DNA from: an uncultured Nitrosomonas sp.
Lineage (GTDB): Bacteria > Pseudomonadota > Gammaproteobacteria > Burkholderiales > Nitrosomonadaceae
NCBI GenBank assembly: GCA_902826115.1
Contig: CADEDO010000003.1
Location: 1 to 64,000 of the forward strand
Direction of reading: 5' to 3'
DNA: 64,000 bases
Below, piece by piece: positions 1 to 64,000 of this stretch (positions within the stretch are counted from its first letter, which is position 1; each line of letters begins with the position of its first letter). Below the pieces are notes generated by a model that worked only from the letters and a program-made list of their open reading frames with translations, ran no database searches and had not been told where the DNA came from. The position numbers and the translations under genes were made by a program.

Positions 1-1628
1 GTAGCGAAGCTGGCGGAAGCCGCCATCATGATAGCAAACACAAAAGGCACGTTATTTAAATCAGCTTTCTCGGTGATCTCCAACACAATCGGCAACATCA
101 GAAGCGCGGCAGCATTATTGGTAATGACCTCGGTTAATATTGAGATGGATATATAAACCAAAATGAGCAATAACCAGGGTGTACCGCCGCTTAAGGTCAC
201 GATATTTTCAGCAAGATATTTGGCCACGCCAGTTTTCTCCAGCGCCATACCTAATGCAAATGAAGATGCGATGGTAATAATGACCGTTAAATCAAGACTT
301 CTTTCAGCTTGATTGGCTGAGCAACAACCCGTAATGATCATCAAGCCGGCGCCAATTAAAGCGCCATTTAACATGCTGATGACTTCAAAGCTGGCCGCCG
401 CAATGACACCCAAAAGAATCAACCAGGCAAGATATGCCCTTTCATGGCGCGGCGCTTCCGTATTCAGGTCATTGACCAGCAAAAAATCCTTGTTATATCG
501 TTGGCGGCTGACAAAAGCCGGTCTTGCTTCCAATAATAAGGTGTCGCCAGCTTGTAATATGATGCTTCCCAGGTTGCCTTTGATGCGTTCACCATTTCGA
601 GCCACAGCCAATACCGCTGCTCCATAGCGTGCACGAAAACGTGAATCACGTATGGCATACCCCAAGGCTGTGCAATGCGGAGAAACGACCGCCTCCACCA
701 AACACCTCTCGGTATGCTTTATGGTAAAGGTCTGTATCTGCTCTTCTTCAGTGGATGGAACAATGCCATTGATGCGCAGCAAATCCGAGATCGCATCGGT
801 ATCGCCAGCAAACACCAATCTGTCATTTCCTTGCAGTACTTCTTCTGGCGAAACCACTGTAATCGCGGTCCCGTTTCTATCAATTTCAACCAAGTACACG
901 CGTTGCAAATGCCTTAATCCGGCTTGTTCAATCGTTTTACCAACCAAGGGACCATTGGGGGCAATGGAAACTTCCAAAGTGAATTCGCGCAAATTGGAAA
1001 AAACTTGGCCTTGTGTCCGATCTGGCAGCCATTTGGGAAACAGTATCCACATTAATAAAAAGCCAGCGATAGCGACCGGTATGCCAACCGCAGCTATCGA
1101 AAATAAGGAAAAACCAGCTTCACCGGTCAACACTTGATATTGACCATTCACGATCAAATTGGTACTGGTCCCAATCAGCGTCACTGTGCCCCCCAGTATG
1201 GCCGTATAGCTGAGAGGTATCATCAATTTGGTAGGTGCAATTCCGATTTTGCGCGACCAGCTATAAATAGCCGGAATCATCGTGGCAACAACAGGCGTGT
1301 TATTCAGGAAACTACTTAAAAACGCAACCGGCCAGAACATTCGGTTAAGTGCGGCCCGTGATGTTTTAGGTCTGCCCAACAATGTATTTACCAGCAAATC
1401 AATCGCACCCGAAGCATGCATACCTGCAGCCACCACAAACATTCCTGCAACAGTGATCAAGCCCGAATTACTAAAACCGCTCAATGCATCTGCGCTGCTC
1501 AGAATGCCGGTTACGCTGAGTATCGTTAATGCCCCGAGCATTATCAAATGCGGACCGATGCGTGTAAAAATGAGTGTTACCAACACAGCAACACATAAAG
1601 TCAACGTAAACCAGCCTTGCCATTCCAT
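1..1628 (-). CDS. SLC13-family anion permease with RCK/TrkA-C domains (3' end outside window)
   Basis: The reverse strand is open from an ATG at 1628 to the window edge, about 542 codons without a stop, so the C-terminus is missing. The protein starts MEWQGWFTLTLC and has strongly hydrophobic membrane segments, including the SLC13-type stretches SFLNNTPVVATM and GTSTNLIVNGQ. A soluble middle part (roughly residues 205-370) resembles two TrkA-C/RCK_C regulatory domains, for example EVSIAPNGPLVGKTIEQAGL. After it the membrane domain resumes with TEVITNNAAALLMLPI. This is the layout of bacterial divalent-anion or sulfate permeases of the SLC13/DASS type with inserted RCK domains. The substrate cannot be read from sequence. 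A second SLC13 protein without the RCK insert lies at 58311-59705. Confidence 0.85.
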   Translation of the reverse strand, partial: MEWQGWFTLTLCVAVLVTLIFTRIGPHLIMLGALTILSVTGILSSADALSGFSNSGLITVAGMFVVAAGMHASGAIDLLVNTLLGRPKTSRAALNRMFWPVAFLSSFLNNTPVVATMIPAIYSWSRKIGIAPTKLMIPLSYTAILGGTVTLIGTSTNLIVNGQYQVLTGEAGFSLFSIAAVGIPVAIAGFLLMWILFPKWLPDRTQGQVFSNLREFTLEVSIAPNGPLVGKTIEQAGLRHLQRVYLVEIDRNGTAITVVSPEEVLQGNDRLVFAGDTDAISDLLRINGIVPSTEEEQIQTFTIKHTERCLVEAVVSPHCTALGYAIRDSRFRARYGAAVLAVARNGERIKGNLGSIILQAGDTLLLEARPAFVSRQRYNKDFLLVNDLNTEAPRHERAYLAWLILLGVIAAASFEVISMLNGALIGAGLMIITGCCSANQAERSLDLTVIITIASSFALGMALEKTGVAKYLAENIVTLSGGTPWLLLILVYISISILTEVITNNAAALLMLPIVLEITEKADLNNVPFVFAIMMAASASFA

Positions 1629-1791
1629 AGCTTTTAAATTCCAAACAAAAGTCTGAAATATACAGGAGTTATTTATAAAGCTGGAGACAAATAAATCTAT
1701 TTTATCGTGCCATATCTCCAGATATAGGTTGGCAAATAAGGTTGAAGGACGAATTTTTACAGGATGTTCTTTGATGAATGCGGTAATTTGA

Positions 1792-2415
1792 TCAATTCAC
1801 CGGTGTAACACGAATCACCCGCGGATCGTCGGCAAATTCGAGCAGCAGAAGACGCACACGTTCCTGCCAGGCATTGGCGAAAGCGGTTTGTTGGGCAACA
1901 TCGGCACAATCCTGCAAAATAGCCATCAAACGTTCGCCCTGGGCAGGGTCAGCGGGTATCAAGGAAACATCCAGTGTCACCGCCACACTGGCTTCGTTAT
2001 CAAGGCGCTTGAAAATGATCGCTTCGCCTTCACGCTGGTTTGCAAAACTCAGTAAACCTTTGCGTCGATAACGACCACGCATGCCTTGAAAACCATTGTC
2101 GGCAGCTGCGCCAGTCAGTAACGTCAGGACTTGCGCCATGACACCCGTAACCCCCTCATTTTCTGGCGCGGGCATGTGCACGGCAATATTGCCGCGTTCA
2201 GCAGGTCCATCCGGATAGAGTGCTGACAGCGCCGCGCGACCGATCAGAAATGCACCGGCGACGGTCGGACAGGAATGCCCAGCCAGCCGCACAGCATCCA
2301 CATAATGATAATCAAATCTGCCATCACGGGCGGCACCCAACATGGCAGCAAACGGATCATGGGTCGGTATGACGGGAGCTTGCTCATAAAAATCAGGAAA
2401 ATTCACGATAATCAC
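1792..2415 (-). CDS. FmdE-like domain protein
   Basis: This 207-residue soluble protein has VRLAGHSCPTVAGAFLIGRA at about residues 42-61. That resembles the GHxCP-type motif of the FmdE/FwdE (formylmethanofuran dehydrogenase subunit E-like) domain, whose His and Cys bind metal. The rest does not suggest a known enzyme, and no other methanofuran-pathway genes are near, so the FmdE label refers to the fold only. Its start overlaps the stop of the hemerythrin gene by 4 bp (ATGA), so the two are probably translated together. A role in redox or metal handling with the hemerythrin is inference. Confidence 0.55.
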   Translation of the reverse strand: MIIVNFPDFYEQAPVIPTHDPFAAMLGAARDGRFDYHYVDAVRLAGHSCPTVAGAFLIGRAALSALYPDGPAERGNIAVHMPAPENEGVTGVMAQVLTLLTGAAADNGFQGMRGRYRRKGLLSFANQREGEAIIFKRLDNEASVAVTLDVSLIPADPAQGERLMAILQDCADVAQQTAFANAWQERVRLLLLEFADDPRVIRVTPVN

Positions 2416-2867
2416 CTCTCGGGATGGTTGATTGAATGGGATGTAGCCTTAGATGCGATACATGGATGCAGCTGCAACTGAGGAAAAAACACACGCTCCT
2501 CATAGCGCACATGAGCCGCGACAAGATCGGCAAATCGGCGCAGGCGCTCAGTTGGCTCAAGCGCGCAGTGCCCGCTGGCAAGCGCGCGCAGCTCCGCATG
2601 CTCGGCTAAAATACGTGCAACGGATTCCCTGTCCAGGGTTTCCAACGCAAGCTGGATCAATTGCTCCTCCTGTTCAAAGTGCGCAGCCAATAAATTGTGC
2701 CAATGCGCCTCGATGCGCGCTATCGCCGCCAAACAAGCAACCGGGTCGTTATCATCAGCCGCTTTCCGAGCAGCGCGCGCCATCACCAACGAGGTATGAT
2801 GTTCTCTCGACAATGGAAGCAAAGCACCCGTTCTAGGCATAAAATTTTTACAAGAAAAGATAGTCAA
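2412..2867 (-). CDS. Hemerythrin HHE-domain protein
   Basis: This 151-residue protein has a four-helix hemerythrin-like pattern. The likely di-iron ligands are H23/H24 in SREHHTSL, H63 and E67 in AAHFEQEE, H90 in LAEHAEL, and H119 and E123 in AAHVRYEERVFFP. Such cytoplasmic HHE proteins bind O2 or NO, or act in iron-centre repair. It is the first gene of a two-gene unit with the FmdE-like gene, and the stop and start overlap as ATGA. The family assignment is firm. The physiological role is not visible from the sequence. Confidence 0.85.
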   Translation of the reverse strand: MTIFSCKNFMPRTGALLPLSREHHTSLVMARAARKAADDNDPVACLAAIARIEAHWHNLLAAHFEQEEQLIQLALETLDRESVARILAEHAELRALASGHCALEPTERLRRFADLVAAHVRYEERVFFPQLQLHPCIASKATSHSINHPER

Positions 2868-3413
2868 AAAAACAATCGCTTAAGCTTGATTCTAAGCGCT
2901 GTCACCTGTTCAAGATTGGATTGAATAATCTTTAGCGAGCCGTTAAGAAATGTTTTCGGATGCGCCGGATCAGGCAAAAACAGGCGAAAAAACGCATTGA
3001 TGCGTGATCAATCAACATTCTGAGCCTGTTTTTAACGTCGCAGCGGCAACGTAGATAGTTTTTTAACAACCTGCCAGACAGTAAAATATTCGATTTATTC
3101 CAGCAACCTCTCAGATCATTCTGCTGAATCCGCATAATGTTTTCAACCCCAAAATCAAAAGGGTCGGTTGATGTTTGTGCTGTTCTTCTCTGAATTACAG
3201 GCTATTTCAGCGCCACTCAGTATCCATTCAGGTAATCACTGGTTGCCACTGTTTGAGTTGGTTTGACTCAATCTTGCATTAATTCTGCCGTTCTATATTT
3301 GCACAAAAAAATAGCAATCAAAGATTCGCATTTGCCCATAGTACGTCATTTTATTTTTTGATGATCATCAAAAGCAGTGATTTAAATTTTTTATTTGATA
3401 ACACCGAATTTCA
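2868..3413. other. Non-coding region with long inverted repeat, possible decayed repeat
   Basis: This 546-bp gap separates the divergent hemerythrin and EAL genes. It holds a perfect 10-bp inverted repeat (AAAAACAGGC at 2976-2985, GCCTGTTTTT at 3024-3033). The loop contains a second palindrome, ACGCAT/ATGCGT. A 67-codon reverse-strand reading frame here has no recognisable domain. The segment around 2950-3075 looks like a dispersed-repeat or insertion-sequence remnant, but I cannot confirm this without a genome comparison. The right part, about 3290-3413, is AT-rich and probably holds the promoter of the EAL gene. Confidence 0.4.
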
Positions 3414-5084
3414 ATGCTTAAAACATCTTTAGTTCAGGAAAACGCGACAAAGTCATCGCCCATTTCTATGCAAGATATCCATAGAAATGGTGACCTGGCT
3501 GCTATCCATTCGTCTTGCGGACTTGCTTACATTGATTCGACCGGACAAGTCATATCAGCAAACCCTGCTTTTTTTGAATGTTTCCAAATACCACTGGATT
3601 CTCATGCTCGGTCATTATCAGATCTGGCAGCTTACCTCAATCCATTGATTGTTCACTCTGTTCAGAAATTGCTGACTAACCCGTCTGTCGGGATGATCGA
3701 GTTGATTTCCGACGATCAAAAGACTGTGAACTTGCACTTGGCAGAATTGAAGCAGGTTTATCGTCTAGTGGTTGTTGAAAGTTTGCCTAGTCGCAAATCA
3801 TTGACGCAGACACAGAACAATTTCTTAAAAAATCAGAATTGCCTGCTACCAATGAAAGACCGGGGCATGTTGAATGATATTTTAGCCCACTGGAAAGCAT
3901 GTGATTCTCACGCTGATTCATTGGCTATGCTGATGATTGGCTTGGATCGATTCAAGCCAATCAATGAAACACTAGGGCATGATGCCGGTGATCAATTATT
4001 AAACTTTGTCGCACAGCGAATACTGCGCGTATGTCGTTCGGATGACATGGTGGTGCATTATGAAGGCGACAAGTTTGTCGTGCTGCAAATAAACCAGGAT
4101 CAACCTGTCAGTATCACAAAAATGGCAGAACGTCTTTTGGAATTATTGAAGCGTCCTTTCCTGATTATCGGACAGCAGGCAAACATCAGTGCCAGTATCG
4201 GTTTGGCGGTCCTGCACCACGAAACCCAATCCGTGGACGATTTAACCAAACATGCAGAATTGGCATTGTATGAAGCCAAAAATAATGCGCGCGGACATTA
4301 TATTTTCTTTGAATCTTCGTTTGAAAAGAAAGCACTGGAACAGCACGATCTGGAAGTCAGCCTCCGGCGAGCGCTATTATTGCAGGAATTAACCTTGTTC
4401 TATCAGCCACAAGTAAACATGTCGGATAACAAAGTTGTTGGATTCGAAGCTCTGATTCGATGGGAGAGACCAGGCAAAGGCATGATTTCTCCCACCAGCT
4501 TCATTCCACTGGCAGAAAGCACCGGAGAGATCCATGAAATTGGCAAATGGGTGCTGCAAACAGCTTGCAGGGAAGCGATGAGCTGGCCGGAGCACATCAC
4601 GATAGCCGTCAATGTCTCTCCTGTGCAATTTGAAAACAACCAACTGGTGTCGACTGTCAAAGCAGCGCTGGCATCCAGTGGTCTAAACCCACAACGCCTA
4701 GAATTGGAAATCACAGAAGGACTATTGATCAAAAATATCGAAACCACGCTGGAGCAGCTTTGGGCTATACAGGCTATGGGTGTCTCGATTGCGATGGATG
4801 ACTTTGGTACTGGATTTTCTTCCCTCAGTTATCTGAATAGTTTTCCGTTTTCCAAAATCAAAATTGATCAATCATTTGTTCACAGCATGCAAACTGACAA
4901 ATCCCGCGCACTAATTAGAGCCATTCTGTCATTAGGCAACGCTCTGGACATGAAAACACTGGCTGAGGGTGTTGAAACAGAGGAGCAGTCTGATTATCTG
5001 GCGCTGAATGGTTGCATGGAAGCACAAGGTTTCCTGATTAGTAAACCTGTTCCATTCTCAGAAACGCAGCAATTGATAACTTAA
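3414..5084 (+). CDS. PAS-GGDEF(degenerate)-EAL cyclic-di-GMP phosphodiesterase
   Basis: This 556-residue protein has no membrane segment. A PAS-like domain lies at about residues 30-120, a GGDEF domain at about 165-300 and an EAL domain at about 310-552. The GGDEF signature is degenerate: residues 217-221 read EGDKF, so cyclase activity is unlikely. The EAL domain keeps its catalytic set: EAL at 345-347, N400, E432/E435, the DDFGTG motif at 462-467, K483 in KIKID, and E518/E521 in LAEGVETEE. It should therefore hydrolyse c-di-GMP, with the degenerate GGDEF possibly binding GTP as a regulator. No clear Shine-Dalgarno precedes the ATG at 3414, and an internal ATG at residue 19 is possible. A BLUF gene follows 17 bp downstream. 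Confidence 0.9.
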   Translation: MLKTSLVQENATKSSPISMQDIHRNGDLAAIHSSCGLAYIDSTGQVISANPAFFECFQIPLDSHARSLSDLAAYLNPLIVHSVQKLLTNPSVGMIELISDDQKTVNLHLAELKQVYRLVVVESLPSRKSLTQTQNNFLKNQNCLLPMKDRGMLNDILAHWKACDSHADSLAMLMIGLDRFKPINETLGHDAGDQLLNFVAQRILRVCRSDDMVVHYEGDKFVVLQINQDQPVSITKMAERLLELLKRPFLIIGQQANISASIGLAVLHHETQSVDDLTKHAELALYEAKNNARGHYIFFESSFEKKALEQHDLEVSLRRALLLQELTLFYQPQVNMSDNKVVGFEALIRWERPGKGMISPTSFIPLAESTGEIHEIGKWVLQTACREAMSWPEHITIAVNVSPVQFENNQLVSTVKAALASSGLNPQRLELEITEGLLIKNIETTLEQLWAIQAMGVSIAMDDFGTGFSSLSYLNSFPFSKIKIDQSFVHSMQTDKSRALIRAILSLGNALDMKTLAEGVETEEQSDYLALNGCMEAQGFLISKPVPFSETQQLIT

Positions 5085-5101
5085 GTATTGATGAGGAAAT
5101 C

Positions 5102-5560
5102 ATGATGGCACAAGACTTATACCGTTTAATTTACCTGAGTAACAACGAGATCACTGGCGACGCTACCATAATCCAACAAGAAATCAGGCAAATATTGACG
5201 ATCTCCCGTCAACGTAATGCCGAAGTTGGTATCACCGGGGCGCTGATGTTCAATAAAAACTGCTTTGCCCAGGTACTCGAAGGTCCACATGATCAATTAC
5301 AGGAAACTTTTGAACGCATACAATGCGATCCACGCCACTCTAATGTGATTATTTTGAATTTTGAATCGATGCAAACGCGTCATTTCTCACAATGGTCGAT
5401 GGCTTATGTCAGTCAAGAAGCGGCAGACAGCGCACAATTCGCAAGAATCCAGAGAGACTCCGGATTCGATCCAAACCAGCTAACCGGAGAACGGATTTAC
5501 GACCTGCTGCACGTGCATTTACAGGCAGCAGAAAAAAACAATTCTAATCAGGTGTATTAA
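5102..5560 (+). CDS. BLUF-domain blue-light sensor (stand-alone)
   Basis: This 152-residue protein is essentially one BLUF domain (residues 5-103) with a short helical tail. The flavin-switch residues are present by alignment to AppA: Y11 (AppA Y21) in LIYLS, N39 (N45) in RQRNAEVGITGAL, Q57 (Q63) in FAQVLEGP, and W98/M100 in QWSM. BLUF domains bind FAD non-covalently and signal blue light through a hydrogen-bond change at Gln/Tyr. There is no output domain, so the protein must act on a partner. The likely one is the EAL protein encoded 17 bp upstream. GAGGAAATC before the ATG at 5102 supplies a ribosome binding site. Confidence 0.93.
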   Translation: MMAQDLYRLIYLSNNEITGDATIIQQEIRQILTISRQRNAEVGITGALMFNKNCFAQVLEGPHDQLQETFERIQCDPRHSNVIILNFESMQTRHFSQWSMAYVSQEAADSAQFARIQRDSGFDPNQLTGERIYDLLHVHLQAAEKNNSNQVY

Positions 5561-5673
5561 TCTCCGTATCAATATAGGATTATCCAGTCATCCTACCAAG
5601 CATTCAGTAACACCTTGCAGCATGACTGCAAACGATGCTTTCTCATCTTCGCACTATTTTCCGTGAGCTTGGA

Positions 5674-6477
5674 TCAAGGTTGATTGTTCGCTTTACCATA
5701 GCTCCAATACAATATAAATCCAGTAAATAGCATTCCGCCGAGCATATTACCGGCAATCACCGGCAATCCATTCCATAACCACCAATCAGCCAACGTAATA
5801 TTTGCTCCCAGCATCATACCAGCGGGAATCACAAACATATTGACGATGGCATGTTCATAACCCAAGCCAAAAAAGGTCATGATCGGCAACCACATAGCGG
5901 CAATTTTGCCCGTCGTTGTGGTCGAAGTGAATGCCATAACCGCGCCCAGCGTCACCATCCAATTACACAGCAGTGCGCTGGTAAAAGCAGCGATGGTGCC
6001 ATCCAGACCCAATCGGGCATAATCGAGCGTTTTAGCCTCGGCAATGGTGATGATTCGTTGCACAGCGGGAAGAGTTGCTGGATCAATGAATCCCATTTTA
6101 GTCGCGACAATCACATATAAAAATGCATACACGACACTGCCGATCAGGTTACCAATCAATACCCAGGTCCAATTGACGATCAAGCGACTGAATTGAGTGC
6201 GTCTATCTTTGACAGCAATGGGAATGAGGGCGAAATTGCCCGTAGCCAGCTCCAAACCGAGCAGAATAATCATGACGAAACCGACTGGAAAAACTAACGC
6301 CCCGGCCATTCCCCAGCCCGTTTGCGTCGCCGCCATAATGGCTAGCGTGGTGGCATAGCCCAGAAAAGCACCCGCCAGAAAACCACGCATCAGCAAATGC
6401 CTGACCGGCAAGCCTGCTTTCTTGGCACCCGCCAGCAACATATTTTCAACGATCTCTTCCGGTTTCACATACGCCAT
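5674..6477 (-). CDS. Formate/nitrite transporter (FNT) family channel
   Basis: This 267-residue integral membrane protein has six hydrophobic segments. FNT hallmarks are GLELATGNFALI (family form ELxTGN), ALLCNWMVTLGAVMAF (CNWxVxL) and FGLGYEHAIVNMFVIPAGM, which contains the pore-lining histidine (family form FxHxxANM). FocA/NirC channels pass formate, nitrite or related small monovalent anions together with a proton. In an ammonia oxidiser nitrite is the plausible substrate, but residues alone do not decide between focA and nirC. It is a single gene convergent with the BLUF gene. Confidence 0.9.
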   Translation of the reverse strand: MAYVKPEEIVENMLLAGAKKAGLPVRHLLMRGFLAGAFLGYATTLAIMAATQTGWGMAGALVFPVGFVMIILLGLELATGNFALIPIAVKDRRTQFSRLIVNWTWVLIGNLIGSVVYAFLYVIVATKMGFIDPATLPAVQRIITIAEAKTLDYARLGLDGTIAAFTSALLCNWMVTLGAVMAFTSTTTTGKIAAMWLPIMTFFGLGYEHAIVNMFVIPAGMMLGANITLADWWLWNGLPVIAGNMLGGMLFTGFILYWSYGKANNQP

Positions 6478-6586
6478 GTTCCCTACTCCTTATCAGCAAT
6501 TTACTCATCAATGGTTTCAAAACCAAGGCGTAGAATTCTAGCGCAGAATTAAGCGAAATTTACTTCAGGATGGAGTACCAGCACTA

Positions 6587-7804
6587 TTATTGGGAATTGG
6601 CTTCGGGCAAAAAGATTTGCAGCAAGTCATTGAGAAAGCGACGGCCCAGCACAGTAGGATTGATGTGCAGATTATTGCGCACGATCAGTAAGCGTTGCTC
6701 AGCTTCGTCCAAGGGTTTCTTGATGGCACTGATAGGCAAGCCGGTGCGTTCCTGAAACAGGGATGTTTCAAATCCGCCCGTCAGTCTTAGCGCGTTCATC
6801 ATGAACTCAAAGCCGCGATCCTCAGGTATCAGGACGTGTTGCGCTTGAATCAAGGACTCTGCTGCTTTGGCCTTGGCTAAATATTCCTTAGGTTGCTTAT
6901 ACCGCATCTGGCGCACAATCCTATCGGCAAAACTGATTTTGCTATGCGCACCCGCACCGATGCCGACATAATCGCCAAACAGCCAATAATTCATGTTATG
7001 GCGCGACTCCTTCCCTGCTTGCGCAAAGGCTGAAGTCTCATAATTGCGGTACTGATGACCAGAGGTAATTTGTTCAATCATTTCCTGCATCGCCGCCGAT
7101 TGCTCATCATCCGGAAGGTTGGGTGGATAGCGATAAAACAGCGTATTCGGCTCCAGCGTCAAATGATAAGCTGACAGATGCGTAACGCCCAATGAACAGG
7201 CGGTTGCAATATCAGCCTGTGCTTCTTGCAGCGTTTGTTCAGGTAACGCATACATCAGATCGAGATTGATATTGTCAAAATTCTTTTGGGCGATTTCCAC
7301 CGCACGATAAGCCTCATGATCATCATGCACGCGCCCTAATGCTTTCAGATGGCGCGCATTAAAACTCTGTATGCCGATGGATAAGCGGTTGATACCGGCA
7401 GCACGGAAATCAGCAAACTTTTGTGCTTCAAACGTTCCAGGATTGGCTTCCAGCGTCACTTCGGCAAAGTGTTCCAAAGGCAGCAACGTTCTCACTGCTG
7501 TCAAAATGGTATCAATGCTTTTAGCGCTGAACAAACTGGGAGTGCCGCCGCCAAAAAATACGCTGCTGAGCCGCCGCCCCCAAACATCCTGCAAAGCACC
7601 CTCAAGATCACGAATCAATGCGGCCACATATTCTTCTTCCGGTGCCTGGCCTCCCTCTGCACGAATTTCATGCGAATTGAAATCGCAATAAGGGCACTTT
7701 TTCAAGCACCAGGGAATATGAATATAAAGACTCAGCGGAGGTAGCGCTTTGAGCCGGGGAGATTGCAAATCCTGCAGGAATGACGATGAACTCATAGCAG
7801 TCAC
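6587..7804 (-). CDS. hemW: Radical SAM heme chaperone HemW
   Basis: This 405-residue protein has the CxxxCxxC radical-SAM cluster in YIHIPWCLKKCPYC (C33, C37, C40) and the glycine-rich SAM site FFGGGTPS. It lacks the additional N-terminal features of true HemN coproporphyrinogen oxidase and matches the shorter HemW chaperone, which delivers heme to respiratory proteins. The frame starts with GTG at 7804. An ATG at 7795 is the alternative, and neither has a strong ribosome binding site. It lies 8 bp downstream of the ABC permease gene and is probably co-transcribed with it. Confidence 0.9.
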   Translation of the reverse strand: MTAMSSSSFLQDLQSPRLKALPPLSLYIHIPWCLKKCPYCDFNSHEIRAEGGQAPEEEYVAALIRDLEGALQDVWGRRLSSVFFGGGTPSLFSAKSIDTILTAVRTLLPLEHFAEVTLEANPGTFEAQKFADFRAAGINRLSIGIQSFNARHLKALGRVHDDHEAYRAVEIAQKNFDNINLDLMYALPEQTLQEAQADIATACSLGVTHLSAYHLTLEPNTLFYRYPPNLPDDEQSAAMQEMIEQITSGHQYRNYETSAFAQAGKESRHNMNYWLFGDYVGIGAGAHSKISFADRIVRQMRYKQPKEYLAKAKAAESLIQAQHVLIPEDRGFEFMMNALRLTGGFETSLFQERTGLPISAIKKPLDEAEQRLLIVRNNLHINPTVLGRRFLNDLLQIFLPEANSQ

Positions 7805-7812
7805 GAGACAGT

Positions 7813-10323
7813 TTATCCAATCTTGCGCAAGGTCAATAAAGGCGGCGTAGATAACGCTGAGCGTGTGCCCAGAAGACCGGCTACTAATACACCAATCATG
7901 CCGGCAACAAAACCGATCAACCAGATCCAGGCGTTAAAGGTGTAATCGAGGTGCAAGACATGATGTCCAATGACATAACCCAGCACGCTCGCTCCTGCCG
8001 CGGCAAACAATCCCGACAGTCCGCCCAGAATTGCAAATTCCGCTGCCCAGGCGCGCGACAATTGCTCTCGCTTAGCGCCCAGCGCTCTGAAGATGGCAGC
8101 TTCATGAATACGCTCGTCCTGCGTAGCTGCAATGGCGGCATACAACACGGCAAAACCAGCCAGTAGAGTAAACAGAAAAACAAATTCAATGGCCCGGGAA
8201 ACCTGTTGGATCATTTGTTGCACTTGGTTGATGACTACCGCCACATCGACCACCAGAATATTGGGAAATTCCCTGACCAGCGCATGAATCATAGCGCTTC
8301 CCGAAGGCGGCACATAAAAACTGGTGATGTAGCTGACCGGATAATTCTCCAGTAATCCAGGGGGCGCCACTACAAAGAAATTGACTCGGAAATTATCCCA
8401 ATTGACTTCCCTCAAATTACTGATCTTGGCCGAAAAATGACTTCCACCAATATCATAGGTCAGTTCGTCTCCGAGTTTAAGGCCCAAGGTTTTGGCAATG
8501 CCTTTCTCGAACGATATTACCGATTCGGTTGTTCTTTCATCCCACCAATTGCCTTGCACAACCTGATTATCCAGTGCCAATTGATCGGCCCATGACAAAT
8601 TAAATTCGCGCCGGATATGCCTTGCCGCATGCGGATCATCCGCATAATCTTCCGCAGATACAGGCTTGCCATTAATTTTAATCAAGCGCCCTCTGACCAT
8701 GGGAAACAACGGTGGTTGCTCCATTGCATGTTGCTGGAAAAATTCTTCCAGCGCATCAAGCTGATCTGATTGGATATTGACCAGAAAATGATTGGGTGCA
8801 TCGGGCGGCAAGCTGGCATGCCAATCCTCGATCAAATCATCCTGAATCAAGGTCAACACCAATAATGCCATCAAGCCCAAACCTAATGACACGGCTTGCA
8901 AGACACTGGAAACAGCACGACGGTGAATACTAGCCAGGCCATAACGCCACGCTCCACCGGCTTGATGACGCAAACCAGCTAACCCTTTAATCAGCAGCCA
9001 GCCCAGACAACCAAAAATAGCAATTGCGGATATAAAGCCAGCCACGATATAAAGACCCAGTTTCAGATCTTCCGCTTTCCAGATGAATAACAGCGACAGC
9101 GCTGTCAATCCCAACAAATAACCTGTCAGGCTGTGCGCATTGGATAAACCGATATCTCTGCGCAATACGCGCAAAGCTGGAACGCTGCGTAAATTCAAGA
9201 TCGGCGGCAAAGCAAAACCTAATAATAAAACCAATCCAACCAGCATCCCTTGAATCGCTGGCAGCCAACTGGGCCAAGGCAAAGCGGTCTCAACCAATCC
9301 GGTCAGCCAATGCGCCAGAATTTCCTGCGATGCAAAGCCAATCAGACATCCGGTACAGCTGGCGATAAGCCCTAACGCTATAAAATAATACAGATACAGA
9401 TAAAATAGCTGCTGCTGACTGGCGCCCAAACTGCGCATCACCGCACAGCCATCCAGATGACGCTGCGTAAAACGTCGCACTGCCAAGGCAATCGCCGCTG
9501 CTGCCAGAACCACGCTGGCCAGGGCAGCCAGACTCAGAAATTTTTCGGCTCGTTCCAAAGCGGCTCTGATTTCAGGACGCGCGTCTCGGATCCCTTCGAT
9601 TCTCTCCGCTTTGGACAGTTGAGGCTCGGCCCAATCGCGAAATTGTTGCACTTGGTTGACATCACCAGCGATCATCAGATTGTAGGAAATGCGGCTGCCT
9701 TGCTGTATTAACCCCGTTTCAGGCAGATCAATCGCGTTAATCATGACGCGTGGACCCATATTAATGAATCCTACGGAATGATCAGGTTCACGCATGATGA
9801 GCTCTGTTACGGTCAATTGCATGGCCCCCACATCCACTTGGTCTCCAGGTTTCAGATCAAGCCGCGTCAAGAGCTTTTCATCCACCCAAATGGTGCCTGG
9901 TTGTGGAATCCTACTCAGTGCTTGCGTTTCCGATTGCAATTCGTGCGCTTGGGAAGGTTTTCCAGCAAGATCCACGCGCCCTCGTAGTGGATAGCCTTCA
10001 GTCACGGCCTTAATCTCAGCAAGCAGATTATCCTCACCACTGGAAATCATACTGGGAAACTTGGTTACGGTTGAAACAGACAATCCCAGCCGCGCAGCTT
10101 CATGCGCATACTGCTCTGGCACTGGATGGCTGGAAATAACCAGCAAGTCTGCACCCAACAGTTGATTACTTTCGCGCGACAGCGCCATTTCCACCCGGTC
10201 AGCAAAAAAACCTACCGTGGTCATCCCGCTGATTGCAATCACTAGCGCCAATGCCAAAACATTTAACTCGCCTGCGCGCCAATCCCGGCGAAGCATGCGG
10301 AAAGAAAGCTTAAAATGATTCAT
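7813..10323 (-). CDS. FtsX-like ABC transporter permease (YbbP type)
   Basis: This large permease (836 residues from the ATG at 10323) has an N-terminal membrane anchor, a long periplasmic MacB-type domain, four central membrane segments, another periplasmic domain and a C-terminal FtsX domain. The family start MNHFKLSFRMLRRDWRAGEL favours 10323 over an in-frame TTG 78 bp upstream. It pairs with the ATPase gene at 10411-11097, as ybbP pairs with ybbA in E. coli, opposite tesA. These exporters are thought to move hydrophobic or lipoprotein-like cargo, but the substrate is unknown. Confidence 0.9.
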   Translation of the reverse strand: MNHFKLSFRMLRRDWRAGELNVLALALVIAISGMTTVGFFADRVEMALSRESNQLLGADLLVISSHPVPEQYAHEAARLGLSVSTVTKFPSMISSGEDNLLAEIKAVTEGYPLRGRVDLAGKPSQAHELQSETQALSRIPQPGTIWVDEKLLTRLDLKPGDQVDVGAMQLTVTELIMREPDHSVGFINMGPRVMINAIDLPETGLIQQGSRISYNLMIAGDVNQVQQFRDWAEPQLSKAERIEGIRDARPEIRAALERAEKFLSLAALASVVLAAAAIALAVRRFTQRHLDGCAVMRSLGASQQQLFYLYLYYFIALGLIASCTGCLIGFASQEILAHWLTGLVETALPWPSWLPAIQGMLVGLVLLLGFALPPILNLRSVPALRVLRRDIGLSNAHSLTGYLLGLTALSLLFIWKAEDLKLGLYIVAGFISAIAIFGCLGWLLIKGLAGLRHQAGGAWRYGLASIHRRAVSSVLQAVSLGLGLMALLVLTLIQDDLIEDWHASLPPDAPNHFLVNIQSDQLDALEEFFQQHAMEQPPLFPMVRGRLIKINGKPVSAEDYADDPHAARHIRREFNLSWADQLALDNQVVQGNWWDERTTESVISFEKGIAKTLGLKLGDELTYDIGGSHFSAKISNLREVNWDNFRVNFFVVAPPGLLENYPVSYITSFYVPPSGSAMIHALVREFPNILVVDVAVVINQVQQMIQQVSRAIEFVFLFTLLAGFAVLYAAIAATQDERIHEAAIFRALGAKREQLSRAWAAEFAILGGLSGLFAAAGASVLGYVIGHHVLHLDYTFNAWIWLIGFVAGMIGVLVAGLLGTRSALSTPPLLTLRKIG

Positions 10324-10410
10324 GGAAACAAACGATACCCTGCTGAAAATATTAGAAGCAAACCAAGACTGCTGTATTCTGGTACTCAATTTGGAGTCCA
10401 AGGTTAGGGG

Positions 10411-11097
10411 TTATTGAACAAGTTTGCCATCCGCCAAGCGGATTTGACGTGAACAACGTTGCGACAGCGCTTCATCGTGAGTGACTAAAACCAATGTTGT
10501 ACCATGTTCACGATTGAGTTCGAACATGAGTTCGATAATTTGCACACCGGTTGCAGAATCAAGATTCCCAGTTGGTTCATCAGCCAGCAATAATTTAGGA
10601 TTGGTTGCAAAAGCACGTGCAATGGCCACGCGCTGTTGTTCGCCACCGGATAATTGTTTGGGATAATGATGCAAGCGCATCGCCAGCCCGACCCGATCCA
10701 ACAGCCTACATGCAGTAGCTTCCGCATTACTAACAGCCGTGAGTTCGAGTGGCAGCATCACGTTTTCTAATGCCGTTAGTGCTGGCAGTAATTGAAATGA
10801 CTGGAACACAAACCCCAGAACCTTACCGCGCAAAGCAGCCCGACTGTCTTCATCCAAGGTAAAAATATCAATATTATCGAGATGAACTTTACCCGAAGTC
10901 GGCAGATCCAATCCTGCAAGCAAACCTAATAACGTTGATTTACCCGAGCCTGATGCCCCTATGATCGCGACCGCTTCACCGGCATTTACTTGCAAATCAA
11001 TATGCTGCAATATAGTCAGTTGCTTATCACCCGTATTGACTTGCTTGGTCAGTGCACTAGTCCAGAGCATGGGTTGTTTAACTAGATTATCTAACAT
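10411..11097 (-). CDS. ybbA: ABC transporter ATP-binding protein (YbbA/LolD type)
   Basis: This 228-residue ATPase has Walker [10 protein letters not shown], the signature [14 protein letters not shown], Walker [10 protein letters not shown] and the switch histidine in [10 protein letters not shown]. It energises the large permease encoded just downstream on the same strand. Its ATG at 11097 and the tesA ATG at 11096 share the tetranucleotide CATG, so the two divergent start codons overlap. A second in-frame ATG at 11070 would leave more room. The order esterase / ATPase / permease matches E. coli tesA-ybbA-ybbP. Confidence 0.93.
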
Positions 11098-11758
11098 GAA
11101 AAATTCCCTAATTATTCTAACTTTCTTTTTTATTTTTACTGCAACGGCCTCTGCGGCATCGCCAAAAACAGTGATGGTTTTTGGCGATAGCTTATCTGCA
11201 AACTATGGCATACCCACGGAAGCTGGTTGGGTTGCGTTACTCACACAACGATTACAATCCAAATTTGCTAATTATCAAATTATCAATGCAAGTATCAGTG
11301 GTGAAACAACGCTTGGGGGGCGCAATCGAATTGAACAAGCGCTTGAAAACCATCATCCTGAGATCGTTATTCTTGAGCTTGGCGCAAATGATGGCTTGCG
11401 CGGTGCTTCTATAAAATCTATTTACGAGAATTTGGAGGCTATCATTAAAAAATGTCAACAAAATAATGTGTTAGTTTTACTTGCTGGCATGCAATTGCCT
11501 CCCAACTATGGCATCACTTATACACAAAAGTTCCAAGCTATTTTTCCACGTTTAGCCGAAAATTATCAAATCAAATTGATACCGTTTTTACTGGCTGGTT
11601 TTGGTGAGAAACACGATTTCTTTCAGGCTGACGGGATTCATCCCAGCGAAGTTGCACAAGAAAAAATCGCAGACAATGTATGGGAAGTTCTACAAACCAT
11701 GGTTAAAAAAGAACAAGTTGGCCATTCATCTCAAATGCTTAATCGCGCGGCATTATAG
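11096..11758 (+). CDS. tesA: Periplasmic SGNH esterase / thioesterase I (TesA)
   Basis: The 220-residue precursor begins with a clear signal peptide, [20 protein letters not shown], cleaved near residue 20. The SGNH blocks follow: GDSLS with nucleophile S32, the oxyanion glycine in ISGETT, ELGANDGLRG, and the catalytic Asp/His in DGIHPS. This is the arylesterase / lysophospholipase L1 / thioesterase I family, acting on acyl esters in the periplasm. The start at 11096 is chosen because it yields the signal peptide. It overlaps the divergent ybbA start codon. Confidence 0.93.
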   Translation: MKNSLIILTFFFIFTATASAASPKTVMVFGDSLSANYGIPTEAGWVALLTQRLQSKFANYQIINASISGETTLGGRNRIEQALENHHPEIVILELGANDGLRGASIKSIYENLEAIIKKCQQNNVLVLLAGMQLPPNYGITYTQKFQAIFPRLAENYQIKLIPFLLAGFGEKHDFFQADGIHPSEVAQEKIADNVWEVLQTMVKKEQVGHSSQMLNRAAL

Positions 11759-11790
11759 CACTTCGAGTCATTAAATGAATGATCGACAAA

Positions 11791-12765
11791 TTATCCATCC
11801 GATGATTTATCCAATGCATCCATAAATTTCTGCAGATCTATAGCGAGAGGTGACTGCAACGTCATTCGCTGTCCGGAAACAGGATGTGTAATCTGCATGG
11901 TATGCGCATGCAAAAACATCCGCGCCAGATGGGTTGCACTATTCACTCTTGCCAATTGTTTATTCATTTCGAAGTGGCCATATTTATCATCTCCAATGAT
12001 GGGATACCCCAGATGAGCCAGATGGACACGGATTTGATGGGTGCGACCGGTTTTTAACTCCGCATCTAGCAAACTGAAATTTTTCCAGGATCTTTGTAGT
12101 TTAAAGATAGTATGGGCCAATATTGATTTGTTATCTTTGTGCTCCCCTGTTGATATCGCAACACGACGCTCTCCCGATGCAGTGACGTACTTATTTAATG
12201 CCAGCTTGACATGCTGCTTGGCATTCCGCCATTCACCTTTCACCATCACTAAATAATGCTTTTCCGTTAGGCCTTCACGAATTTGTCGGTGTAATTCAAC
12301 CAGTGCATTACGTTTCTTCGCCAGCAACAATACTCCCGATGTTTCTCTGTCAAGGCGATGCACTAGCTCAAGGAATTTCCATGACGGATTTTGTGCCCGC
12401 AATTGTTCAATGACACCAAAACTGATGCCGCTTCCTCCATGGACTGCCATACCGCCTGGCTTATCAATGACAAGCAGCGCCTCATCTTCAAACAATTTAT
12501 TGAAACTAAAGAAGCTTGCTGGAGCAATCGGACTTTGATGGGAAGAATTTCTCTCAGTTATTTTAATCGGCGGGATACGGACGATATCGCCTAACTGCAA
12601 ACGATAGCTAGCATTAATGCGTTTCCCATTCACCCGTACCTGACCACTTCTCAATAACTGATAAATATGGCTTTTGGGTACATTTCTAAAACGCCTAAAT
12701 AAAAAATTATCAATTCGTTGATCATTTTCTTCTTCTTCGATGCGTTGTTTCTCTACTGATATAAT
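11791..12765 (-). CDS. rluC: 23S rRNA pseudouridine synthase RluC, probable ATT (or ATA) start
   Basis: RluC modifies 23S rRNA uridines 955, 2504 and 2580 (E. coli numbering). The catalytic motif HRLDRETSGVLLLAK with its aspartate is present, as are VHGGSGISFG and GRTHQIRVHLAHLG. The first in-frame TTG (12654) would cut away half of the S4 RNA-binding domain. Upstream codons in the same frame clearly encode its start (RIDNFLFRRF, VPKSHIYQLL). That frame is open back to a TGA at 12778-12780 and contains no ATG, GTG or TTG. An ATT at 12763-12765 lies 7 nt after AAAGGA (12773-12778), with ATA as the next codon. A 324-residue product from the ATT fits the family length of about 320. Confidence 0.8.
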   Translation of the reverse strand: MISVEKQRIEEEENDQRIDNFLFRRFRNVPKSHIYQLLRSGQVRVNGKRINASYRLQLGDIVRIPPIKITERNSSHQSPIAPASFFSFNKLFEDEALLVIDKPGGMAVHGGSGISFGVIEQLRAQNPSWKFLELVHRLDRETSGVLLLAKKRNALVELHRQIREGLTEKHYLVMVKGEWRNAKQHVKLALNKYVTASGERRVAISTGEHKDNKSILAHTIFKLQRSWKNFSLLDAELKTGRTHQIRVHLAHLGYPIIGDDKYGHFEMNKQLARVNSATHLARMFLHAHTMQITHPVSGQRMTLQSPLAIDLQKFMDALDKSSDG

Positions 12766-12780
12766 AGGACAGTCCTTTCA

Positions 12781-13273
12781 TGCACATTAATATTACTGAG
12801 TGTGCCTTTATTCGTCGAAACGGGGTGCAAATTTCCACAAATTAAATAGCGCTATAACACTTTTGTTGAAAACGTTACTGTAAAATTTTATCTATTGTAA
12901 TAAATATGGCACATCCTAGTTATAATATTCATATATTATTAATAAATAGACTTAAAAAATTCACCAATAAAAATTGACTTAACACAAAGTTCTATTTGGA
13001 ACTTTATGTAAAATCTGTTACCTTAAATGAGCTTTTTAAAAAAAGTAGCGGGATAAAATTGAAACATTTTATTCATTAGCCCGATATGACAAGAAAGCCG
13101 TCTAAAAAGAATAAATCAATATACTCAATAAAAAGAAATATATAATTGATAAATAAACACTATAATAAAATATTCATAACAAAACCTCGTCATTACAACT
13201 ACGTTTACCAGAAAAAGCTATCCGACCAAAGTATGGATAGTGTACCCATAAATAGAACACGTAAGGTTTGTAA
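12781..13273 (+). promoter_or_regulatory. AT-rich leader/promoter region of rne
   Basis: About 490 bp without a gene lie between divergent rluC and rne. The sequence is very AT-rich and contains a 7-bp stem (AAAGTTC at 12986-12992, GAACTTT at 12999-13005). In E. coli the long rne 5' leader mediates autoregulation by RNase E. The length and position here fit that arrangement, but I cannot show homology. AAGG 8 nt before the ATG at 13274 is the rne ribosome binding site. The rluC promoter must also lie in this interval. Confidence 0.45.
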
Positions 13274-15838
13274 ATGAAACGAATGTTATTTAATGCGACA
13301 CAACCGGAAGAGTTGCGAGTCGCGATTGTTAATGGTCAGACATTGATTGATCTTGACATAGAATCTGTCAGCAAGGAACAACGTAAAAGTAATATCTACA
13401 AAGCCATTATCACTCGAATAGAGCCTAGTCTGGAAGCAGCATTTGTCGACTATGGCTGTGAACGCCATGGTTTCTTGCCATTCAAAGAAATATCATCATC
13501 CTGTTTTGGTGAAAACTCCAATCCTGCCAACAACCGCATTCAAGATCTTTTACATGAAGGTCAAGAATTAATTGTTCAAGTTGATAAGGATGAACGTGGC
13601 ACAAAAGGTGCTGCATTAACGACTTACATTTCCCTAGCTGGCCGGTATTTAGTATTAATACCCAACAATCCCAACAGTGGTGGTGTATCTCGCCGAATAA
13701 CCGGTGAAGAGCGTAATGATTTACGTGAAGTGATTGCAAAGCTTGAAATACCAACCGGCATGAGCATTATTGCCAGAACAGCCGGCATTGGCCGCAGTGC
13801 GGAAGAGCTGCAATGGGATTTGAATTATTTGACACAACTTTGGTATGCCATTGAAGAAGCAGCCAATAATCAGGATGGTGTTTTTTTAATTTACCAAGAA
13901 AGTAGCTTGGTTATTCGCGCTATTCGCGATTACTTCAATCAAGAAATCGGCGAAATTTTGATTGACAGCCGTGATATCTATGAACAAGCGAGTCAGTTTA
14001 TGGCGCATGTCATGCCCGCAAACGTTGATCGCCTCAAATTTTATCATGATGACGTCCCTCTGTTCTCACGCTTCCAAATTGAACATCAGATTGAAACCGC
14101 CTATTCAAGGCAAGTTTCACTTCCATCAGGTGGCTCAATCGTTATTGATCATACCGAAGCCTTGGTTTCCGTTGATGTCAACTCAGCACGCGCCATTCGC
14201 GGATTAGATATCGAACATACCGCACTCAATACCAATCTTGAAGCAGCCGATGAAATCGCACGTCAACTGAGATTGCGTGACTTAGGTGGATTGATCGTCA
14301 TTGATTTCATAGATATGGACGTACAACGCAATCAAAGAGAAGTTGAGGCTAGATTGCACGAAGCGCTTAGACAAGATCGCGCACGAATTCAGGTTGGAAA
14401 AATTTCGCGGTTTGGCCTGCTGGAACTATCACGCCAACGCTTGCGGCCTTCTTTGAGTGAAGGTAACTATATCTCATGTACACGCTGCCATGGCACAGGT
14501 TTCATTCGAGGAACAGATTCTTCGGCACTGCATGTGCTAAGAATCATCCAGGAAGAAGCCATGAAAGAAAACACCAGCGCATTGCATGTGCAACTTCCGG
14601 TTGATGTGGCTACTTACTTGCTCAATGAAAAGCGCGCAGAAATCTATGATATCGAAGTAAGGCAGAGAATTAATATCATTCTGATACCTAATATCCACAT
14701 AGAAACACCCAATTACAGCATCACACGGTTGCGTCATGAAGACATCAAAGCAAATGAAAGTGTTGCCAGCTATAAAATGGTCGAAAGAAGCACAGAAGAA
14801 AGCAGTCCAATCGCTTTCGAGCAGAAAAACAAACCTGCTCGTCCTCAAGCTGCTGTTCAAGGTATAACGGCGGCAAAACCTGCACCTATTCGTGAAGACA
14901 AATCACGAGACTCATCGCTACTGGATAAATTCTTCAGTTGGTTTAAGCCTGCAAACACAGAAGAAACAAAACCCGATGCAGGCACGAAACAATTGACGGA
15001 TAAAAGCAAGGCAACGCAGGATCGCGGAAAATTGCGCAGCCGTCGCGGACGCAACAACAGGAATGAGCGCAATAAAGATAATCTTGCTGCTAATAAGGGA
15101 GCAGCACAAAACGGTACCGTTGATATCAGCATGAGTACTAATGCACTCAGCATTGACACAGAACAATCTCCCCAGCATGCTGCAACGGCAGAGCGTAAAC
15201 CCAGTAAAAACAAATCCATCCAGAAAGTAGACTCGAATCTAACTGAGAAAACGCAAACCGAAGACTTATCGCTAGCTGAAAAAGAAGATGCTGAGGGCGC
15301 TTCGCCCAAGTCAGATAATCGCAGACGCCTGCGGCGTCATCGCGGCAATAAAAATCGTGATCAATCCACTCGCGATAAAGGCGTTGCTGAAAATCAGGAG
15401 ATGACTGCTGAAGAATCGCTCAGCAGCATCGCTCAACGTGATGATTATTCAGTCAGTATTGAAGAATCACCGATTGGCGCAACAAAAATAGAAGAGCATG
15501 CCGAACCCATTGTGGCCGATGAAAATCCAGCAACCGTTACACCTAGACGGCATTCGGCCAGAAAAGTAGTCGCAAATACCACCGAAGATAATCCTCCGCT
15601 GACTGCTCATAGCGATCAACCGGCCACTGTCGTCGCTGCGCCTCCAGCTGCCGAAACCACTCCAATTAAGGAACTACCTGATTTCAAGAAAAGTGGTCTC
15701 GTAATGATAGAAACTCCGCCTGAGAAAGTTGACATGGTTATGGAAGACATCATCGTTCCTAAGCGACCCAGAAGAAGAACCAAAGAAATTGTCGCGACTG
15801 AAACCGAACCCTTAATGCAAGTTGAAACTCGCGAATAA
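13274..15838 (+). CDS. rne: Ribonuclease E
   Basis: This 854-residue endoribonuclease processes rRNA and tRNA and starts mRNA decay. The N-terminal half is catalytic: S1 domain near residues 35-125, the metal-binding aspartates near 300 in SVDVNSARA and near 345 in VIDFIDMD, and the Zn-link CTRCHG near 402. The C-terminal part (from about 500) is a low-complexity scaffold with arginine-rich RNA-binding patches (RRGRNNRNERN, RRRLRRHRGNKNR). No further enzyme domain is present. Its divergence from rluC is conserved across proteobacteria. Confidence 0.97.
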   Translation: MKRMLFNATQPEELRVAIVNGQTLIDLDIESVSKEQRKSNIYKAIITRIEPSLEAAFVDYGCERHGFLPFKEISSSCFGENSNPANNRIQDLLHEGQELIVQVDKDERGTKGAALTTYISLAGRYLVLIPNNPNSGGVSRRITGEERNDLREVIAKLEIPTGMSIIARTAGIGRSAEELQWDLNYLTQLWYAIEEAANNQDGVFLIYQESSLVIRAIRDYFNQEIGEILIDSRDIYEQASQFMAHVMPANVDRLKFYHDDVPLFSRFQIEHQIETAYSRQVSLPSGGSIVIDHTEALVSVDVNSARAIRGLDIEHTALNTNLEAADEIARQLRLRDLGGLIVIDFIDMDVQRNQREVEARLHEALRQDRARIQVGKISRFGLLELSRQRLRPSLSEGNYISCTRCHGTGFIRGTDSSALHVLRIIQEEAMKENTSALHVQLPVDVATYLLNEKRAEIYDIEVRQRINIILIPNIHIETPNYSITRLRHEDIKANESVASYKMVERSTEESSPIAFEQKNKPARPQAAVQGITAAKPAPIREDKSRDSSLLDKFFSWFKPANTEETKPDAGTKQLTDKSKATQDRGKLRSRRGRNNRNERNKDNLAANKGAAQNGTVDISMSTNALSIDTEQSPQHAATAERKPSKNKSIQKVDSNLTEKTQTEDLSLAEKEDAEGASPKSDNRRRLRRHRGNKNRDQSTRDKGVAENQEMTAEESLSSIAQRDDYSVSIEESPIGATKIEEHAEPIVADENPATVTPRRHSARKVVANTTEDNPPLTAHSDQPATVVAAPPAAETTPIKELPDFKKSGLVMIETPPEKVDMVMEDIIVPKRPRRRTKEIVATETEPLMQVETRE

Positions 15839-15874
15839 TCAGCCATTCACAAACTATTCGCTTTTCGCAAATAA

Positions 15875-15897
15875 AGCAGGCACATCAATGTGCCTGC
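15875..15897 (-). terminator. polA terminator hairpin overlapping the polA stop codon
   Basis: A perfect 9-bp inverted repeat (GCAGGCACA 15876-15884, TGTGCCTGC 15889-15897) with a 4-nt loop is followed on the reverse strand by TTTATTT. The loop and 3' arm include the last codons and the TGA (15885-15887) of polA. It may also slow read-through of rne from the other side. Confidence 0.7.
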
Positions 15898-18629
15898 TCC
15901 CAGTTGTTGCCAACGCCAACTTCTATTAATAGTGGCACATCCAGTTGCAATACTTGGCTCATATAACTCGGTAACGCGTTTTTCATTAACGCAATTTCAT
16001 CGTCAGGCACTTCCAGCACCAACTCATCATGCACCTGCATAATCAGCTTACTGCGTAATTTATCCTGTTGTAACCAATTCAGAACAGCAATCATTGCCAG
16101 CTTAATGATATCGGCAGCAGTTCCCTGCATGGGTGCATTGATTGCCGCCCGCTCCGCCCCTTGCCGGCGATTTCCATTGGCATTATTAATCTCTGGCAAC
16201 CATAATCTACGACCCAGCACGGTTTCGACATATCCCATTTGCTTGGCTTTTTCCCGGGTAAGCTGCATATACCTTTCAACACCGGGATAACGTGCAAAGT
16301 ATCGTTCCATATAAGCGCGGGCAGCACTCCGTTCAATGCCCAATTGGGCAGCCAAGCCAAATTCCGACATGCCGTAAATCAAGCCAAAATTAATCACTTT
16401 GGCGTATCTTCTCTGTTCCTGATCTACTTGATCCAGCGGAATTCCAAATACTTCCGCAGCGGTTGCCCTGTGAATATCTTCACCCGCAGCAAATGCTTTA
16501 AGTAGCCCTTCATCCTGGGAAATATGCGCCATGATGCGCAATTCTATTTGGGAATAATCTGCCGAAATAATCTGAAAACCCGGTGGCGCAATAAACGCTT
16601 CCCGGATTCGCCGCCCCTCACTCGTTCGCACCGGAATATTCTGCAAATTCGGATCTGAACTGGCCAGACGCCCGGTCACAGCAACTGCCTGTGAATAATT
16701 CGTATGCACTCGACCGGTATTTCGGTCCATCATCAAAGGTAGTTTGTCAGTATAGGTCGATTTTAATTTGGCCAAGCTGCGATAATCGAGCAACAATTTG
16801 GGAAGCGGATAGTCCAGTGCAAGCTGTTGCAGCACATCTTCATCCGTAGAAGGAACGCCTGTCGGAGTTTTCTTGATGATAGGCAGCTTGAGCTGGTTAA
16901 ATAAGATTTCCTGTATTTGCTTAGGCGAATTTAAGTTAAAGGGTTGTCCCGCAATGGCATAGGCCTGTTGCTCCAGTGTTTGTAACTTTCCTCCCAGCTC
17001 ATGGCTCTGATTTTGCAAAAGTTTATAATCCAGTAAAACACCGTTGCGCTCAATGGCAAACAACACATCCAGGATAGGCATTTCTATCTCACGATAAATG
17101 TAATCCAGTCGGTCATCATTTTTGATACTGGGATATAAGTGCTGATGCAAACGCAGTGTGATATCAGCATCCTCCGCTGCATATTGAGTGGCAATATCAA
17201 TGGCCACCTCATCAAAACCGATGCGATTCACCCCTTTTCCTGTCACTTCATCGTAACTGATGGTTTTAATATCCAGATGGCGCAATGCCATACTGTCCAT
17301 ATTATGCGGGCGATGCGATTCCAGAACATAAGACTGAAGCAGTGTATCGTGCGCTATCCCATTCAACTCAATGCCATGGTTAGCAAACACATGCTTATCG
17401 TATTTTAGATTCTGTCCTAATTTTGGTTTTTCTGCATTTTCCAACCAAGGTTTGAGCCTACTTAATACCCAATCAATCGAAAGTTGCGCGGGCACGCCGG
17501 TATAGTTATGCATGAGCGGAAGGTAAGCAGCCTGCTGACTCTCAATACAGAATGAGATTCCCACCAGCTTTGCCTGCATAGGACTCAAACTGGTCGTTTC
17601 AGTATCCACTGACACCAGCTGTGCCGCATTCAGTCGACGGATCCATTCATCGAAATCCGCCTCAGTATCAATCGTCCGATAAGTACCTGCGTGCGTCTGA
17701 GCGGCCGGATGATTGATTGCATCAGTGATCAGGTCCGCTTGGCGATGAGCAGGATTAATGGCTTCAGATGAATCCCGATCGTTTTGCTGACGCAGTTCGC
17801 GCAGCGATGCTTTCATATCCAGCTGCTCATATAGCTGGATCAGTTGCTCTATATCCTGAGACTTCAGTTCAAGCTCAGTCAGCTTGATGGGCAAATCCAC
17901 ATCACACTTAATCGTAATCAACTGGCGCGACATACCGAACCAGTCTAGCGCTTTGCGTAAATTATCGCCAACGACCCCTTTAATTTCATCGGCATGAGCA
18001 ACTAAATTATCCAGGGATCCATACTGTGTCAGCCATTTTACAGCCGTCTTAGGCCCTACTTTTTCCACTCCAGGCACATTGTCTGCGGTATCACCCACCA
18101 GCATCAGATAATCCAGCATACGCTCAGGCGGCACGCCGAATTTTGCCAGTACGTTGGCTTCATCCATCACTTCATTACTCATGGTATTTACCAGTGTTAT
18201 CCGTGGATTCACCAGTTGAGTAATATCTTTATCGCCCGTAGAAATAATACAACGCATATTTTGCTGTTCTGCTTGTCTTGCCAGTGTACCGATCACATCG
18301 TCGGCTTCCACGCCATCAACGATTAGCATCGGCCAACCCATGGCGCGAATACACGCGTGCAATGGCTCAATCTGAACTGCCAGATCCGGCGGCATTGATG
18401 GCCTATGTGCTTTATAATCAGGATAAAGCTCATCCCGAAAAGTTTTACCTTTTGCATCAAACACACACGCGCTATAATCAGCCTGATAATCCTTGTGCAA
18501 ACGCCGAAGCATATTGAGCACTCCATGGATTGCACCTGTCGGTTCATTTTTTCGATTGCGCAAATCCGGTAATGCATGGAATGCGCGATATAAATAGGAT
18601 GAACCATCAACCAACAACAATGTTTTCAT
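15885..18629 (-). CDS. polA: DNA polymerase I
   Basis: This 914-residue enzyme has all three domains. The 5'-3' exonuclease covers about residues 1-290 (LLLVDGSSYLYRAFHALP, GVEADDVIGTLA). The 3'-5' exonuclease covers about 315-510, with its catalytic Asp/Glu in VSVDTETTSLSP. The polymerase covers about 540-914, with motif A DYSQIELRIMAHIS, the O-helix RRYAKVINFGLIYGMS and motif C VHDELVLEVPD. It fills gaps in repair and removes Okazaki primers. It is divergent from the LOG gene with only 15 bp between start codons. Confidence 0.98.
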   Translation of the reverse strand: MKTLLLVDGSSYLYRAFHALPDLRNRKNEPTGAIHGVLNMLRRLHKDYQADYSACVFDAKGKTFRDELYPDYKAHRPSMPPDLAVQIEPLHACIRAMGWPMLIVDGVEADDVIGTLARQAEQQNMRCIISTGDKDITQLVNPRITLVNTMSNEVMDEANVLAKFGVPPERMLDYLMLVGDTADNVPGVEKVGPKTAVKWLTQYGSLDNLVAHADEIKGVVGDNLRKALDWFGMSRQLITIKCDVDLPIKLTELELKSQDIEQLIQLYEQLDMKASLRELRQQNDRDSSEAINPAHRQADLITDAINHPAAQTHAGTYRTIDTEADFDEWIRRLNAAQLVSVDTETTSLSPMQAKLVGISFCIESQQAAYLPLMHNYTGVPAQLSIDWVLSRLKPWLENAEKPKLGQNLKYDKHVFANHGIELNGIAHDTLLQSYVLESHRPHNMDSMALRHLDIKTISYDEVTGKGVNRIGFDEVAIDIATQYAAEDADITLRLHQHLYPSIKNDDRLDYIYREIEMPILDVLFAIERNGVLLDYKLLQNQSHELGGKLQTLEQQAYAIAGQPFNLNSPKQIQEILFNQLKLPIIKKTPTGVPSTDEDVLQQLALDYPLPKLLLDYRSLAKLKSTYTDKLPLMMDRNTGRVHTNYSQAVAVTGRLASSDPNLQNIPVRTSEGRRIREAFIAPPGFQIISADYSQIELRIMAHISQDEGLLKAFAAGEDIHRATAAEVFGIPLDQVDQEQRRYAKVINFGLIYGMSEFGLAAQLGIERSAARAYMERYFARYPGVERYMQLTREKAKQMGYVETVLGRRLWLPEINNANGNRRQGAERAAINAPMQGTAADIIKLAMIAVLNWLQQDKLRSKLIMQVHDELVLEVPDDEIALMKNALPSYMSQVLQLDVPLLIEVGVGNNWEQAH

Positions 18630-18644
18630 TTATAAGTTTTTCCT

Positions 18645-19364
18645 ATGAGCCTACGAAATCAACCGACCACCTACTCAGCACTGGATAAACCCTGGTCAGC
18701 AAAAGAGTCATGGCGCTTATTTGGAATTATGGCAGAGTTTGTGGAAGGAACGGAGCGACTTGATGCCATTCAACCTGCTGTCAGCATTTTTGGCAGCGCA
18801 CGCACCAACCCGAGTAATCCTCACTATCAATTAGCCGAGCAAATTGCCAAACAACTTTCGGATGCCGGCTTCGCGGTAATCTCGGGCGGAGGCCCTGGTA
18901 TCATGGAAGCAGCCAATAAAGGGGCTTATTCTGGTAAATCACCCAGTATTGGCTTGAACATCCAATTACCGCACGAACAGCATCGCAATGCTTATCAAGA
19001 CATTAGTCAAACATTCAGGCATTTCTTTGCGCGCAAATACATGTTTGTGAAGTTTGCGACTGCTTATGTAGTCTTACCAGGGGGATTTGGAACGCTCGAC
19101 GAATTAATGGAGGCGCTCACCTTGGTGCAAACCGGAAAAACCCGCAAAATGCCCATCATCCTGGTTTATTCAGAATTCTGGCGCGGTTTGTTGGATTGGT
19201 TCCAACAAGCACTCATTGCGGAAGGCTTCATTTCATCAGAAGATATGAATCTCATTCAAGTCATTGATGAACCAAGCCAGATTGTCAACGCCATCTTCCA
19301 ATATTATGAAACCAGCGGATTTGAGCCCACTGCTGCAGAAAGAGAAATTCAGCTCAATCTTTAA
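18645..19364 (+). CDS. LOG-family / TIGR00730 Rossmann-fold protein
   Basis: This 239-residue cytoplasmic protein carries the two LOG signatures, GGGPGIMEAANKGA and LPGGFGTLDELMEAL. LOG enzymes are nucleoside 5'-monophosphate phosphoribohydrolases, known as cytokinin-activating enzymes in plants. In bacteria the usual physiological substrate is unclear, and older annotations call them lysine decarboxylases. The start at 18645 keeps the family N-terminus ESWRLFGIMAEFVEG. The gene is 15 bp from divergent polA and is followed by the DUF2782 and thrB genes on the same strand. Confidence 0.92.
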   Translation: MSLRNQPTTYSALDKPWSAKESWRLFGIMAEFVEGTERLDAIQPAVSIFGSARTNPSNPHYQLAEQIAKQLSDAGFAVISGGGPGIMEAANKGAYSGKSPSIGLNIQLPHEQHRNAYQDISQTFRHFFARKYMFVKFATAYVVLPGGFGTLDELMEALTLVQTGKTRKMPIILVYSEFWRGLLDWFQQALIAEGFISSEDMNLIQVIDEPSQIVNAIFQYYETSGFEPTAAEREIQLNL

Positions 19365-19421
19365 CCATCCACTGCGATTTTAGGTAGAATACAAAATGAT
19401 CCTGACCCACCGGGAACCGAT

Positions 19422-19820
19422 ATGTACCGACTTATTTTAATCATGCTGTTAAGCGCTGCGATACCGACTCTGGCGCAAATTGAACAGCCAATGAAATCTG
19501 AACAATCCAAAAAAACTAAGCAACCGGATAATTTGATTCCATTACCTGAAATTCCTGAATTACCTGACACCGATTCACCGCCGCTTGTACCTGAAATCGA
19601 ACCTGATCCTGAACTAGAAACACAAGTGACCATTATCAAGCGGGGAGAAGATACTATTGAAGAACATCGTGTCAGAGGTGAACTACTCATGATCAAAGTG
19701 ATTCCACGCATCGGCCCCCCTTATTATCTAAAGAAGAATACTGGCAGAGGATCACACACCCATGCAGGCGAGGGAGGTATTGATGTCAGCCCTCCCATGT
19801 GGCAACTCCTGAAATTTTAA
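19422..19820 (+). CDS. DUF2782-domain exported protein
   Basis: This 132-residue precursor has a short signal peptide (MYRLILIMLLSAAIPTLAQ). A proline- and acid-rich linker follows (about residues 40-68), then a C-terminal domain with HRVRGELLMIKVIPRIGPPYYL that matches DUF2782. The function is unknown. The family is often found between polA and thrB in betaproteobacteria, as here. It is probably periplasmic. Confidence 0.8.
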   Translation: MYRLILIMLLSAAIPTLAQIEQPMKSEQSKKTKQPDNLIPLPEIPELPDTDSPPLVPEIEPDPELETQVTIIKRGEDTIEEHRVRGELLMIKVIPRIGPPYYLKKNTGRGSHTHAGEGGIDVSPPMWQLLKF

Positions 19821-19895
19821 TATAATGAAACAAAATTTAATTTCATGATATTCATCCAGTCTTATTTAATTCTTGCCGCTTCATTCCACTAGCCC

Positions 19896-20846
19896 ATGTC
19901 TGTTTTTACGCCTGTTACAAATAGCCAACTCACGGCTTGGTTAAATAATTATGCACTGGGTCAACTCATCAGTCTGCAGGGTATCTCTTCAGGAATCGAA
20001 AATACCAATTACTTTGTCACAACTACGCAAGGTAAATTTGTCTTAACCTTGTTTGAAAAATTAACATCCCTTGAATTGCCTTATTACCTGAATCTGATGG
20101 CACATTTGTCACGCCATGATATTCCCTGCCCCGCCCCTATTCCGAGGCTGGATCATGCGCTTTTTGGAGAACTGAATGGCAAGCCGGCCACCATCGTTAC
20201 CTGCTTGCCCGGGCATTCATTGATACACCCGACCTCAGAAGAATGTGCAGAAGTCGGGAGAGTACTGGCCAATCTGCACTTATCCGGCCAATCTTATCCC
20301 GGTAAAATGGAGAATCCGCGGGGGCTAAAATGGTGGCAAGCTAAAGCGCCTGAAATTGCACCATTTTTGTCAGCTGATGAAGAATCTTTATTGAACGATG
20401 AATTAAATTTTCAATTATCGCAACAACTTATCGGATTACCGAGTGGCGTCATTCATGCAGATCTGTTTCGCGACAATATTCTGTTTACTGACCGTGCAAT
20501 TGGTGGCGTCATCGATTTCTATTTTGCTTGCAACGATGTCTTGTTATACGACTTGGCGATCGTTGCCAATGACTGGTGCATGACTGAAGATAAAGCATTG
20601 GATCCGGCTCGCACACATTCTCTGATTGAAGCCTACCATACCATCCGACCGCTATCTTCGATCGAACAGGATGCCTGGCCTGTCATGCTGCGTGCGGGCG
20701 CCCTGCGTTTCTGGATTTCCCGGTTATACGACTATCACTTGCCGCGCCCAGGAGAGCTGACTCACGCAAAAGATCCCGATCATTTCAGAGAAATTTTGAA
20801 ACATCATGTCGCAGACTCGACCAAGCTCAGCCAACTCTGGATTTAG
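19896..20846 (+). CDS. thrB: Homoserine kinase (APH-like ThrB)
   Basis: This 316-residue protein is of the aminoglycoside-phosphotransferase-like homoserine kinase family. The catalytic loop is [13 protein letters not shown] and the Mg-binding IDFYFA follows; the N-terminal nucleotide region is [15 protein letters not shown]. It phosphorylates homoserine in threonine biosynthesis. The GHMP-type ThrB of enterobacteria is unrelated in sequence. It is third in the LOG-DUF2782-thrB run. Confidence 0.95.
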
Positions 20847-20890
20847 AAAATCATAAATACTGTCTCACTGAATTTAACTGGAGAAACACA

Positions 20891-21874
20891 ATGGAAATTC
20901 ATCAAGTTAACGCAAAACAGGGACTGCAATGGATCTTAAGTGGCTTCTATCTGTTCAGAAAAGCTGCAATGGCCTGGATATTAGTGTGTTTTACCTTGAT
21001 TTTGATCGCCATGTCCCTGTCATTCATTCCATTAGTTGGAAAATTCATCTTCACGCTGGTCTCACCAGCATTCCTGGCCGGCATCATGATAGGTTGCAAA
21101 GACATGGAGAAAGGCAAACCACTGGAGACCGCTCACTTGCTGGCTGCTTTTAGAACCCATGCCGTCCCACTCATTACTATTGGCGGCATCTACTTGATTG
21201 GACAAGTGCTCATCGTTGGTCTGGTCATGCTGATCGGTGGATCTGCAATGACAGATATGCTGCTATATGGAAAAAGAGTGGACGAAAGCGAATTGATGGG
21301 CGTGATGAGCAGTATGTTAACGTCTTCACTGATTGCATTGACACTGTCTATTCCGTTGATGATGGCTTCCTGGTTTTCTCCCCTACTCGTCGTCTTTCAC
21401 AATGTGCCACCGATTGTAGCGATGGAAAAAAGTTTCTTTGCATGCTTGAGAAATTTTATTCCGTTCCAGGTGTATGGCGTCACCCTCATTATTCTTACAA
21501 TTCTGAGTGTGATACCTTATGGAGCGGGCCTTATCATCCTCATTCCTACAATGTTTGCTTCCATTTATGTGAGTTATAAAGATATTTTTCTGGCGGAACC
21601 CATTCGATTTAACAGCAACCCATTTGAACAGAACTATCAGAACGCAAGCTGGACGGATACTGATCAAGAATCTGTAAAACATGATTCTGAGGCAAAATCC
21701 GGATTAAATGACACCGACAATTCAGCAAACAAATCAGATGAATTAGTTCAGTGCGCTCAATGTCATTCATTCATCCCAAGGAATGAAGCCATTCAGGACA
21801 AAGAACGCTTCTTCTGCAGCAATGAACATCGGGAACAACATCAGACTGCCGAAAACTCGGCAAATAAACAGTGA
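20891..21874 (+). CDS. BPSS1780-family membrane protein fused to a PP0621-like zinc ribbon
   Basis: This 327-residue protein has about six membrane segments within residues 20-235. Its N-terminus HQVNAKQGLQWILSGFYLFRK matches the BPSS1780 family. A polar linker (about 245-280) leads to a C-terminal four-ligand motif, CAQCHSFIPRNEA...FFCSNEH, which resembles the small PP0621-type zinc-ribbon proteins. Fusion of the two modules suggests that they work together at the membrane. Neither has a known biochemical role. GGAGAAAC precedes the ATG. Confidence 0.75.
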   Translation: MEIHQVNAKQGLQWILSGFYLFRKAAMAWILVCFTLILIAMSLSFIPLVGKFIFTLVSPAFLAGIMIGCKDMEKGKPLETAHLLAAFRTHAVPLITIGGIYLIGQVLIVGLVMLIGGSAMTDMLLYGKRVDESELMGVMSSMLTSSLIALTLSIPLMMASWFSPLLVVFHNVPPIVAMEKSFFACLRNFIPFQVYGVTLIILTILSVIPYGAGLIILIPTMFASIYVSYKDIFLAEPIRFNSNPFEQNYQNASWTDTDQESVKHDSEAKSGLNDTDNSANKSDELVQCAQCHSFIPRNEAIQDKERFFCSNEHREQHQTAENSANKQ

Positions 21875-22335
21875 TCTAAAGCTTGCCGCGCTTGTAGTCT
21901 AATGACAGCATGCAATAATCACACTCAAGATCGCTGAATTTTGAGCAATTTTTCCTAAACTTCCGATCATGCAGTTAAGTGTACTATCTCAGATCTTGAG
22001 CTAGTACACTTTAGTAATCTCAGAGTTGACTCTGATCACACGAGATTGATCCACTCAAGCTTAGCAGTGAAATTACATATTTCTCTTATTATCAGTGGCT
22101 TCCTCACCCATCCCTATATCTGTCGCCTTATTGCACTCCGACTATCATTCACATCGGATAGTCGCCATCTTTGCATACAAGAGTAGGAACAATCTTATAT
22201 AGAGCAATACAATATACTCTGTTAAATACAGGATAATGTTATTAAATTATATTATTTCAAGTAATTAATTAAAGTCATTCGGATTTTATGACGTAGGTGA
22301 TATCCTACATCATCATTAATCATAGCGAGCCAACA
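21875..22335. other. Intergenic region with several hairpin-forming palindromes
   Basis: About 460 bp with no gene. It contains a 35-nt near-palindrome at 21977-22011 (10-bp outer stem AAGTGTACTA/TAGTACACTT, one mismatch, then CTCA/TGAG). A second hairpin, TCAGAGT-TG-ACTCTGA, lies at 22020-22035. A third inverted repeat, CGACTATC/GATAGTCG, lies at 22139-22146 and 22157-22164. None has a clear T-tract. The AT-rich stretch 22190-22330 probably holds the chemoreceptor promoter. I see no convincing sigma-28 box. Confidence 0.5.
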
Positions 22336-23874
22336 ATGAGGATAAATGAACCAGTTACCCAGAAAGACATGGGTATGAATAATGACTGTGAGATCATTTC
22401 CACAACGAACTTAAAAGGAGCCCTAACGTCAGCAAACGAAGATTTTATTAGGATGAGCGGCTATACCTGGGAAGAACTCGCGAATAAGAATCACAATATC
22501 ATTCGCCACCCGGATATACCTCCTGAGGCTTATGCAATGCTATGGAGTGCACTGAAAGCCGGCAACCCTTGGATGGGAATAATAAAAAATCGCAATAAAA
22601 ATGGCGATCACTACTGGGTAGATGCTTTTGCCAGTCCTCAGTATGAGGATGGCAAAATCACCGGTTATCAATCAGTTCGGGTAAAACCCGAGAAAGCCTG
22701 GATAGATCGTGCAGAAGCACTATACGCCCAGATCATGTCCAAAAAATCGCTAGATGATAAACGACGCTCAACAATAGATCAGGTCAGATTGACCCGCTTC
22801 CCAATCAGTTTCACCGCAAAGATTGCAGCAGCTATCACAGGAGTGCTTGCACTGAGTTTTGTGAGCTTGGCATTCTTTGGGCAAGTTTCGCTATCAGCCG
22901 CTTTGTTCGCCTTCATAGCCAGTAGCTTAGTAAGTTCTATCGTTATATACCAAATGTTAAGCGAACTGCGTGAGTTGGCTGCAAAATCGGAGAAGATTGC
23001 CAATGACCCTGTGGCACGCTATGTCTATACCGGGAGAAATGACGAACTGGGTCAATTAAAATATGTGCAGTTATTTCAGCATGCAAAACTTCGAACCGCC
23101 ATGGGTCGTGTCAGAGAATCATCCTCAGTATTGAAGCATGCATCTGATGAAATTGCGAACGGCAATCGGGATCTTTCCGGTCGTACAGAGAGTCAAGCAT
23201 CCAGCTTGGAAGAAACCGCTTCTAGCATGGAGGAAATTACTTCCACGATACAGCAAAATGCTGAAAATCTAAAACAGGCCAATCAACTTGTACAAGAAAC
23301 GCGCAAGCAAGCTGAGAAAAACGTATCGGTAGTTACCAGTACCATGCAAGCCATGGTTGAAATTAATGAAAGCAGTACAAAAATTGCAGATATTACTAAT
23401 GTCATCGATGAGATTGCTTTTCAAACTAATTTACTTGCACTGAATGCTGCGGTCGAAGCCGCCAGGGCTGGAGAACAGGGACGCGGTTTTTCAGTAGTGG
23501 CCCATGAGGTGCGGAATCTGGCCGGACGCAGCGCTGAATCCGCGAAACAGATCAAAGAGCTTATTAGCGATAGTGTTTCCAAGGTAGAAAGTGGCACAAG
23601 ATTAGTCAATCAATCTGCTGAATCACTGACAATGATTAATGATCGCATCCAGAAAATTGCCGGTATCGTGTCTGAGATCTCCCAATCTTCTCATGAACAA
23701 GCGAATGGAATCGACCAGATTAATCAGGCAATTATGCAAATTGACGAGGTGACGCAGAAAAATGGGCAATTGGTAGAACAAATCACCTCTTCCAGCAGCG
23801 CCATGCTACAGAAAGTCAAAATGCTTTCCGGTTTGGTAGATCAATTTAAATCAGTGAATTGCCAAATCAATTGA
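22336..23874 (+). CDS. Aer-like methyl-accepting chemotaxis protein (PAS + MCP signal)
   Basis: This 512-residue receptor has an N-terminal PAS domain of the aerotaxis type (GYTWEELANKNHNIIRHPDI, KNRNKNGDHYWVDAF). Two hydrophobic segments follow near residues 160-205 without a periplasmic loop. The C-terminal MCP signalling domain has the hairpin tip DEIAFQTNLLALNAAVEAAR and a helical methylation region. Aer uses FAD in this PAS type to sense redox state or oxygen. The start at 22336 places the family sequence MRINEPVTQ first. There is no C-terminal CheR-binding pentapeptide. No other chemotaxis genes are in the window. Confidence 0.9.
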   Translation: MRINEPVTQKDMGMNNDCEIISTTNLKGALTSANEDFIRMSGYTWEELANKNHNIIRHPDIPPEAYAMLWSALKAGNPWMGIIKNRNKNGDHYWVDAFASPQYEDGKITGYQSVRVKPEKAWIDRAEALYAQIMSKKSLDDKRRSTIDQVRLTRFPISFTAKIAAAITGVLALSFVSLAFFGQVSLSAALFAFIASSLVSSIVIYQMLSELRELAAKSEKIANDPVARYVYTGRNDELGQLKYVQLFQHAKLRTAMGRVRESSSVLKHASDEIANGNRDLSGRTESQASSLEETASSMEEITSTIQQNAENLKQANQLVQETRKQAEKNVSVVTSTMQAMVEINESSTKIADITNVIDEIAFQTNLLALNAAVEAARAGEQGRGFSVVAHEVRNLAGRSAESAKQIKELISDSVSKVESGTRLVNQSAESLTMINDRIQKIAGIVSEISQSSHEQANGIDQINQAIMQIDEVTQKNGQLVEQITSSSSAMLQKVKMLSGLVDQFKSVNCQIN

Positions 23875-23997
23875 AACTCAAACCATGTTCATTAATTCCA
23901 CTGAAGATCTCGCATGACTGTTGCCATTGCTAACAACACTGTGAACAGGCTTGCAAAATACGTTGAATCAGTGCCTTGACAGTATCTATAGAAAAAC

Positions 23998-26199
23998 TCA
24001 AATTGCGGTCAACTTTGCATACTCGAGCAATAACCATTTTGTTCCTGCCTGTGCGAAGTTGACCTGTACACGCGCATCACTGCCACTACCTTCACAATTG
24101 ACAATCACACCCGTACCAAACTTTGCATGCAAAACATTTTGCCCGATTCTCCAACCGATATTAGAAAATTTTTGTTGATCGTAGCTCGGTCTTCTTGAGG
24201 CAAATGCCTGGGTTTGATTGCTGCCACCGGCATGATAAGGGTTGATATTGATTTTGGAAGAAGATTGCAGCCACTTTAAGCAATTCTCTGGGATTTCATT
24301 GACAAATCGTGATGGAATGTTAAATCGAGTCTGGCCATGTAGCATACGGCTTTGTGCAAAGCTCAGATATAAACGGCGGCGAGCACGGGTCATTGCCACA
24401 TACATCAGACGTCTTTCTTCTGCAATACCATCCGCTTCATTCAGGCTGTTTTCGTGCGGAAATAGCCCTTCTTCCAATCCGCTCAAAAATACACTATGAA
24501 ACTCCAGGCCCTTGGCAGCATGCACCGTCATCAGCTGCAATGCATCCTGACCGCTGCCTGCCTGATGTTCACCGGCTTCCAGTGAAGCATGGGCAAGAAA
24601 TTCTGCCAGACTATCATCCTCGGCCTCGTGCACAAAACTGGTTGCAGCATTGATCAGTTCATTCAAATTCTCCAATCTATCTGCACTTTCGCGCTCTTTA
24701 GCGTAAAAGGCCAACAACTCACTGTGCGCCAGCATCTGCTCAACAATCTGAGGTAGAGGCAACGCTTCACAACTTTGACGCATCGCCATAACCAAATGCA
24801 CGAACCCTGCAATCCCCTTCAAGGATTTTGCAGGATCTTGCGCAATGGCAGCTTCTCCACCACATTTTTGCAGTGCAGCAGCCCATAAACTCCCGCCTTG
24901 CAGCCGCGCATCATCTTGTAACAACTCCAGACTGCGCGCGCCAATGCCACGTGCCGGAAAATTAATGACCCGCAATAAAGCGCTGTCGTCATTCGGATTG
25001 GCAATCAGGCGCAAATAAGCCAGTGCATGCTTGATTTCCTGGCGGTCAAAAAAACGCATGCCCCCGTAAACCCGATAGGCTATCGCTGCATTGAACAGGC
25101 TGTGTTCCAGCACCCTGGATTGTGCATTAGAGCGATACAACAATGCAATTTCTGATAAAGGTGTGCCTTCTGCATGCAAAGCTTTGACTTCATCGACGAT
25201 AAACGCAGCCTCATCAAAATCATTCGGCGCATTATAGACACGCAACGGTTCGCCTTTGCCTTCAGCAGTCCAGAGATTCTTACCCAAACGTTCACTGTTG
25301 TTGTCAATCAACGCGTTGGCGGCATCCAATATATTGCCATGCGAACGGTAATTCTGCTCCAGCTTAATCACTTTGGATATTGCAAAATCATGCTCGAAAT
25401 CTTTCATATTACCGGTATTTGCACCCCGGAATGCGTAGATACTCTGATCATCATCACCAACCACGAATACGGCTGCAACCGTTGGCGTTCCCACGCCTGC
25501 CAATAATTTGAGCCACTGATACTGCAATCGGTTCGTATCCTGGAATTCATCCACCAAGATATGGCTAAAACGCTCACGATAATGCTGACAGAGAATCGCG
25601 TTACGACTCAGTAATTCATAACTGCGTAATAGCAATTCCGGGAAATCAACCACGCCTTCCTTGTTGCATTGCTGTTCATAAGCTTGATAACACTCCAGCA
25701 TGCGGTGTGAAAACGGGTCATCCACTTGCACATACGCCGCACGCAATCCGGCTTCTTTGGCGTTATTGATAAACCACTGCACTTGTCGAGGCGGAAACTT
25801 CTTCTCGTCTATGGATAAGCTTTTCAAAATGCGCTTTATTAAACCCAGTTGATCGGCAGAATCGAGAATTTGAAATGTCTGCAGCAACCCTGCGTCCTGA
25901 TAATGCATCCGCAGCATGCGGTTGCACAGCCCATGAAATGTCCCAACCCACATGCCACGTACATTAATCGGTAGCATAGCGGTAATGCGTGTCAGCATTT
26001 CCTTAGCCGCTTTGTTGGTAAAAGTCACCGCCAGAATACCCTGTGGATTGACTTGCCCCGATTGGATCAAGTATGCAATCCTTGAAGTCAGGACACGAGT
26101 TTTACCACTGCCTGCACCTGCGAGTACCAAGGCGGATTGATGCGGCAGCGTAATGGCTTCAAGTTGCTGTGGATTCAGATCAGATAGTAGAGAAGTCAT
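23998..26199 (-). CDS. uvrD: DNA helicase II UvrD
   Basis: This 733-residue SF1A helicase has Walker A AGAGSGKTR, motif Ia TFTNKAAKEM, motif II VDEFQDTNRLQ, motif III GDDDQSIYAFRGA, motif IV LEQNYRS, motif V TVHAAKGLEF and motif VI YVAMTRARRRL. The C-terminus has the Tudor-like tail typical of UvrD/PcrA (IGWRIGQNVLHAKFGTGVI). It unwinds DNA 3'-5' in mismatch and excision repair. The ATG at 26199 fits the family start (LLSDLNPQQ) better than the upstream extension to 26247. Confidence 0.96.
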   Translation of the reverse strand: MTSLLSDLNPQQLEAITLPHQSALVLAGAGSGKTRVLTSRIAYLIQSGQVNPQGILAVTFTNKAAKEMLTRITAMLPINVRGMWVGTFHGLCNRMLRMHYQDAGLLQTFQILDSADQLGLIKRILKSLSIDEKKFPPRQVQWFINNAKEAGLRAAYVQVDDPFSHRMLECYQAYEQQCNKEGVVDFPELLLRSYELLSRNAILCQHYRERFSHILVDEFQDTNRLQYQWLKLLAGVGTPTVAAVFVVGDDDQSIYAFRGANTGNMKDFEHDFAISKVIKLEQNYRSHGNILDAANALIDNNSERLGKNLWTAEGKGEPLRVYNAPNDFDEAAFIVDEVKALHAEGTPLSEIALLYRSNAQSRVLEHSLFNAAIAYRVYGGMRFFDRQEIKHALAYLRLIANPNDDSALLRVINFPARGIGARSLELLQDDARLQGGSLWAAALQKCGGEAAIAQDPAKSLKGIAGFVHLVMAMRQSCEALPLPQIVEQMLAHSELLAFYAKERESADRLENLNELINAATSFVHEAEDDSLAEFLAHASLEAGEHQAGSGQDALQLMTVHAAKGLEFHSVFLSGLEEGLFPHENSLNEADGIAEERRLMYVAMTRARRRLYLSFAQSRMLHGQTRFNIPSRFVNEIPENCLKWLQSSSKININPYHAGGSNQTQAFASRRPSYDQQKFSNIGWRIGQNVLHAKFGTGVIVNCEGSGSDARVQVNFAQAGTKWLLLEYAKLTAI

Positions 26200-26423
26200 G
26201 CAATCAATTTCAATGTAGATTGTTGTGCAGAGAAGCCATGCAGCCAAAGACGGCTGACCAGAAAAGAATAAAAGAAATGATCCTCATCACGCTTGGCAGA
26301 AACCATATGCATAATCTGTTAATGAGGATCTAACTTGCTGATTAATTCTGAATCCGATAAATACGGATCAATATTTACACGTGATTCAGGAATTAACCGG
26401 AAGTTAGTCAGTGCCTACTAAAA

Positions 26424-27296
26424 CTAGGCTTTCTTACTTTTTGCAACAATATCCAGAATCAATGGCGTCAGGATCAGTTCTATCGCCATGCCCATTTTTC
26501 CGCCTGGAACAACGATGGTGTTAGGACGCGACATGAATGAATCATGAATCATATTCAGTAAGAAAGGAAAATCCGCTTTTACTGGATCTTTGAAACGAAT
26601 CACGACAAAACTTTCATCCAGCGTTGGAATTTCACGGGCGATAAATGGATTGGAAGTATCGACCGTAGGCACGCGTTGAAAATTGATATGCGTACGCGAA
26701 AACTGCGGCGTGATGTAATGAACATAGTCATGCATGCGACGCAAGATGGTATGTGTGACCGCTTCCGGAGAATAACCGCGTGCATTGGTATCGCGAAATA
26801 TTTTTTGAATCCATTCCAGATTCACTATTGGCACAACGCCCACCAGCAGATCTACATACTTCGCCACATCGGCCGTATCGCTTTTTGCGCCACCATGCAA
26901 TCCTTCATAAAACAACAAATCAGATCCAGGAGCAATAGGTGACCAGGGAGTAAACGTGCCTGCTTTTTGCTTCCAAGGCTCTGCTTCTTCATCGTTGTGA
27001 AGATATAAGCGTGTCTGTCCACTACCACTTGAACCATATTCTCTGAATAAGGTTTCCAGTTTCTCGAACTCGTTGGCTTCGGGTCCAAAATGGCTGATTG
27101 CGCGCCCGCCATTTTTTTCTGATTCTGCTACAGCCTGTTTCATCGACTCACGATCATAACGATGAAAGCTATCTCCTTCTACAATGGCCGCTTTCAAATT
27201 TTCGCGACGGAAAATATGTTCAAAACTGCTTTTAACTGTAGAGGTACCTGCACCAGATGATCCGGTAACGGCAATAACCGGGTGTTTTTGCGACAT
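26424..27296 (-). CDS. cbbP: Phosphoribulokinase
   Basis: This 290-residue enzyme phosphorylates ribulose 5-phosphate to the RuBisCO substrate and is specific to the Calvin cycle. The P-loop is GSSGAGTST (class I form), and EGDSFHRYDR and FYEGLHGG hold active-site residues. It belongs to the octameric proteobacterial type. AAGGAG lies 9 nt before the ATG. It stands alone, without RuBisCO genes. It is the best indicator in this window that the organism is an autotroph. Confidence 0.96.
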   Translation of the reverse strand: MSQKHPVIAVTGSSGAGTSTVKSSFEHIFRRENLKAAIVEGDSFHRYDRESMKQAVAESEKNGGRAISHFGPEANEFEKLETLFREYGSSGSGQTRLYLHNDEEAEPWKQKAGTFTPWSPIAPGSDLLFYEGLHGGAKSDTADVAKYVDLLVGVVPIVNLEWIQKIFRDTNARGYSPEAVTHTILRRMHDYVHYITPQFSRTHINFQRVPTVDTSNPFIAREIPTLDESFVVIRFKDPVKADFPFLLNMIHDSFMSRPNTIVVPGGKMGMAIELILTPLILDIVAKSKKA

Positions 27297-27591
27297 TCTA
27301 ATTTTCTCCTTAAAAAATATAACTATTCAGTTTACCGGCTCATAAAAGCCATCGATGGCAATTCTGTGCCCATATGATACCTTCTTTCGGTTCATATTTG
27401 ACAGGGCGCATCATTTGTATTTAGCTTCCGTTTAGATTCAACCTGATTTATATCTAAACGCTATTGGAACCTATCGAATTCAAATAAGGTCAGATTGGTT
27501 GCTGAAATAGTTTCGGTATTGTATACCAAGATTATCAACAAGATGCGCCGGGTATTACTGTAATTACTGGATTGATTCGAGGCTAAGTGGT

Positions 27592-28149
27592 ATGAGAAAT
27601 TTAAAATGGCTTTTGATTACCCTATCATTGCTAGCAATCACGCTCAATAACTCGACACTGGTTAATGCAGAAGATGGTGGCGGGGATTCTGGAGGTGAAG
27701 ACAGCGGGGATTTTGACAGTGGTGCCGATCACGACACAAACGATTTTCAGGACAATGATGGCCACCATCACCATTCTGATCACCACCATCATCACTTCAA
27801 TGTAGGCATTGGCGGATACTATGATCCCTGGCTTTGGAATGGCTACTATAGCTCGGGATTCTGGGGAGGAAGTTACTATAATCCTGGTTTCTTTGGGCCC
27901 GGTCTCTACGGTTATCGTACTTTCGGATATACCGATCCCTTTTTCACGCCATATTATACTTACCCACGCACAGTGGTTGCGCCTTCACCTCATCGCCCTC
28001 CCGCTTATATCCAGCAACAAACACCTCAGAGAACTGAATCAATAACCAGTTACTGGCACTATTGCAAAGATCCGGAAGGATACTATCCTCACATCAAAGA
28101 CTGCCCAGGTGGTTGGTTGCGAGTCGCTCTCCAGCCAACCGCCCCTTAA
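27592..28149 (+). CDS. Exported His-rich protein with C-terminal YWHYC...YYPHIKDCPGGW motif
   Basis: This 185-residue precursor has a signal peptide cut near ...STLVNA. An acidic Gly/Asp/Ser-rich stretch follows, then a histidine cluster (residues about 59-70, HHHHSDHHHHHF) and a Tyr/Gly/Phe-rich middle. The C-terminal motif has two cysteines in a YWxYC..GYYP...CPGGW pattern that occurs in many small proteobacterial envelope proteins. The His cluster suggests metal binding, by inference only. The 295-bp region upstream has no gene. A lipoprotein gene follows 9 bp downstream, probably in the same transcript. Confidence 0.75.
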   Translation: MRNLKWLLITLSLLAITLNNSTLVNAEDGGGDSGGEDSGDFDSGADHDTNDFQDNDGHHHHSDHHHHHFNVGIGGYYDPWLWNGYYSSGFWGGSYYNPGFFGPGLYGYRTFGYTDPFFTPYYTYPRTVVAPSPHRPPAYIQQQTPQRTESITSYWHYCKDPEGYYPHIKDCPGGWLRVALQPTAP

Positions 28150-28158
28150 TGGAGTTAA

Positions 28159-28713
28159 ATGCACATGATGACCATACACAGAACAACAGCTTTACTAACA
28201 ACGATTGGCATATTGACGGCTTGCGTTAATTTGCCAACCGGTCCCAGTGTGATGACATTACCTGGTTCCGGTAAAACTTTCGAACAATTTCGATATGATG
28301 AATACGAATGCCGGCAATATGCTTATGAACAGGTGGGCGGCGTCACTGCCCAGCAGTCATCCCGCGCCAGTGGCTTAGAAAGTGCTGCCGTTGGCGCTGG
28401 ATTAGGTGCCATCGCAGGCACCGCAATCGGTGGCGGCAGTGGCGCCGCAATCGGTGCCGGCACGGGTCTGGCAGCCGGTGGATTGGTCGGATCGGGCACC
28501 GCCAGTACTTCCGCATACATCAATCAGCAACGGTATGACATCAGTTACATTCAATGCATGTATGCCAAAGGTCATCGCGTTCCGATATCCGGCAGAATCA
28601 CAGCTGATCAACCGGCCAGCAATCCCTCCGGCACGAGAATTCTGACCCCGCCGCCCAATTTCACTCCGCCATCGCCACCACCTGGCAATCCCCCTCCGCC
28701 ACCGCCGCGCTGA
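28159..28713 (+). CDS. Glycine-zipper lipoprotein
   Basis: This 184-residue precursor has a lipobox-type signal ending ILTAC. A conserved DEYECRQYAYEQVG region follows, then a glycine-zipper segment of alternating Gly/Ala (about residues 78-115) that can insert in or stack against membranes. The tail is proline-rich. Such proteins sit in the outer membrane or periplasm; no enzyme function is expected. GGAG precedes the ATG at 28159. It is paired with the His-rich protein upstream. Confidence 0.8.
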   Translation: MHMMTIHRTTALLTTIGILTACVNLPTGPSVMTLPGSGKTFEQFRYDEYECRQYAYEQVGGVTAQQSSRASGLESAAVGAGLGAIAGTAIGGGSGAAIGAGTGLAAGGLVGSGTASTSAYINQQRYDISYIQCMYAKGHRVPISGRITADQPASNPSGTRILTPPPNFTPPSPPPGNPPPPPPR

Positions 28714-28719
28714 TTTTTT

Positions 28720-28755
28720 CAGTGACTGACTATCAATTCCAATCGTCAGTCACTG
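28720..28755. repeat. Inverted repeat downstream of the lipoprotein gene
   Basis: A perfect 11-bp stem (CAGTGACTGAC at 28720-28730, GTCAGTCACTG at 28745-28755) with a 14-nt loop starts 7 bp after the stop codon. The T-run (28714-28719) is before rather than after the stem, so it is not a canonical intrinsic terminator. It may protect the transcript 3' end. Confidence 0.55.
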
Positions 28756-28948
28756 CATACTGTCTGCATACAGCGCTTGAATCCCCATTTTGTAACTAGA
28801 AATCTGGCGTCATCGCTAACTTGCTAATAACTGAGTATCGTATTAAGCTAAAATATGTACCCTAGATAGATATTCAGCTTTATTGCTGAAATTTGAATTT
28901 TCTACAAACTGCAACTGAACCTTAAGACAAGACATTAGGAGTAAAATT

Positions 28949-29461
28949 GTGCATCCGATTGTACCCACTATCATGGCACTTGGTGCCATTCTGTTTCTGG
29001 TAGGAATAACTGTCTATACACGGCTTGGCGTGCTACGCATCAACGTAGTCAATTTCCGTGGCAAAGAATATAGGCTTTGGCAATTTGTAGTGATTACTGT
29101 AGGCGCAGGCGTCGCGTTGATCATGTCATCGGTGCTAATCCACAAACATGTTCCCTATCAGCCTGACATAGATCCCAATTCGATGCAGCCTCTGATGTCC
29201 AGCAACCTGAAATATGAATTGGAATCTATTTTATCCAGCATGAAAATTGATAAGGATGCCATGATGGTCGTTATCAATCGGTTTCAGGTCGAATATCAGG
29301 AAGCTGCACAAAGAGGGGATATCAATACCATGGATCTGCTCATCATGGAAATTGCTTTCCGAGTGAGAACCGAATTGCAGAATCAGAAATATCCAGAACA
29401 TCAGATTGAACGCGAAGTCGAGAGAATTGTCAGCGTGCTTAAGCAACAGACTAACAAATAA
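28949..29461 (+). CDS. Hypothetical membrane protein, two N-terminal TM segments
   Basis: This 170-residue protein starts with GTG at 28949 behind AGGAG. Membrane segments lie at about residues 5-24 and 45-65. The remaining 105 residues are a predicted helical, charged cytoplasmic or periplasmic domain. I recognise no family. It is followed after 57 bp by the TIGR04073-type gene, which may share its promoter. Confidence 0.65.
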   Translation: MHPIVPTIMALGAILFLVGITVYTRLGVLRINVVNFRGKEYRLWQFVVITVGAGVALIMSSVLIHKHVPYQPDIDPNSMQPLMSSNLKYELESILSSMKIDKDAMMVVINRFQVEYQEAAQRGDINTMDLLIMEIAFRVRTELQNQKYPEHQIEREVERIVSVLKQQTNK

Positions 29462-29518
29462 ACCATTTTCACGAGCTTTATCAGTGCAATCAATTCATTA
29501 ATCATTAAAGGATTTACT

Positions 29519-29881
29519 ATGAAAAAAACCATTCAAGCGCTGTTCATACTATTTATCACGCTGTTAGCAACGCCTAACTTGGTAATGGCCGATCAATATC
29601 CGGACAAAGCGGTTGAGAAATTGGGAAATGGCTTAGCCAATGCAGTGACAGGTGTCGTTGAAATCCCCAAAACGATCACTATCGTAGGGAATAGAGACGG
29701 TGTAGTGCATGGCATGACCGTTGGATTCCTGACCGGCATTGCCAATGCGGTTGGACGTTCATTAAGCGGTGCTTTTGATATTGCGACATTTTTGATCCCT
29801 ACAACACCTTTTGTCAAACCGGCTTATATTTGGGATGACTTCAACCGAGAAACCACTTTTGTTGAAGCTCGCATGCGTTAA
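29519..29881 (+). CDS. TIGR04073-type exported protein
   Basis: This 120-residue precursor has a signal peptide ending ...NLVMA. The conserved segment KLGNGLANAVTGVVEIPKTI and a following glycine-rich membrane-like stretch match the family named as exosortase-associated TIGR04073. No exosortase or PEP-CTERM gene is visible in this window, so the association is by family name only. Confidence 0.75.
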   Translation: MKKTIQALFILFITLLATPNLVMADQYPDKAVEKLGNGLANAVTGVVEIPKTITIVGNRDGVVHGMTVGFLTGIANAVGRSLSGAFDIATFLIPTTPFVKPAYIWDDFNRETTFVEARMR

Positions 29882-29926
29882 CGGTTATTGAATCCCTGTT
29901 GGTGTGTGCCGCCAACAGGGAACCGT
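29881..29926 (+). terminator. Hairpin after the TIGR04073-type gene
   Basis: A 9-bp stem (CCCTGTTGG 29894-29902, CCAACAGGG 29912-29920) is enclosed by an outer ACGGTT/AACCGT pair. There is no T-tract, so it is a probable 3'-end structure rather than a proven terminator. Confidence 0.5.
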
Positions 29927-29968
29927 AGCTCCTTAGCAAATCTTGCGCCTATCCATATTTCCTTCAAA

Positions 29969-30457
29969 CTAAATCCCTGCAACCATTTTTGATGTGATAA
30001 CCGGAATTTTGGTCGTTTCACCAGCACTGACCACGGGACCATCCTTCATTAAACACTCACTAAACTCGTAACTCTCGAGCCCTTCGGGTAATTCAGCACT
30101 ATCAATCAGTGCAAAATTGACACAATCTAACTTTTTAAATTGATATTGATATTTATCTGGCTGCTCCATGTCAGACGAAGCCAATTCATGAAACAATCCA
30201 TCTTTGATCCACCAACGCCCTGATTCGGAAAAATGCTTTTTTGTACCATCCAGTTCTGTAAAACTGAATTCTATCAAATAACCACCATCCGCCTTTCTGG
30301 TTTGCGTCCAGCTTTTTATCGAACCACCAGGTTCGGTATACTTTCCCTCCCATACTCCGATCAATTTGACATCAATGGATGGACGTTGATTAGCATCCGA
30401 GATAGCTTCACAGCCCAACAAAGCTATTAACAACACCGTCCAGCAAATCTGTTTCAT
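29969..30457 (-). CDS. Hypothetical lipoprotein
   Basis: This 162-residue precursor has a lipobox in LLIALLGC (Cys16). The mature part contains GVWEGKYTEPGGS, WTQTRKADGGYLIEF and SGRWWIKDG, a lipocalin-like beta pattern. I recognise no specific family. It is a single gene convergent with the TIGR04073-type gene. Confidence 0.65.
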   Translation of the reverse strand: MKQICWTVLLIALLGCEAISDANQRPSIDVKLIGVWEGKYTEPGGSIKSWTQTRKADGGYLIEFSFTELDGTKKHFSESGRWWIKDGLFHELASSDMEQPDKYQYQFKKLDCVNFALIDSAELPEGLESYEFSECLMKDGPVVSAGETTKIPVITSKMVAGI

Positions 30458-30605
30458 TATTATTCCTTCTTTTCTTATAATTTATTTGAATATTATGTTT
30501 AAATCAGCACAAAAAACTAATTGAGTTTTCTGGAGATAGCATAACTCCAATCTTCGTGAAGATCACCCTAGGCGTCGGCAATAAGATTATCAAATATTTT
30601 CCTAA

Positions 30606-31046
30606 TCAACGGACACTCTTCCACTTCCAGCGCAACAATACGCGCAATCGCCTGAACACTTCTGCATCAATGCCATCCGGCAATATCACCACGCTGCGAG
30701 TCAGAAATTTACCGACTGGTTTCAGGTTCAGAACAGTCATGTAAGGCGCTACAAAAGTACTACTTAAGATGGTGCAGACAACTGATTCACCAGCACGGGT
30801 AGTCAAAGTACATTGCATGTCATCAGATAGCTCAAAAGCAACGACAGCGCTGCTCGCGGAGAGCAATGCTTCTTGCCTCGAATAATAGATTAGGCTGATA
30901 ATCGATAAGATAGCGATGACTGCTTTAGTGCTCATAGGCAATATCAGCGGCCATAACAAACCCGCTGCAACACAATGAGCGATACTCAGGACAGTCGCAA
31001 GTCGAAATGAGGGTTTACGCTGAACGGACAAAATGATCATATTCAA
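30606..31046 (-). CDS. ygfX: YgfX/CptA-like membrane protein
   Basis: This 146-residue protein has two adjacent N-terminal membrane segments (about residues 17-60) and a small soluble C-terminus ending VVILPDGIDAEVFRRLRVLLRW. That matches the YgfX (CptA) family tail. In E. coli YgfX is encoded with SdhE opposite ygfZ, and was reported as a membrane toxin affecting cytoskeletal proteins. Here it is also divergent from ygfZ, which supports the call, but no sdhE gene lies beside it. Confidence 0.7.
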   Translation of the reverse strand: MNMIILSVQRKPSFRLATVLSIAHCVAAGLLWPLILPMSTKAVIAILSIISLIYYSRQEALLSASSAVVAFELSDDMQCTLTTRAGESVVCTILSSTFVAPYMTVLNLKPVGKFLTRSVVILPDGIDAEVFRRLRVLLRWKWKSVR

Positions 31047-31140
31047 ATCATTTACGGATAGACAACCGTTATAGAAAGCACAAATTCTGAGTCATTGCTT
31101 CTCTTCATGACACCAAGGAGCAATTTGTCAAGATCCAGGA

Positions 31141-31168
31141 TTTTCATTCAGACAGGATATCGTATAAT
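31141..31168 (+). promoter_or_regulatory. Candidate ygfZ promoter
   Basis: TATAAT at 31163-31168 lies 16 bp after TTTTCA at 31141-31146. The -10 is perfect and the -35 is weak. The site lies 30 bp before the ygfZ start. Confidence 0.4.
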
Positions 31169-31197
31169 TACGCTCTTTGATTACTCGTAGTATTCAT

Positions 31198-32238
31198 ATG
31201 AATCCAGCCTGGCATACTCATTTACGCAGTCATCACGCTATTATTGAAAATAATCACGTGATTCATTTTGGTAATATGGCAGCGGAGCTTAGTGCCACGC
31301 GAACGGATACTATTATGACCGACCTTTCACACTTTGGCTTGATCCGGTTCTCTGGGGAAGACGCACAACCCTTTTTGCAAGGTCAGCTCAGTTGCGATGT
31401 GCGGGAGATTAGTCTGCAAAAAGCGCAATATGGCAGTTATTGCACGCCCAAGGGCCGGATGCTGGCCAGTTTCCTGCTGTGGCAGCACCATGATGACTGT
31501 TTTATGCAACTTCCCGCCAGTTTGCTCGCTTCTGTCCAAAAACGTTTATCGCTCTTTGTGTTGCGTTCCAAAGTACAAATAACGGATGCAAGCGACACTT
31601 GGATCCAAATGGGTATCGCTGGACAACATGTTGCTGCCTTGTTTGAAGAAATAACAGGCCTAAAACTCAGTTCAGATCAACCCATGCATATTATCCATAC
31701 CGAGAAAGTCGGCATACTTTGCTTTTCCCAGCACCGTATGCAGCTAATCACATCTACTGAAAACGCCCCCGCTCTCTGGGAACGATTGAGTCAATATGCC
31801 AAACCTGTCGGCATCGGTTGCTGGGATTGGTTGAATATTCGCTCTGGAATTCCGATCATCTTGCCTGAAACCCAGGAAGCATTCTTGCCACAAATGGTCA
31901 ATCTGGATGCCATCGGGGGCATCGGTTTCAAGAAAGGCTGCTATCCAGGGCAAGAGATTGTTGCACGTACTCAATATCTTGGAAAATTGAAGCGACGTAT
32001 GTATTTGGCCCATATTGCCACAACGCAGATGATACAACCTGGCGATGCGCTGTACAGTATGGATATGGAGGATCAATCTAGCGGCAATATCGTTAATGCT
32101 GCGCCATCACCATGCGGCGGTTTTGATGTATTGGCCGTTATTCAGCAAAGCAGTGCTGAATCTCATGAGATTCATTGGCGATCCCTGAACGGCCCTGCGC
32201 TTGACATTCAATCTCTGCCGTATTCGTTGAATACGTGA
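31198..32238 (+). CDS. ygfZ: YgfZ/GcvT-fold folate-binding protein
   Basis: This 346-residue protein has the family motif KGCYPGQEIVARTQYLGKLKRR, with the conserved cysteine near residue 240. YgfZ binds tetrahydrofolate and supports assembly or repair of certain Fe-S enzymes, such as MiaB. The ATG at 31198 is preferred to a TTG seven codons upstream. It lies opposite ygfX. Confidence 0.93.
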   Translation: MNPAWHTHLRSHHAIIENNHVIHFGNMAAELSATRTDTIMTDLSHFGLIRFSGEDAQPFLQGQLSCDVREISLQKAQYGSYCTPKGRMLASFLLWQHHDDCFMQLPASLLASVQKRLSLFVLRSKVQITDASDTWIQMGIAGQHVAALFEEITGLKLSSDQPMHIIHTEKVGILCFSQHRMQLITSTENAPALWERLSQYAKPVGIGCWDWLNIRSGIPIILPETQEAFLPQMVNLDAIGGIGFKKGCYPGQEIVARTQYLGKLKRRMYLAHIATTQMIQPGDALYSMDMEDQSSGNIVNAAPSPCGGFDVLAVIQQSSAESHEIHWRSLNGPALDIQSLPYSLNT

Positions 32239-32297
32239 AAGAAAGCACACGACCTTCATTCGTATTCAAAATTTCTAGCGCTACTCAGTTTCGCTTT

Positions 32298-32984
32298 TTA
32301 TTGCTTTGGCGGGTTTGAAAAACGCAGGCTATCCGGTGCATTAGTACCGCCCGTCACCACAAATGTCATGGCTTCCTCAGTCGTCCAATCCGTCAGTATT
32401 ACGTTTTCCATCGGAATGATTTCTATATAACCCGAAGTAGGATTGGGTGCTGTCGGCACATAGACTGCAGCAAGTTTCTTTCCTGTGTCTTTATCATGCA
32501 AGACTTTGGTAATAAAACCAACCGCTTTCATTTCCGATGAGGGAAAGCTGATGAGTACGACGCGTTGCCCAGTCACGGGAGGTTTACTGATAGTATGTAA
32601 AAAACGTTTGGTAGCTCCGTAAATTGTCTGCACCAGAGGAAGTCTGGCCAGAATATTTTCGTAAATACCAATCACTTTCTTACCAATGACAAAGGATGCT
32701 AGCAACCCAATGCCATATAAACTAACGATAGTCAGTAGCGCCGCCACTGCATGCTGAAAATTGGAATCCAATAACCAACTGGCCGTGGTATCTGAAAATG
32801 GACGGACTGCATGTGCCATTCCGCGCAATAACGGAGCTCCCACACGAGCCAGTAAATTCAATAAAAAATCAAATACCAGCCAAGTGACCCACAATGGTGC
32901 GACAGTCAAAAAACCAATAAGTATGTAGCGACCAACATGAGCAGAACGGACTGCTGGCTGCTCATCATTACTTTCTATCGTCAT
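32298..32984 (-). CDS. DUF502-family membrane protein
   Basis: This 228-residue protein has two membrane segments (about residues 20-45 and 78-102) and a conserved soluble domain with LARLPLVQTIYGATKRFL and YVPTAPNPTSGYIEI, which are DUF502 hallmarks. The function is unknown; plant relatives (COV proteins) affect vascular development. It is a single gene. Confidence 0.88.
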   Translation of the reverse strand: MTIESNDEQPAVRSAHVGRYILIGFLTVAPLWVTWLVFDFLLNLLARVGAPLLRGMAHAVRPFSDTTASWLLDSNFQHAVAALLTIVSLYGIGLLASFVIGKKVIGIYENILARLPLVQTIYGATKRFLHTISKPPVTGQRVVLISFPSSEMKAVGFITKVLHDKDTGKKLAAVYVPTAPNPTSGYIEIIPMENVILTDWTTEEAMTFVVTGGTNAPDSLRFSNPPKQ

Positions 32985-33468
32985 ATGCCGCCATTATCTC
33001 CCGCTAAGCAAACTGGTTTAATTCCTTTATATGATTTCATGCTTCGATCTTATACCTCTCTTTGTAATCAAAGAAAAAATCACAGCCACCCTATATCCAA
33101 AGGATTCGGAAACACTCAATCGGCTATGATAATATCATTTCACCAACGAGCGGCATTAATATTAGAAATATCATTTACTAGCAAGCTAGAATTGTTCTTG
33201 GTAGAATCGACACGCTAGTTTCTTTAATTTCAACAGAAATTTACTAGTAATGAATGTGTTAGATCAATTAATGATGCGATATCTGTTTTCTTTTGATTAA
33301 AAAAGAATTTTGGCCAACGTGCATCTCCTCATATTTATAAAAACAGCCAAAATACCTGATTGAAAAACAGCATCGTTTTTAGACGGGCAAAATTAATAAA
33401 TAACCAAACCACCGCCCACAAAGTATCTTTGTCGGGGTGCACTTTTATAAGAATGAAAAGGGACTGTT
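32985..33468. other. AT-rich intergenic region before the dynamin-like gene
   Basis: About 480 bp with no supported gene. A 93-codon frame overlapping the DUF502 start has no recognisable product. AAAGGGA lies upstream of the ATG at 33469. No strong hairpin or repeat was found. Confidence 0.5.
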
Positions 33469-34932
33469 ATGTCACATAGTTCAACACAAATTAATAAACA
33501 CTTAAAAAGCTTACAAAAACACCTCGCTGATGAGCATCCAGATAATCCGACCCTAGCTAAGGCTGTAAAAAGTTTTAGGAAAATGGATTATGTCGGCCAT
33601 AGCATGGGACTGCTCAGTGAAGATGAATCCTATGCGACCTGTGTGACATGGTGGCCCATGATAGCTGTATTAGGCACATTCTCAGCCGGCAAGTCGACTT
33701 ACATCAACTCTTATCTGAATTTACCACTGCAACGTACTGGCAATCAGGCTGTTGATGATAAATTTACAGTGATTTGTTACAGCCGACATAATGAAGCTAA
33801 AACGCTTCCTGGCATAGCGCTGGATGCAGATCCGCGTTTTCCTTTTTTTCAAATAAGCCGCAGTATTGAAGAAATCTCTGAGGCTGGGCAAGAACGTATC
33901 GATGCGTACCTACAATTAAAAACTTGCCCATCTGAAAATATCCGTGGAAAAATTTTGATTGACTCTCCAGGTTTTGATGCGGACAATCAGCGCGCTTCCA
34001 CATTGCGCTTAACACAACATATCATCAATTTATCAGATCTTGTCTTGGTGTTTTTTGATGCACGCCACCCCGAGCCTAAAGCCATGCAAGATACGCTGGC
34101 CTATTTAGTCTCTGCCAGCGTTAATCGAGCTGATGCCAATAAATTTCTATACATTCTTAATCAGATTGATGTCACTGCCCAAGAAGACAATCCTGAAGAG
34201 GTCGTCTCAGCCTGGCAACGCTCGTTGGCTGAAGTAGGTTTAGTCACAGGACGTTTTTATCGGATTTACAATCCAAGCGCAGCAGTTCCAATAGCCAATC
34301 CTCAAGTCCGAGAACGATTTGAGAAAAAGCGTGACGAGGATATGGCTGACATCAACGCACGTATGCATCAGATTGAAGTGGAACGGTCGTACCGCATTGT
34401 TGGAAAACTTGAGCAGACAGCAAAAGGAATCAAAAATCAAATCGTCAACAAACTTTCAGATATGCTTACTAAATGGAAAAGCAAAGTCATGATGTTAGAC
34501 GGTCTTGCATTGGGTACATTGGCCATACTAGGAGGAACAGCTTTAACGATGACTGAATCCTGGGAACTGCTCAAAACATTTCCAACCGAGTTTTCTCAAG
34601 GTGAAAATTCTGCATTAGTAATCGCAGCATTTTTAGTGATAGGCATTTTATATACTCATTTCTCGATTCGCAGATTTGTTGCGAATAAGCTACTGAAAAA
34701 ATTAGCCGATGAAATAGGCAATGATCACGAAGTATACAAACAGTATATGCAAGCATTTAATAAATGTACCGCCGCCTATCGCCCAATGTTTCTGCAAGGT
34801 CCTGCTGGTTGGAATGAGGTAACACAGCAAACTATCGATGAAATTATCAATGAGGCTAATGATTACATTCAAGAATTAAATGATCAGTTCACTAATCCAT
34901 CTGGCAACGCGGATGAAAACACACAAGTTTAA
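33469..34932 (+). CDS. Dynamin-like large GTPase
   Basis: This 487-residue protein has a dynamin-type GTPase domain at about residues 62-270. G1 is GTFSAGKST (69-77), a switch-I threonine lies near residue 100, G3 is DSPG (165-168) and G4 is NQID (231-234). A helical region follows, then two hydrophobic segments (about 345-362 and 381-398), and a helical C-terminus. This layout suggests a membrane-anchored protein that bends or fuses membranes. Bacterial dynamins usually come in pairs, but this one is single, with DUF502 upstream (opposite strand) and rpsO downstream. The specific role is unknown. Confidence 0.8.
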   Translation: MSHSSTQINKHLKSLQKHLADEHPDNPTLAKAVKSFRKMDYVGHSMGLLSEDESYATCVTWWPMIAVLGTFSAGKSTYINSYLNLPLQRTGNQAVDDKFTVICYSRHNEAKTLPGIALDADPRFPFFQISRSIEEISEAGQERIDAYLQLKTCPSENIRGKILIDSPGFDADNQRASTLRLTQHIINLSDLVLVFFDARHPEPKAMQDTLAYLVSASVNRADANKFLYILNQIDVTAQEDNPEEVVSAWQRSLAEVGLVTGRFYRIYNPSAAVPIANPQVRERFEKKRDEDMADINARMHQIEVERSYRIVGKLEQTAKGIKNQIVNKLSDMLTKWKSKVMMLDGLALGTLAILGGTALTMTESWELLKTFPTEFSQGENSALVIAAFLVIGILYTHFSIRRFVANKLLKKLADEIGNDHEVYKQYMQAFNKCTAAYRPMFLQGPAGWNEVTQQTIDEIINEANDYIQELNDQFTNPSGNADENTQV

Positions 34933-35354
34933 TTAATTTACTCATCGATAAATTTGCTCTGCGCGCACTGCATCTATCATCCCCGTGGCAAAACCACGGG
35001 GAATTACAAGTTAAATATCATGTAATTATCACATCATCGATTTAATCTGGATAACAAAAAAATTAACTGTGCACTTGTGTCATTAATATTTCGTTTGTTA
35101 TTCAAGTTTTCTCATGCTTCTTGATCTTGAGTCCGCTCCCATCCTCATTTCTGATCTAATTCAAATCTTACCGGATGTTTGCAAGAGGTAAATTATTGAT
35201 TTTATTATCTAACTAATATCCAGTATTAAGCCATTGTTTTTTTCACACCCACAGTTGTTTGACTATAGTGCGACCCCTGATCTGGTTTGGACAAGAACAA
35301 TATTAAAGAGTAAAATTCCGGCTCTTTACATTGGGTAATTAATTGGAGAAATTT
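34933..35354 (+). promoter_or_regulatory. Intergenic region: hairpin, then rpsO leader/promoter
   Basis: About 420 bp without a gene. A perfect 8-bp hairpin (CCCCGTGG 34981-34988, CCACGGGG 34994-35001) lies about 50 bp after the dynamin-like gene without a T-tract. The rest is AT-rich and should hold the rpsO promoter. GGAGAA at 35345-35350 is the rpsO ribosome binding site. No clear -35/-10 pair stands out. Confidence 0.5.
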
Positions 35355-35624
35355 ATGTCAGTCACAATCGACCAAAAAGCACAGATAGTGCGCGACTATC
35401 AAAGAGCCGCCGGAGATACTGGCTCTCCAGAAGTTCAAATTGCACTTTTAACAACACGTATCAATGACTTGATTGGGCACTTCAAAACACATGTCAAGGA
35501 TCATCATTCCCGTCGGGGCTTGTTACGCATGGTAGGCCGTCGCCGTAAACTGCTTGACTATCTTAAAAGTCGTAATGTTGATGCTTATCAGACACTGATT
35601 GAACGTCTTGGTTTGCGCAAATAA
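35355..35624 (+). CDS. rpsO: 30S ribosomal protein S15
   Basis: This 89-residue protein has the S15 pattern ([43 protein letters not shown]). It binds the central domain of 16S rRNA early in 30S assembly. The ATG at 35355 gives the standard N-terminus [12 protein letters not shown] and lies 4 nt after GGAGAA. It is followed by pnp, as in most proteobacteria. Confidence 0.98.
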
Positions 35625-35682
35625 ATGCTTTCCGTCAAATCGGCTAGCAGCAAATTAAGTAGATCATTTTCCGATGAAATTT

Positions 35683-35710
35683 TCACACAGCCCAAAGTAT
35701 GGGCTGGTGA
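35683..35710 (+). promoter_or_regulatory. Hairpin in the rpsO-pnp intercistronic region
   Basis: A 7-bp stem (CAGCCCA 35688-35694, TGGGCTG 35700-35706, 5-nt loop) is extended past a bulged A by TCAC/GTGA. It lies 43 bp before the pnp start. The position matches the RNase III-processed leader hairpin that controls pnp in E. coli, so an autoregulatory site is inferred. Confidence 0.5.
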
Positions 35711-35752
35711 TAATTACAATTGCGGAAAAATTCATCAAAAAAGGATTGTTAA

Positions 35753-37873
35753 TTGAAACCTATCAAGAAGAGTATTACCTACGGGCGCCATCAACTTACA
35801 CTGGAAACAGGCGAAATTGCAAGACAAGCACATGGCGCTGTAATGGTTACAATGGACGACACAGTAGTACTTGTTACCGTAGTTGGCGCAAAAAATATCA
35901 AACCTGGACAAGATTTCTTTCCATTGACAGTGGACTATCAAGAGAAATTTTACGCTGCAGGTAGGATACCGGGAAGTTTCTTTAAACGAGAAGGCCGTCC
36001 ATCAGAAAAAGAAACTCTCACTTCCAGATTAATTGACCGTCCTATCCGCCCACTCTTTCCCGAAGGCTTCTATAACGAAGTACAAATTGTTGCCACTGTC
36101 ATGTCATCTGATAATGAAGTGGATGCAGATATCCCTTCTATCATCGGTACTTCAGCAGCACTTATTCTTTCTGGTATACCATTTGATGGTCCATTGGGCG
36201 CCGCTCGTGTTGGTTACATAAATAATGAGTATGTATTAAATCCAACCATATCGGAACTTAAAGATACTCAATTAAATCTTGTTGTTGCTGGTACACAACA
36301 AGCCGTCCTGATGGTTGAATCGGAAGCGATGGAACTGTCCGAAGAAGTAATGCTGGGTGCCGTAATGTATGGGCACGAACAGATGCAAACCGTCATCAAC
36401 GCAATTAACGAGTTTGCTGATGAGGCGGGTGTCACTGCATGGGATTGGACTCCGCCTGTAAAAGACACTGCGCTTGAGGATAAGATTGCTCAAATCGCTG
36501 AAGCAGACCTGCGACAAGCGTTTAAAATCAAACAAAAGCAAGCGCGTTCGGAAGCTATCGAGGCAGTTAATCAGCGTACATCGACTGAGTTGTGTGTTGA
36601 TACCGAAAATGGACCAGACCTACAATCTTTCAAAGAAGCTTTTTTTGCATTGGAATCTAAAATTGTTCGTAACCAAATCCTTGATGGAGAGCCTCGGATA
36701 GATGGTCGTGGCACACGAACTGTTAGAGCCATTACTATTCGAAATGGCGTACTGCCCCGTACTCATGGCTCGGCTTTATTTACACGCGGCGAAACTCAGG
36801 CATTAGCGATAGCAACCCTAGGAACAGCTCGTGATGAACAAAAAATCGATTCATTACAAGGCGACTATAATGATCGATTCATGTTGCATTACAACATGCC
36901 ACCTTATGCAACAGGAGAAATTGGCCGTGTAGGTACCCCTAAACGCCGGGAAATTGGCCATGGCCGACTTGCAAAGCGTGCATTAGCCGCAGTGCTGCCT
37001 TCTCCAGAAGAATTTGGGTATTCCTTACGTGTTGTTTCAGAAATCACAGAATCAAATGGCTCTAGCTCAATGGCATCAGTATGCGGCGGATGCTTGGCTT
37101 TAATGGATGCAGGTGTGCCGTTGAAGGCGCATGTTGCCGGTATCGCCATGGGTTTGATTAAAGATGGCAACCGTTTTGCTGTCTTGACAGATATACTCGG
37201 CGACGAAGACCACCTGGGTGATATGGACTTCAAAGTAGCGGGCACAGAGCAAGGTATCACTGCATTGCAAATGGATATTAAAATTCAAGGCATCACGAAA
37301 GATATTATGCATGCGGCGCTCATTCAGGCTCATGAAGGGCGGCTACATATCCTTCAAATTATGAAGCAAGCTTTACCTTCAACACGCGAAGATATCTCAG
37401 TTCACGCACCTCGCATTATTAAACTCAAAATCAACCCTGAAAAAATTCGCGATGTTATCGGCAAAGGCGGTGCAGTTATTCGCACACTGACTGAAGAAAC
37501 CGGTACCACTATTGATATAACAGATGATGGGTCAGTGACCATTGCCTGTGTAAGCGCTGAAGGTGGCGAGCTGGCTAAGAAACGAATTGAAGATATTACG
37601 GCTGAAGTTGAAGTTGGTAAGGTTTATGATGGCGTAGTATTAAAACTGCTTGATTTTGGCGCTATTGTTAGCGTCCTGCCTGGCAAAGATGGTTTATTAC
37701 ATATCTCACAAATTGCAAATGAGCGTGTCAATAATGTTTCCGATCATCTCAATGAAGGCCAACAAGTGCGAGTTAAAGTACTTGAGGCGGATGACAAAGG
37801 AAGACTGCGTTTGAGCATGAAAGCAGCATCTGCTGAAACTAGCACCGACACCACTACTACGGAAGAATCCTAA
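35753..37873 (+). CDS. pnp: Polynucleotide phosphorylase
   Basis: This 706-residue enzyme degrades RNA 3'-5' with phosphate as part of the degradosome. It has two RNase PH domains (about 1-220 and 310-545), a KH domain with [17 protein letters not shown] and a C-terminal S1 domain with [18 protein letters not shown]. Translation starts with TTG at 35753, 7 nt after AAAAGGA; no ATG or GTG fits the family N-terminus. It lies in the rpsO-pnp operon and ends before a strong terminator. Confidence 0.97.
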
Positions 37874-37922
37874 GAAACATCTCGTGCATGCTATTCTGAC
37901 TTTTTACTTGTAAGTTACTTTA

Positions 37923-37951
37923 AAGCCCTGCCACCCTGACAGGGCTTTTTT
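37923..37951 (+). terminator. Rho-independent terminator of rpsO-pnp
   Basis: An 8-bp GC-rich stem (AAGCCCTG 37923-37930, CAGGGCTT 37940-37947) is followed by a T-run. It separates pnp from convergent dksA. Confidence 0.92.
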
Positions 37952-37997
37952 ACAGACAGCAGTTATTATACAAAAACTTTTACACAGCTTATCCGAT

Positions 37998-38423
37998 TTA
38001 TTTGGCGATCTGTTTTTCTCGAATTTCATCCAATGTTTTACAATCAATACACAGTGTAGCCGTAGGCCGCGCTTCAAGTCGCTTTAACCCGATTTCTATT
38101 CCACAACTTTCACAATATCCATAATCTCCAGAATCAATTTTTCCAATAATCTCGTCGATCTTCTTGATGAGCTTTCGTTCACGATCGCGATTTCGTAATT
38201 CCAGCGTCATATCAGATTCCTGACTGGCGCGGTCATTAGGATCGGCAAAAACCGTTGCTTCATCTTGCATGGTATGAACCGCCCGATCAATATCCTGGCC
38301 TAATTCAATTTTCATACCTTCCAGTATTTTACGAAAATGCATAAGCTGTTCAGGATTCATGTAATCCTCACCCGCTTTGGGTTCATAGGGAGTCACTTGT
38401 TTACTTTGTTGCTCTTGTGGCAT
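37998..38423 (-). CDS. dksA: RNA polymerase-binding factor DksA
   Basis: This 141-residue protein has a coiled-coil with the acidic tip region ([16 protein letters not shown]) and a four-cysteine zinc finger (CESCG...CIDC). DksA works with ppGpp in the RNA polymerase secondary channel to repress rRNA and tRNA promoters and activate biosynthetic ones. AGGAG lies 9 nt before the ATG. Confidence 0.96.
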
Positions 38424-38638
38424 CTTTTAGGGCTCCTGTTTAATTCTGGTCGAGTACAAAAACTGCATACTATTATCAGAAAAAGCGCTATACAACAAGT
38501 TATTTTTCTATCTCATGACACATAGCTTTTAAAAATAGCATAAGGGGATTGAGTAATAATAAGCAATATTGTACTCATCCTTATAAAATCTTGAGGCTTA
38601 TAACCTATAACAAACATAAAATTTAAAATGTGAAGAAA

Positions 38639-38667
38639 TTGACGTTTCTCACTTAAGTAGGTATAGT
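38639..38667 (+). promoter_or_regulatory. Sigma-70 promoter of the tRNA cluster
   Basis: TTGACG (38639-38644), a 17-bp spacer and TATAGT (38662-38667) lie 12 bp before the tRNA-Pro start. The following GTCGCC discriminator is GC-rich, as expected for a stringently controlled stable-RNA promoter. Confidence 0.8.
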
Positions 38668-38678
38668 GTCGCCTTTTC

Positions 38679-38755
38679 CGGGGTGTAGCGTAGCCTGGTA
38701 GCGCGCCTGGTTTGGGACCAGGATGTCGGGAGTTCAAATCTCTCCACCCCGACCA
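38679..38755 (+). tRNA. tRNA-Pro (TGG)
   Basis: Complete cloverleaf. The acceptor CGGGGTG pairs with CACCCCG, the anticodon stem CCTGG encloses loop TTTGGGA (anticodon TGG), the T-loop TTCAAAT is present and the CCA is encoded. Confidence 0.97.
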
Positions 38756-38790
38756 ATTTTAGCCCTGATATTTAGAGCAAACCCGACTTG

Positions 38791-38867
38791 GTGCCCGTAG
38801 CTCAATCGGATAGAGCACCAGCCTTCTAAGCTGGGGGTTACAGGTTCGATCCCTGTCGGGCACGCCA
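38791..38867 (+). tRNA. tRNA-Arg (TCT)
   Basis: Acceptor GTGCCCG pairs with CGGGCAC. Anticodon stem CCAGC/GCTGG encloses loop CTTCTAA (anticodon TCT). T-loop TTCGATC and encoded CCA are present. It lies 35 bp after tRNA-Pro. Confidence 0.97.
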
Positions 38868-38947
38868 CAAATATTTCTATATAGTGTGGACTACATTACT
38901 CAACACAGTTTGTGTAAATTAAACCAATTTGCCTTAGTCTTTCTTAT

Positions 38948-39024
38948 GGTGGCTGTAGCTCAGCTGGTAGAGTCCCGGATTGTGATTCCGGTTGTCGTGG
39001 GTTCGAGTCCCATCAGCCACCCCA
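38948..39024 (+). tRNA. tRNA-His (GTG)
   Basis: Acceptor GTGGCTG pairs with CAGCCAC. An extra G(-1) at 38948 faces C73, the histidine identity element. Anticodon stem CCGGA/TCCGG encloses loop TTGTGAT (anticodon GTG). CCA is encoded. Confidence 0.97.
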
Positions 39025-39211
39025 TCTGATTATCAATATCCCGATGCGCAATATCATTATTCAATTGAATTACGAGAATTGATTACTGCGAATAATCAAT
39101 AATACCTACATACATGAAATGCGATTTTATGGATATGGATTGAAAATAAAATCATTGACAGAATAGTTCACTAACTTTCGTTCTTCTCCAAAAGAAAACA
39201 GGAACATTACC

Positions 39212-42073
39212 ATGAGTCATAACTTATTCAATAGCCTGCATGATCTATCACTTCCACAAAGTAGCCGTGTCCAATACTACTCACTTCCGGCATTGGAAAA
39301 AATTGGTCTTGGGAAAATTTCCCGTCTACCAATATCAATTCGCATCATATTGGAATCTGTATTGCGTAATTATGACAATAAAAAAATAACCGAAGCCCAT
39401 ATCAAGCAATTGGCAAATTGGGAACCAAAAGCGGCAAGAGTAAATGAGATACCTTTCGTAGTCTCACGCATAGTTTTGCAAGACTTCACTGGCGTACCGT
39501 TGTTGGTAGATTTGGCTGCTATGCGAAGCGCAGCTATAAAACTAGGGAAAAACCCGAAACTTATTGAACCGCTGGTCCCTGTTGACTTGGTTGTTGATCA
39601 TTCAATCCAAGTTGATCATTATGGAAATAAAGAAGCGCTCAATCGCAACATGGAAATTGAGTTCTCTCGAAATAAGGAACGCTACGAGTTTATAAAATGG
39701 GGTATGCAGGCTTTTGATACCTTCAAGGTAATACCTCCTGGCATTGGTATTGTGCATCAAGTGAATCTTGAGTATCTCGCACGCGGCGTGCACCAGAAAA
39801 ATGGAATCATCTATCCTGATACTTTGGTTGGTACCGATTCGCATACCACGATGATCAATGGCATTGGTGTTGTTGGTTGGGGAGTTGGTGGTATTGAGGC
39901 AGAAGCCGGCATGCTAGGGCAACCCGTTTATTTTCTTACACCTGATGTAATTGGAGTCAATTTAACAGGTCAGTTACGTGAAGGCGTCACTGCCACCGAT
40001 TTGGTCTTAACCATTACAGAAATGTTGCGCAAAGCCAATGTCGTTGGCAAATTTGTTGAGTTCTTTGGTGAAGGAACAGCTACGTTGACCCTACCAGACC
40101 GTGCCACAATCGCCAATATGGCCCCTGAATACGGAGCCACCATGGGCTTCTTTCCAGTGGATGATGTCACCATTGAATATTTCAAAGGTACTGGACGCAC
40201 CCCTGAAGAAATTACAGCGTTCCAGGCCTATTTCCAAGCACAGGAAATGTATGGCATCCCTCGTCAAGGAGACATTGACTACACTCTGGAATTAACGCTA
40301 GATCTGGGCTCTGTTGCCCCTTCACTGGCCGGGCCAAAGCGCCCGCAAGATCGTATAGAACTTGCATCTATCAAATCCAAATTCACTGAACTTTTCAACA
40401 AACCCATCATAGAAAGCGGGTACGGTAAACAAGCTGACGATATTAACCAACGTTACTCGACACGCAATATCCAAACGCAAAACCCTGATGTGTGCACTCA
40501 TATTGATTCTGGCAATCTGGAACAGAATCAATTACCGCTCCCTAGCGGACGCAATGTCAGTGAGATGATCAGTAATCATCCAACTCCTGATGCAATTAAA
40601 ATTCCTAGCGCAGATGCAGCGAGCAGTGCTATCGACTTAGGTCATGGAGATGTATTGATCGCTGCCATCACTTCTTGCACGAATACATCCAATCCGAGCG
40701 TTCTCATCGCAGCAGGCCTATTGGCTAAAAAAGCAGTTGAGAAAGGGCTGTCGGTTAAGCACCATATCAAAACCTCTCTGGCACCCGGCTCACGCGTGGT
40801 AACCGACTATCTGACTGTAACTGGACTGTTGCCCTACCTAGAGCAACTTGGCTTTAGCCTAGTCGGTTATGGCTGCACTACTTGCATTGGTAATGCAGGA
40901 CCGCTCGCGGACCCGATTGAGGAAGCCATCGTAAAGCATGATTTAGTTTGTGCGGCTGTACTTTCTGGGAATCGAAATTTTGAGGCGCGCATCCATTCAA
41001 ATATTCGCGCTAATTTCTTGGCTTCTCCTCCCCTGGTTGTGGCTTATGCCATCGCTGGCACCGTTCTTAAAGATCTCACCAGCGAGCCTTTAGGAAACGG
41101 CAAAAACAATCAACCAGTATGGCTTAAAGATATTTGGCCCACTAGCGCAGAAATTCATGCATTGATGAAATTCGCCACCAACGCAGACACATTCCGCAAG
41201 CTGTATGGCAATCTCACCAAGGATCATCAGTTGTGGAATAACGTTACTTCAGTAACCGGACAAACTTACAATTGGCCCCAATCCACCTATATCGCCGAGC
41301 CGCCGTTTTTTGAAGGCTTCTCATTACAACCGGCAGATACCAATCATTCAGACGGCATTTATCATGCCTATGCATTAGGCATATTTGGTGATTCGGTAAC
41401 TACAGATCATATTAGCCCGGCAGGTTCCATCAAAGAGACTTCACCGGCCGGTCAATACCTATTGGATCACCATGTCACCAAAGCTGATTTTAATAGCTAT
41501 GGTGCCCGTCGCGGCAATCACGAAGTAATGATGCGCGGCACATTTGCTAATATCCGTATCAAGAATCTCATGATTCCGGGTAGTGAGGGCGGTATAACCC
41601 TTTATCAGGGCACAAACAACACTCAACCAGTACAAATGAGCATTTATGATGCTGCCATGAAATATCAATCCCAGCACATTCATACGATTGTTTTTGGCGG
41701 CAAGGAATACGGTACCGGATCCAGTCGTGATTGGGCTGCAAAAGGAACTCAGTTGCTCGGTGTCAAGGCAGTCATCGCTACCAGTTTTGAGCGTATACAT
41801 CGCAGCAATTTAATTGGCATGGGAGTGCTTCCCTTACAGTTTAAAGGTAATGACAGTGTTGATACATTGCAGATTAAAGGTGATGAGCGATTTGATATCA
41901 TAGGACTGAACAACATTCAGCCACAAAAAGAGGTCACTCTGGTAATCCATAGAAAAGATGACACCACCCAATCGGTTCAACTGTTATGCCGCATTGATAC
42001 GACTATCGAGGTTGATTATTATCGACACGGAGGAATCTTACCTTATGTTCTTAGAGAGTTGATGTCTCATTAA
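39212..42073 (+). CDS. acnA: Aconitate hydratase A
   Basis: This 953-residue TCA-cycle enzyme interconverts citrate and isocitrate. The [4Fe-4S] cysteines are in [10 protein letters not shown] and YGCTTCIGN. Other AcnA hallmarks are [23 protein letters not shown] and [18 protein letters not shown]. It is about 60 residues longer than E. coli AcnA because of an insert near residues 395-450, common in betaproteobacterial AcnA. It stands alone after the tRNA cluster. Confidence 0.95.
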
Positions 42074-42130
42074 TATGGGGCATTGAGAAAATATCGACTA
42101 GATTCCGTTTTTTTAAAACAACCATGCAAG

Positions 42131-42158
42131 AAAAATGGCTTCTTTTACAAGAAGCCAT
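42131..42158 (-). terminator. Rho-independent terminator of galE-galU
   Basis: A 10-bp stem (ATGGCTTCTT 42135-42144, AAGAAGCCAT 42149-42158) with a 4-nt loop is followed on the reverse strand by a T-run at 42131-42135. It lies about 77 bp after the galU stop and can also end acnA transcripts. Confidence 0.8.
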
Positions 42159-42234
42159 TCATAAACAACCGAAACCATGCTAGTGAAACTCACATAAACC
42201 GTTTCCTGTTTTGTTAGCTACAACTGATAGCAAT

Positions 42235-43110
42235 TTATTTCTTTACCAAATCGTGCAAGTATTCCTCAAACTCTTGCTTCAGTTCAGGATGTTGGAGTGC
42301 AAACTCTACAGTGGCTTTTAAATAACCAGATTTACTTCCACAATCAAAACGTTTGCCGTCGAACTCATAACCTAATACCGTTTCCTCATTTAACAGCTTT
42401 GCAATCGCATCAGTTAGCTGGATTTCGTTACCAGCTCCACGCTCTGTCATTTCGAGCAACTTGAAGATGCGCGGGGTCAAAATATAGCGACCAACCACGG
42501 CCAAATTGGAAGGCGCCTTATCAACAGCTGGTTTTTCAACAATGGCATTAACCTTGGATAAGCTGTCGGCAATTGGCGAGCTATCGATAATGCCGTAGCG
42601 ATTCACAGTTTCATGGGGGACTTGCTCAATGCCCAGTATTGAGCAATGATGCTGATTATAGATATCAACCATTTGGTTTAAACACGTTCTCTCACCGGCA
42701 TCAATCAAATCATCCGCCAGCAACACAGCAAAAGGCTCATCACCGACAACAGATTGTGCACATAAAACGGCATGCCCCAATCCCAATGCTTCAGCTTGTC
42801 GGATATAAACGCAGTCAACATGCGATGGAAGAATATTTCTCACAATATCAAGCATTTCCTGCTTCTTACCGGCTTCCAGTTTTGCTTCCAATTCATACGC
42901 TTTATCAAAGTGATCAGGTATCGAACTTTTGTTACGTCCGATAATAAAAATCAATACATCTATCCCCGCCGCAACGGCTTCTTCTGCAGCAAACTGGATT
43001 AACGGTTTGTCAACTATCGGCAGCATTTCCTTTGGATTTGCCTTGGTTGCCGGCAAAAAACGTGTTCCCAATCCAGCCACAGGAAAAACCGCCTTTCTGA
43101 TCGCTTTCAT
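42235..43110 (-). CDS. galU: UTP-glucose-1-phosphate uridylyltransferase
   Basis: This 291-residue enzyme makes UDP-glucose for LPS, trehalose and glycogen-related pathways. The nucleotide-binding start is [22 protein letters not shown], with VEKP and [11 protein letters not shown] further on, all GalU-typical. AAGGAGATG lies just before the ATG at 43110. It is downstream of galE on the same strand with 76 bp between. Confidence 0.96.
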
Positions 43111-43186
43111 TAAACATCTCCTTAATATTTAACACGTTACCTAATATCTTTATACTTTTACCGATATGCTAAGAAAATAACGCTGC

Positions 43187-44221
43187 TTAGCACTGATATC
43201 CGTTAGGATTAGCGCTCTGCCAGCGCCAACTACTTGCGCACATATCTTCCAAGCCAAGTTTTGCCTGCCAGACCAGCAACTCAAGCGCAAGTCTTGGATC
43301 GGCATAGCAAGAAGCAATGTCGCCAGAACGTCTGGGGGCAATTTTGTATGCGATAGCTCGCCCACTCGCCCGTTCATAAGCTCGCACAACATCTAAAACG
43401 CTATACCCCTGACCTGTGCCCAGATTGACTGTCAGGCATCCTGTAAATTTTTTAGTATGCATACTCTGCACAGTTTCCAGTGCTTCCAATGCCTTAAGAT
43501 GCCCCAGGGCCAAATCAACCACATGAATATAATCACGCACTCCCGTTCCATCTGGAGTGGGATAGTCATTACCCCATATATTGAGTGCTTCTCTTCGCCC
43601 CACTGCAACCTGAGCCACAAAAGGCATTAAATTATTCGGTACGCCTTGCGGATCCTCGCCAATCAATCCACTCGCATGGGCGCCTACCGGATTAAAATAA
43701 CGTAATATGCTGATTCGCATTGAATCATCGCTATGCTGAAAATCACGCAGGATTTCCTCCACCATCATTTTGCTGCGCCCATAAGGATTTGTGGGTGAAA
43801 GCGGGTGATTTTCTGTCAATGGCAGTTGTATCGGATCGCCATAAACAGTAGCCGATGAACTAAATACCAGTGTCTTTACACCGCATTCTTGCATCGCTTC
43901 TAATAGGCGAAGCGTGCCCACAACATTGTTATCGTAATAGGAAAGCGGTCGTTCAACGGATTCCCCCACTGCTTTCAAGCCCGCGAAATGAATAACCGCT
44001 GTCGCCTTACTTTGTTTAAAGGCAGCTACCAATGCAGCACGGTCTCGGCAATCACCTTGCATTAACTTAGGTTTTTTCCCGGTTATTTGTTCTACCCGCG
44101 CCAGTGCTTCGGGGTTGCTATTACAGAAATTATCAAAGACCGTAATATCAAAACCTGCATTTAACAATTCAACGCACGTATGCGATCCTATATAACCGGC
44201 GCCACCTGTGACTAGAATCAT
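43187..44221 (-). CDS. galE: UDP-glucose 4-epimerase
   Basis: This 344-residue SDR enzyme has the NAD site VTGGAGYIGSHT and the catalytic Ser/Tyr-Lys in FSSSATVYG and NPYGRSKMMVE. It interconverts UDP-glucose and UDP-galactose, using the GalU product. The ATG at 44221 gives the family start MILVTGGAG; an extension to 44239 would add six residues. It shares a strand and purpose with galU. Confidence 0.96.
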   Translation of the reverse strand: MILVTGGAGYIGSHTCVELLNAGFDITVFDNFCNSNPEALARVEQITGKKPKLMQGDCRDRAALVAAFKQSKATAVIHFAGLKAVGESVERPLSYYDNNVVGTLRLLEAMQECGVKTLVFSSSATVYGDPIQLPLTENHPLSPTNPYGRSKMMVEEILRDFQHSDDSMRISILRYFNPVGAHASGLIGEDPQGVPNNLMPFVAQVAVGRREALNIWGNDYPTPDGTGVRDYIHVVDLALGHLKALEALETVQSMHTKKFTGCLTVNLGTGQGYSVLDVVRAYERASGRAIAYKIAPRRSGDIASCYADPRLALELLVWQAKLGLEDMCASSWRWQSANPNGYQC

Positions 44222-44294
44222 GCTGATACACCTCAACAAGAAACGATAAATTGACTTACTCTAAAATCCATCAATTTATCAAGGTTTTATTAAA

Positions 44295-45257
44295 TTAACC
44301 GCAAAAGTGTTGTTTAAATCTGGCTACAAAATCATCCAGTGATCCTGGTGGCAATTGATTGATACCCGCAGCAGCTTTGCGCCCACCACCCGTATCAAAT
44401 TGAAGACACAGTACATCAGCCCCCTGAGGATTCGCGATGGAAGCTCGCACACTCACTGTGAAATTACCTGTGTGATTGGGAGTGATCACTGCATGTGCGC
44501 GGTTTGGATACTCGTTCGCGAGCTTATTGGCAAAATTACCAGTCACACGCCGCGCCCACGGCTCGTTAGGTAACAAATACGCTGCACAGTGATCATCATT
44601 CGATAATGGCTGCAGTAAATTCGCATGCCCCATATCTTCTTTAAAGCCTGCAGCCAGTTTTGCAAATGCACTCGAGTTTGCAACAAAATCAAGCGGATTC
44701 TTATAAGGTTTTATGGCTTCGTATAGCTCAGCCGGATGGAAATGCAAATCCTGCAAGCTATCACCATAGCCATTGTAATTTAAGTATTCTCCCAAATGAG
44801 AAAGCTTGTCAGCATCTGAATCAGCAAGCCCCGCAGATTTTGCAAGACTGCGTCCTTTCTGAATGAGATTATCCCCAAAAGCGGCAGTAATGGCCCACAA
44901 ATGAAACCGGCCAGCCAGATATTCATCGACCAGAAGGCTCGTACACACATCCGCAGCCAAATTGATATGTGTAATCAAATTAGCATGTTGCGGTATTTCA
45001 CCGGCATGGTGATGATCGAAATACTCAATCATGGCGCCTTCTTCCAACAGACGCATAAGCCCTTTGCGATTACTATCCAATGAAATGTCGAGCACCGTCA
45101 CCCGATCACCCTCACTCACATTTACCCGATCAAGCAGTTTAATATCGCGTTTAACCCCGGTGATCAGATTGGCAGCCGCCGCGGGCTCTACCAATCTAAG
45201 CTGATGGAGTGCGCACAATCCGTCCGCATCACCGTTAAATACGTAGTAATGACTCAT
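44295..45257 (-). CDS. DHH-family phosphoesterase-like protein
   Basis: This 320-residue protein begins YYVFNGDADGLCAL and has the signature DHHHAG near residue 83 and a DHHA1-like C-terminus (FDTGGGRKAAAGINQLP). Family members cleave small phosphodiesters such as oligoribonucleotides or cyclic dinucleotides, using Mn. It lacks the extra domains of RecJ or GdpP, so the substrate is not readable. It lies between galE and the sulfate-activation genes. Confidence 0.8.
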   Translation of the reverse strand: MSHYYVFNGDADGLCALHQLRLVEPAAAANLITGVKRDIKLLDRVNVSEGDRVTVLDISLDSNRKGLMRLLEEGAMIEYFDHHHAGEIPQHANLITHINLAADVCTSLLVDEYLAGRFHLWAITAAFGDNLIQKGRSLAKSAGLADSDADKLSHLGEYLNYNGYGDSLQDLHFHPAELYEAIKPYKNPLDFVANSSAFAKLAAGFKEDMGHANLLQPLSNDDHCAAYLLPNEPWARRVTGNFANKLANEYPNRAHAVITPNHTGNFTVSVRASIANPQGADVLCLQFDTGGGRKAAAGINQLPPGSLDDFVARFKQHFCG

Positions 45258-45332
45258 ATTAAATGAAATCTCCTATCCGGCATTGTGCTTAACCCAAGCG
45301 GCGACATGAAATGGAACCAGTGACTGCCAAGA

Positions 45333-47237
45333 CTAATTCAATGCATCCACACTCATTAGATAACTGACAATTTTTTCAACAGCCTGCTCAGGGGTAAGAT
45401 TCGTTGTATCTATGCGAATTTCTGCATCTTCGGGCGCTTCATAGGGCGAATCAATCCCGGTAAAGTTTTTCAATTCTCCACGCCGCATTTTTTTGTACAG
45501 CCCTTTGGGATCTCTCTCTTCCGCTACGTGAATGGGCGTATCGACAAAGATCTCGAAGAATTCGCCTTGTTCAACCAGTTCGCGCGCCATCCTGCGTTCA
45601 GAGTGGAATGGTGATATGAAAGATACGAGAACAATCTGCCCTGCATCCACCATCAGTTTGGCGACTTCTGCGATGCGCCGAATATTTTCCACGCGATCGG
45701 CATCGGTAAAACCGAGATCCTTGTTGAGCCCATGGCGCACATTGTCGCCATCCAATAGATAAGTATGCTTGCCTAATGAATAGAGTTTCTTCTCGACAAG
45801 GTTGGCAATGGTTGATTTGCCACTGCCAGACAAACCTGTAAACCAGAGAACAAATGGCTTCTGTCCTTTAATAGCAGCATGCGCCTGCTTATTGATGTTG
45901 ATTGCCTGCCAATGAATATTCTGCGACCGGCGCAAAGCAAAATGCAGCATGCCTGCACCGACTGTGTTATTGGTCAAACGGTCAATCATGATGAAGCCGC
46001 CCGTATCACGGTCTTCTTTGTATGGATCGAACGCAATCAATTGGTCTGAATTCAAATTGCAGATACCAATTTCGTTCAATTCCAGTTTCGTGACAGCCAC
46101 ATGCTCCAATGTATTGACATTCACTTTATATTTAAGGGTGGAAATGTTGGCAGTAACCGTTTTTGTGCCGATCTTCATCAAATAAGGCCTACCCGGGAGC
46201 ATAGGCTCATCCGACATCCACACAATCGTTGCTTCAAACTGATCAGCCACACCTGGCAGTGAATCGGGAGTGGCGAGCACATCGCCTCGACTGATATCGA
46301 TTTCATCCGCCAGTGTCAATGTAATCGATTGCCCCGAGATTGCCTGTGGAAGATCGCCATCACCGGTTACGATGCGGGTTACACGGCTCTCTTTGCCGGA
46401 AGGTAAAACACGTATAGGGTCGCCTGGCTTAATACTGCCACGCACAACAATGCCGGAATAACCACGAAAATCCAGATTCGGACGATTGACCCATTGCACC
46501 GGCATGCGAAAAACCCCAGCCCCTACCGTTTCATCCTCCACCTGAATATTCTCGAGGTAACCCATCAATGTTTCCCCGCGATACCAAGCTGTATTCGCGC
46601 TCAATTCGGTGATGTTATCGCCTTTTAGTGCGGACATTGGGATGGTCACGATATTCTGCAAACCGATCTCTCTTGCAAAATCACGGTATTCAGTATCGAT
46701 CTTTGTATAGATTTCTTCCGAATATCCCACCATATCCAGCTTATTAATGGCCAGCACCACATGACGAATACCGATTAACGACACCAAATAGCTGTGTCGC
46801 CGCGTCTGTGTCAATACGCCTCTACGCGCATCGATCAGAATAATCGCGACATCGGCTGTTGAAGCGCCAGTAATCATATTGCGCGTATACTGCTCATGCC
46901 CGGGCGTATCGGCTACGATAAATTTTCGTTTATCCGTTGAGAAGAAGCGATAGGCCACATCGATGGTGATCCCTTGTTCACGCTCCGCCGCAAGCCCGTC
47001 CACCAACAATGCGAAATCCAGATCCCCTGCTTGCGTGCCTACTTTCTTCGAGTCAACTTCCAACTGAGCCAGTTGGTCTTCAAATAACATTTTTGACTCG
47101 TACAGCAATCGTCCTATCAGGGTGCTTTTCCCGTCATCGACACTACCGCAGGTAATGAAACGCAATAAACTCTTATTCTCATGCGTTTTTAAATAAAGCT
47201 CGATATCTTCAGCAATCAGGTCCGATACATGCGCCAT
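45333..47237 (-). CDS. cysNC: Bifunctional sulfate adenylyltransferase large subunit / APS kinase
   Basis: This 634-residue fusion has an EF-Tu-like GTPase at the N-terminus (G1 [10 protein letters not shown]3 [13 protein letters not shown]4 NKLDM) and beta-barrel domains to about residue 430. An APS kinase follows from about residue 455 with P-loop GLSGSGKST. It drives APS synthesis by GTP hydrolysis and then phosphorylates APS to PAPS. Its start overlaps the cysD stop as TAATG. The NodQ-like fusion is common in proteobacteria. Confidence 0.95.
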
Positions 47238-48133
47238 TAGAAGTACCCCTCTTGTTTCTTTTTCTCCATCGAACCTGCGGAATCATGATCAATCAAACGC
47301 CCCTGCCGTTCGGAGGTTCTCGCCAATAGCATTTCTTGAATAATCGCTGTCAAGGAATTCGCCTCACTCTCTATAGCACCTGTTAATGGGTAACAACCCA
47401 ATGTACGAAAACGTACTTTCTTCATCATAGGAACTTCCCCTTTTTGCATCGGCAAGCGGTCATCATCCACCATAATTAATGTGCCATCCCGTTCAACCAC
47501 CGGACGTTCCTTGGCAAAGTAAAGTGGGACAATAGGAATATTATTCAGATAGATATACTGCCAAATATCCAATTCTGTCCAATTGGAAAGGGGAAAAACC
47601 CGGATGCTCTCGCCTTTATTCTTACGCGTGTTATACAAGCGCCATAGTTCTGGTCGCTGTAATTTTGGATCCCATCGATGTTGAGCCGATCGAATGGAGA
47701 AAATGCGCTCTTTCGCTCGCGATTTCTCCTCATCCCGACGCGCACCTCCAAATGCCACATCAAAATCATATTTGTCCAGCGCCTGTTTCAACCCTTCCGT
47801 CTTCCAGATGTCAGTATGAACCGCAGAGCCATGGGTAAATGGATTGATCCCCTTTTCAATTCCTTGAGGATTGATATGGACAATCAGATCAAGTCCAAGC
47901 TTTTTTACCATGACATCACGAAATTCAATCATTTCTTTGAATTTCCATGTGGTATCGACATGCAATAATGGAAAAGGGGGTTTTGAGGGATAGAATGCTT
48001 TAACTGCAAGATGCAGCATCACAGCACTATCCTTACCGACGGAATAGAGCATCACTGGATGCTCGCACTCCGCAACAACCTCCCGCATGATCTGAATACT
48101 CTCCGCTTCAAGGCGTTGTAAGTGTGTCAACAT
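47237..48133 (-). CDS. cysD: Sulfate adenylyltransferase small subunit
   Basis: This 298-residue PP-loop ATP pyrophosphatase has the loop [16 protein letters not shown] and the family segments [19 protein letters not shown] and [14 protein letters not shown]. With CysN it forms ATP sulfurylase, the first step of sulfate assimilation. It is the first gene of the pair and is coupled to cysNC by a one-base overlap. No cysH or cysI is in the window. Confidence 0.96.
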
Positions 48134-48712
48134 TGTCAGTAGCTTCCTTAATTTATGAGACGTAATAGAATTATGTTAATACAGTTTTAAGTTTTTCTTA
48201 TTGCGAAATAAGCCAGTTTATTCCCGCAATATTAAATTTTTATTACTTTGATGAGAAGACAACTTGTAAGCCGACAGGGCTATAGGACGGAACCTTAAGC
48301 AGGTTAAATGCATACTTGATTTTGATTTTAGACTCTAATTTGTATTTAATGATGACTTGAATCAAAATGCTGAAACCTAAAGCGAAACCTAAAGCTCAAA
48401 AAAGTCTCATTCGGATAGATCTCTTATACCACTTGCTTATTGCGAGAATTATTGTATCCGATAATCACGGTATTGTCAGTGCGTGCAGTATGTTCATTTT
48501 CATAGAACCCAATATTGGGACAGATATTGCACATCAAATGGCAGATAAAAGCTCAAAAATCACCCGTTATGCAGAATCAACGACAATTTTAGCAAGATAA
48601 ATGAATGCTTCCTTGCAGTATAGCAATTGCCAATAGCGTTTTGACTTCACTTCGAATGTTTGCTATTTTCCAGCGCACACAAAGGAGATCGTCTTTTTAT
48701 GTCCAAGAAAAT
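48134..48712. other. Intergenic region between cysD and the APC permease
   Basis: About 580 bp. It should hold the cysD promoter (reverse strand) and the permease promoter. A perfect 12-bp tandem repeat (GAAACCTAAAGC twice, 48372-48395) lies in a 77-codon frame with no recognisable product. AAAGGAG at 48681-48687 serves the five-codon frame at 48699-48716 rather than the permease start directly. Confidence 0.5.
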
Positions 48713-48716
48713 ATGA
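48699..48716 (+). CDS. Putative five-codon leader ORF (MSKKI) upstream of APC permease
   Basis: ATG at 48699 lies 11 nt after a strong AAAGGAG. It reads five codons, and its TGA (48714-48716) overlaps the permease ATG (48713-48715) as ATGA. The permease start has no ribosome binding site of its own at proper spacing, so re-initiation from this mini-ORF is likely. Chance remains possible. Confidence 0.45.
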   Translation: MSKKI

Positions 48717-50284
48717 GTGGTCACCTGCACGAAGAAACCGTGATGCACGGCCTAAAAGCCAAGGGACTAAAAAAAGGATCCGTTTCCAGGTCGGCTGCCG
48801 TCACCATCGGTCTGGCCGCCACTGCGCCAGCTTATTCGTTGACGGGCGCTCTAGGTTATGGTGCTGCCGAAAGTGGTTATCAACTCCCAATCGTATTCAT
48901 TCTTTCCGTGATCCCGATGTTCTTCGTCGCGCTTTCCTATAAGCATTTAACCGCTTCTGCACCGGATTCCGGAACAGTTTTCACTTGGGGGACGAAAGCT
49001 ATTGGACCAAGAATTGGCTGGTTTGGCGGATGGGCGCTGTTATTGGCAAGCGTCATGGCAGGAGTGGCTGCAACCGAAGTCATGGTCAATGCAACCGCGC
49101 TTATGCTTGATTTTCAAGATACCCCCGTGTGGCTGCATCTCGGCGTCGCCATTCTGTTCATCCTCAGCACGACATACCTGACAGCTCTGGGCGCAGAGGA
49201 ATCTTCACGCACCACCATGATTTTGACCATTGCGCAATACGGTGGACTGATCACACTGACTGCGATTCTGCTCATGCGCGTCGTACAGGGAAACGCAGTA
49301 GTCAGCGCGGAAGTATTTTCCTTAGAATGGTTCAATCCATTTGCCATCTCTTCCTTCAGTGCTTTTCTGCACGGATTCTTGGTGGCGTTATTCATTTTTT
49401 GGGGATTTGATGCATCGTTGGCCATGTCTGAGGAAACGGATGGCAGCGCCGAGCAGGCAGGACGCAGCGGCATCATCGCGATGATGATTACTGCCATCAC
49501 TTATGTGACTTTTTCCACTGCCGCATTAGCTTATGCCGGTATCGATGCGCAAGACCCATCCAGTCTGACATTCAAAGATAACATCGGCTCCATCATCACC
49601 GCTTTAACCACTGATATCATCGGTACACAAGGCACGCTGATTGCCGCTTTGATCATTGCCGTTTCAGCCTTTTCATCGACCATGTCTACCATTATGCCGG
49701 CAGCGCGCGCCGCATTGGCGATGGCAACCTATCGGGCCATTCCGCGCAAATTTTCTTCCATCAATGAAGCCACTCAAACACCCAAATTTGCCACCTGGAC
49801 CATTGGCCTAATGACGCTGACCATCTACATGACCTTGAGTGTCATCAGCGAATCGATCGTCAAGGATTTGATCCATAGCGTCAGCATCGCCATCTGCACT
49901 TACTATACGGTAGCGGCCCTGTCCTGCGTGCTCTACTTCCATCGCACTGCCTTTAACCACTGGCACACGGCTCTTTCGCAAGTCATTCTGCCCATGATTG
50001 CTGCCGCCATTTTGATTGCAGTCGGCATCCTGCAGGCATGGAACATGATGGATCCTACCTATGGATCCAGCGGCTCCATTGCAGGAGTGGGTGCGGTATT
50101 TTTAATCGGCGTTGCCACTCTGTTTTGCGGCGCTCCCCTGATGATTCTGTGGAATATGCGCGAACCCAGGTTCTTTCGGGGTGAAACCCTGCCGCTGGAA
50201 AGAGCACACATGGTAGCAGATAGTCAAAATGGCCATTCAGCTCACGACACGCCAACCAAAACTGCTCACCACGATACTCACTAA
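48713..50284 (+). CDS. APC-superfamily amino acid permease
   Basis: This 523-residue protein has 12 or more hydrophobic segments. The N-terminal SAAVTIGLAATAPAYSLTGALGY region contains the APC-type unwound-helix Gly/Ala-rich motif. GWFGGWALLLAS and FSTTMSTIMPAARAALAMA-like regions also match the family. The substrate cannot be assigned. A hydrophilic His-rich tail ends the protein. The ATG at 48713 is chosen because it overlaps the leader-ORF stop; the frame extends upstream to 48605 without a good start. Confidence 0.85.
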   Translation: MSGHLHEETVMHGLKAKGLKKGSVSRSAAVTIGLAATAPAYSLTGALGYGAAESGYQLPIVFILSVIPMFFVALSYKHLTASAPDSGTVFTWGTKAIGPRIGWFGGWALLLASVMAGVAATEVMVNATALMLDFQDTPVWLHLGVAILFILSTTYLTALGAEESSRTTMILTIAQYGGLITLTAILLMRVVQGNAVVSAEVFSLEWFNPFAISSFSAFLHGFLVALFIFWGFDASLAMSEETDGSAEQAGRSGIIAMMITAITYVTFSTAALAYAGIDAQDPSSLTFKDNIGSIITALTTDIIGTQGTLIAALIIAVSAFSSTMSTIMPAARAALAMATYRAIPRKFSSINEATQTPKFATWTIGLMTLTIYMTLSVISESIVKDLIHSVSIAICTYYTVAALSCVLYFHRTAFNHWHTALSQVILPMIAAAILIAVGILQAWNMMDPTYGSSGSIAGVGAVFLIGVATLFCGAPLMILWNMREPRFFRGETLPLERAHMVADSQNGHSAHDTPTKTAHHDTH

Positions 50285-50330
50285 CCCCAATAAATTAGCA
50301 AGCCATTTCACGCAATCAGTTATTATTTTT

Positions 50331-50711
50331 CTAAATTGATTTATCTTTCTCAATGGGTGAATTGGCTTCACGCCAAGCTCTGATACCACCATCCATTGAC
50401 ATCACATCGGTATAGCCCATTTGCTGGAGAGCATCTGCCACCAGAACAGAGCGATAACCACCTCCGCAATACAACACGATGGGCGCCTGTTTATCGGGGA
50501 TCAAGGTTTCAATATCACGCTCAATAATCCCTTTTCCAAGATGGCGAGCGCCTGCCGCGTGATCAATCCAAAATTCATGGTCCTCGCGCACATCGATAAA
50601 ATGAAATGACTCTCCCCGCGCTAATCTCGCTTGCACATCCGCCACGGTACATTCTTTTATCCGTTGTTTTGATTGCTCTACTAACTTTAAAAATCCTGGA
50701 TTGTGCTGCAT
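50331..50711 (-). CDS. Rhodanese-like sulfurtransferase
   Basis: This 126-residue single-domain rhodanese has the active-site loop YCGGGYRS with its cysteine near residue 81, plus FIDVREDHEFWIDHAAGARHL and MDGGIRAWREA. It transfers sulfane sulfur to an acceptor that is not identifiable here. It is a single gene. Confidence 0.93.
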   Translation of the reverse strand: MQHNPGFLKLVEQSKQRIKECTVADVQARLARGESFHFIDVREDHEFWIDHAAGARHLGKGIIERDIETLIPDKQAPIVLYCGGGYRSVLVADALQQMGYTDVMSMDGGIRAWREANSPIEKDKSI

Positions 50712-50985
50712 TTGTCTCCTTTGTTATTCAAATCAAGATAAGTGATGTTTGAAACATAGCCATTGAAATGTACCAAAGATCCCATGATATGGTCAAAATG
50801 ATTACTTACGCATCAAGATGATGCTGAATTATGCGGTTCTGTGGTTGGTAAACTGAGTGGAATCAGTTTACCATTCCGTTTGAGGAAAGATTGTTTAACC
50901 ATAAACGGTATAGCCGTTGTTCACAAAAAACAGAAGGTTTTCCCAGTAGTCAACTCGGAGTCATCGGACGCTGGATGAGGCACGT

Positions 50986-52236
50986 ATGAAGCATTGGCTG
51001 GAATGTTTGCACCCTTTCAAGACTGCAGAAACTCGGCGTCTTGCGATTTTATTTGCTGTCATCTACTTCGCCCAGGGAATGTCCGCCCTGCCCAATCAAG
51101 TCATTTCCATCAGCTTTAAGGATCGAGGCTTCGAAGCCGATGATGTGGCCTTTTTTTTTCTATTGACATCGATGCCATGGTTCATCAAACCGGTATATGG
51201 ATTGATCTCGGACTTTCTACCGCTGTTTGGCCAACGCCGCAAAAGCTACTTGCTGCTAACTTCGGCACTTGCCTGTATTGCAGGCTTAATTGCGGCATTT
51301 TCGTCACACTATACCTACTGGGAGCTTGCCGTCCTCTATACCATGATGGGACTGGGCCTGGCTTACAACGATGTGCTGACCGATGCGCTGATGGTGGAAA
51401 GCGGCAAATTGAATGGACTCACCGGTGCATTCCAGTCGGTGCAATGGACAGCGGTCACCGGAGCGTCGATCATCGTGGGATTGCTGGGCGGATATTTTGC
51501 CGAACATCGCAATTTGCAGGCAGCTTTTGCTTTTTCGGCCATATTCCCATTTATTGTGTTGATCATGGCAGTTTTCTTTGTGCGTGAAAAACATATTGCA
51601 CCTGGGAAAGGCGAATTCAAGGAAATCTGGGCAGCGCTGCGGGCAGGATTTGGCGAGCGCTCAGTATGGCTGGTCGGCGCTTTCATTTTTCTATTCAATT
51701 TCAGTCCATCTTTCGGCCCGGCATTCTTTTACTACCAGACTGACGTGCTTGGTTTTGGCCAGCAATATATTGGCGTCTTAAGCTCAATCGGTTCCGCAGC
51801 CAGCATCGCTGGGGCTTTCATTTATGCACCCCTGTCGCGAGTGATGCCACTCCGGCGGCTGATCAACCTCGCCATCGGTTTATCTGTCCTGACCTTGCTC
51901 GCTTATTTGGCTTATCGCGGGGAAACCTCTGCGATATTCATTCATATCATCTGGGGCGTTACGGGCATGATCACCATGCTCGCATTCCTGGATCTGGCCG
52001 CAAGGGCTTGCCCTAAGCGCGCGGAAGCAACTTTCTTTGCGCTGCTGATGTCCGTTTTTAATCTTGGGTCACTGGCTTCGCAGAATGTCGGCGCACATTT
52101 GTACACTGAACTGGGCGAAGGCCCTTCCGCTTATCTCTGGTTGGTGATCATTTCCACCATTGCGACAGCCGCCATCTGGCTGCTTGTTCCGCTGGTGCAC
52201 ATCGAACGCATCGAATCTCATGCACGGCACCCGTAA
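50986..52236 (+). CDS. MFS / folate-biopterin (BT1) type transporter
   Basis: This 416-residue protein has about 12 membrane segments. YFAQGMSALPNQVISI and MPWFIKPVYGLISDFLPLFGQRRKSYLL resemble the BT1 folate/biopterin transporter family of the major facilitator superfamily. Relatives are common in cyanobacteria and proteobacteria. The substrate is not established from sequence. It is a single gene. Confidence 0.75.
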   Translation: MKHWLECLHPFKTAETRRLAILFAVIYFAQGMSALPNQVISISFKDRGFEADDVAFFFLLTSMPWFIKPVYGLISDFLPLFGQRRKSYLLLTSALACIAGLIAAFSSHYTYWELAVLYTMMGLGLAYNDVLTDALMVESGKLNGLTGAFQSVQWTAVTGASIIVGLLGGYFAEHRNLQAAFAFSAIFPFIVLIMAVFFVREKHIAPGKGEFKEIWAALRAGFGERSVWLVGAFIFLFNFSPSFGPAFFYYQTDVLGFGQQYIGVLSSIGSAASIAGAFIYAPLSRVMPLRRLINLAIGLSVLTLLAYLAYRGETSAIFIHIIWGVTGMITMLAFLDLAARACPKRAEATFFALLMSVFNLGSLASQNVGAHLYTELGEGPSAYLWLVIISTIATAAIWLLVPLVHIERIESHARHP

Positions 52237-52371
52237 AATTTCGCCTGCGCTTGAAATAATGGAATGTCGGTCTATGGTGACTGAAAAATAAGCCATACTT
52301 GAGCGACAAGCCGGTTTATCATGGAAACTGTATAGTCAGTTCCCTGCTAGTTCAGAAATCAAGGAGGAATC

Positions 52372-52908
52372 ATGAAGCGCCACTTATGTTTACTCTGTTT
52401 GTTATTGAGTGCCTGTGCGGGATTGCCGGCAAACTTTGGCAATGCACCCACTGTGCAACTTTCCTATCAGCAGGTCAACAGTGATATCGCCAGTTATCGA
52501 GAATCCCCAGTGCGCTGGGGTGGCGTGATTATTGACGTCGATAATGAAGATCAAGTCAGCCTGATGCAAGTGGTGTACTATCCGCTCGATTACAGTGGCC
52601 GTCCACAATTACACAAACCGGGTGAAGGTCGTTTTGTCATTAAAAGCGCTGAATTTCTCGATCCGGCCATTTACACCAAGGATAAAGAGATCACCGTTGC
52701 CGGCGTTATTATAGGAAACATCGAGCGCACCGTTGGCAAAAGAGTCATCCAGGTGCCGCTGCTATCCGCCACGGCCATTCATCTTTGGCCCACCTACCCA
52801 AATCAATACGATTATCGTGGCTACGGTCCGTATCCTTATTTTGGCTATCCGGGCTTTTATCCTTTCTATCCGGGCGGACTCTACAGTCCGTATTATCGAA
52901 GATGGTAA
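52372..52908 (+). CDS. slp: Slp-family outer membrane lipoprotein
   Basis: The 178-residue precursor has a lipobox in LLLSAC (Cys15). The mature part matches Slp (RWGGVIIDVDNEDQVSLMQVVYYPLD, GRFVIKSAEFLDPAIY, VAGVIIG). Slp is a starvation- or stress-induced lipoprotein of the outer membrane. The C-terminus adds a Tyr/Gly/Pro-rich tail. CAAGGAGGAA gives a strong ribosome binding site. Confidence 0.88.
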   Translation: MKRHLCLLCLLLSACAGLPANFGNAPTVQLSYQQVNSDIASYRESPVRWGGVIIDVDNEDQVSLMQVVYYPLDYSGRPQLHKPGEGRFVIKSAEFLDPAIYTKDKEITVAGVIIGNIERTVGKRVIQVPLLSATAIHLWPTYPNQYDYRGYGPYPYFGYPGFYPFYPGGLYSPYYRRW

Positions 52909-53019
52909 TTGGACCTCTAAAAAATCACGGCTACTTGATAGTAGAATAACCAGTTCCCCTGTCGCCCGGGGTTCAATAATGGAAATTACCCTGCAAAGAT
53001 TAATTGAGGATTAGCAATC

Positions 53020-53322
53020 ATGTATGTGACCATCGTCTATGTTTCTGTCAAACCGGAAAAAGTGCAGGCATTCAAGGAAGCCTGCCGATCAAATCACGAA
53101 AATTCCATCCTTGAACCGGGCAATGTCCGTTTTGACATTCTGCAATCAGCGGATGATCCGGCAAAGTTCGTATTTTATGAAGCCTATAAAACACCACAGG
53201 ATGCAGCCGCACACAAACAAACCGCACATTATCTGGCATGGCGTGACACTGTGGCGGACTGGATGGCTGAACCCCGCAAAGGCATCGTTTATGACGGTTT
53301 GTATCCAATCATCCACAGCTAA
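53020..53322 (+). CDS. ABM-domain putative quinol monooxygenase
   Basis: This 100-residue protein is one antibiotic-biosynthesis-monooxygenase domain (VSVKPEKVQAFKEACRSN, NVRFDILQS, FVFYEAYKTPQDAAAHKQT). These small ferredoxin-like proteins act as cofactor-free monooxygenases or handle reactive carbonyls. Its stop overlaps the start of the Fe-ADH by one base (TAATG), so the two are coupled. Confidence 0.88.
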   Translation: MYVTIVYVSVKPEKVQAFKEACRSNHENSILEPGNVRFDILQSADDPAKFVFYEAYKTPQDAAAHKQTAHYLAWRDTVADWMAEPRKGIVYDGLYPIIHS

Positions 53323-54506
53323 TGTTTAACTTTTCCATTGCCCGATTACCACGCATCGAATTTGGCGCAGGCGTGTTCAAAAAAACGCCCGATATCATTG
53401 CCAGTTATGGCCCGCGCATTTTACTGGTAACCGGAGCCCGCTCATTCACCAACACGAACCATTGGCAACCATTCATTGATCAACTCAAGCAGCGCGCCAT
53501 CAGTTGGCAGCATTGCACGATTGCTGAAGAGCCGTCGCCCGCTTTAATCGATGAACTCGTCAAAGCTTACGCAAGCGATTCCTTCGATGCCGTGGTCGGT
53601 ATCGGCGGTGGCAGCGCACTGGATGCTGCCAAAGCGATTGCCGGATTATTGAAGGTACAGCGCTCGGTCATGGATTATCTGGAAGGTGTCGGGCCGGAAT
53701 TGCCTTATACAGGGCCTGCCACTCCGTTCATTGCAGTACCCACCACTGCCGGCACCGGTAGCGAGGCCACCAAGAATGCCGTGCTCAGCGTGCAAGGGGA
53801 AAACGGTTTTAAAAAATCCTTCCGGCATGACCAATTGGTTGCCGAATACGCCATTGTTGACCCCGATTTACTTGCCAGTTGCCCGCCCAATGTCATCGCC
53901 GCCAATGGTATGGATGCATTGACGCAACTGCTGGAATCGTATGTTTCCACCAAATCCAACGCATTGACTGATGCGCTGGCAATCAGCGGTTTGCAAGCTG
54001 CCCGGGATGCATTGATCCCGTTATACCGCCAGGAAGGGGAACTCCAAGCACATCGTGAAAAAATGGCCTATGCCGCGCTGCTCTCCGGTATCACACTGGC
54101 ACAGGTTGGTCTGGGTTCGGTGCATGGCCTGGCATCTCCACTGGGTGCTTTTTTTCCAATCCCACACGGCGTGGTATGCGGCACGCTGGTCGCTTCCGCC
54201 ACCCGAATCAATATTCACAGCATGTCAGCCCGTGAACCAAATAATACCGCACTGGCAAAATACTGGCGTACCGCTGAAATTCTCTGCCAGAGGCGTTTCA
54301 TTGATCCGCAAGTCGCGTTTAATAAGTTGATCGATCTGTTGGCACAATGGACCAACGAACTTGCCCTGCCACGTCTATCGCATTACGGTTTGCAAGAAAC
54401 CGCATTGGACAAGGTCATCGCCCATTGCCGCGGCAGCAGCATGAAAACCAATCCCATTGTGCTAACCGATGAAGAGATCAGACAAGTGTTGCTGGAACGG
54501 TTATAG
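53322..54506 (+). CDS. Iron-containing alcohol dehydrogenase
   Basis: This 394-residue protein has the group III ADH pattern: the nucleotide site GIGGGSALDAAKAIA, TTAGTGSEATKNAV, and metal ligands in NGMDALTQLLESYVS and VHGLASPLGAFFPIPHGVVCG. It reduces an aldehyde or oxidises an alcohol with NAD(P). It is translationally coupled to the ABM gene, and together they suggest turnover of a small carbonyl compound. Confidence 0.92.
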   Translation: MFNFSIARLPRIEFGAGVFKKTPDIIASYGPRILLVTGARSFTNTNHWQPFIDQLKQRAISWQHCTIAEEPSPALIDELVKAYASDSFDAVVGIGGGSALDAAKAIAGLLKVQRSVMDYLEGVGPELPYTGPATPFIAVPTTAGTGSEATKNAVLSVQGENGFKKSFRHDQLVAEYAIVDPDLLASCPPNVIAANGMDALTQLLESYVSTKSNALTDALAISGLQAARDALIPLYRQEGELQAHREKMAYAALLSGITLAQVGLGSVHGLASPLGAFFPIPHGVVCGTLVASATRINIHSMSAREPNNTALAKYWRTAEILCQRRFIDPQVAFNKLIDLLAQWTNELALPRLSHYGLQETALDKVIAHCRGSSMKTNPIVLTDEEIRQVLLERL

Positions 54507-54659
54507 CAATCAACATTCTGAAAATTATCCTCAAGGAAACTGATGTATAGACCCATATCTCTGCTGATCAGCCCCTTGAAGCAAAATAAAGGGGGTTCGA
54601 TATATTAGCATCAAGCAAATTCAAGTCATGAAATATCAGCCCCAAAATTCGTTTGATAG

Positions 54660-55373
54660 CTAATTCAGCACCTCTTCCAAAAAATCCGCAATCGACCGGT
54701 ACGCACGATTCGCCGCCAGTTCTTTATAGACGGTTCCAAAGCTGGGATTATTGGCTTTCGGATTGGTAAATGCGTGCATCGTGCCGCCGTAGACATGCAT
54801 CTGCCAATCCACGCCAGCTTGCGTCATTTCAGTTTCAAAGGCGAGTACTTGTTCCGGCGGCACCATGGGATCATCGTGGCCATGCAAACAAAGGATTCTG
54901 GCGGTGATGGGTTCATTCGCCACATGGCCAGGCGCAAAAATACCGTGGATGCTGATGACGCCGCGCACATCCGCGCCTGAACGAGCCAGTTCGAGCACGC
55001 ACATGCCGCCAAAACAATAACCCATTGCAGCAACTCTTGAAGCATCGACCTGCGGCAATTGCCTCACTGTATCGAGTGCCGCATTGATCCTGCGCCTGAG
55101 CAACGCGCGGTCTTTTGCAAACGGACTCATCAGAGCGCCATTTTTTTCAGCATCACCGTCCGCTCCAATAATGCCTTTGCCATACATATCCAGCGCAAAA
55201 CCCACATAGCCCATATCCGCGATTCTTTCTGCCGCTTTGTTGGCGAATTCGCGCCGCCCGCTCCAATCATGCGCCACCAGCACCGCAGGTTTGGGTTGAT
55301 CGGTCTCGTGATAGGCCAAATAGCCTTCTAATTGACGACTACCATCCTGATAATCGATCGTCTTCGTAATCAT
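54660..55373 (-). CDS. Dienelactone hydrolase family protein
   Basis: This 237-residue alpha/beta hydrolase has the nucleophile elbow GYCFGG with cysteine, VLVAHDWSGRREFA, and the late aspartate and histidine in GHDDPMVPPE and GGTMHAFTNP. The family opens lactones such as dienelactone, but many members have other substrates. The ATG at 55373 lies 7 nt after GAGG. It is a single gene. Confidence 0.9.
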   Translation of the reverse strand: MITKTIDYQDGSRQLEGYLAYHETDQPKPAVLVAHDWSGRREFANKAAERIADMGYVGFALDMYGKGIIGADGDAEKNGALMSPFAKDRALLRRRINAALDTVRQLPQVDASRVAAMGYCFGGMCVLELARSGADVRGVISIHGIFAPGHVANEPITARILCLHGHDDPMVPPEQVLAFETEMTQAGVDWQMHVYGGTMHAFTNPKANNPSFGTVYKELAANRAYRSIADFLEEVLN

Positions 55374-55502
55374 ATTCACACCTCAACTAAAAAGTACAAA
55401 ATATTGAAGATGGATAACCCTGATACACTATGATTGAAACAGTGATAATCTCACGCTGCACCGTTAATGTTTATTCGTAAAATTTGACCAGAGGATTTGA
55501 TC

Positions 55503-56024
55503 ATGACAAACAAACTTCAATCATTGATAGCCGGTATTTCAGCATTATCGATTTGTTTATTATCCCCTCTAACCTGGGCGCAGGACTTTCCTACCCAGAA
55601 AGTTTTACCGCTTGAATTATCAACCCAGGCAGCCATGGCGGCAATAAAAAAATGCCATGACGATGGATTCAAGGTCAGCGTAGCCATCGTTGATCAGTCC
55701 GGATTACTCAAGGTGCAATTAAAGGCGGATGGCGCCGGCCCGCATACACTGGATAGCAGTCGCCGCAAAGCATACACAGCCAATAGCCTGCGCGATTCGA
55801 CACATAAATATGCCGTGATGGTGGCACAAAAGCCCGAGTTGCAAAGTTTGACGCGCCTGAATGACAACATCCTGCTATTGGGTGGTGGATTTCCGATCAA
55901 AATCGGCGGCGAAGTGGTCGGTGGCATCGGTGTCGGCGGCGCTCCCGGCATTCAGTTTGACGAAGTGTGCGCCAGCGCGGCGCTGAAAGTGTTGAAAGCG
56001 GACGATACTTTTGAAGGCAAATAA
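55503..56024 (+). CDS. GlcG/HbpS-family exported protein
   Basis: This 173-residue precursor has a signal peptide ending ...SPLTWAQ. The domain with VSVAIVDQSGLLKVQLKADGAGPHTLDSSRRKAYTA matches GlcG/HbpS, some of which bind heme or cobalamin. Its TAA at 56022-56024 directly abuts the holB stop on the other strand. Confidence 0.85.
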   Translation: MTNKLQSLIAGISALSICLLSPLTWAQDFPTQKVLPLELSTQAAMAAIKKCHDDGFKVSVAIVDQSGLLKVQLKADGAGPHTLDSSRRKAYTANSLRDSTHKYAVMVAQKPELQSLTRLNDNILLLGGGFPIKIGGEVVGGIGVGGAPGIQFDEVCASAALKVLKADDTFEGK

Positions 56025-57065
56025 CTATCGTCTATTCATCAGCACACGGTAAGCAATCAATAACTCTTCCAGAAACAAACGCGGATTCAGCGGGTGATGT
56101 GACAACTTTTGCTTGGAATTCAGAGCCCGGGTAAAGGTGATGCATTCCGGCAAGTCAATTTGCCCGCTGAGTGCCTGGATGGCAGCCAGTTGTTTCAGAT
56201 AGTAGCGATTTCTTCCGGTCGTGCGATAGCTGACGAGGTCATAACACCATTTCTGCAACCAGCTGACAACCAGCGACAGATTCACCGGTTGCATAGCTTC
56301 GGCGAGCGCGAGCGGATCGAGTCGGCTGGGATTACCGATTTGTTGAATAAATTGATCATGTTGTGCCGCATGGCCGCCTTGTTCAAACGCTAAAGCGGCT
56401 AAGGGGGAAAAACTGGCGGCGGCCAAACTGGTTTCAGGGTCACTGACACGCTGTTGTTTCAGCCAATCAATCGATGACTGCACGTCAGGAATAGGCATGG
56501 CAATTTGCTGGCAGCGACTCCGGATGGTCGGCAATAAATGCTGCGCTTGATGCGTGACCAGGAGGAATAATACATCGGCTGGCGGCTCCTCCAGTTTTTT
56601 CAACAACGCATTGGCTGCCGCGCTATTCATGGATTCGGCGGGATGAATCAGGATAATTTTGTAACCGTTCTGATGCCCGGTCATATAGACAAATTCGGTT
56701 AGCTTGCGGATTTGTTCGATACTGATTTGCTTGCTGGCATTTTTCTTGGTTGCGGCACTATTAGACTTTTCTTCGCTATCCTCTTTTTCGCCAGAATCGC
56801 TCGAACCGGCTGCCAAAGCTTCCGGTATGATCTGAAAAAAATTAGGATGGGCTTGTTGCTCAAACCATCCACAGCTCAGGCATTTTCCACAAGCTGTTTG
56901 CTCAGTTGTGGGCGCAGTACATAACAATGCTTTGGCAAAATGCCGGGCAAATTGAAATTTGCCGATTCCTTGTTTGCCTTTCAATAGCAGTGCATGCCCA
57001 CGCCATTGACGCTTTTGCGTCAATTTTTGCCAGATTGCCTGCTGCCAAGCATAAATATCATGCAC
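56025..57065 (-). CDS. holB: DNA polymerase III delta' subunit
   Basis: This 346-residue clamp-loader subunit has a modified P-loop (GKQGIGKFQFARHFA), a zinc-binding cluster (CGKCLSCGWFEQ) and the SRC-type segment TIRSRCQQI. It starts with GTG and overlaps tmk by 8 bp. The tmk-holB order is conserved in proteobacteria. Confidence 0.93.
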   Translation of the reverse strand: MHDIYAWQQAIWQKLTQKRQWRGHALLLKGKQGIGKFQFARHFAKALLCTAPTTEQTACGKCLSCGWFEQQAHPNFFQIIPEALAAGSSDSGEKEDSEEKSNSAATKKNASKQISIEQIRKLTEFVYMTGHQNGYKIILIHPAESMNSAAANALLKKLEEPPADVLFLLVTHQAQHLLPTIRSRCQQIAMPIPDVQSSIDWLKQQRVSDPETSLAAASFSPLAALAFEQGGHAAQHDQFIQQIGNPSRLDPLALAEAMQPVNLSLVVSWLQKWCYDLVSYRTTGRNRYYLKQLAAIQALSGQIDLPECITFTRALNSKQKLSHHPLNPRLFLEELLIAYRVLMNRR

Positions 57066-57681
57066 GATTCAGCACATCCAGCAATATGCGTTCAACAGCC
57101 GCCTTCACCACAGTGACAGGCTGGCTGCCATCGACAATTTTGATACGTTCGGGAAACTGTTTCGCTCTATCCAGATAAGCAGCCCGCACACGCTGAAAAA
57201 ACTCGGTTTTTTCTTTCTCAAAGCGGTCAACAACCTTTATTTGCTTGACACGCTGCTGCCCCAGCTCCACAGGCACATCGAAATACAGCGTCAAATCAGG
57301 CTGCAACACACCTTGCGTCCAGCGTTCCAGGGTTGCCAGCTTATCCCTATCCAATTCCCTGCCGCCCCCCTGATAAGCAAAGCTGGCATCGGTAAAGCGA
57401 TCGGACACCACCCACTGACCTTGGGCCAATGCTGGCAAAATCAACTTGTCCAAGTGTTCACGGCGTGCTGCAAACATTAGCAGCGCTTCCGTTTCAGGAT
57501 GCATGGTCATGGCGTTATCCAGCACTAATGCGCGCAATTGCTCGCCTAACGGGGTTCCGCCGGGTTCCCGAGAGACGATGGCGACTAGTCCGGCTCGTTG
57601 AAGCAGTTCTACGATCCAAGCCAATTGAGTTGATTTGCCTGCGCCATCAATGCCTTCGAGCGTAATGAATTTGCCTTGCAT
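57058..57681 (-). CDS. tmk: Thymidylate kinase
   Basis: This 207-residue kinase phosphorylates dTMP to dTDP. The P-loop is EGIDGAGKST, followed by SREPGGTPLGE and the LID-region FDVPVELGQQR. The ATG at 57681 gives the family N-terminus MQGKFITLEGIDGAGKS; an ATG 15 bp upstream is possible. It overlaps holB. Confidence 0.95.
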   Translation of the reverse strand: MQGKFITLEGIDGAGKSTQLAWIVELLQRAGLVAIVSREPGGTPLGEQLRALVLDNAMTMHPETEALLMFAARREHLDKLILPALAQGQWVVSDRFTDASFAYQGGGRELDRDKLATLERWTQGVLQPDLTLYFDVPVELGQQRVKQIKVVDRFEKEKTEFFQRVRAAYLDRAKQFPERIKIVDGSQPVTVVKAAVERILLDVLNRA

Positions 57682-57766
57682 CCTGTCGTTCACCATTTAT
57701 CTGTTTTCAAGTTTTAATCCGGTAAGCTACCATGTACGGCCATGCCATTATTTTTTCATTTTCGCC

Positions 57767-58342
57767 ATGCACATTGATGATTCCGGTGTTCTGACCACTG
57801 CCCAATGGATTGCCTCTCCCAATTTCGACCAGCGCCCGGCAGAGACTGAAGTCAGTTTATTGGTCATCCATAATATCAGCCTGCCACCCAACGAATTCAG
57901 CGGTCAAGGCGTGATTGATTTGTTTACCAACCGAATCGACCCGCAAGCCCATCCCTATTATCAATCCCTACAAGGACTTAAAGTATCCGCACATTTTTTT
58001 GTCCGCCGAGATGGCACGATCATCCAGTTTGTATCCTGCAACGATCGCGCCTGGCATGCCGGTGTATCCAACTGGCAAGGCAAAGATCGCTGCAATGATT
58101 ATTCCATTGGCATTGAACTGGAAGGCAGCGACATCACACCATTTACCGATACACAATATGCCAGCTTGATTGCACTGACGCAGTGTTTGCACACTCGCTA
58201 TCCGATTAAAGACATCATCGGGCATTCGGACATCGCTCCCGGACGCAAAACCGATCCGGGGCCTTGTTTTGATTGGGAAAGATACGACAGTGGTTTGCGT
58301 CGAGATTTTATCAAGCGATCAACCAATAGCACACCAACGTAA
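57767..58342 (+). CDS. ampD: 1,6-anhydro-N-acetylmuramyl-L-alanine amidase AmpD
   Basis: This 191-residue cytoplasmic zinc amidase recycles cell-wall muropeptides. The zinc histidines are in LLVIHNISLP and DRAWHAGVSNW, and HSDIAPGRKTDPGPCFDW holds the third zinc ligand region and catalytic residues. The ATG at 57767 gives the family start MHIDDSG. The 3' end overlaps the convergent SLC13 gene by 32 bp. Confidence 0.94.
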   Translation: MHIDDSGVLTTAQWIASPNFDQRPAETEVSLLVIHNISLPPNEFSGQGVIDLFTNRIDPQAHPYYQSLQGLKVSAHFFVRRDGTIIQFVSCNDRAWHAGVSNWQGKDRCNDYSIGIELEGSDITPFTDTQYASLIALTQCLHTRYPIKDIIGHSDIAPGRKTDPGPCFDWERYDSGLRRDFIKRSTNSTPT

Positions 58343-59705
58343 TCACTGCGGCACCGATAAAATTAAGCACAAAACCTTCGCGCGCCATACTGGCCATTGG
58401 GATCATACCGGTTCCAAACACAATCGCATTGGGCGGTGTCCCCACAGGCATCATAAAACCATAACTGGCAGCCATAGCAGCAGGTACCATTAGCAAAGCG
58501 GGATCAATACCTGCTGCTAAGCCGGCAGGTCCAAGAATCGGCATCAACAAAATGGTGATTGCCGTATTACTCGTTATTTCTGTGAGAAAGATAACTGCCA
58601 GCGTAACGAATACAATAATGATCAGTGGATGCAGGCCAGACAGCACTGCCAATTGCTCGCCAATTGATTGGGATATACCGGTTTCAACAAAGGCCTGAGC
58701 AATGGCAATACCGCCGGCGAAAAGAATAAGAATACCCCACGGCACTTTGGCTGCCGTCTCCCAATCAAGCAGTTTCCCATCACGACCATTGGGGATCAAA
58801 AACATAGCAAGCACAGCAATCAATGCAACCGTTGCATCTGTCGCCCCCTTAAGATCAAGCCAGCCACTCCAACCACCAAAAGGCTCCGTGCGTGTTATCC
58901 AAGCGAGAACAGTTATGCCAAAAATAATCAAAACGCGCTGCTCTTCCGGACGCCAGCGACCCGATTCCGGCATAGTCAACTCACCCACATAATTCAAATG
59001 ACGTGTCAGCCACAAACCAGCCAGCGGTGCCATTAATAGAACGACAGGCACCCCCAAACTCATCCACTCCAGGAAACTCACTGTGTTGCCTGTAAAACTT
59101 TCATACTCCTTCATGAAAACCAGATTGGGCGGTGTACCGATGGGCGAACCCAGACCGCCAATGCTACTGCCATAAGCTAGCGACAATAACAAGGGCAAAG
59201 CCAGTTTTTTATCATTACTTTGCGCGATAACCGCAAGTGCCAGCGGTATCATCATGAGCGTCGTTGCCGTGTTCGAAATCCACATGCTAAGCAGTGCGCA
59301 CGCAAACATGAAACCAAAAACAATGCGCCGACTGCTATTTCCGCCTATTATGCGAATCAACCCCAAGGCAAGTCGATGATGTGCTCCAGAACTTGCTAAA
59401 GCTGCAGAAATCATAAATCCGCCTAACATCAGCAATATCATATCGTTTCCATAGGCTTTGGCCACATCCTCCTTTGACAAAACATCAACCAATGGAAAAA
59501 CTGCGAGCGGAATCATGGAAGTGGCCGGTATCGGAATCGACTCAAAAAGCCACCACACGACACACAGCATCACAACTGCACCTGTCCAACAGGCTTTGGT
59601 ATCCCAACCGGATGCGTTCATGCTGGCGGCGAGGAGTGCGGCAAATAGCGGGCCGATAATTAAGGCCCAGAAACGAATTGAAGGCATGGAAGCTTCACTA
59701 TGCAC
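58311..59705 (-). CDS. SLC13/DASS-family sodium-dependent anion symporter
   Basis: This 464-residue membrane protein has two repeats with the SNT-type motifs WISNTATTLMMIPLA and EITSNTAITILLMPI, plus GGLGSPIGTPPNLVF. These are DASS sodium sites. Substrates in the family are di- and tricarboxylates or sulfate. A GTG start at 59705 lies 5 nt after AAGGA, while the ATG at 59687 has no such site. The GTG overlaps the last 8 nt of the TIR gene, so the permease appears coupled to it. Confidence 0.9.
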   Translation of the reverse strand: MHSEASMPSIRFWALIIGPLFAALLAASMNASGWDTKACWTGAVVMLCVVWWLFESIPIPATSMIPLAVFPLVDVLSKEDVAKAYGNDMILLMLGGFMISAALASSGAHHRLALGLIRIIGGNSSRRIVFGFMFACALLSMWISNTATTLMMIPLALAVIAQSNDKKLALPLLLSLAYGSSIGGLGSPIGTPPNLVFMKEYESFTGNTVSFLEWMSLGVPVVLLMAPLAGLWLTRHLNYVGELTMPESGRWRPEEQRVLIIFGITVLAWITRTEPFGGWSGWLDLKGATDATVALIAVLAMFLIPNGRDGKLLDWETAAKVPWGILILFAGGIAIAQAFVETGISQSIGEQLAVLSGLHPLIIIVFVTLAVIFLTEITSNTAITILLMPILGPAGLAAGIDPALLMVPAAMAASYGFMMPVGTPPNAIVFGTGMIPMASMAREGFVLNFIGAAVITLVCYWLIA

Positions 59706-61983
59706 ACTGTTCCTTAGGAGATTTAGTTTTATCTTTAAATTTCACTCCTTCAGGAAATACTAATTTATAAGAGCTATCATTTTGTTTTTCTATTGGTACA
59801 AATTGATATTTACCGTCACATCTTGCTAGGACTTGTACGAGATGCCCTTTTCCATTGATTCGGTCATAATCCCGACTACCAGTTTTTTGATCAAACACAA
59901 CTTTTCCAGTTACGCCAGTAAATTCTAATTTAGAAACTTTTTCAGAAACTTTTTGTTGAAGCTCTTGCCGCGCTTTATCTTCTTTACTCTCTAAAGGAAC
60001 ACTTGATAAACCTTGTATTATTAGCTGAGTTGCATCATAAGCCATTGCAGACCGCCAAGTAAGATCAATATCTGGGTCAAATTTTCCGATTGGACAATCT
60101 TCGTTTACCTTTATCTTTTGACCATTCCAAATACAGTTGGCATTTTTAATGAATTCTTTGCTTTTCTTTTTACTATCATTATCATCATGCGAAGATTTGC
60201 TGTGCCAATTAACCGCCACTATTGCTCCTTCTAAATCCTCTCCTAAAACATCCCGGCTGAAAAGTGTGTAAGCATTATATAAATCTAAAGAATTATTATT
60301 GCTATTCCTTCTAGCTATGATAGCGCCATCAATGATATTTTTAACATGAACAGAGAGAAATAAATCTGTCAATTTTTCCTTTCTTTTATCTAATTTTTCT
60401 TTAGATAATTTATCACTCTTCAATTTAGATATATCGCATTCTATTACTGTCTTATTATTTTCTTTAGTAATTCCTTCCACAACAATATACTTTTTTAAGT
60501 CTTTCGATTTAATTTCTTGATCTAATCCTTCTACCAATTTATCAGTATCATGAGCAATTGGATCAGCACAAAAATAAACATTCCTTTTTTGTTGGTTAGA
60601 TGCTTTACTTTTTATATGATCAACAATTGCTGGCAACACACTTTGCACTGGATAAGTAATTGAAAATATGTAATTACTTTCCGCATCTTTTATTTCCTTA
60701 GCAGAGTGATTAAGGGTATGACTTGTCGGTGATATCATTACTAGTTTATTTTGATATTCCTTTAAAACAGCATTAGAAACTTGACTGGAGTTGTGTCCAA
60801 TAACAGCAAGAATATCTTTTCTTTCATTTGCAATATGCTTCGCAATACCCTCTGCAATTTCGATATCATTATCATCACTAGCAATTAGCACTTGCAGAAG
60901 CCAACGCTTGCCACAGTCTTCAGCTCTATTTTTTGGATCGTTTTTACAGTCTTCTCGCCATTGATCGTTTATCTCTTTCTGTGCTTGCGCTACACCACGT
61001 AGTATTTCTTTTGCTACCGTAACATTTTTCTGTATCGGAACGCTTACAGCAATGGTCCGAATTTGATTTTGATCTCCTGAATCTGCCAATGCATTTGATT
61101 TTGCTTGGGCATTTTCTAGATATATTTGAGTCTCTGGATCATCAGGCACTTCATTTAAAGATTTTAAAAACCCAGTTTTTGCATCTCCAAGTCTGAAAAG
61201 GAATTCCCTTGCACCGATTCTCTTATCAAAAGAAGCTTCTAGAAAATATTTCTCTCCTAGACTAAGTCTTCTTGCTATGTCCTTTTCAAGTCGTTTTTGT
61301 TCTTCAGATTTTAGCGTCTTTATATCTGCTTCAGTCTTTCTTTTTCCCGTTTCTGCAGCTTCTAATTTCTGATTGCAGTAGAAATTCCAGCCTCCCGAAA
61401 GCAGCAAGCATAATGCTAAAAATACTACAGTAGGCCACACCCAAATTGGAAGTTTTAGTCGAATAAACTCTTTTAGTTCCTTGTAATTATTAGATTCTAG
61501 CTTATCGAATGATATGTAACCTAGACCCGAAAAATAACCCAATACCTTATCTAGGGACTCAATAATTTCTTCAATCCCTTTTGTTTTTGTTTTTCTTAAT
61601 TCTTCTTCTAACTGAGTCTGATATTCGCTAGATCCGCGCAAATTCATTAACTTGCAATTCCCAACGACGATTGGAAATATTACTTTCCTATCGTCGTTAG
61701 AATGTATATTAGAAATCTCTCGTAGCTCAGTCATACACCAAGGAGATTTAGCATAGGCATCACTAATCACAACAACAACTTTATCTCCTTCACTCATATT
61801 TTCGATGAATTTTCTAATTGAGTCCCCTGGGTTAATATTTTTCTCGTCCCAAATTAGTTCAACTTCGTGCATCCAGCGCATCCATCTAGTTAATCTCTTT
61901 AGACCATTGATAATTCCTATTTCCTCATCAGTTTCACGTGCATATGAAACATATATCTTAGTCTTTGTAAACTTGGATTTCAT
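59698..61983 (-). CDS. TIR-domain transmembrane receptor with periplasmic-binding-protein-like sensor
   Basis: This 761-residue protein has four parts. Residues 8-150 are a TIR domain: KIYVSYARETDEE, the WDEKNINPGDSIRKFI BB-loop region, VVVVISDAYAKSPWCMTEL with catalytic-type E86, and VIFPIVVG. Residues 178-202 are one hydrophobic membrane segment. Residues 203-300 are a charged coiled-coil with a TPR-like repeat. Residues 305-745 resemble Peripla_BP/LivK receptors: IRTIAVSVPIQ, ILAVIGHNSSQVSNAVLKEY, VMISPTS, WRSAMAYDATQLIIQGL, GVTGKVVFD. The sensor part has eight cysteines (346, 357, 472, 516, 617, 630, 722, 760), which suits an oxidising periplasm, so topology is N-in, C-out. TIR enzymes typically cleave NAD. 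The gene is strikingly AT-rich (a 60-base line near 60361 has 12 G+C), which suggests transfer. No Thoeris, CBASS or STAND partner is adjacent. Confidence 0.88.
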   Translation of the reverse strand: MKSKFTKTKIYVSYARETDEEIGIINGLKRLTRWMRWMHEVELIWDEKNINPGDSIRKFIENMSEGDKVVVVISDAYAKSPWCMTELREISNIHSNDDRKVIFPIVVGNCKLMNLRGSSEYQTQLEEELRKTKTKGIEEIIESLDKVLGYFSGLGYISFDKLESNNYKELKEFIRLKLPIWVWPTVVFLALCLLLSGGWNFYCNQKLEAAETGKRKTEADIKTLKSEEQKRLEKDIARRLSLGEKYFLEASFDKRIGAREFLFRLGDAKTGFLKSLNEVPDDPETQIYLENAQAKSNALADSGDQNQIRTIAVSVPIQKNVTVAKEILRGVAQAQKEINDQWREDCKNDPKNRAEDCGKRWLLQVLIASDDNDIEIAEGIAKHIANERKDILAVIGHNSSQVSNAVLKEYQNKLVMISPTSHTLNHSAKEIKDAESNYIFSITYPVQSVLPAIVDHIKSKASNQQKRNVYFCADPIAHDTDKLVEGLDQEIKSKDLKKYIVVEGITKENNKTVIECDISKLKSDKLSKEKLDKRKEKLTDLFLSVHVKNIIDGAIIARRNSNNNSLDLYNAYTLFSRDVLGEDLEGAIVAVNWHSKSSHDDNDSKKKSKEFIKNANCIWNGQKIKVNEDCPIGKFDPDIDLTWRSAMAYDATQLIIQGLSSVPLESKEDKARQELQQKVSEKVSKLEFTGVTGKVVFDQKTGSRDYDRINGKGHLVQVLARCDGKYQFVPIEKQNDSSYKLVFPEGVKFKDKTKSPKEQCA

Positions 61984-62048
61984 AAACTTGAGCCCGATTC
62001 AAGATTTTTTTCAATTAATTCGCGACGCTAGTACATCTATTCTTAACA

Positions 62049-62951
62049 TCAAATCACCCGGTAACTCGCAACCATTCGACACTCACCACCCGGCGCAACT
62101 TCAACAACATCATCCGCCGCATTGGTGGTTTCAACACATAACAAACGTTTGTAATCGTCATCTTCCAAATCCGCCATTTCCTTGGCGATTTTCTCCCAGG
62201 GATTCCATACCACGGCGGTTTTGCTGCCTTGCGAAGCAATCTGGATGCGGCGGTTGAATGCGCCGTCATCAATGGTCAGGATATTACCGACATTCAAATA
62301 AATGCGATCGACTTCGGCATCGATGGTCACGTCTCCGGATTGGTGTTTTTGCACGCTGCCGCCACCGGCTTTGTCGAGATAATCGCAACCGGCCAGTCCC
62401 AGCACTTTCGCACGGGCGATATCGCCGACCTTGAAGTAGGTGTGAAACGCCTGGGTGATGGTGAATTTTTCCTTGCCGGTATTGCGCGTGATCAGTGACA
62501 GATTTAACGAATCGCCAATGATGATTTCCTGCCGCAGGCTGAACGCATGCGGCCAGATGGCTTGCGTTTCCGCTGTATCGTCGAGTCCGACGGTAACTTT
62601 GATATCGCCGTTCGCCAGCGCTTCAGTCGCCACCACATTCCAGCCGCGATTGCGCACGAAGCCATGTCCTGGACGTCCTTTGCCTTCCGGATCGGCGCCA
62701 AACCACGGCCAGCAAATCGGCGCACCGCCTTTAATCGCTTTCCCGTCCTGATAATAGGCTTTCTCGCTCAGGAACATGACATCTTCCGGCTCACCGGTGG
62801 GCTGATACGACAATACCTGACCGGCATGGATCGATATCAGCGCCTTGGCCTTGGCGCTATTCACCTGAATCATGGGCAAACCGCCCTTGCCGGCTACAAA
62901 TTCAAGTTGACCGGAAATACTGTATTTGGCATTGAGTTGCTCAATAGTCAT
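62049..62951 (-). CDS. yeaD: D-hexose-6-phosphate mutarotase / aldose-1-epimerase-like (YeaD)
   Basis: This 300-residue protein has the family segments GGAPICWPWFGADPEGKGRP, GHGFVRNRGWNV and FHTYFKVGDI, with the catalytic histidines, and VVWNPWEK near the C-terminus. It equilibrates anomers of hexose 6-phosphates. It is GC-rich (a 60-base line at 62641 has 39 G+C), unlike the TIR gene 65 bp downstream on the same strand. Confidence 0.9.
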   Translation of the reverse strand: MTIEQLNAKYSISGQLEFVAGKGGLPMIQVNSAKAKALISIHAGQVLSYQPTGEPEDVMFLSEKAYYQDGKAIKGGAPICWPWFGADPEGKGRPGHGFVRNRGWNVVATEALANGDIKVTVGLDDTAETQAIWPHAFSLRQEIIIGDSLNLSLITRNTGKEKFTITQAFHTYFKVGDIARAKVLGLAGCDYLDKAGGGSVQKHQSGDVTIDAEVDRIYLNVGNILTIDDGAFNRRIQIASQGSKTAVVWNPWEKIAKEMADLEDDDYKRLLCVETTNAADDVVEVAPGGECRMVASYRVI

Positions 62952-62992
62952 AAATTTACCTATTTAAATGGTTGATTAATGTAAAAAGTTAG

Positions 62993-63134
62993 GGAAGCGC
63001 TGATTAATTGACTGCACGAGCGAATTGCTTCGTTGCGCGGTACTCACTCCCTCGCCTATCAGATTGATATGTCTCGGTTGTTGCGTTCCGTGCGCCTCGC
63101 CCTTCTCACGTTCGTTGAATTAATCAGCGCTTCC
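62993..63134. mobile_element. MITE-like element with 17-bp terminal inverted repeats
   Basis: The 142-bp interval is bounded by perfect 17-bp inverted repeats, GGAAGCGCTGATTAATT (62993-63009) and AATTAATCAGCGCTTCC (63118-63134). It contains no ORF and fills nearly all of the yeaD-purT gap. The size, ends and absence of coding capacity fit a miniature inverted-repeat element or dispersed repeat. No transposase gene is in the window. Confidence 0.65.
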
Positions 63135-63150
63135 TTAGTTGTACTTTGCG

Positions 63151-64000
63151 TTATGCTTGAATGGGCTTCACCCGGCTGGCAGCCAGTTTAGCACGACCTC
63201 TGGCCTCATTCGTATCCACACCATTGGCCAGTGCCACGCCCATGCGACGACGGATAAATGATTCCGGTTTGCCAAACAGCCGCAAATCGCTTTGCGGCAC
63301 GCTGAGCGCTTCGGCGATGCCGGAAAATGCAATGCCTGGCGCTTCCAGTTGACCGTAAATCACTGCACTGGCACCCGGTGCCTGCAACGAAATATCCACT
63401 GGCAATCCCAGGATAGCGCGCGCATGCAAATCAAATTCACTTTGTTTCTGGCTGCACATCGTCACCATGCCGGTATCGTGCGGGCGCGGACTTACTTCGC
63501 TGAACCACACGTCATCGCCCTGGATAAATAATTCCACACCAAAAATGCCCAAGCCGCCCAGATCGTCGGTGATCTTCTTGGCAATGTCGCGCGCGCGTTG
63601 CAGCGCCATCGGCGACATTGCCTGCGGTTGCCAGCTTTCGACATAATCGCCGTGCACTTGCACATGCCCAATCGGTTCGCAGAAATGCGTTTTGACGGTA
63701 CCGTCTACATCCAGCGCGCGCACCGTCAGTTGCGTGATTTCATAATCGAATTGAATCACGCCTTCGACGATGACACGACCCTGATCGACCCGGCTGCCGC
63801 TAGCAGCATAATTCCACGCCGCTTCCACCTCCCCGGCATGGTCGATGCGCGATTGCCCTTTGCCGGATGACGACATCACCGGTTTGACAATGCAGGGATA
63901 GCCGATCTTACCGTCTATTGCGGCACGCAATTCATTAAGACTGTTGCCAAAAGCATAGGGCGAGGTTGGCATGCCTAATGTCTCCGCCGCCAGGCAGCGA
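63151..64000 (-). CDS. purT: Formate-dependent GAR transformylase PurT (5' end outside window)
   Basis: The reverse-strand frame is open past the window end; 283 codons are visible. The ATP-grasp core shows [38 protein letters not shown] and [15 protein letters not shown]. PurT makes formyl-GAR in purine synthesis using formate and ATP. The upstream codons ([15 protein letters not shown]) match the family, so the gene continues beyond 64000 and no start is inside the window. Confidence 0.95.

Follow-up and report, generated by a model that had tools for sequence, protein, structure and literature searches.

At the locus described here, part of a 64,000-nucleotide window (positions 1 to 64,000 of contig CADEDO010000003.1 from an uncultured Nitrosomonas sp.), one gene encodes a protein that joins a TIR domain, a single transmembrane (TM) segment, a helical stalk, and a type I periplasmic-binding protein (PBP) sensor. 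The gene, its parts, and its two neighbors are as follows.

59698..61983 (stop codon included), minus strand: TIR-TM-stalk-PBP gene, 761 amino acids, an open reading frame without interruption
61462..61962, minus strand: TIR domain, residues 8-174
61726-61728, minus strand: codon of E86 in the TIR domain
61396..61452, minus strand: single TM segment, residues 178-196 (hydropathy 2.13; model helix 182-195)
61078..61371, minus strand: helical stalk, residues 205-302 (helix 205-237, then a TPR-like unit)
59764..61065, minus strand: LivK-like sensor of the type I periplasmic-binding class, residues 307-740, assigned by fold and conservation
58311..59705, minus strand: DASS/Na-sulfate-symporter-type transporter gene (Pfam Na_sulph_symp, CitMHS), which bounds the slot of the receptor gene on one side
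62049..62951, minus strand: aldose-1-epimerase-like gene, the 5' neighbor and other slot border

The epimerase-like, receptor, and transporter genes are all on the minus strand, and the receptor gene lies directly upstream of the transporter gene, its end overlapping the longest reading of the transporter frame by 8 bases (the next transporter ATG is at 59687). Promoter-like sites in the region number 7, below the shuffle mean of 12.1, and terminator-like sites number 6, near the shuffle mean of 5.1. The TIR-TM-stalk-sensor layout is confirmed as real; the domain order, which the initial annotation had read from the translation, is borne out by profile, fold, and model evidence. A chance fusion or frame artifact was rejected, as the layout is also present in six other proteins.

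These proteins came from a search over 5.8 billion proteins, in which 1330 matches were found among 7998 candidates scored and the best 120, query included, were examined. Six listed matches besides the query have the full-length TIR-TM-PBP order that the initial annotation had proposed looking for. Effector classes were assigned from the listed Pfam accessions, with P0117 placed by hand under caspase, and on this basis the 120 comprise 7 proteins with TIR alone (query included), 7 with TIR-nSTAND1, 2 with other nSTAND1, 45 with CHAT (PF12770), 10 with PF00656, which we take to be caspase, and 5 with PF14516, presumably AAA_35. The remaining 44 carry none of the listed effectors, several being fragments or short TM-sensor proteins. 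Thus, the same TM-stalk-sensor unit stands behind several effector types (TIR, TIR-nSTAND1, CHAT, caspase, and AAA_35) and also occurs without any of them. This pattern suggests that the sensor is a portable module set on differing cytoplasmic effectors and, because the same outer sensor sits on several other death-type enzymes, that it may serve as a swappable bacterial alarm receptor. As a separate observation, the 44 matches without a listed effector mean that the sensor can serve other ends.

The TIR half matched its family by both profile and fold. As all 50 VIA rows shown for the whole-protein model were PBPs, the TIR domain was folded alone; its best VIA rows were plant TIRs, RUN1 included, and one of the RUN1 entries is an E100A mutant with NAD bound. 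E86 and D46 are invariant in all 15 aligned TIRs, in keeping with the catalytic-type role that the initial annotation had given to E86. E86 lies in a WCxxE context (visible in the L6/L7 alignment), which we take to be that of the catalytic glutamate in plant TIRs, some of which are NADases. Against PADLOC, the query gave weak local TIR-type matches only (ThsB, 5.9e-5; bSEFIR, 6e-4). A search with the TIR half found two proteins besides the query, which makes this a narrow TIR type at the sensitivity used. The host genome holds four additional TIR_2 matches, three of them above the cut-off.

The sensor half has the type I periplasmic-binding (LivK-type) fold. The initial annotation had called it LivK/Peripla_BP-like, a description that stands on fold but falls short of the Pfam cut-offs on the query itself (Peripla_BP_6, 24.2 bits versus 31.7; ANF_receptor, 22.5 bits versus 25.4). 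Among relatives, P0059, L121, and L122 pass the Peripla_BP_6 cut-off and P0002 does not. Conservation within the sensor is strong: C472, C516, and R644 occur in every one of the 32 rows of the sensor alignment (A2) and in 52, 53, and 53 of the 53 sequences of a second set, and S400, T420, W593, R644, and D650 are likewise found in 32 of 32 and in 50, 52, 53, 53, and 53 of 53. In the stalk, D282-P283-E284, Y288, and N291 are unchanged in all 53 aligned sensors. Of these residues, S400 belongs to the ligand pocket, which retains it. Position 422 aligns with a threonine of leucine-binding proteins that presumably contacts the amino acid ligand; it varies among the sensors (V, Y, F, H, N, S, and others), so the pocket need not be a canonical one for amino acids. 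R644 sits at the place of an aromatic residue in the aligned binding proteins, a replacement consistent with an acidic ligand, although to name one would be a guess. The candidate that the sensor is an ABC-transporter binding protein was rejected, as no Liv permease or ATPase gene was found among the nine flanking proteins scanned with Pfam.

Hydropathy gave one segment above threshold, at residues 178-196, which together with the model helix agrees with the single TM segment first proposed; model confidence is low (pLDDT <50) at residues 196-207, directly after it. For charge bias, a hydrophobic segment was sought 60 to 190 residues ahead of the sensor motif, and lysines and arginines were counted in the 15 flanking residues; 97 of 121 proteins passed this filter (14 had no motif and 10 no clear TM segment ahead of it). 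In these 97, the distance from the TM start to the sensor motif is 104 to 157 residues, with a median of 119, and the positive charge is higher on the N-terminal side in 61, equal in 20, and lower in 16. The query has four such residues on the N-terminal side versus one after the segment, and P0007 is a counter-case, with four after and two before.

Cysteine parity points the same way. In the 109 proteins counted (120 were tried and 11 set aside for want of an anchor or TM segment), which, like those counted for charge, are related sequences and not independent draws, the number of cysteines after the TM segment is even in 104. Among the 72 with more than 120 residues before the segment, the count before it is even in 37 and the count after it in 67; in a thinned set, the corresponding figures are 22 of 39 before and 52 of 57 after. 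The query is one of the exceptions: it has nine cysteines after the segment, namely C203 beside the membrane and the eight in the sensor that had been counted initially. Four others are also odd (P0022, P0029, P0033, and P0049). Even counts would be expected from disulfide pairing in an oxidizing compartment. Both charge bias and cysteine parity therefore indicate the predicted N-in/C-out topology, and these computed patterns support the earlier placement of the sensor outside the cytoplasm.

The two ends of the protein can be compared separately across relatives. P0002 matches the query at 27% identity over the TIR, 24% over the TM segment plus first stalk helix, 82% over the TPR-like unit, and 95% over the PBP, and the two do not differ at all in residues 601-761; for P0004, the same parts give 77%, 38%, 60%, and 55%. 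Because TIR and PBP identities are discordant in these pairs, the alignments indicate that the two ends of the protein differ in their history, the junction lying near residue 226, and that the halves have been exchanged. Across the seven TIR-TM-PBP proteins, the TM segment and first helix (9-40%) are less alike than the TIR (14-77%) in 21 of 21 pairs, a divergence that would be expected for a tether, although no other part is as difficult to align. The strongest new points of this analysis are the support that cysteine parity gives to the topology and the swapping of TIRs on a sensor that stays nearly constant.

Beyond the protein matches, a contig scan of one genome per species, with an alignment as query, showed that 298 of 318 pattern matches encode relatives, and the best 80 of the 298 were kept, of which 78 are cyanobacterial and two are from Nitrosomonas; a contig scan with a single protein as query confirmed no relative. 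The fusion, noticed at first as a single protein, is thus not a lone one; it forms a branch within a large sensor family, and nearly all of the best genome matches to that family are cyanobacterial. The sensor was found in 4 of the 101 genomes searched (G000, G009, G022, and, as a remnant, G027; G009 and G022 are of the same genus as the window), with TIR-only matches in four more of the 101, and among 399 genomes sampled across the order, the one match at 1e-15 was the window's own. No match to the receptor was found among 50,697 phage records, none of 46 pattern matches on viral contigs encodes a relative, and matches were found in 4 of 72,556 plasmid records; these four are cyanobacterial, share 25-37% identity, and in no case extend over 80% of the query. 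An ordinary phage- or plasmid-borne gene was therefore rejected, phages giving no match and plasmids four distant cyanobacterial ones.

The slot between the transporter and epimerase-like genes was compared in five relatives, chosen among the strongest transporter matches (a match of some kind was present in 33 of 51 genomes); the whole slot is visible in four, and in G025 the contig ends within it. In G027, the slot measures 318 bases and contains a disrupted copy of the sensor end, which matches at 59% along 66 residues and is interrupted by one stop. It holds a 341-residue protein without a Pfam match in G020, a PIN_12 protein and small open reading frames in G013, and, in G029, small open reading frames and a RelA_SpoT protein that is itself a near full-length match to PADLOC PDC-S33 (2.2e-118), a defense candidate. 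The DASS-epimerase pair is present without the receptor gene in all four. The receptor gene itself looks acquired because its GC content is 0.343 against 0.492 and 0.533 in its flanks, and it looks like accessory cargo in a variable slot. Its immediate flanks contain no partner gene or defense island, the nine neighboring proteins scanned with Pfam being housekeeping or metabolic. In G022, a different sensor gene also adjoins a DASS gene, in a neighborhood that is not the same, and in G009 the sensor gene lies on one contig and the best DASS match on another. The DASS link of the receptor gene is a weak lead.

We give slightly better than even credence to an N-in/C-out single-span receptor, with a portable sensor and carried as accessory cargo, in which an outside solute would lead to TIR assembly and NAD+ cleavage. 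The periplasmic LivK-like domain would bind a small solute, or the solute would keep the receptor quiet. The signal would pass through the TPR-like stalk to the single TM helix, as in single-span receptors with binding-protein ectodomains; the natriuretic peptide receptor is one of these and, with general TIR biology, serves as our model. Altered chain pairing would bring together the cytoplasmic TIRs of at least two chains, and the assembled TIRs would cleave NAD+, so that the cell is stopped or killed. Anatomy, predicted topology, E86 conservation, the discordant halves, and the variable slot are what the sequences show; ligand binding, TIR assembly, NAD cleavage, and biological role are inferred. 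Evolution would have fitted the sensor module to TIR, TIR-nSTAND1, CHAT, caspase, and AAA effectors. The role of the gene would most likely be in defense or in a cell-death decision on an outside cue, and we infer that it is probably a defense or suicide receptor. The receptor proposed in the initial annotation, which turned an outside ligand into NAD cleavage or a TIR-made nucleotide signal, is partly supported: its anatomy and the presence of the same sensor on other effectors fit.

Several other readings bear on the TIR and its side of the membrane. The TIR could make a cyclic-ADP-ribose-type signal for a separate effector elsewhere in the genome, as in Thoeris, without NAD depletion of its own. 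Thoeris ThsB proteins reportedly act through such a signal (PMC11204291), and the query has a weak ThsB profile match, but a ThsA-like gene is absent among the nine neighboring proteins scanned with Pfam, and relatives that carry the sensor on CHAT, caspase, or AAA would presumably need no such partner; we consider this route unlikely. A genome search for the STALD family gave no match, but its controls were equally silent, so this negative is uninformative. It is very improbable that the TIR is a non-enzymatic assembly adaptor recruiting another TIR or effector protein: the genome does offer the other TIR_2 matches as candidate partners, but the invariance of E86 and a fold nearest to plant TIRs, of which some act as NADases, argue for an enzyme. 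Least probable of all, with hardly any weight in our assessment, is a cytoplasmic, AmiC-like PBP half with the hydrophobic segment as a hairpin or buried helix, which is opposed by charge bias, by cysteine parity, and by the recurrence, in 97 of 121 proteins, of such a segment 104 to 157 residues ahead of the motif.

Others concern what the sensor perceives. It might watch the envelope for invaders (phage binding, or injected or released phage or envelope components), the PBP offering a protein- or peptide-binding surface. The conflict-type effectors carried on the sensor and the slot shared with a defense candidate in G029 would suit such a watch. S400, T420, W593, R644, and D650, near-fixed among otherwise very different proteins, would be unlike an arms-race surface, however, and sensors of the query and P0002 are far closer to each other than their TIRs, so we regard this as rather improbable. 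A role in sensing nutrients or metabolites, so as to tune metabolism or the adjoining DASS transporter, with the TIR as a local NAD(P) regulator rather than a suicide or defense enzyme, seems a little less probable still: the gene's place directly upstream of the DASS gene, the similar adjacency in G022, and R644, which would suit an acidic ligand, speak for it, but the DASS-epimerase pair occurs without the receptor gene in four relatives, and in G009 sensor and transporter genes are apart.

Returning to the NAD+-cleaving receptor, we tentatively extend it to a proposal that we rate as plausible though somewhat short of an even chance: a general outside-in death receptor, in which one periplasmic ligand-binding module would command, through one TM helix, exchangeable suicide enzymes (TIR, CHAT, caspase, and STAND), so that the cell kills or arrests itself on an extracellular small-molecule cue, e.g., a metabolite from lysing neighbors. 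The TIR form would then parallel Toll-like receptors in function, with its sensor directed to the outside rather than to phage products inside the cell. To our knowledge, all known bacterial TIR systems are switched on from inside the cell, and we know of no receptors for cyanobacterial programmed cell death. If the proposal is true, bacteria would make life-or-death decisions on extracellular chemistry by means of a TIR coupled to a solute sensor on the outside, and a ligand identified for one sensor would be informative for the TIR, CHAT, and caspase receptors together, many of them cyanobacterial.

Among known systems, the TIRs of Thoeris ThsB, SPARTA, and TIR-STING carry a catalytic glutamate, and the query resembles them as a TIR effector with such a residue. 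It differs in that no ThsA, Argonaute, or STING part was found in the protein or its scanned flanks, a TM segment and PBP standing there instead. Unlike LivJ/LivK proteins and mGluR/ANF ectodomains, its sensor is joined by a TM helix to an effector, in flanks where the scan found no Liv genes. With Toll-like and IL-1 receptors it shares a single span, an outside sensor, and a cytoplasmic TIR (PMC7075850); Toll-like receptors have N-terminal leucine-rich repeats (LRRs) outside, whereas the query is N-in/C-out with a PBP and no LRR in Pfam, and a shared origin of the two layouts is not implied. Among the matches listed from the open-licence full-text literature, no TIR-TM-PBP protein, sensor common to several effectors, or exchange of halves was found. 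The initial annotation had likewise known of no description of this exact fusion. The caspase-TM-extracellular PBP layout was already in print: for System 4 (EACC1 plus caspase), Kaur et al. (2020) describe, in one sentence, caspase proteins that continue into TM helices with an extracellular PBP behind them (PMC7159879). The query shares with System 4 a conflict-type effector ahead of the TM segment and an extracellular PBP behind it, an occasional feature there, and differs in having a TIR rather than a caspase (or cyclase) N-terminal domain and in being a single gene with an aldose-1-epimerase-like 5' neighbor rather than a paired 5' EACC1 gene. Our caspase matches (e.g., P0087) carry a sensor homologous to that of the query, and the source name of P0098 is "caspase, EACC1-associated type"; the PBP of the System 4 paper is likely of the same sensor family.

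The slot occupied by the gene for the 761-residue TIR-TM-stalk-PBP protein, between genes for a DASS transporter and an aldose-1-epimerase-like protein, holds different genes in related genomes (G-numbers; L-numbers denote the stretches or loci concerned):

L125:6985-8040 (G029), RelA_SpoT-domain protein
L124:7626-8831 (G013), PIN_12-domain protein
L123:5706-6728 (G020), 341-residue protein

As the G029 slot protein matches the PADLOC defence candidate PDC-S33 (2.2e-118), the slot carries other defence-type cargo. The G020 slot protein had no Pfam match, and small ORFs in the slot are alike between G013 and G029.

A related sensor gene is also found beside a DASS transporter gene, in a tail-to-tail arrangement, in G022:

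L121:203-3344 (G022), related sensor gene

The G022 transporter is 71% identical to that of the window. The region ahead of the sensor, which may encode an effector, is truncated near the contig start.

When the window genome was searched with the whole query, the sensor did not turn up a second time. The same genome contains four further TIR_2 matches (L130, L131, L132, and L133, with open frames of 987, 506, 509, and 366 residues, respectively), three of them above the cut-off, and the window itself encodes a dynamin-family GTPase:

33469-34932 (+), dynamin-family GTPase, 487 aa

Among other relatives, the TPR-like/PBP sensor is doubled in tandem in at least three CHAT proteins of about 1235 aa (P0009, P0022, and P0033). 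The sensor-only proteins P0064, P0067, and P0070, among others, share an N-terminal stretch like MADLxPxKQLPPS ahead of the TM.

In G009, a related sensor is joined to both TIR and nSTAND1 domains, and a vanadium-chloroperoxidase-like gene adjoins the gene concerned:

L122:6534-9818 (G009), TIR-nSTAND1-TM-PBP protein, 1095 aa

Its architecture is that of a STAND-type receptor bearing the same outside sensor as the TIR-TM-stalk-PBP protein.
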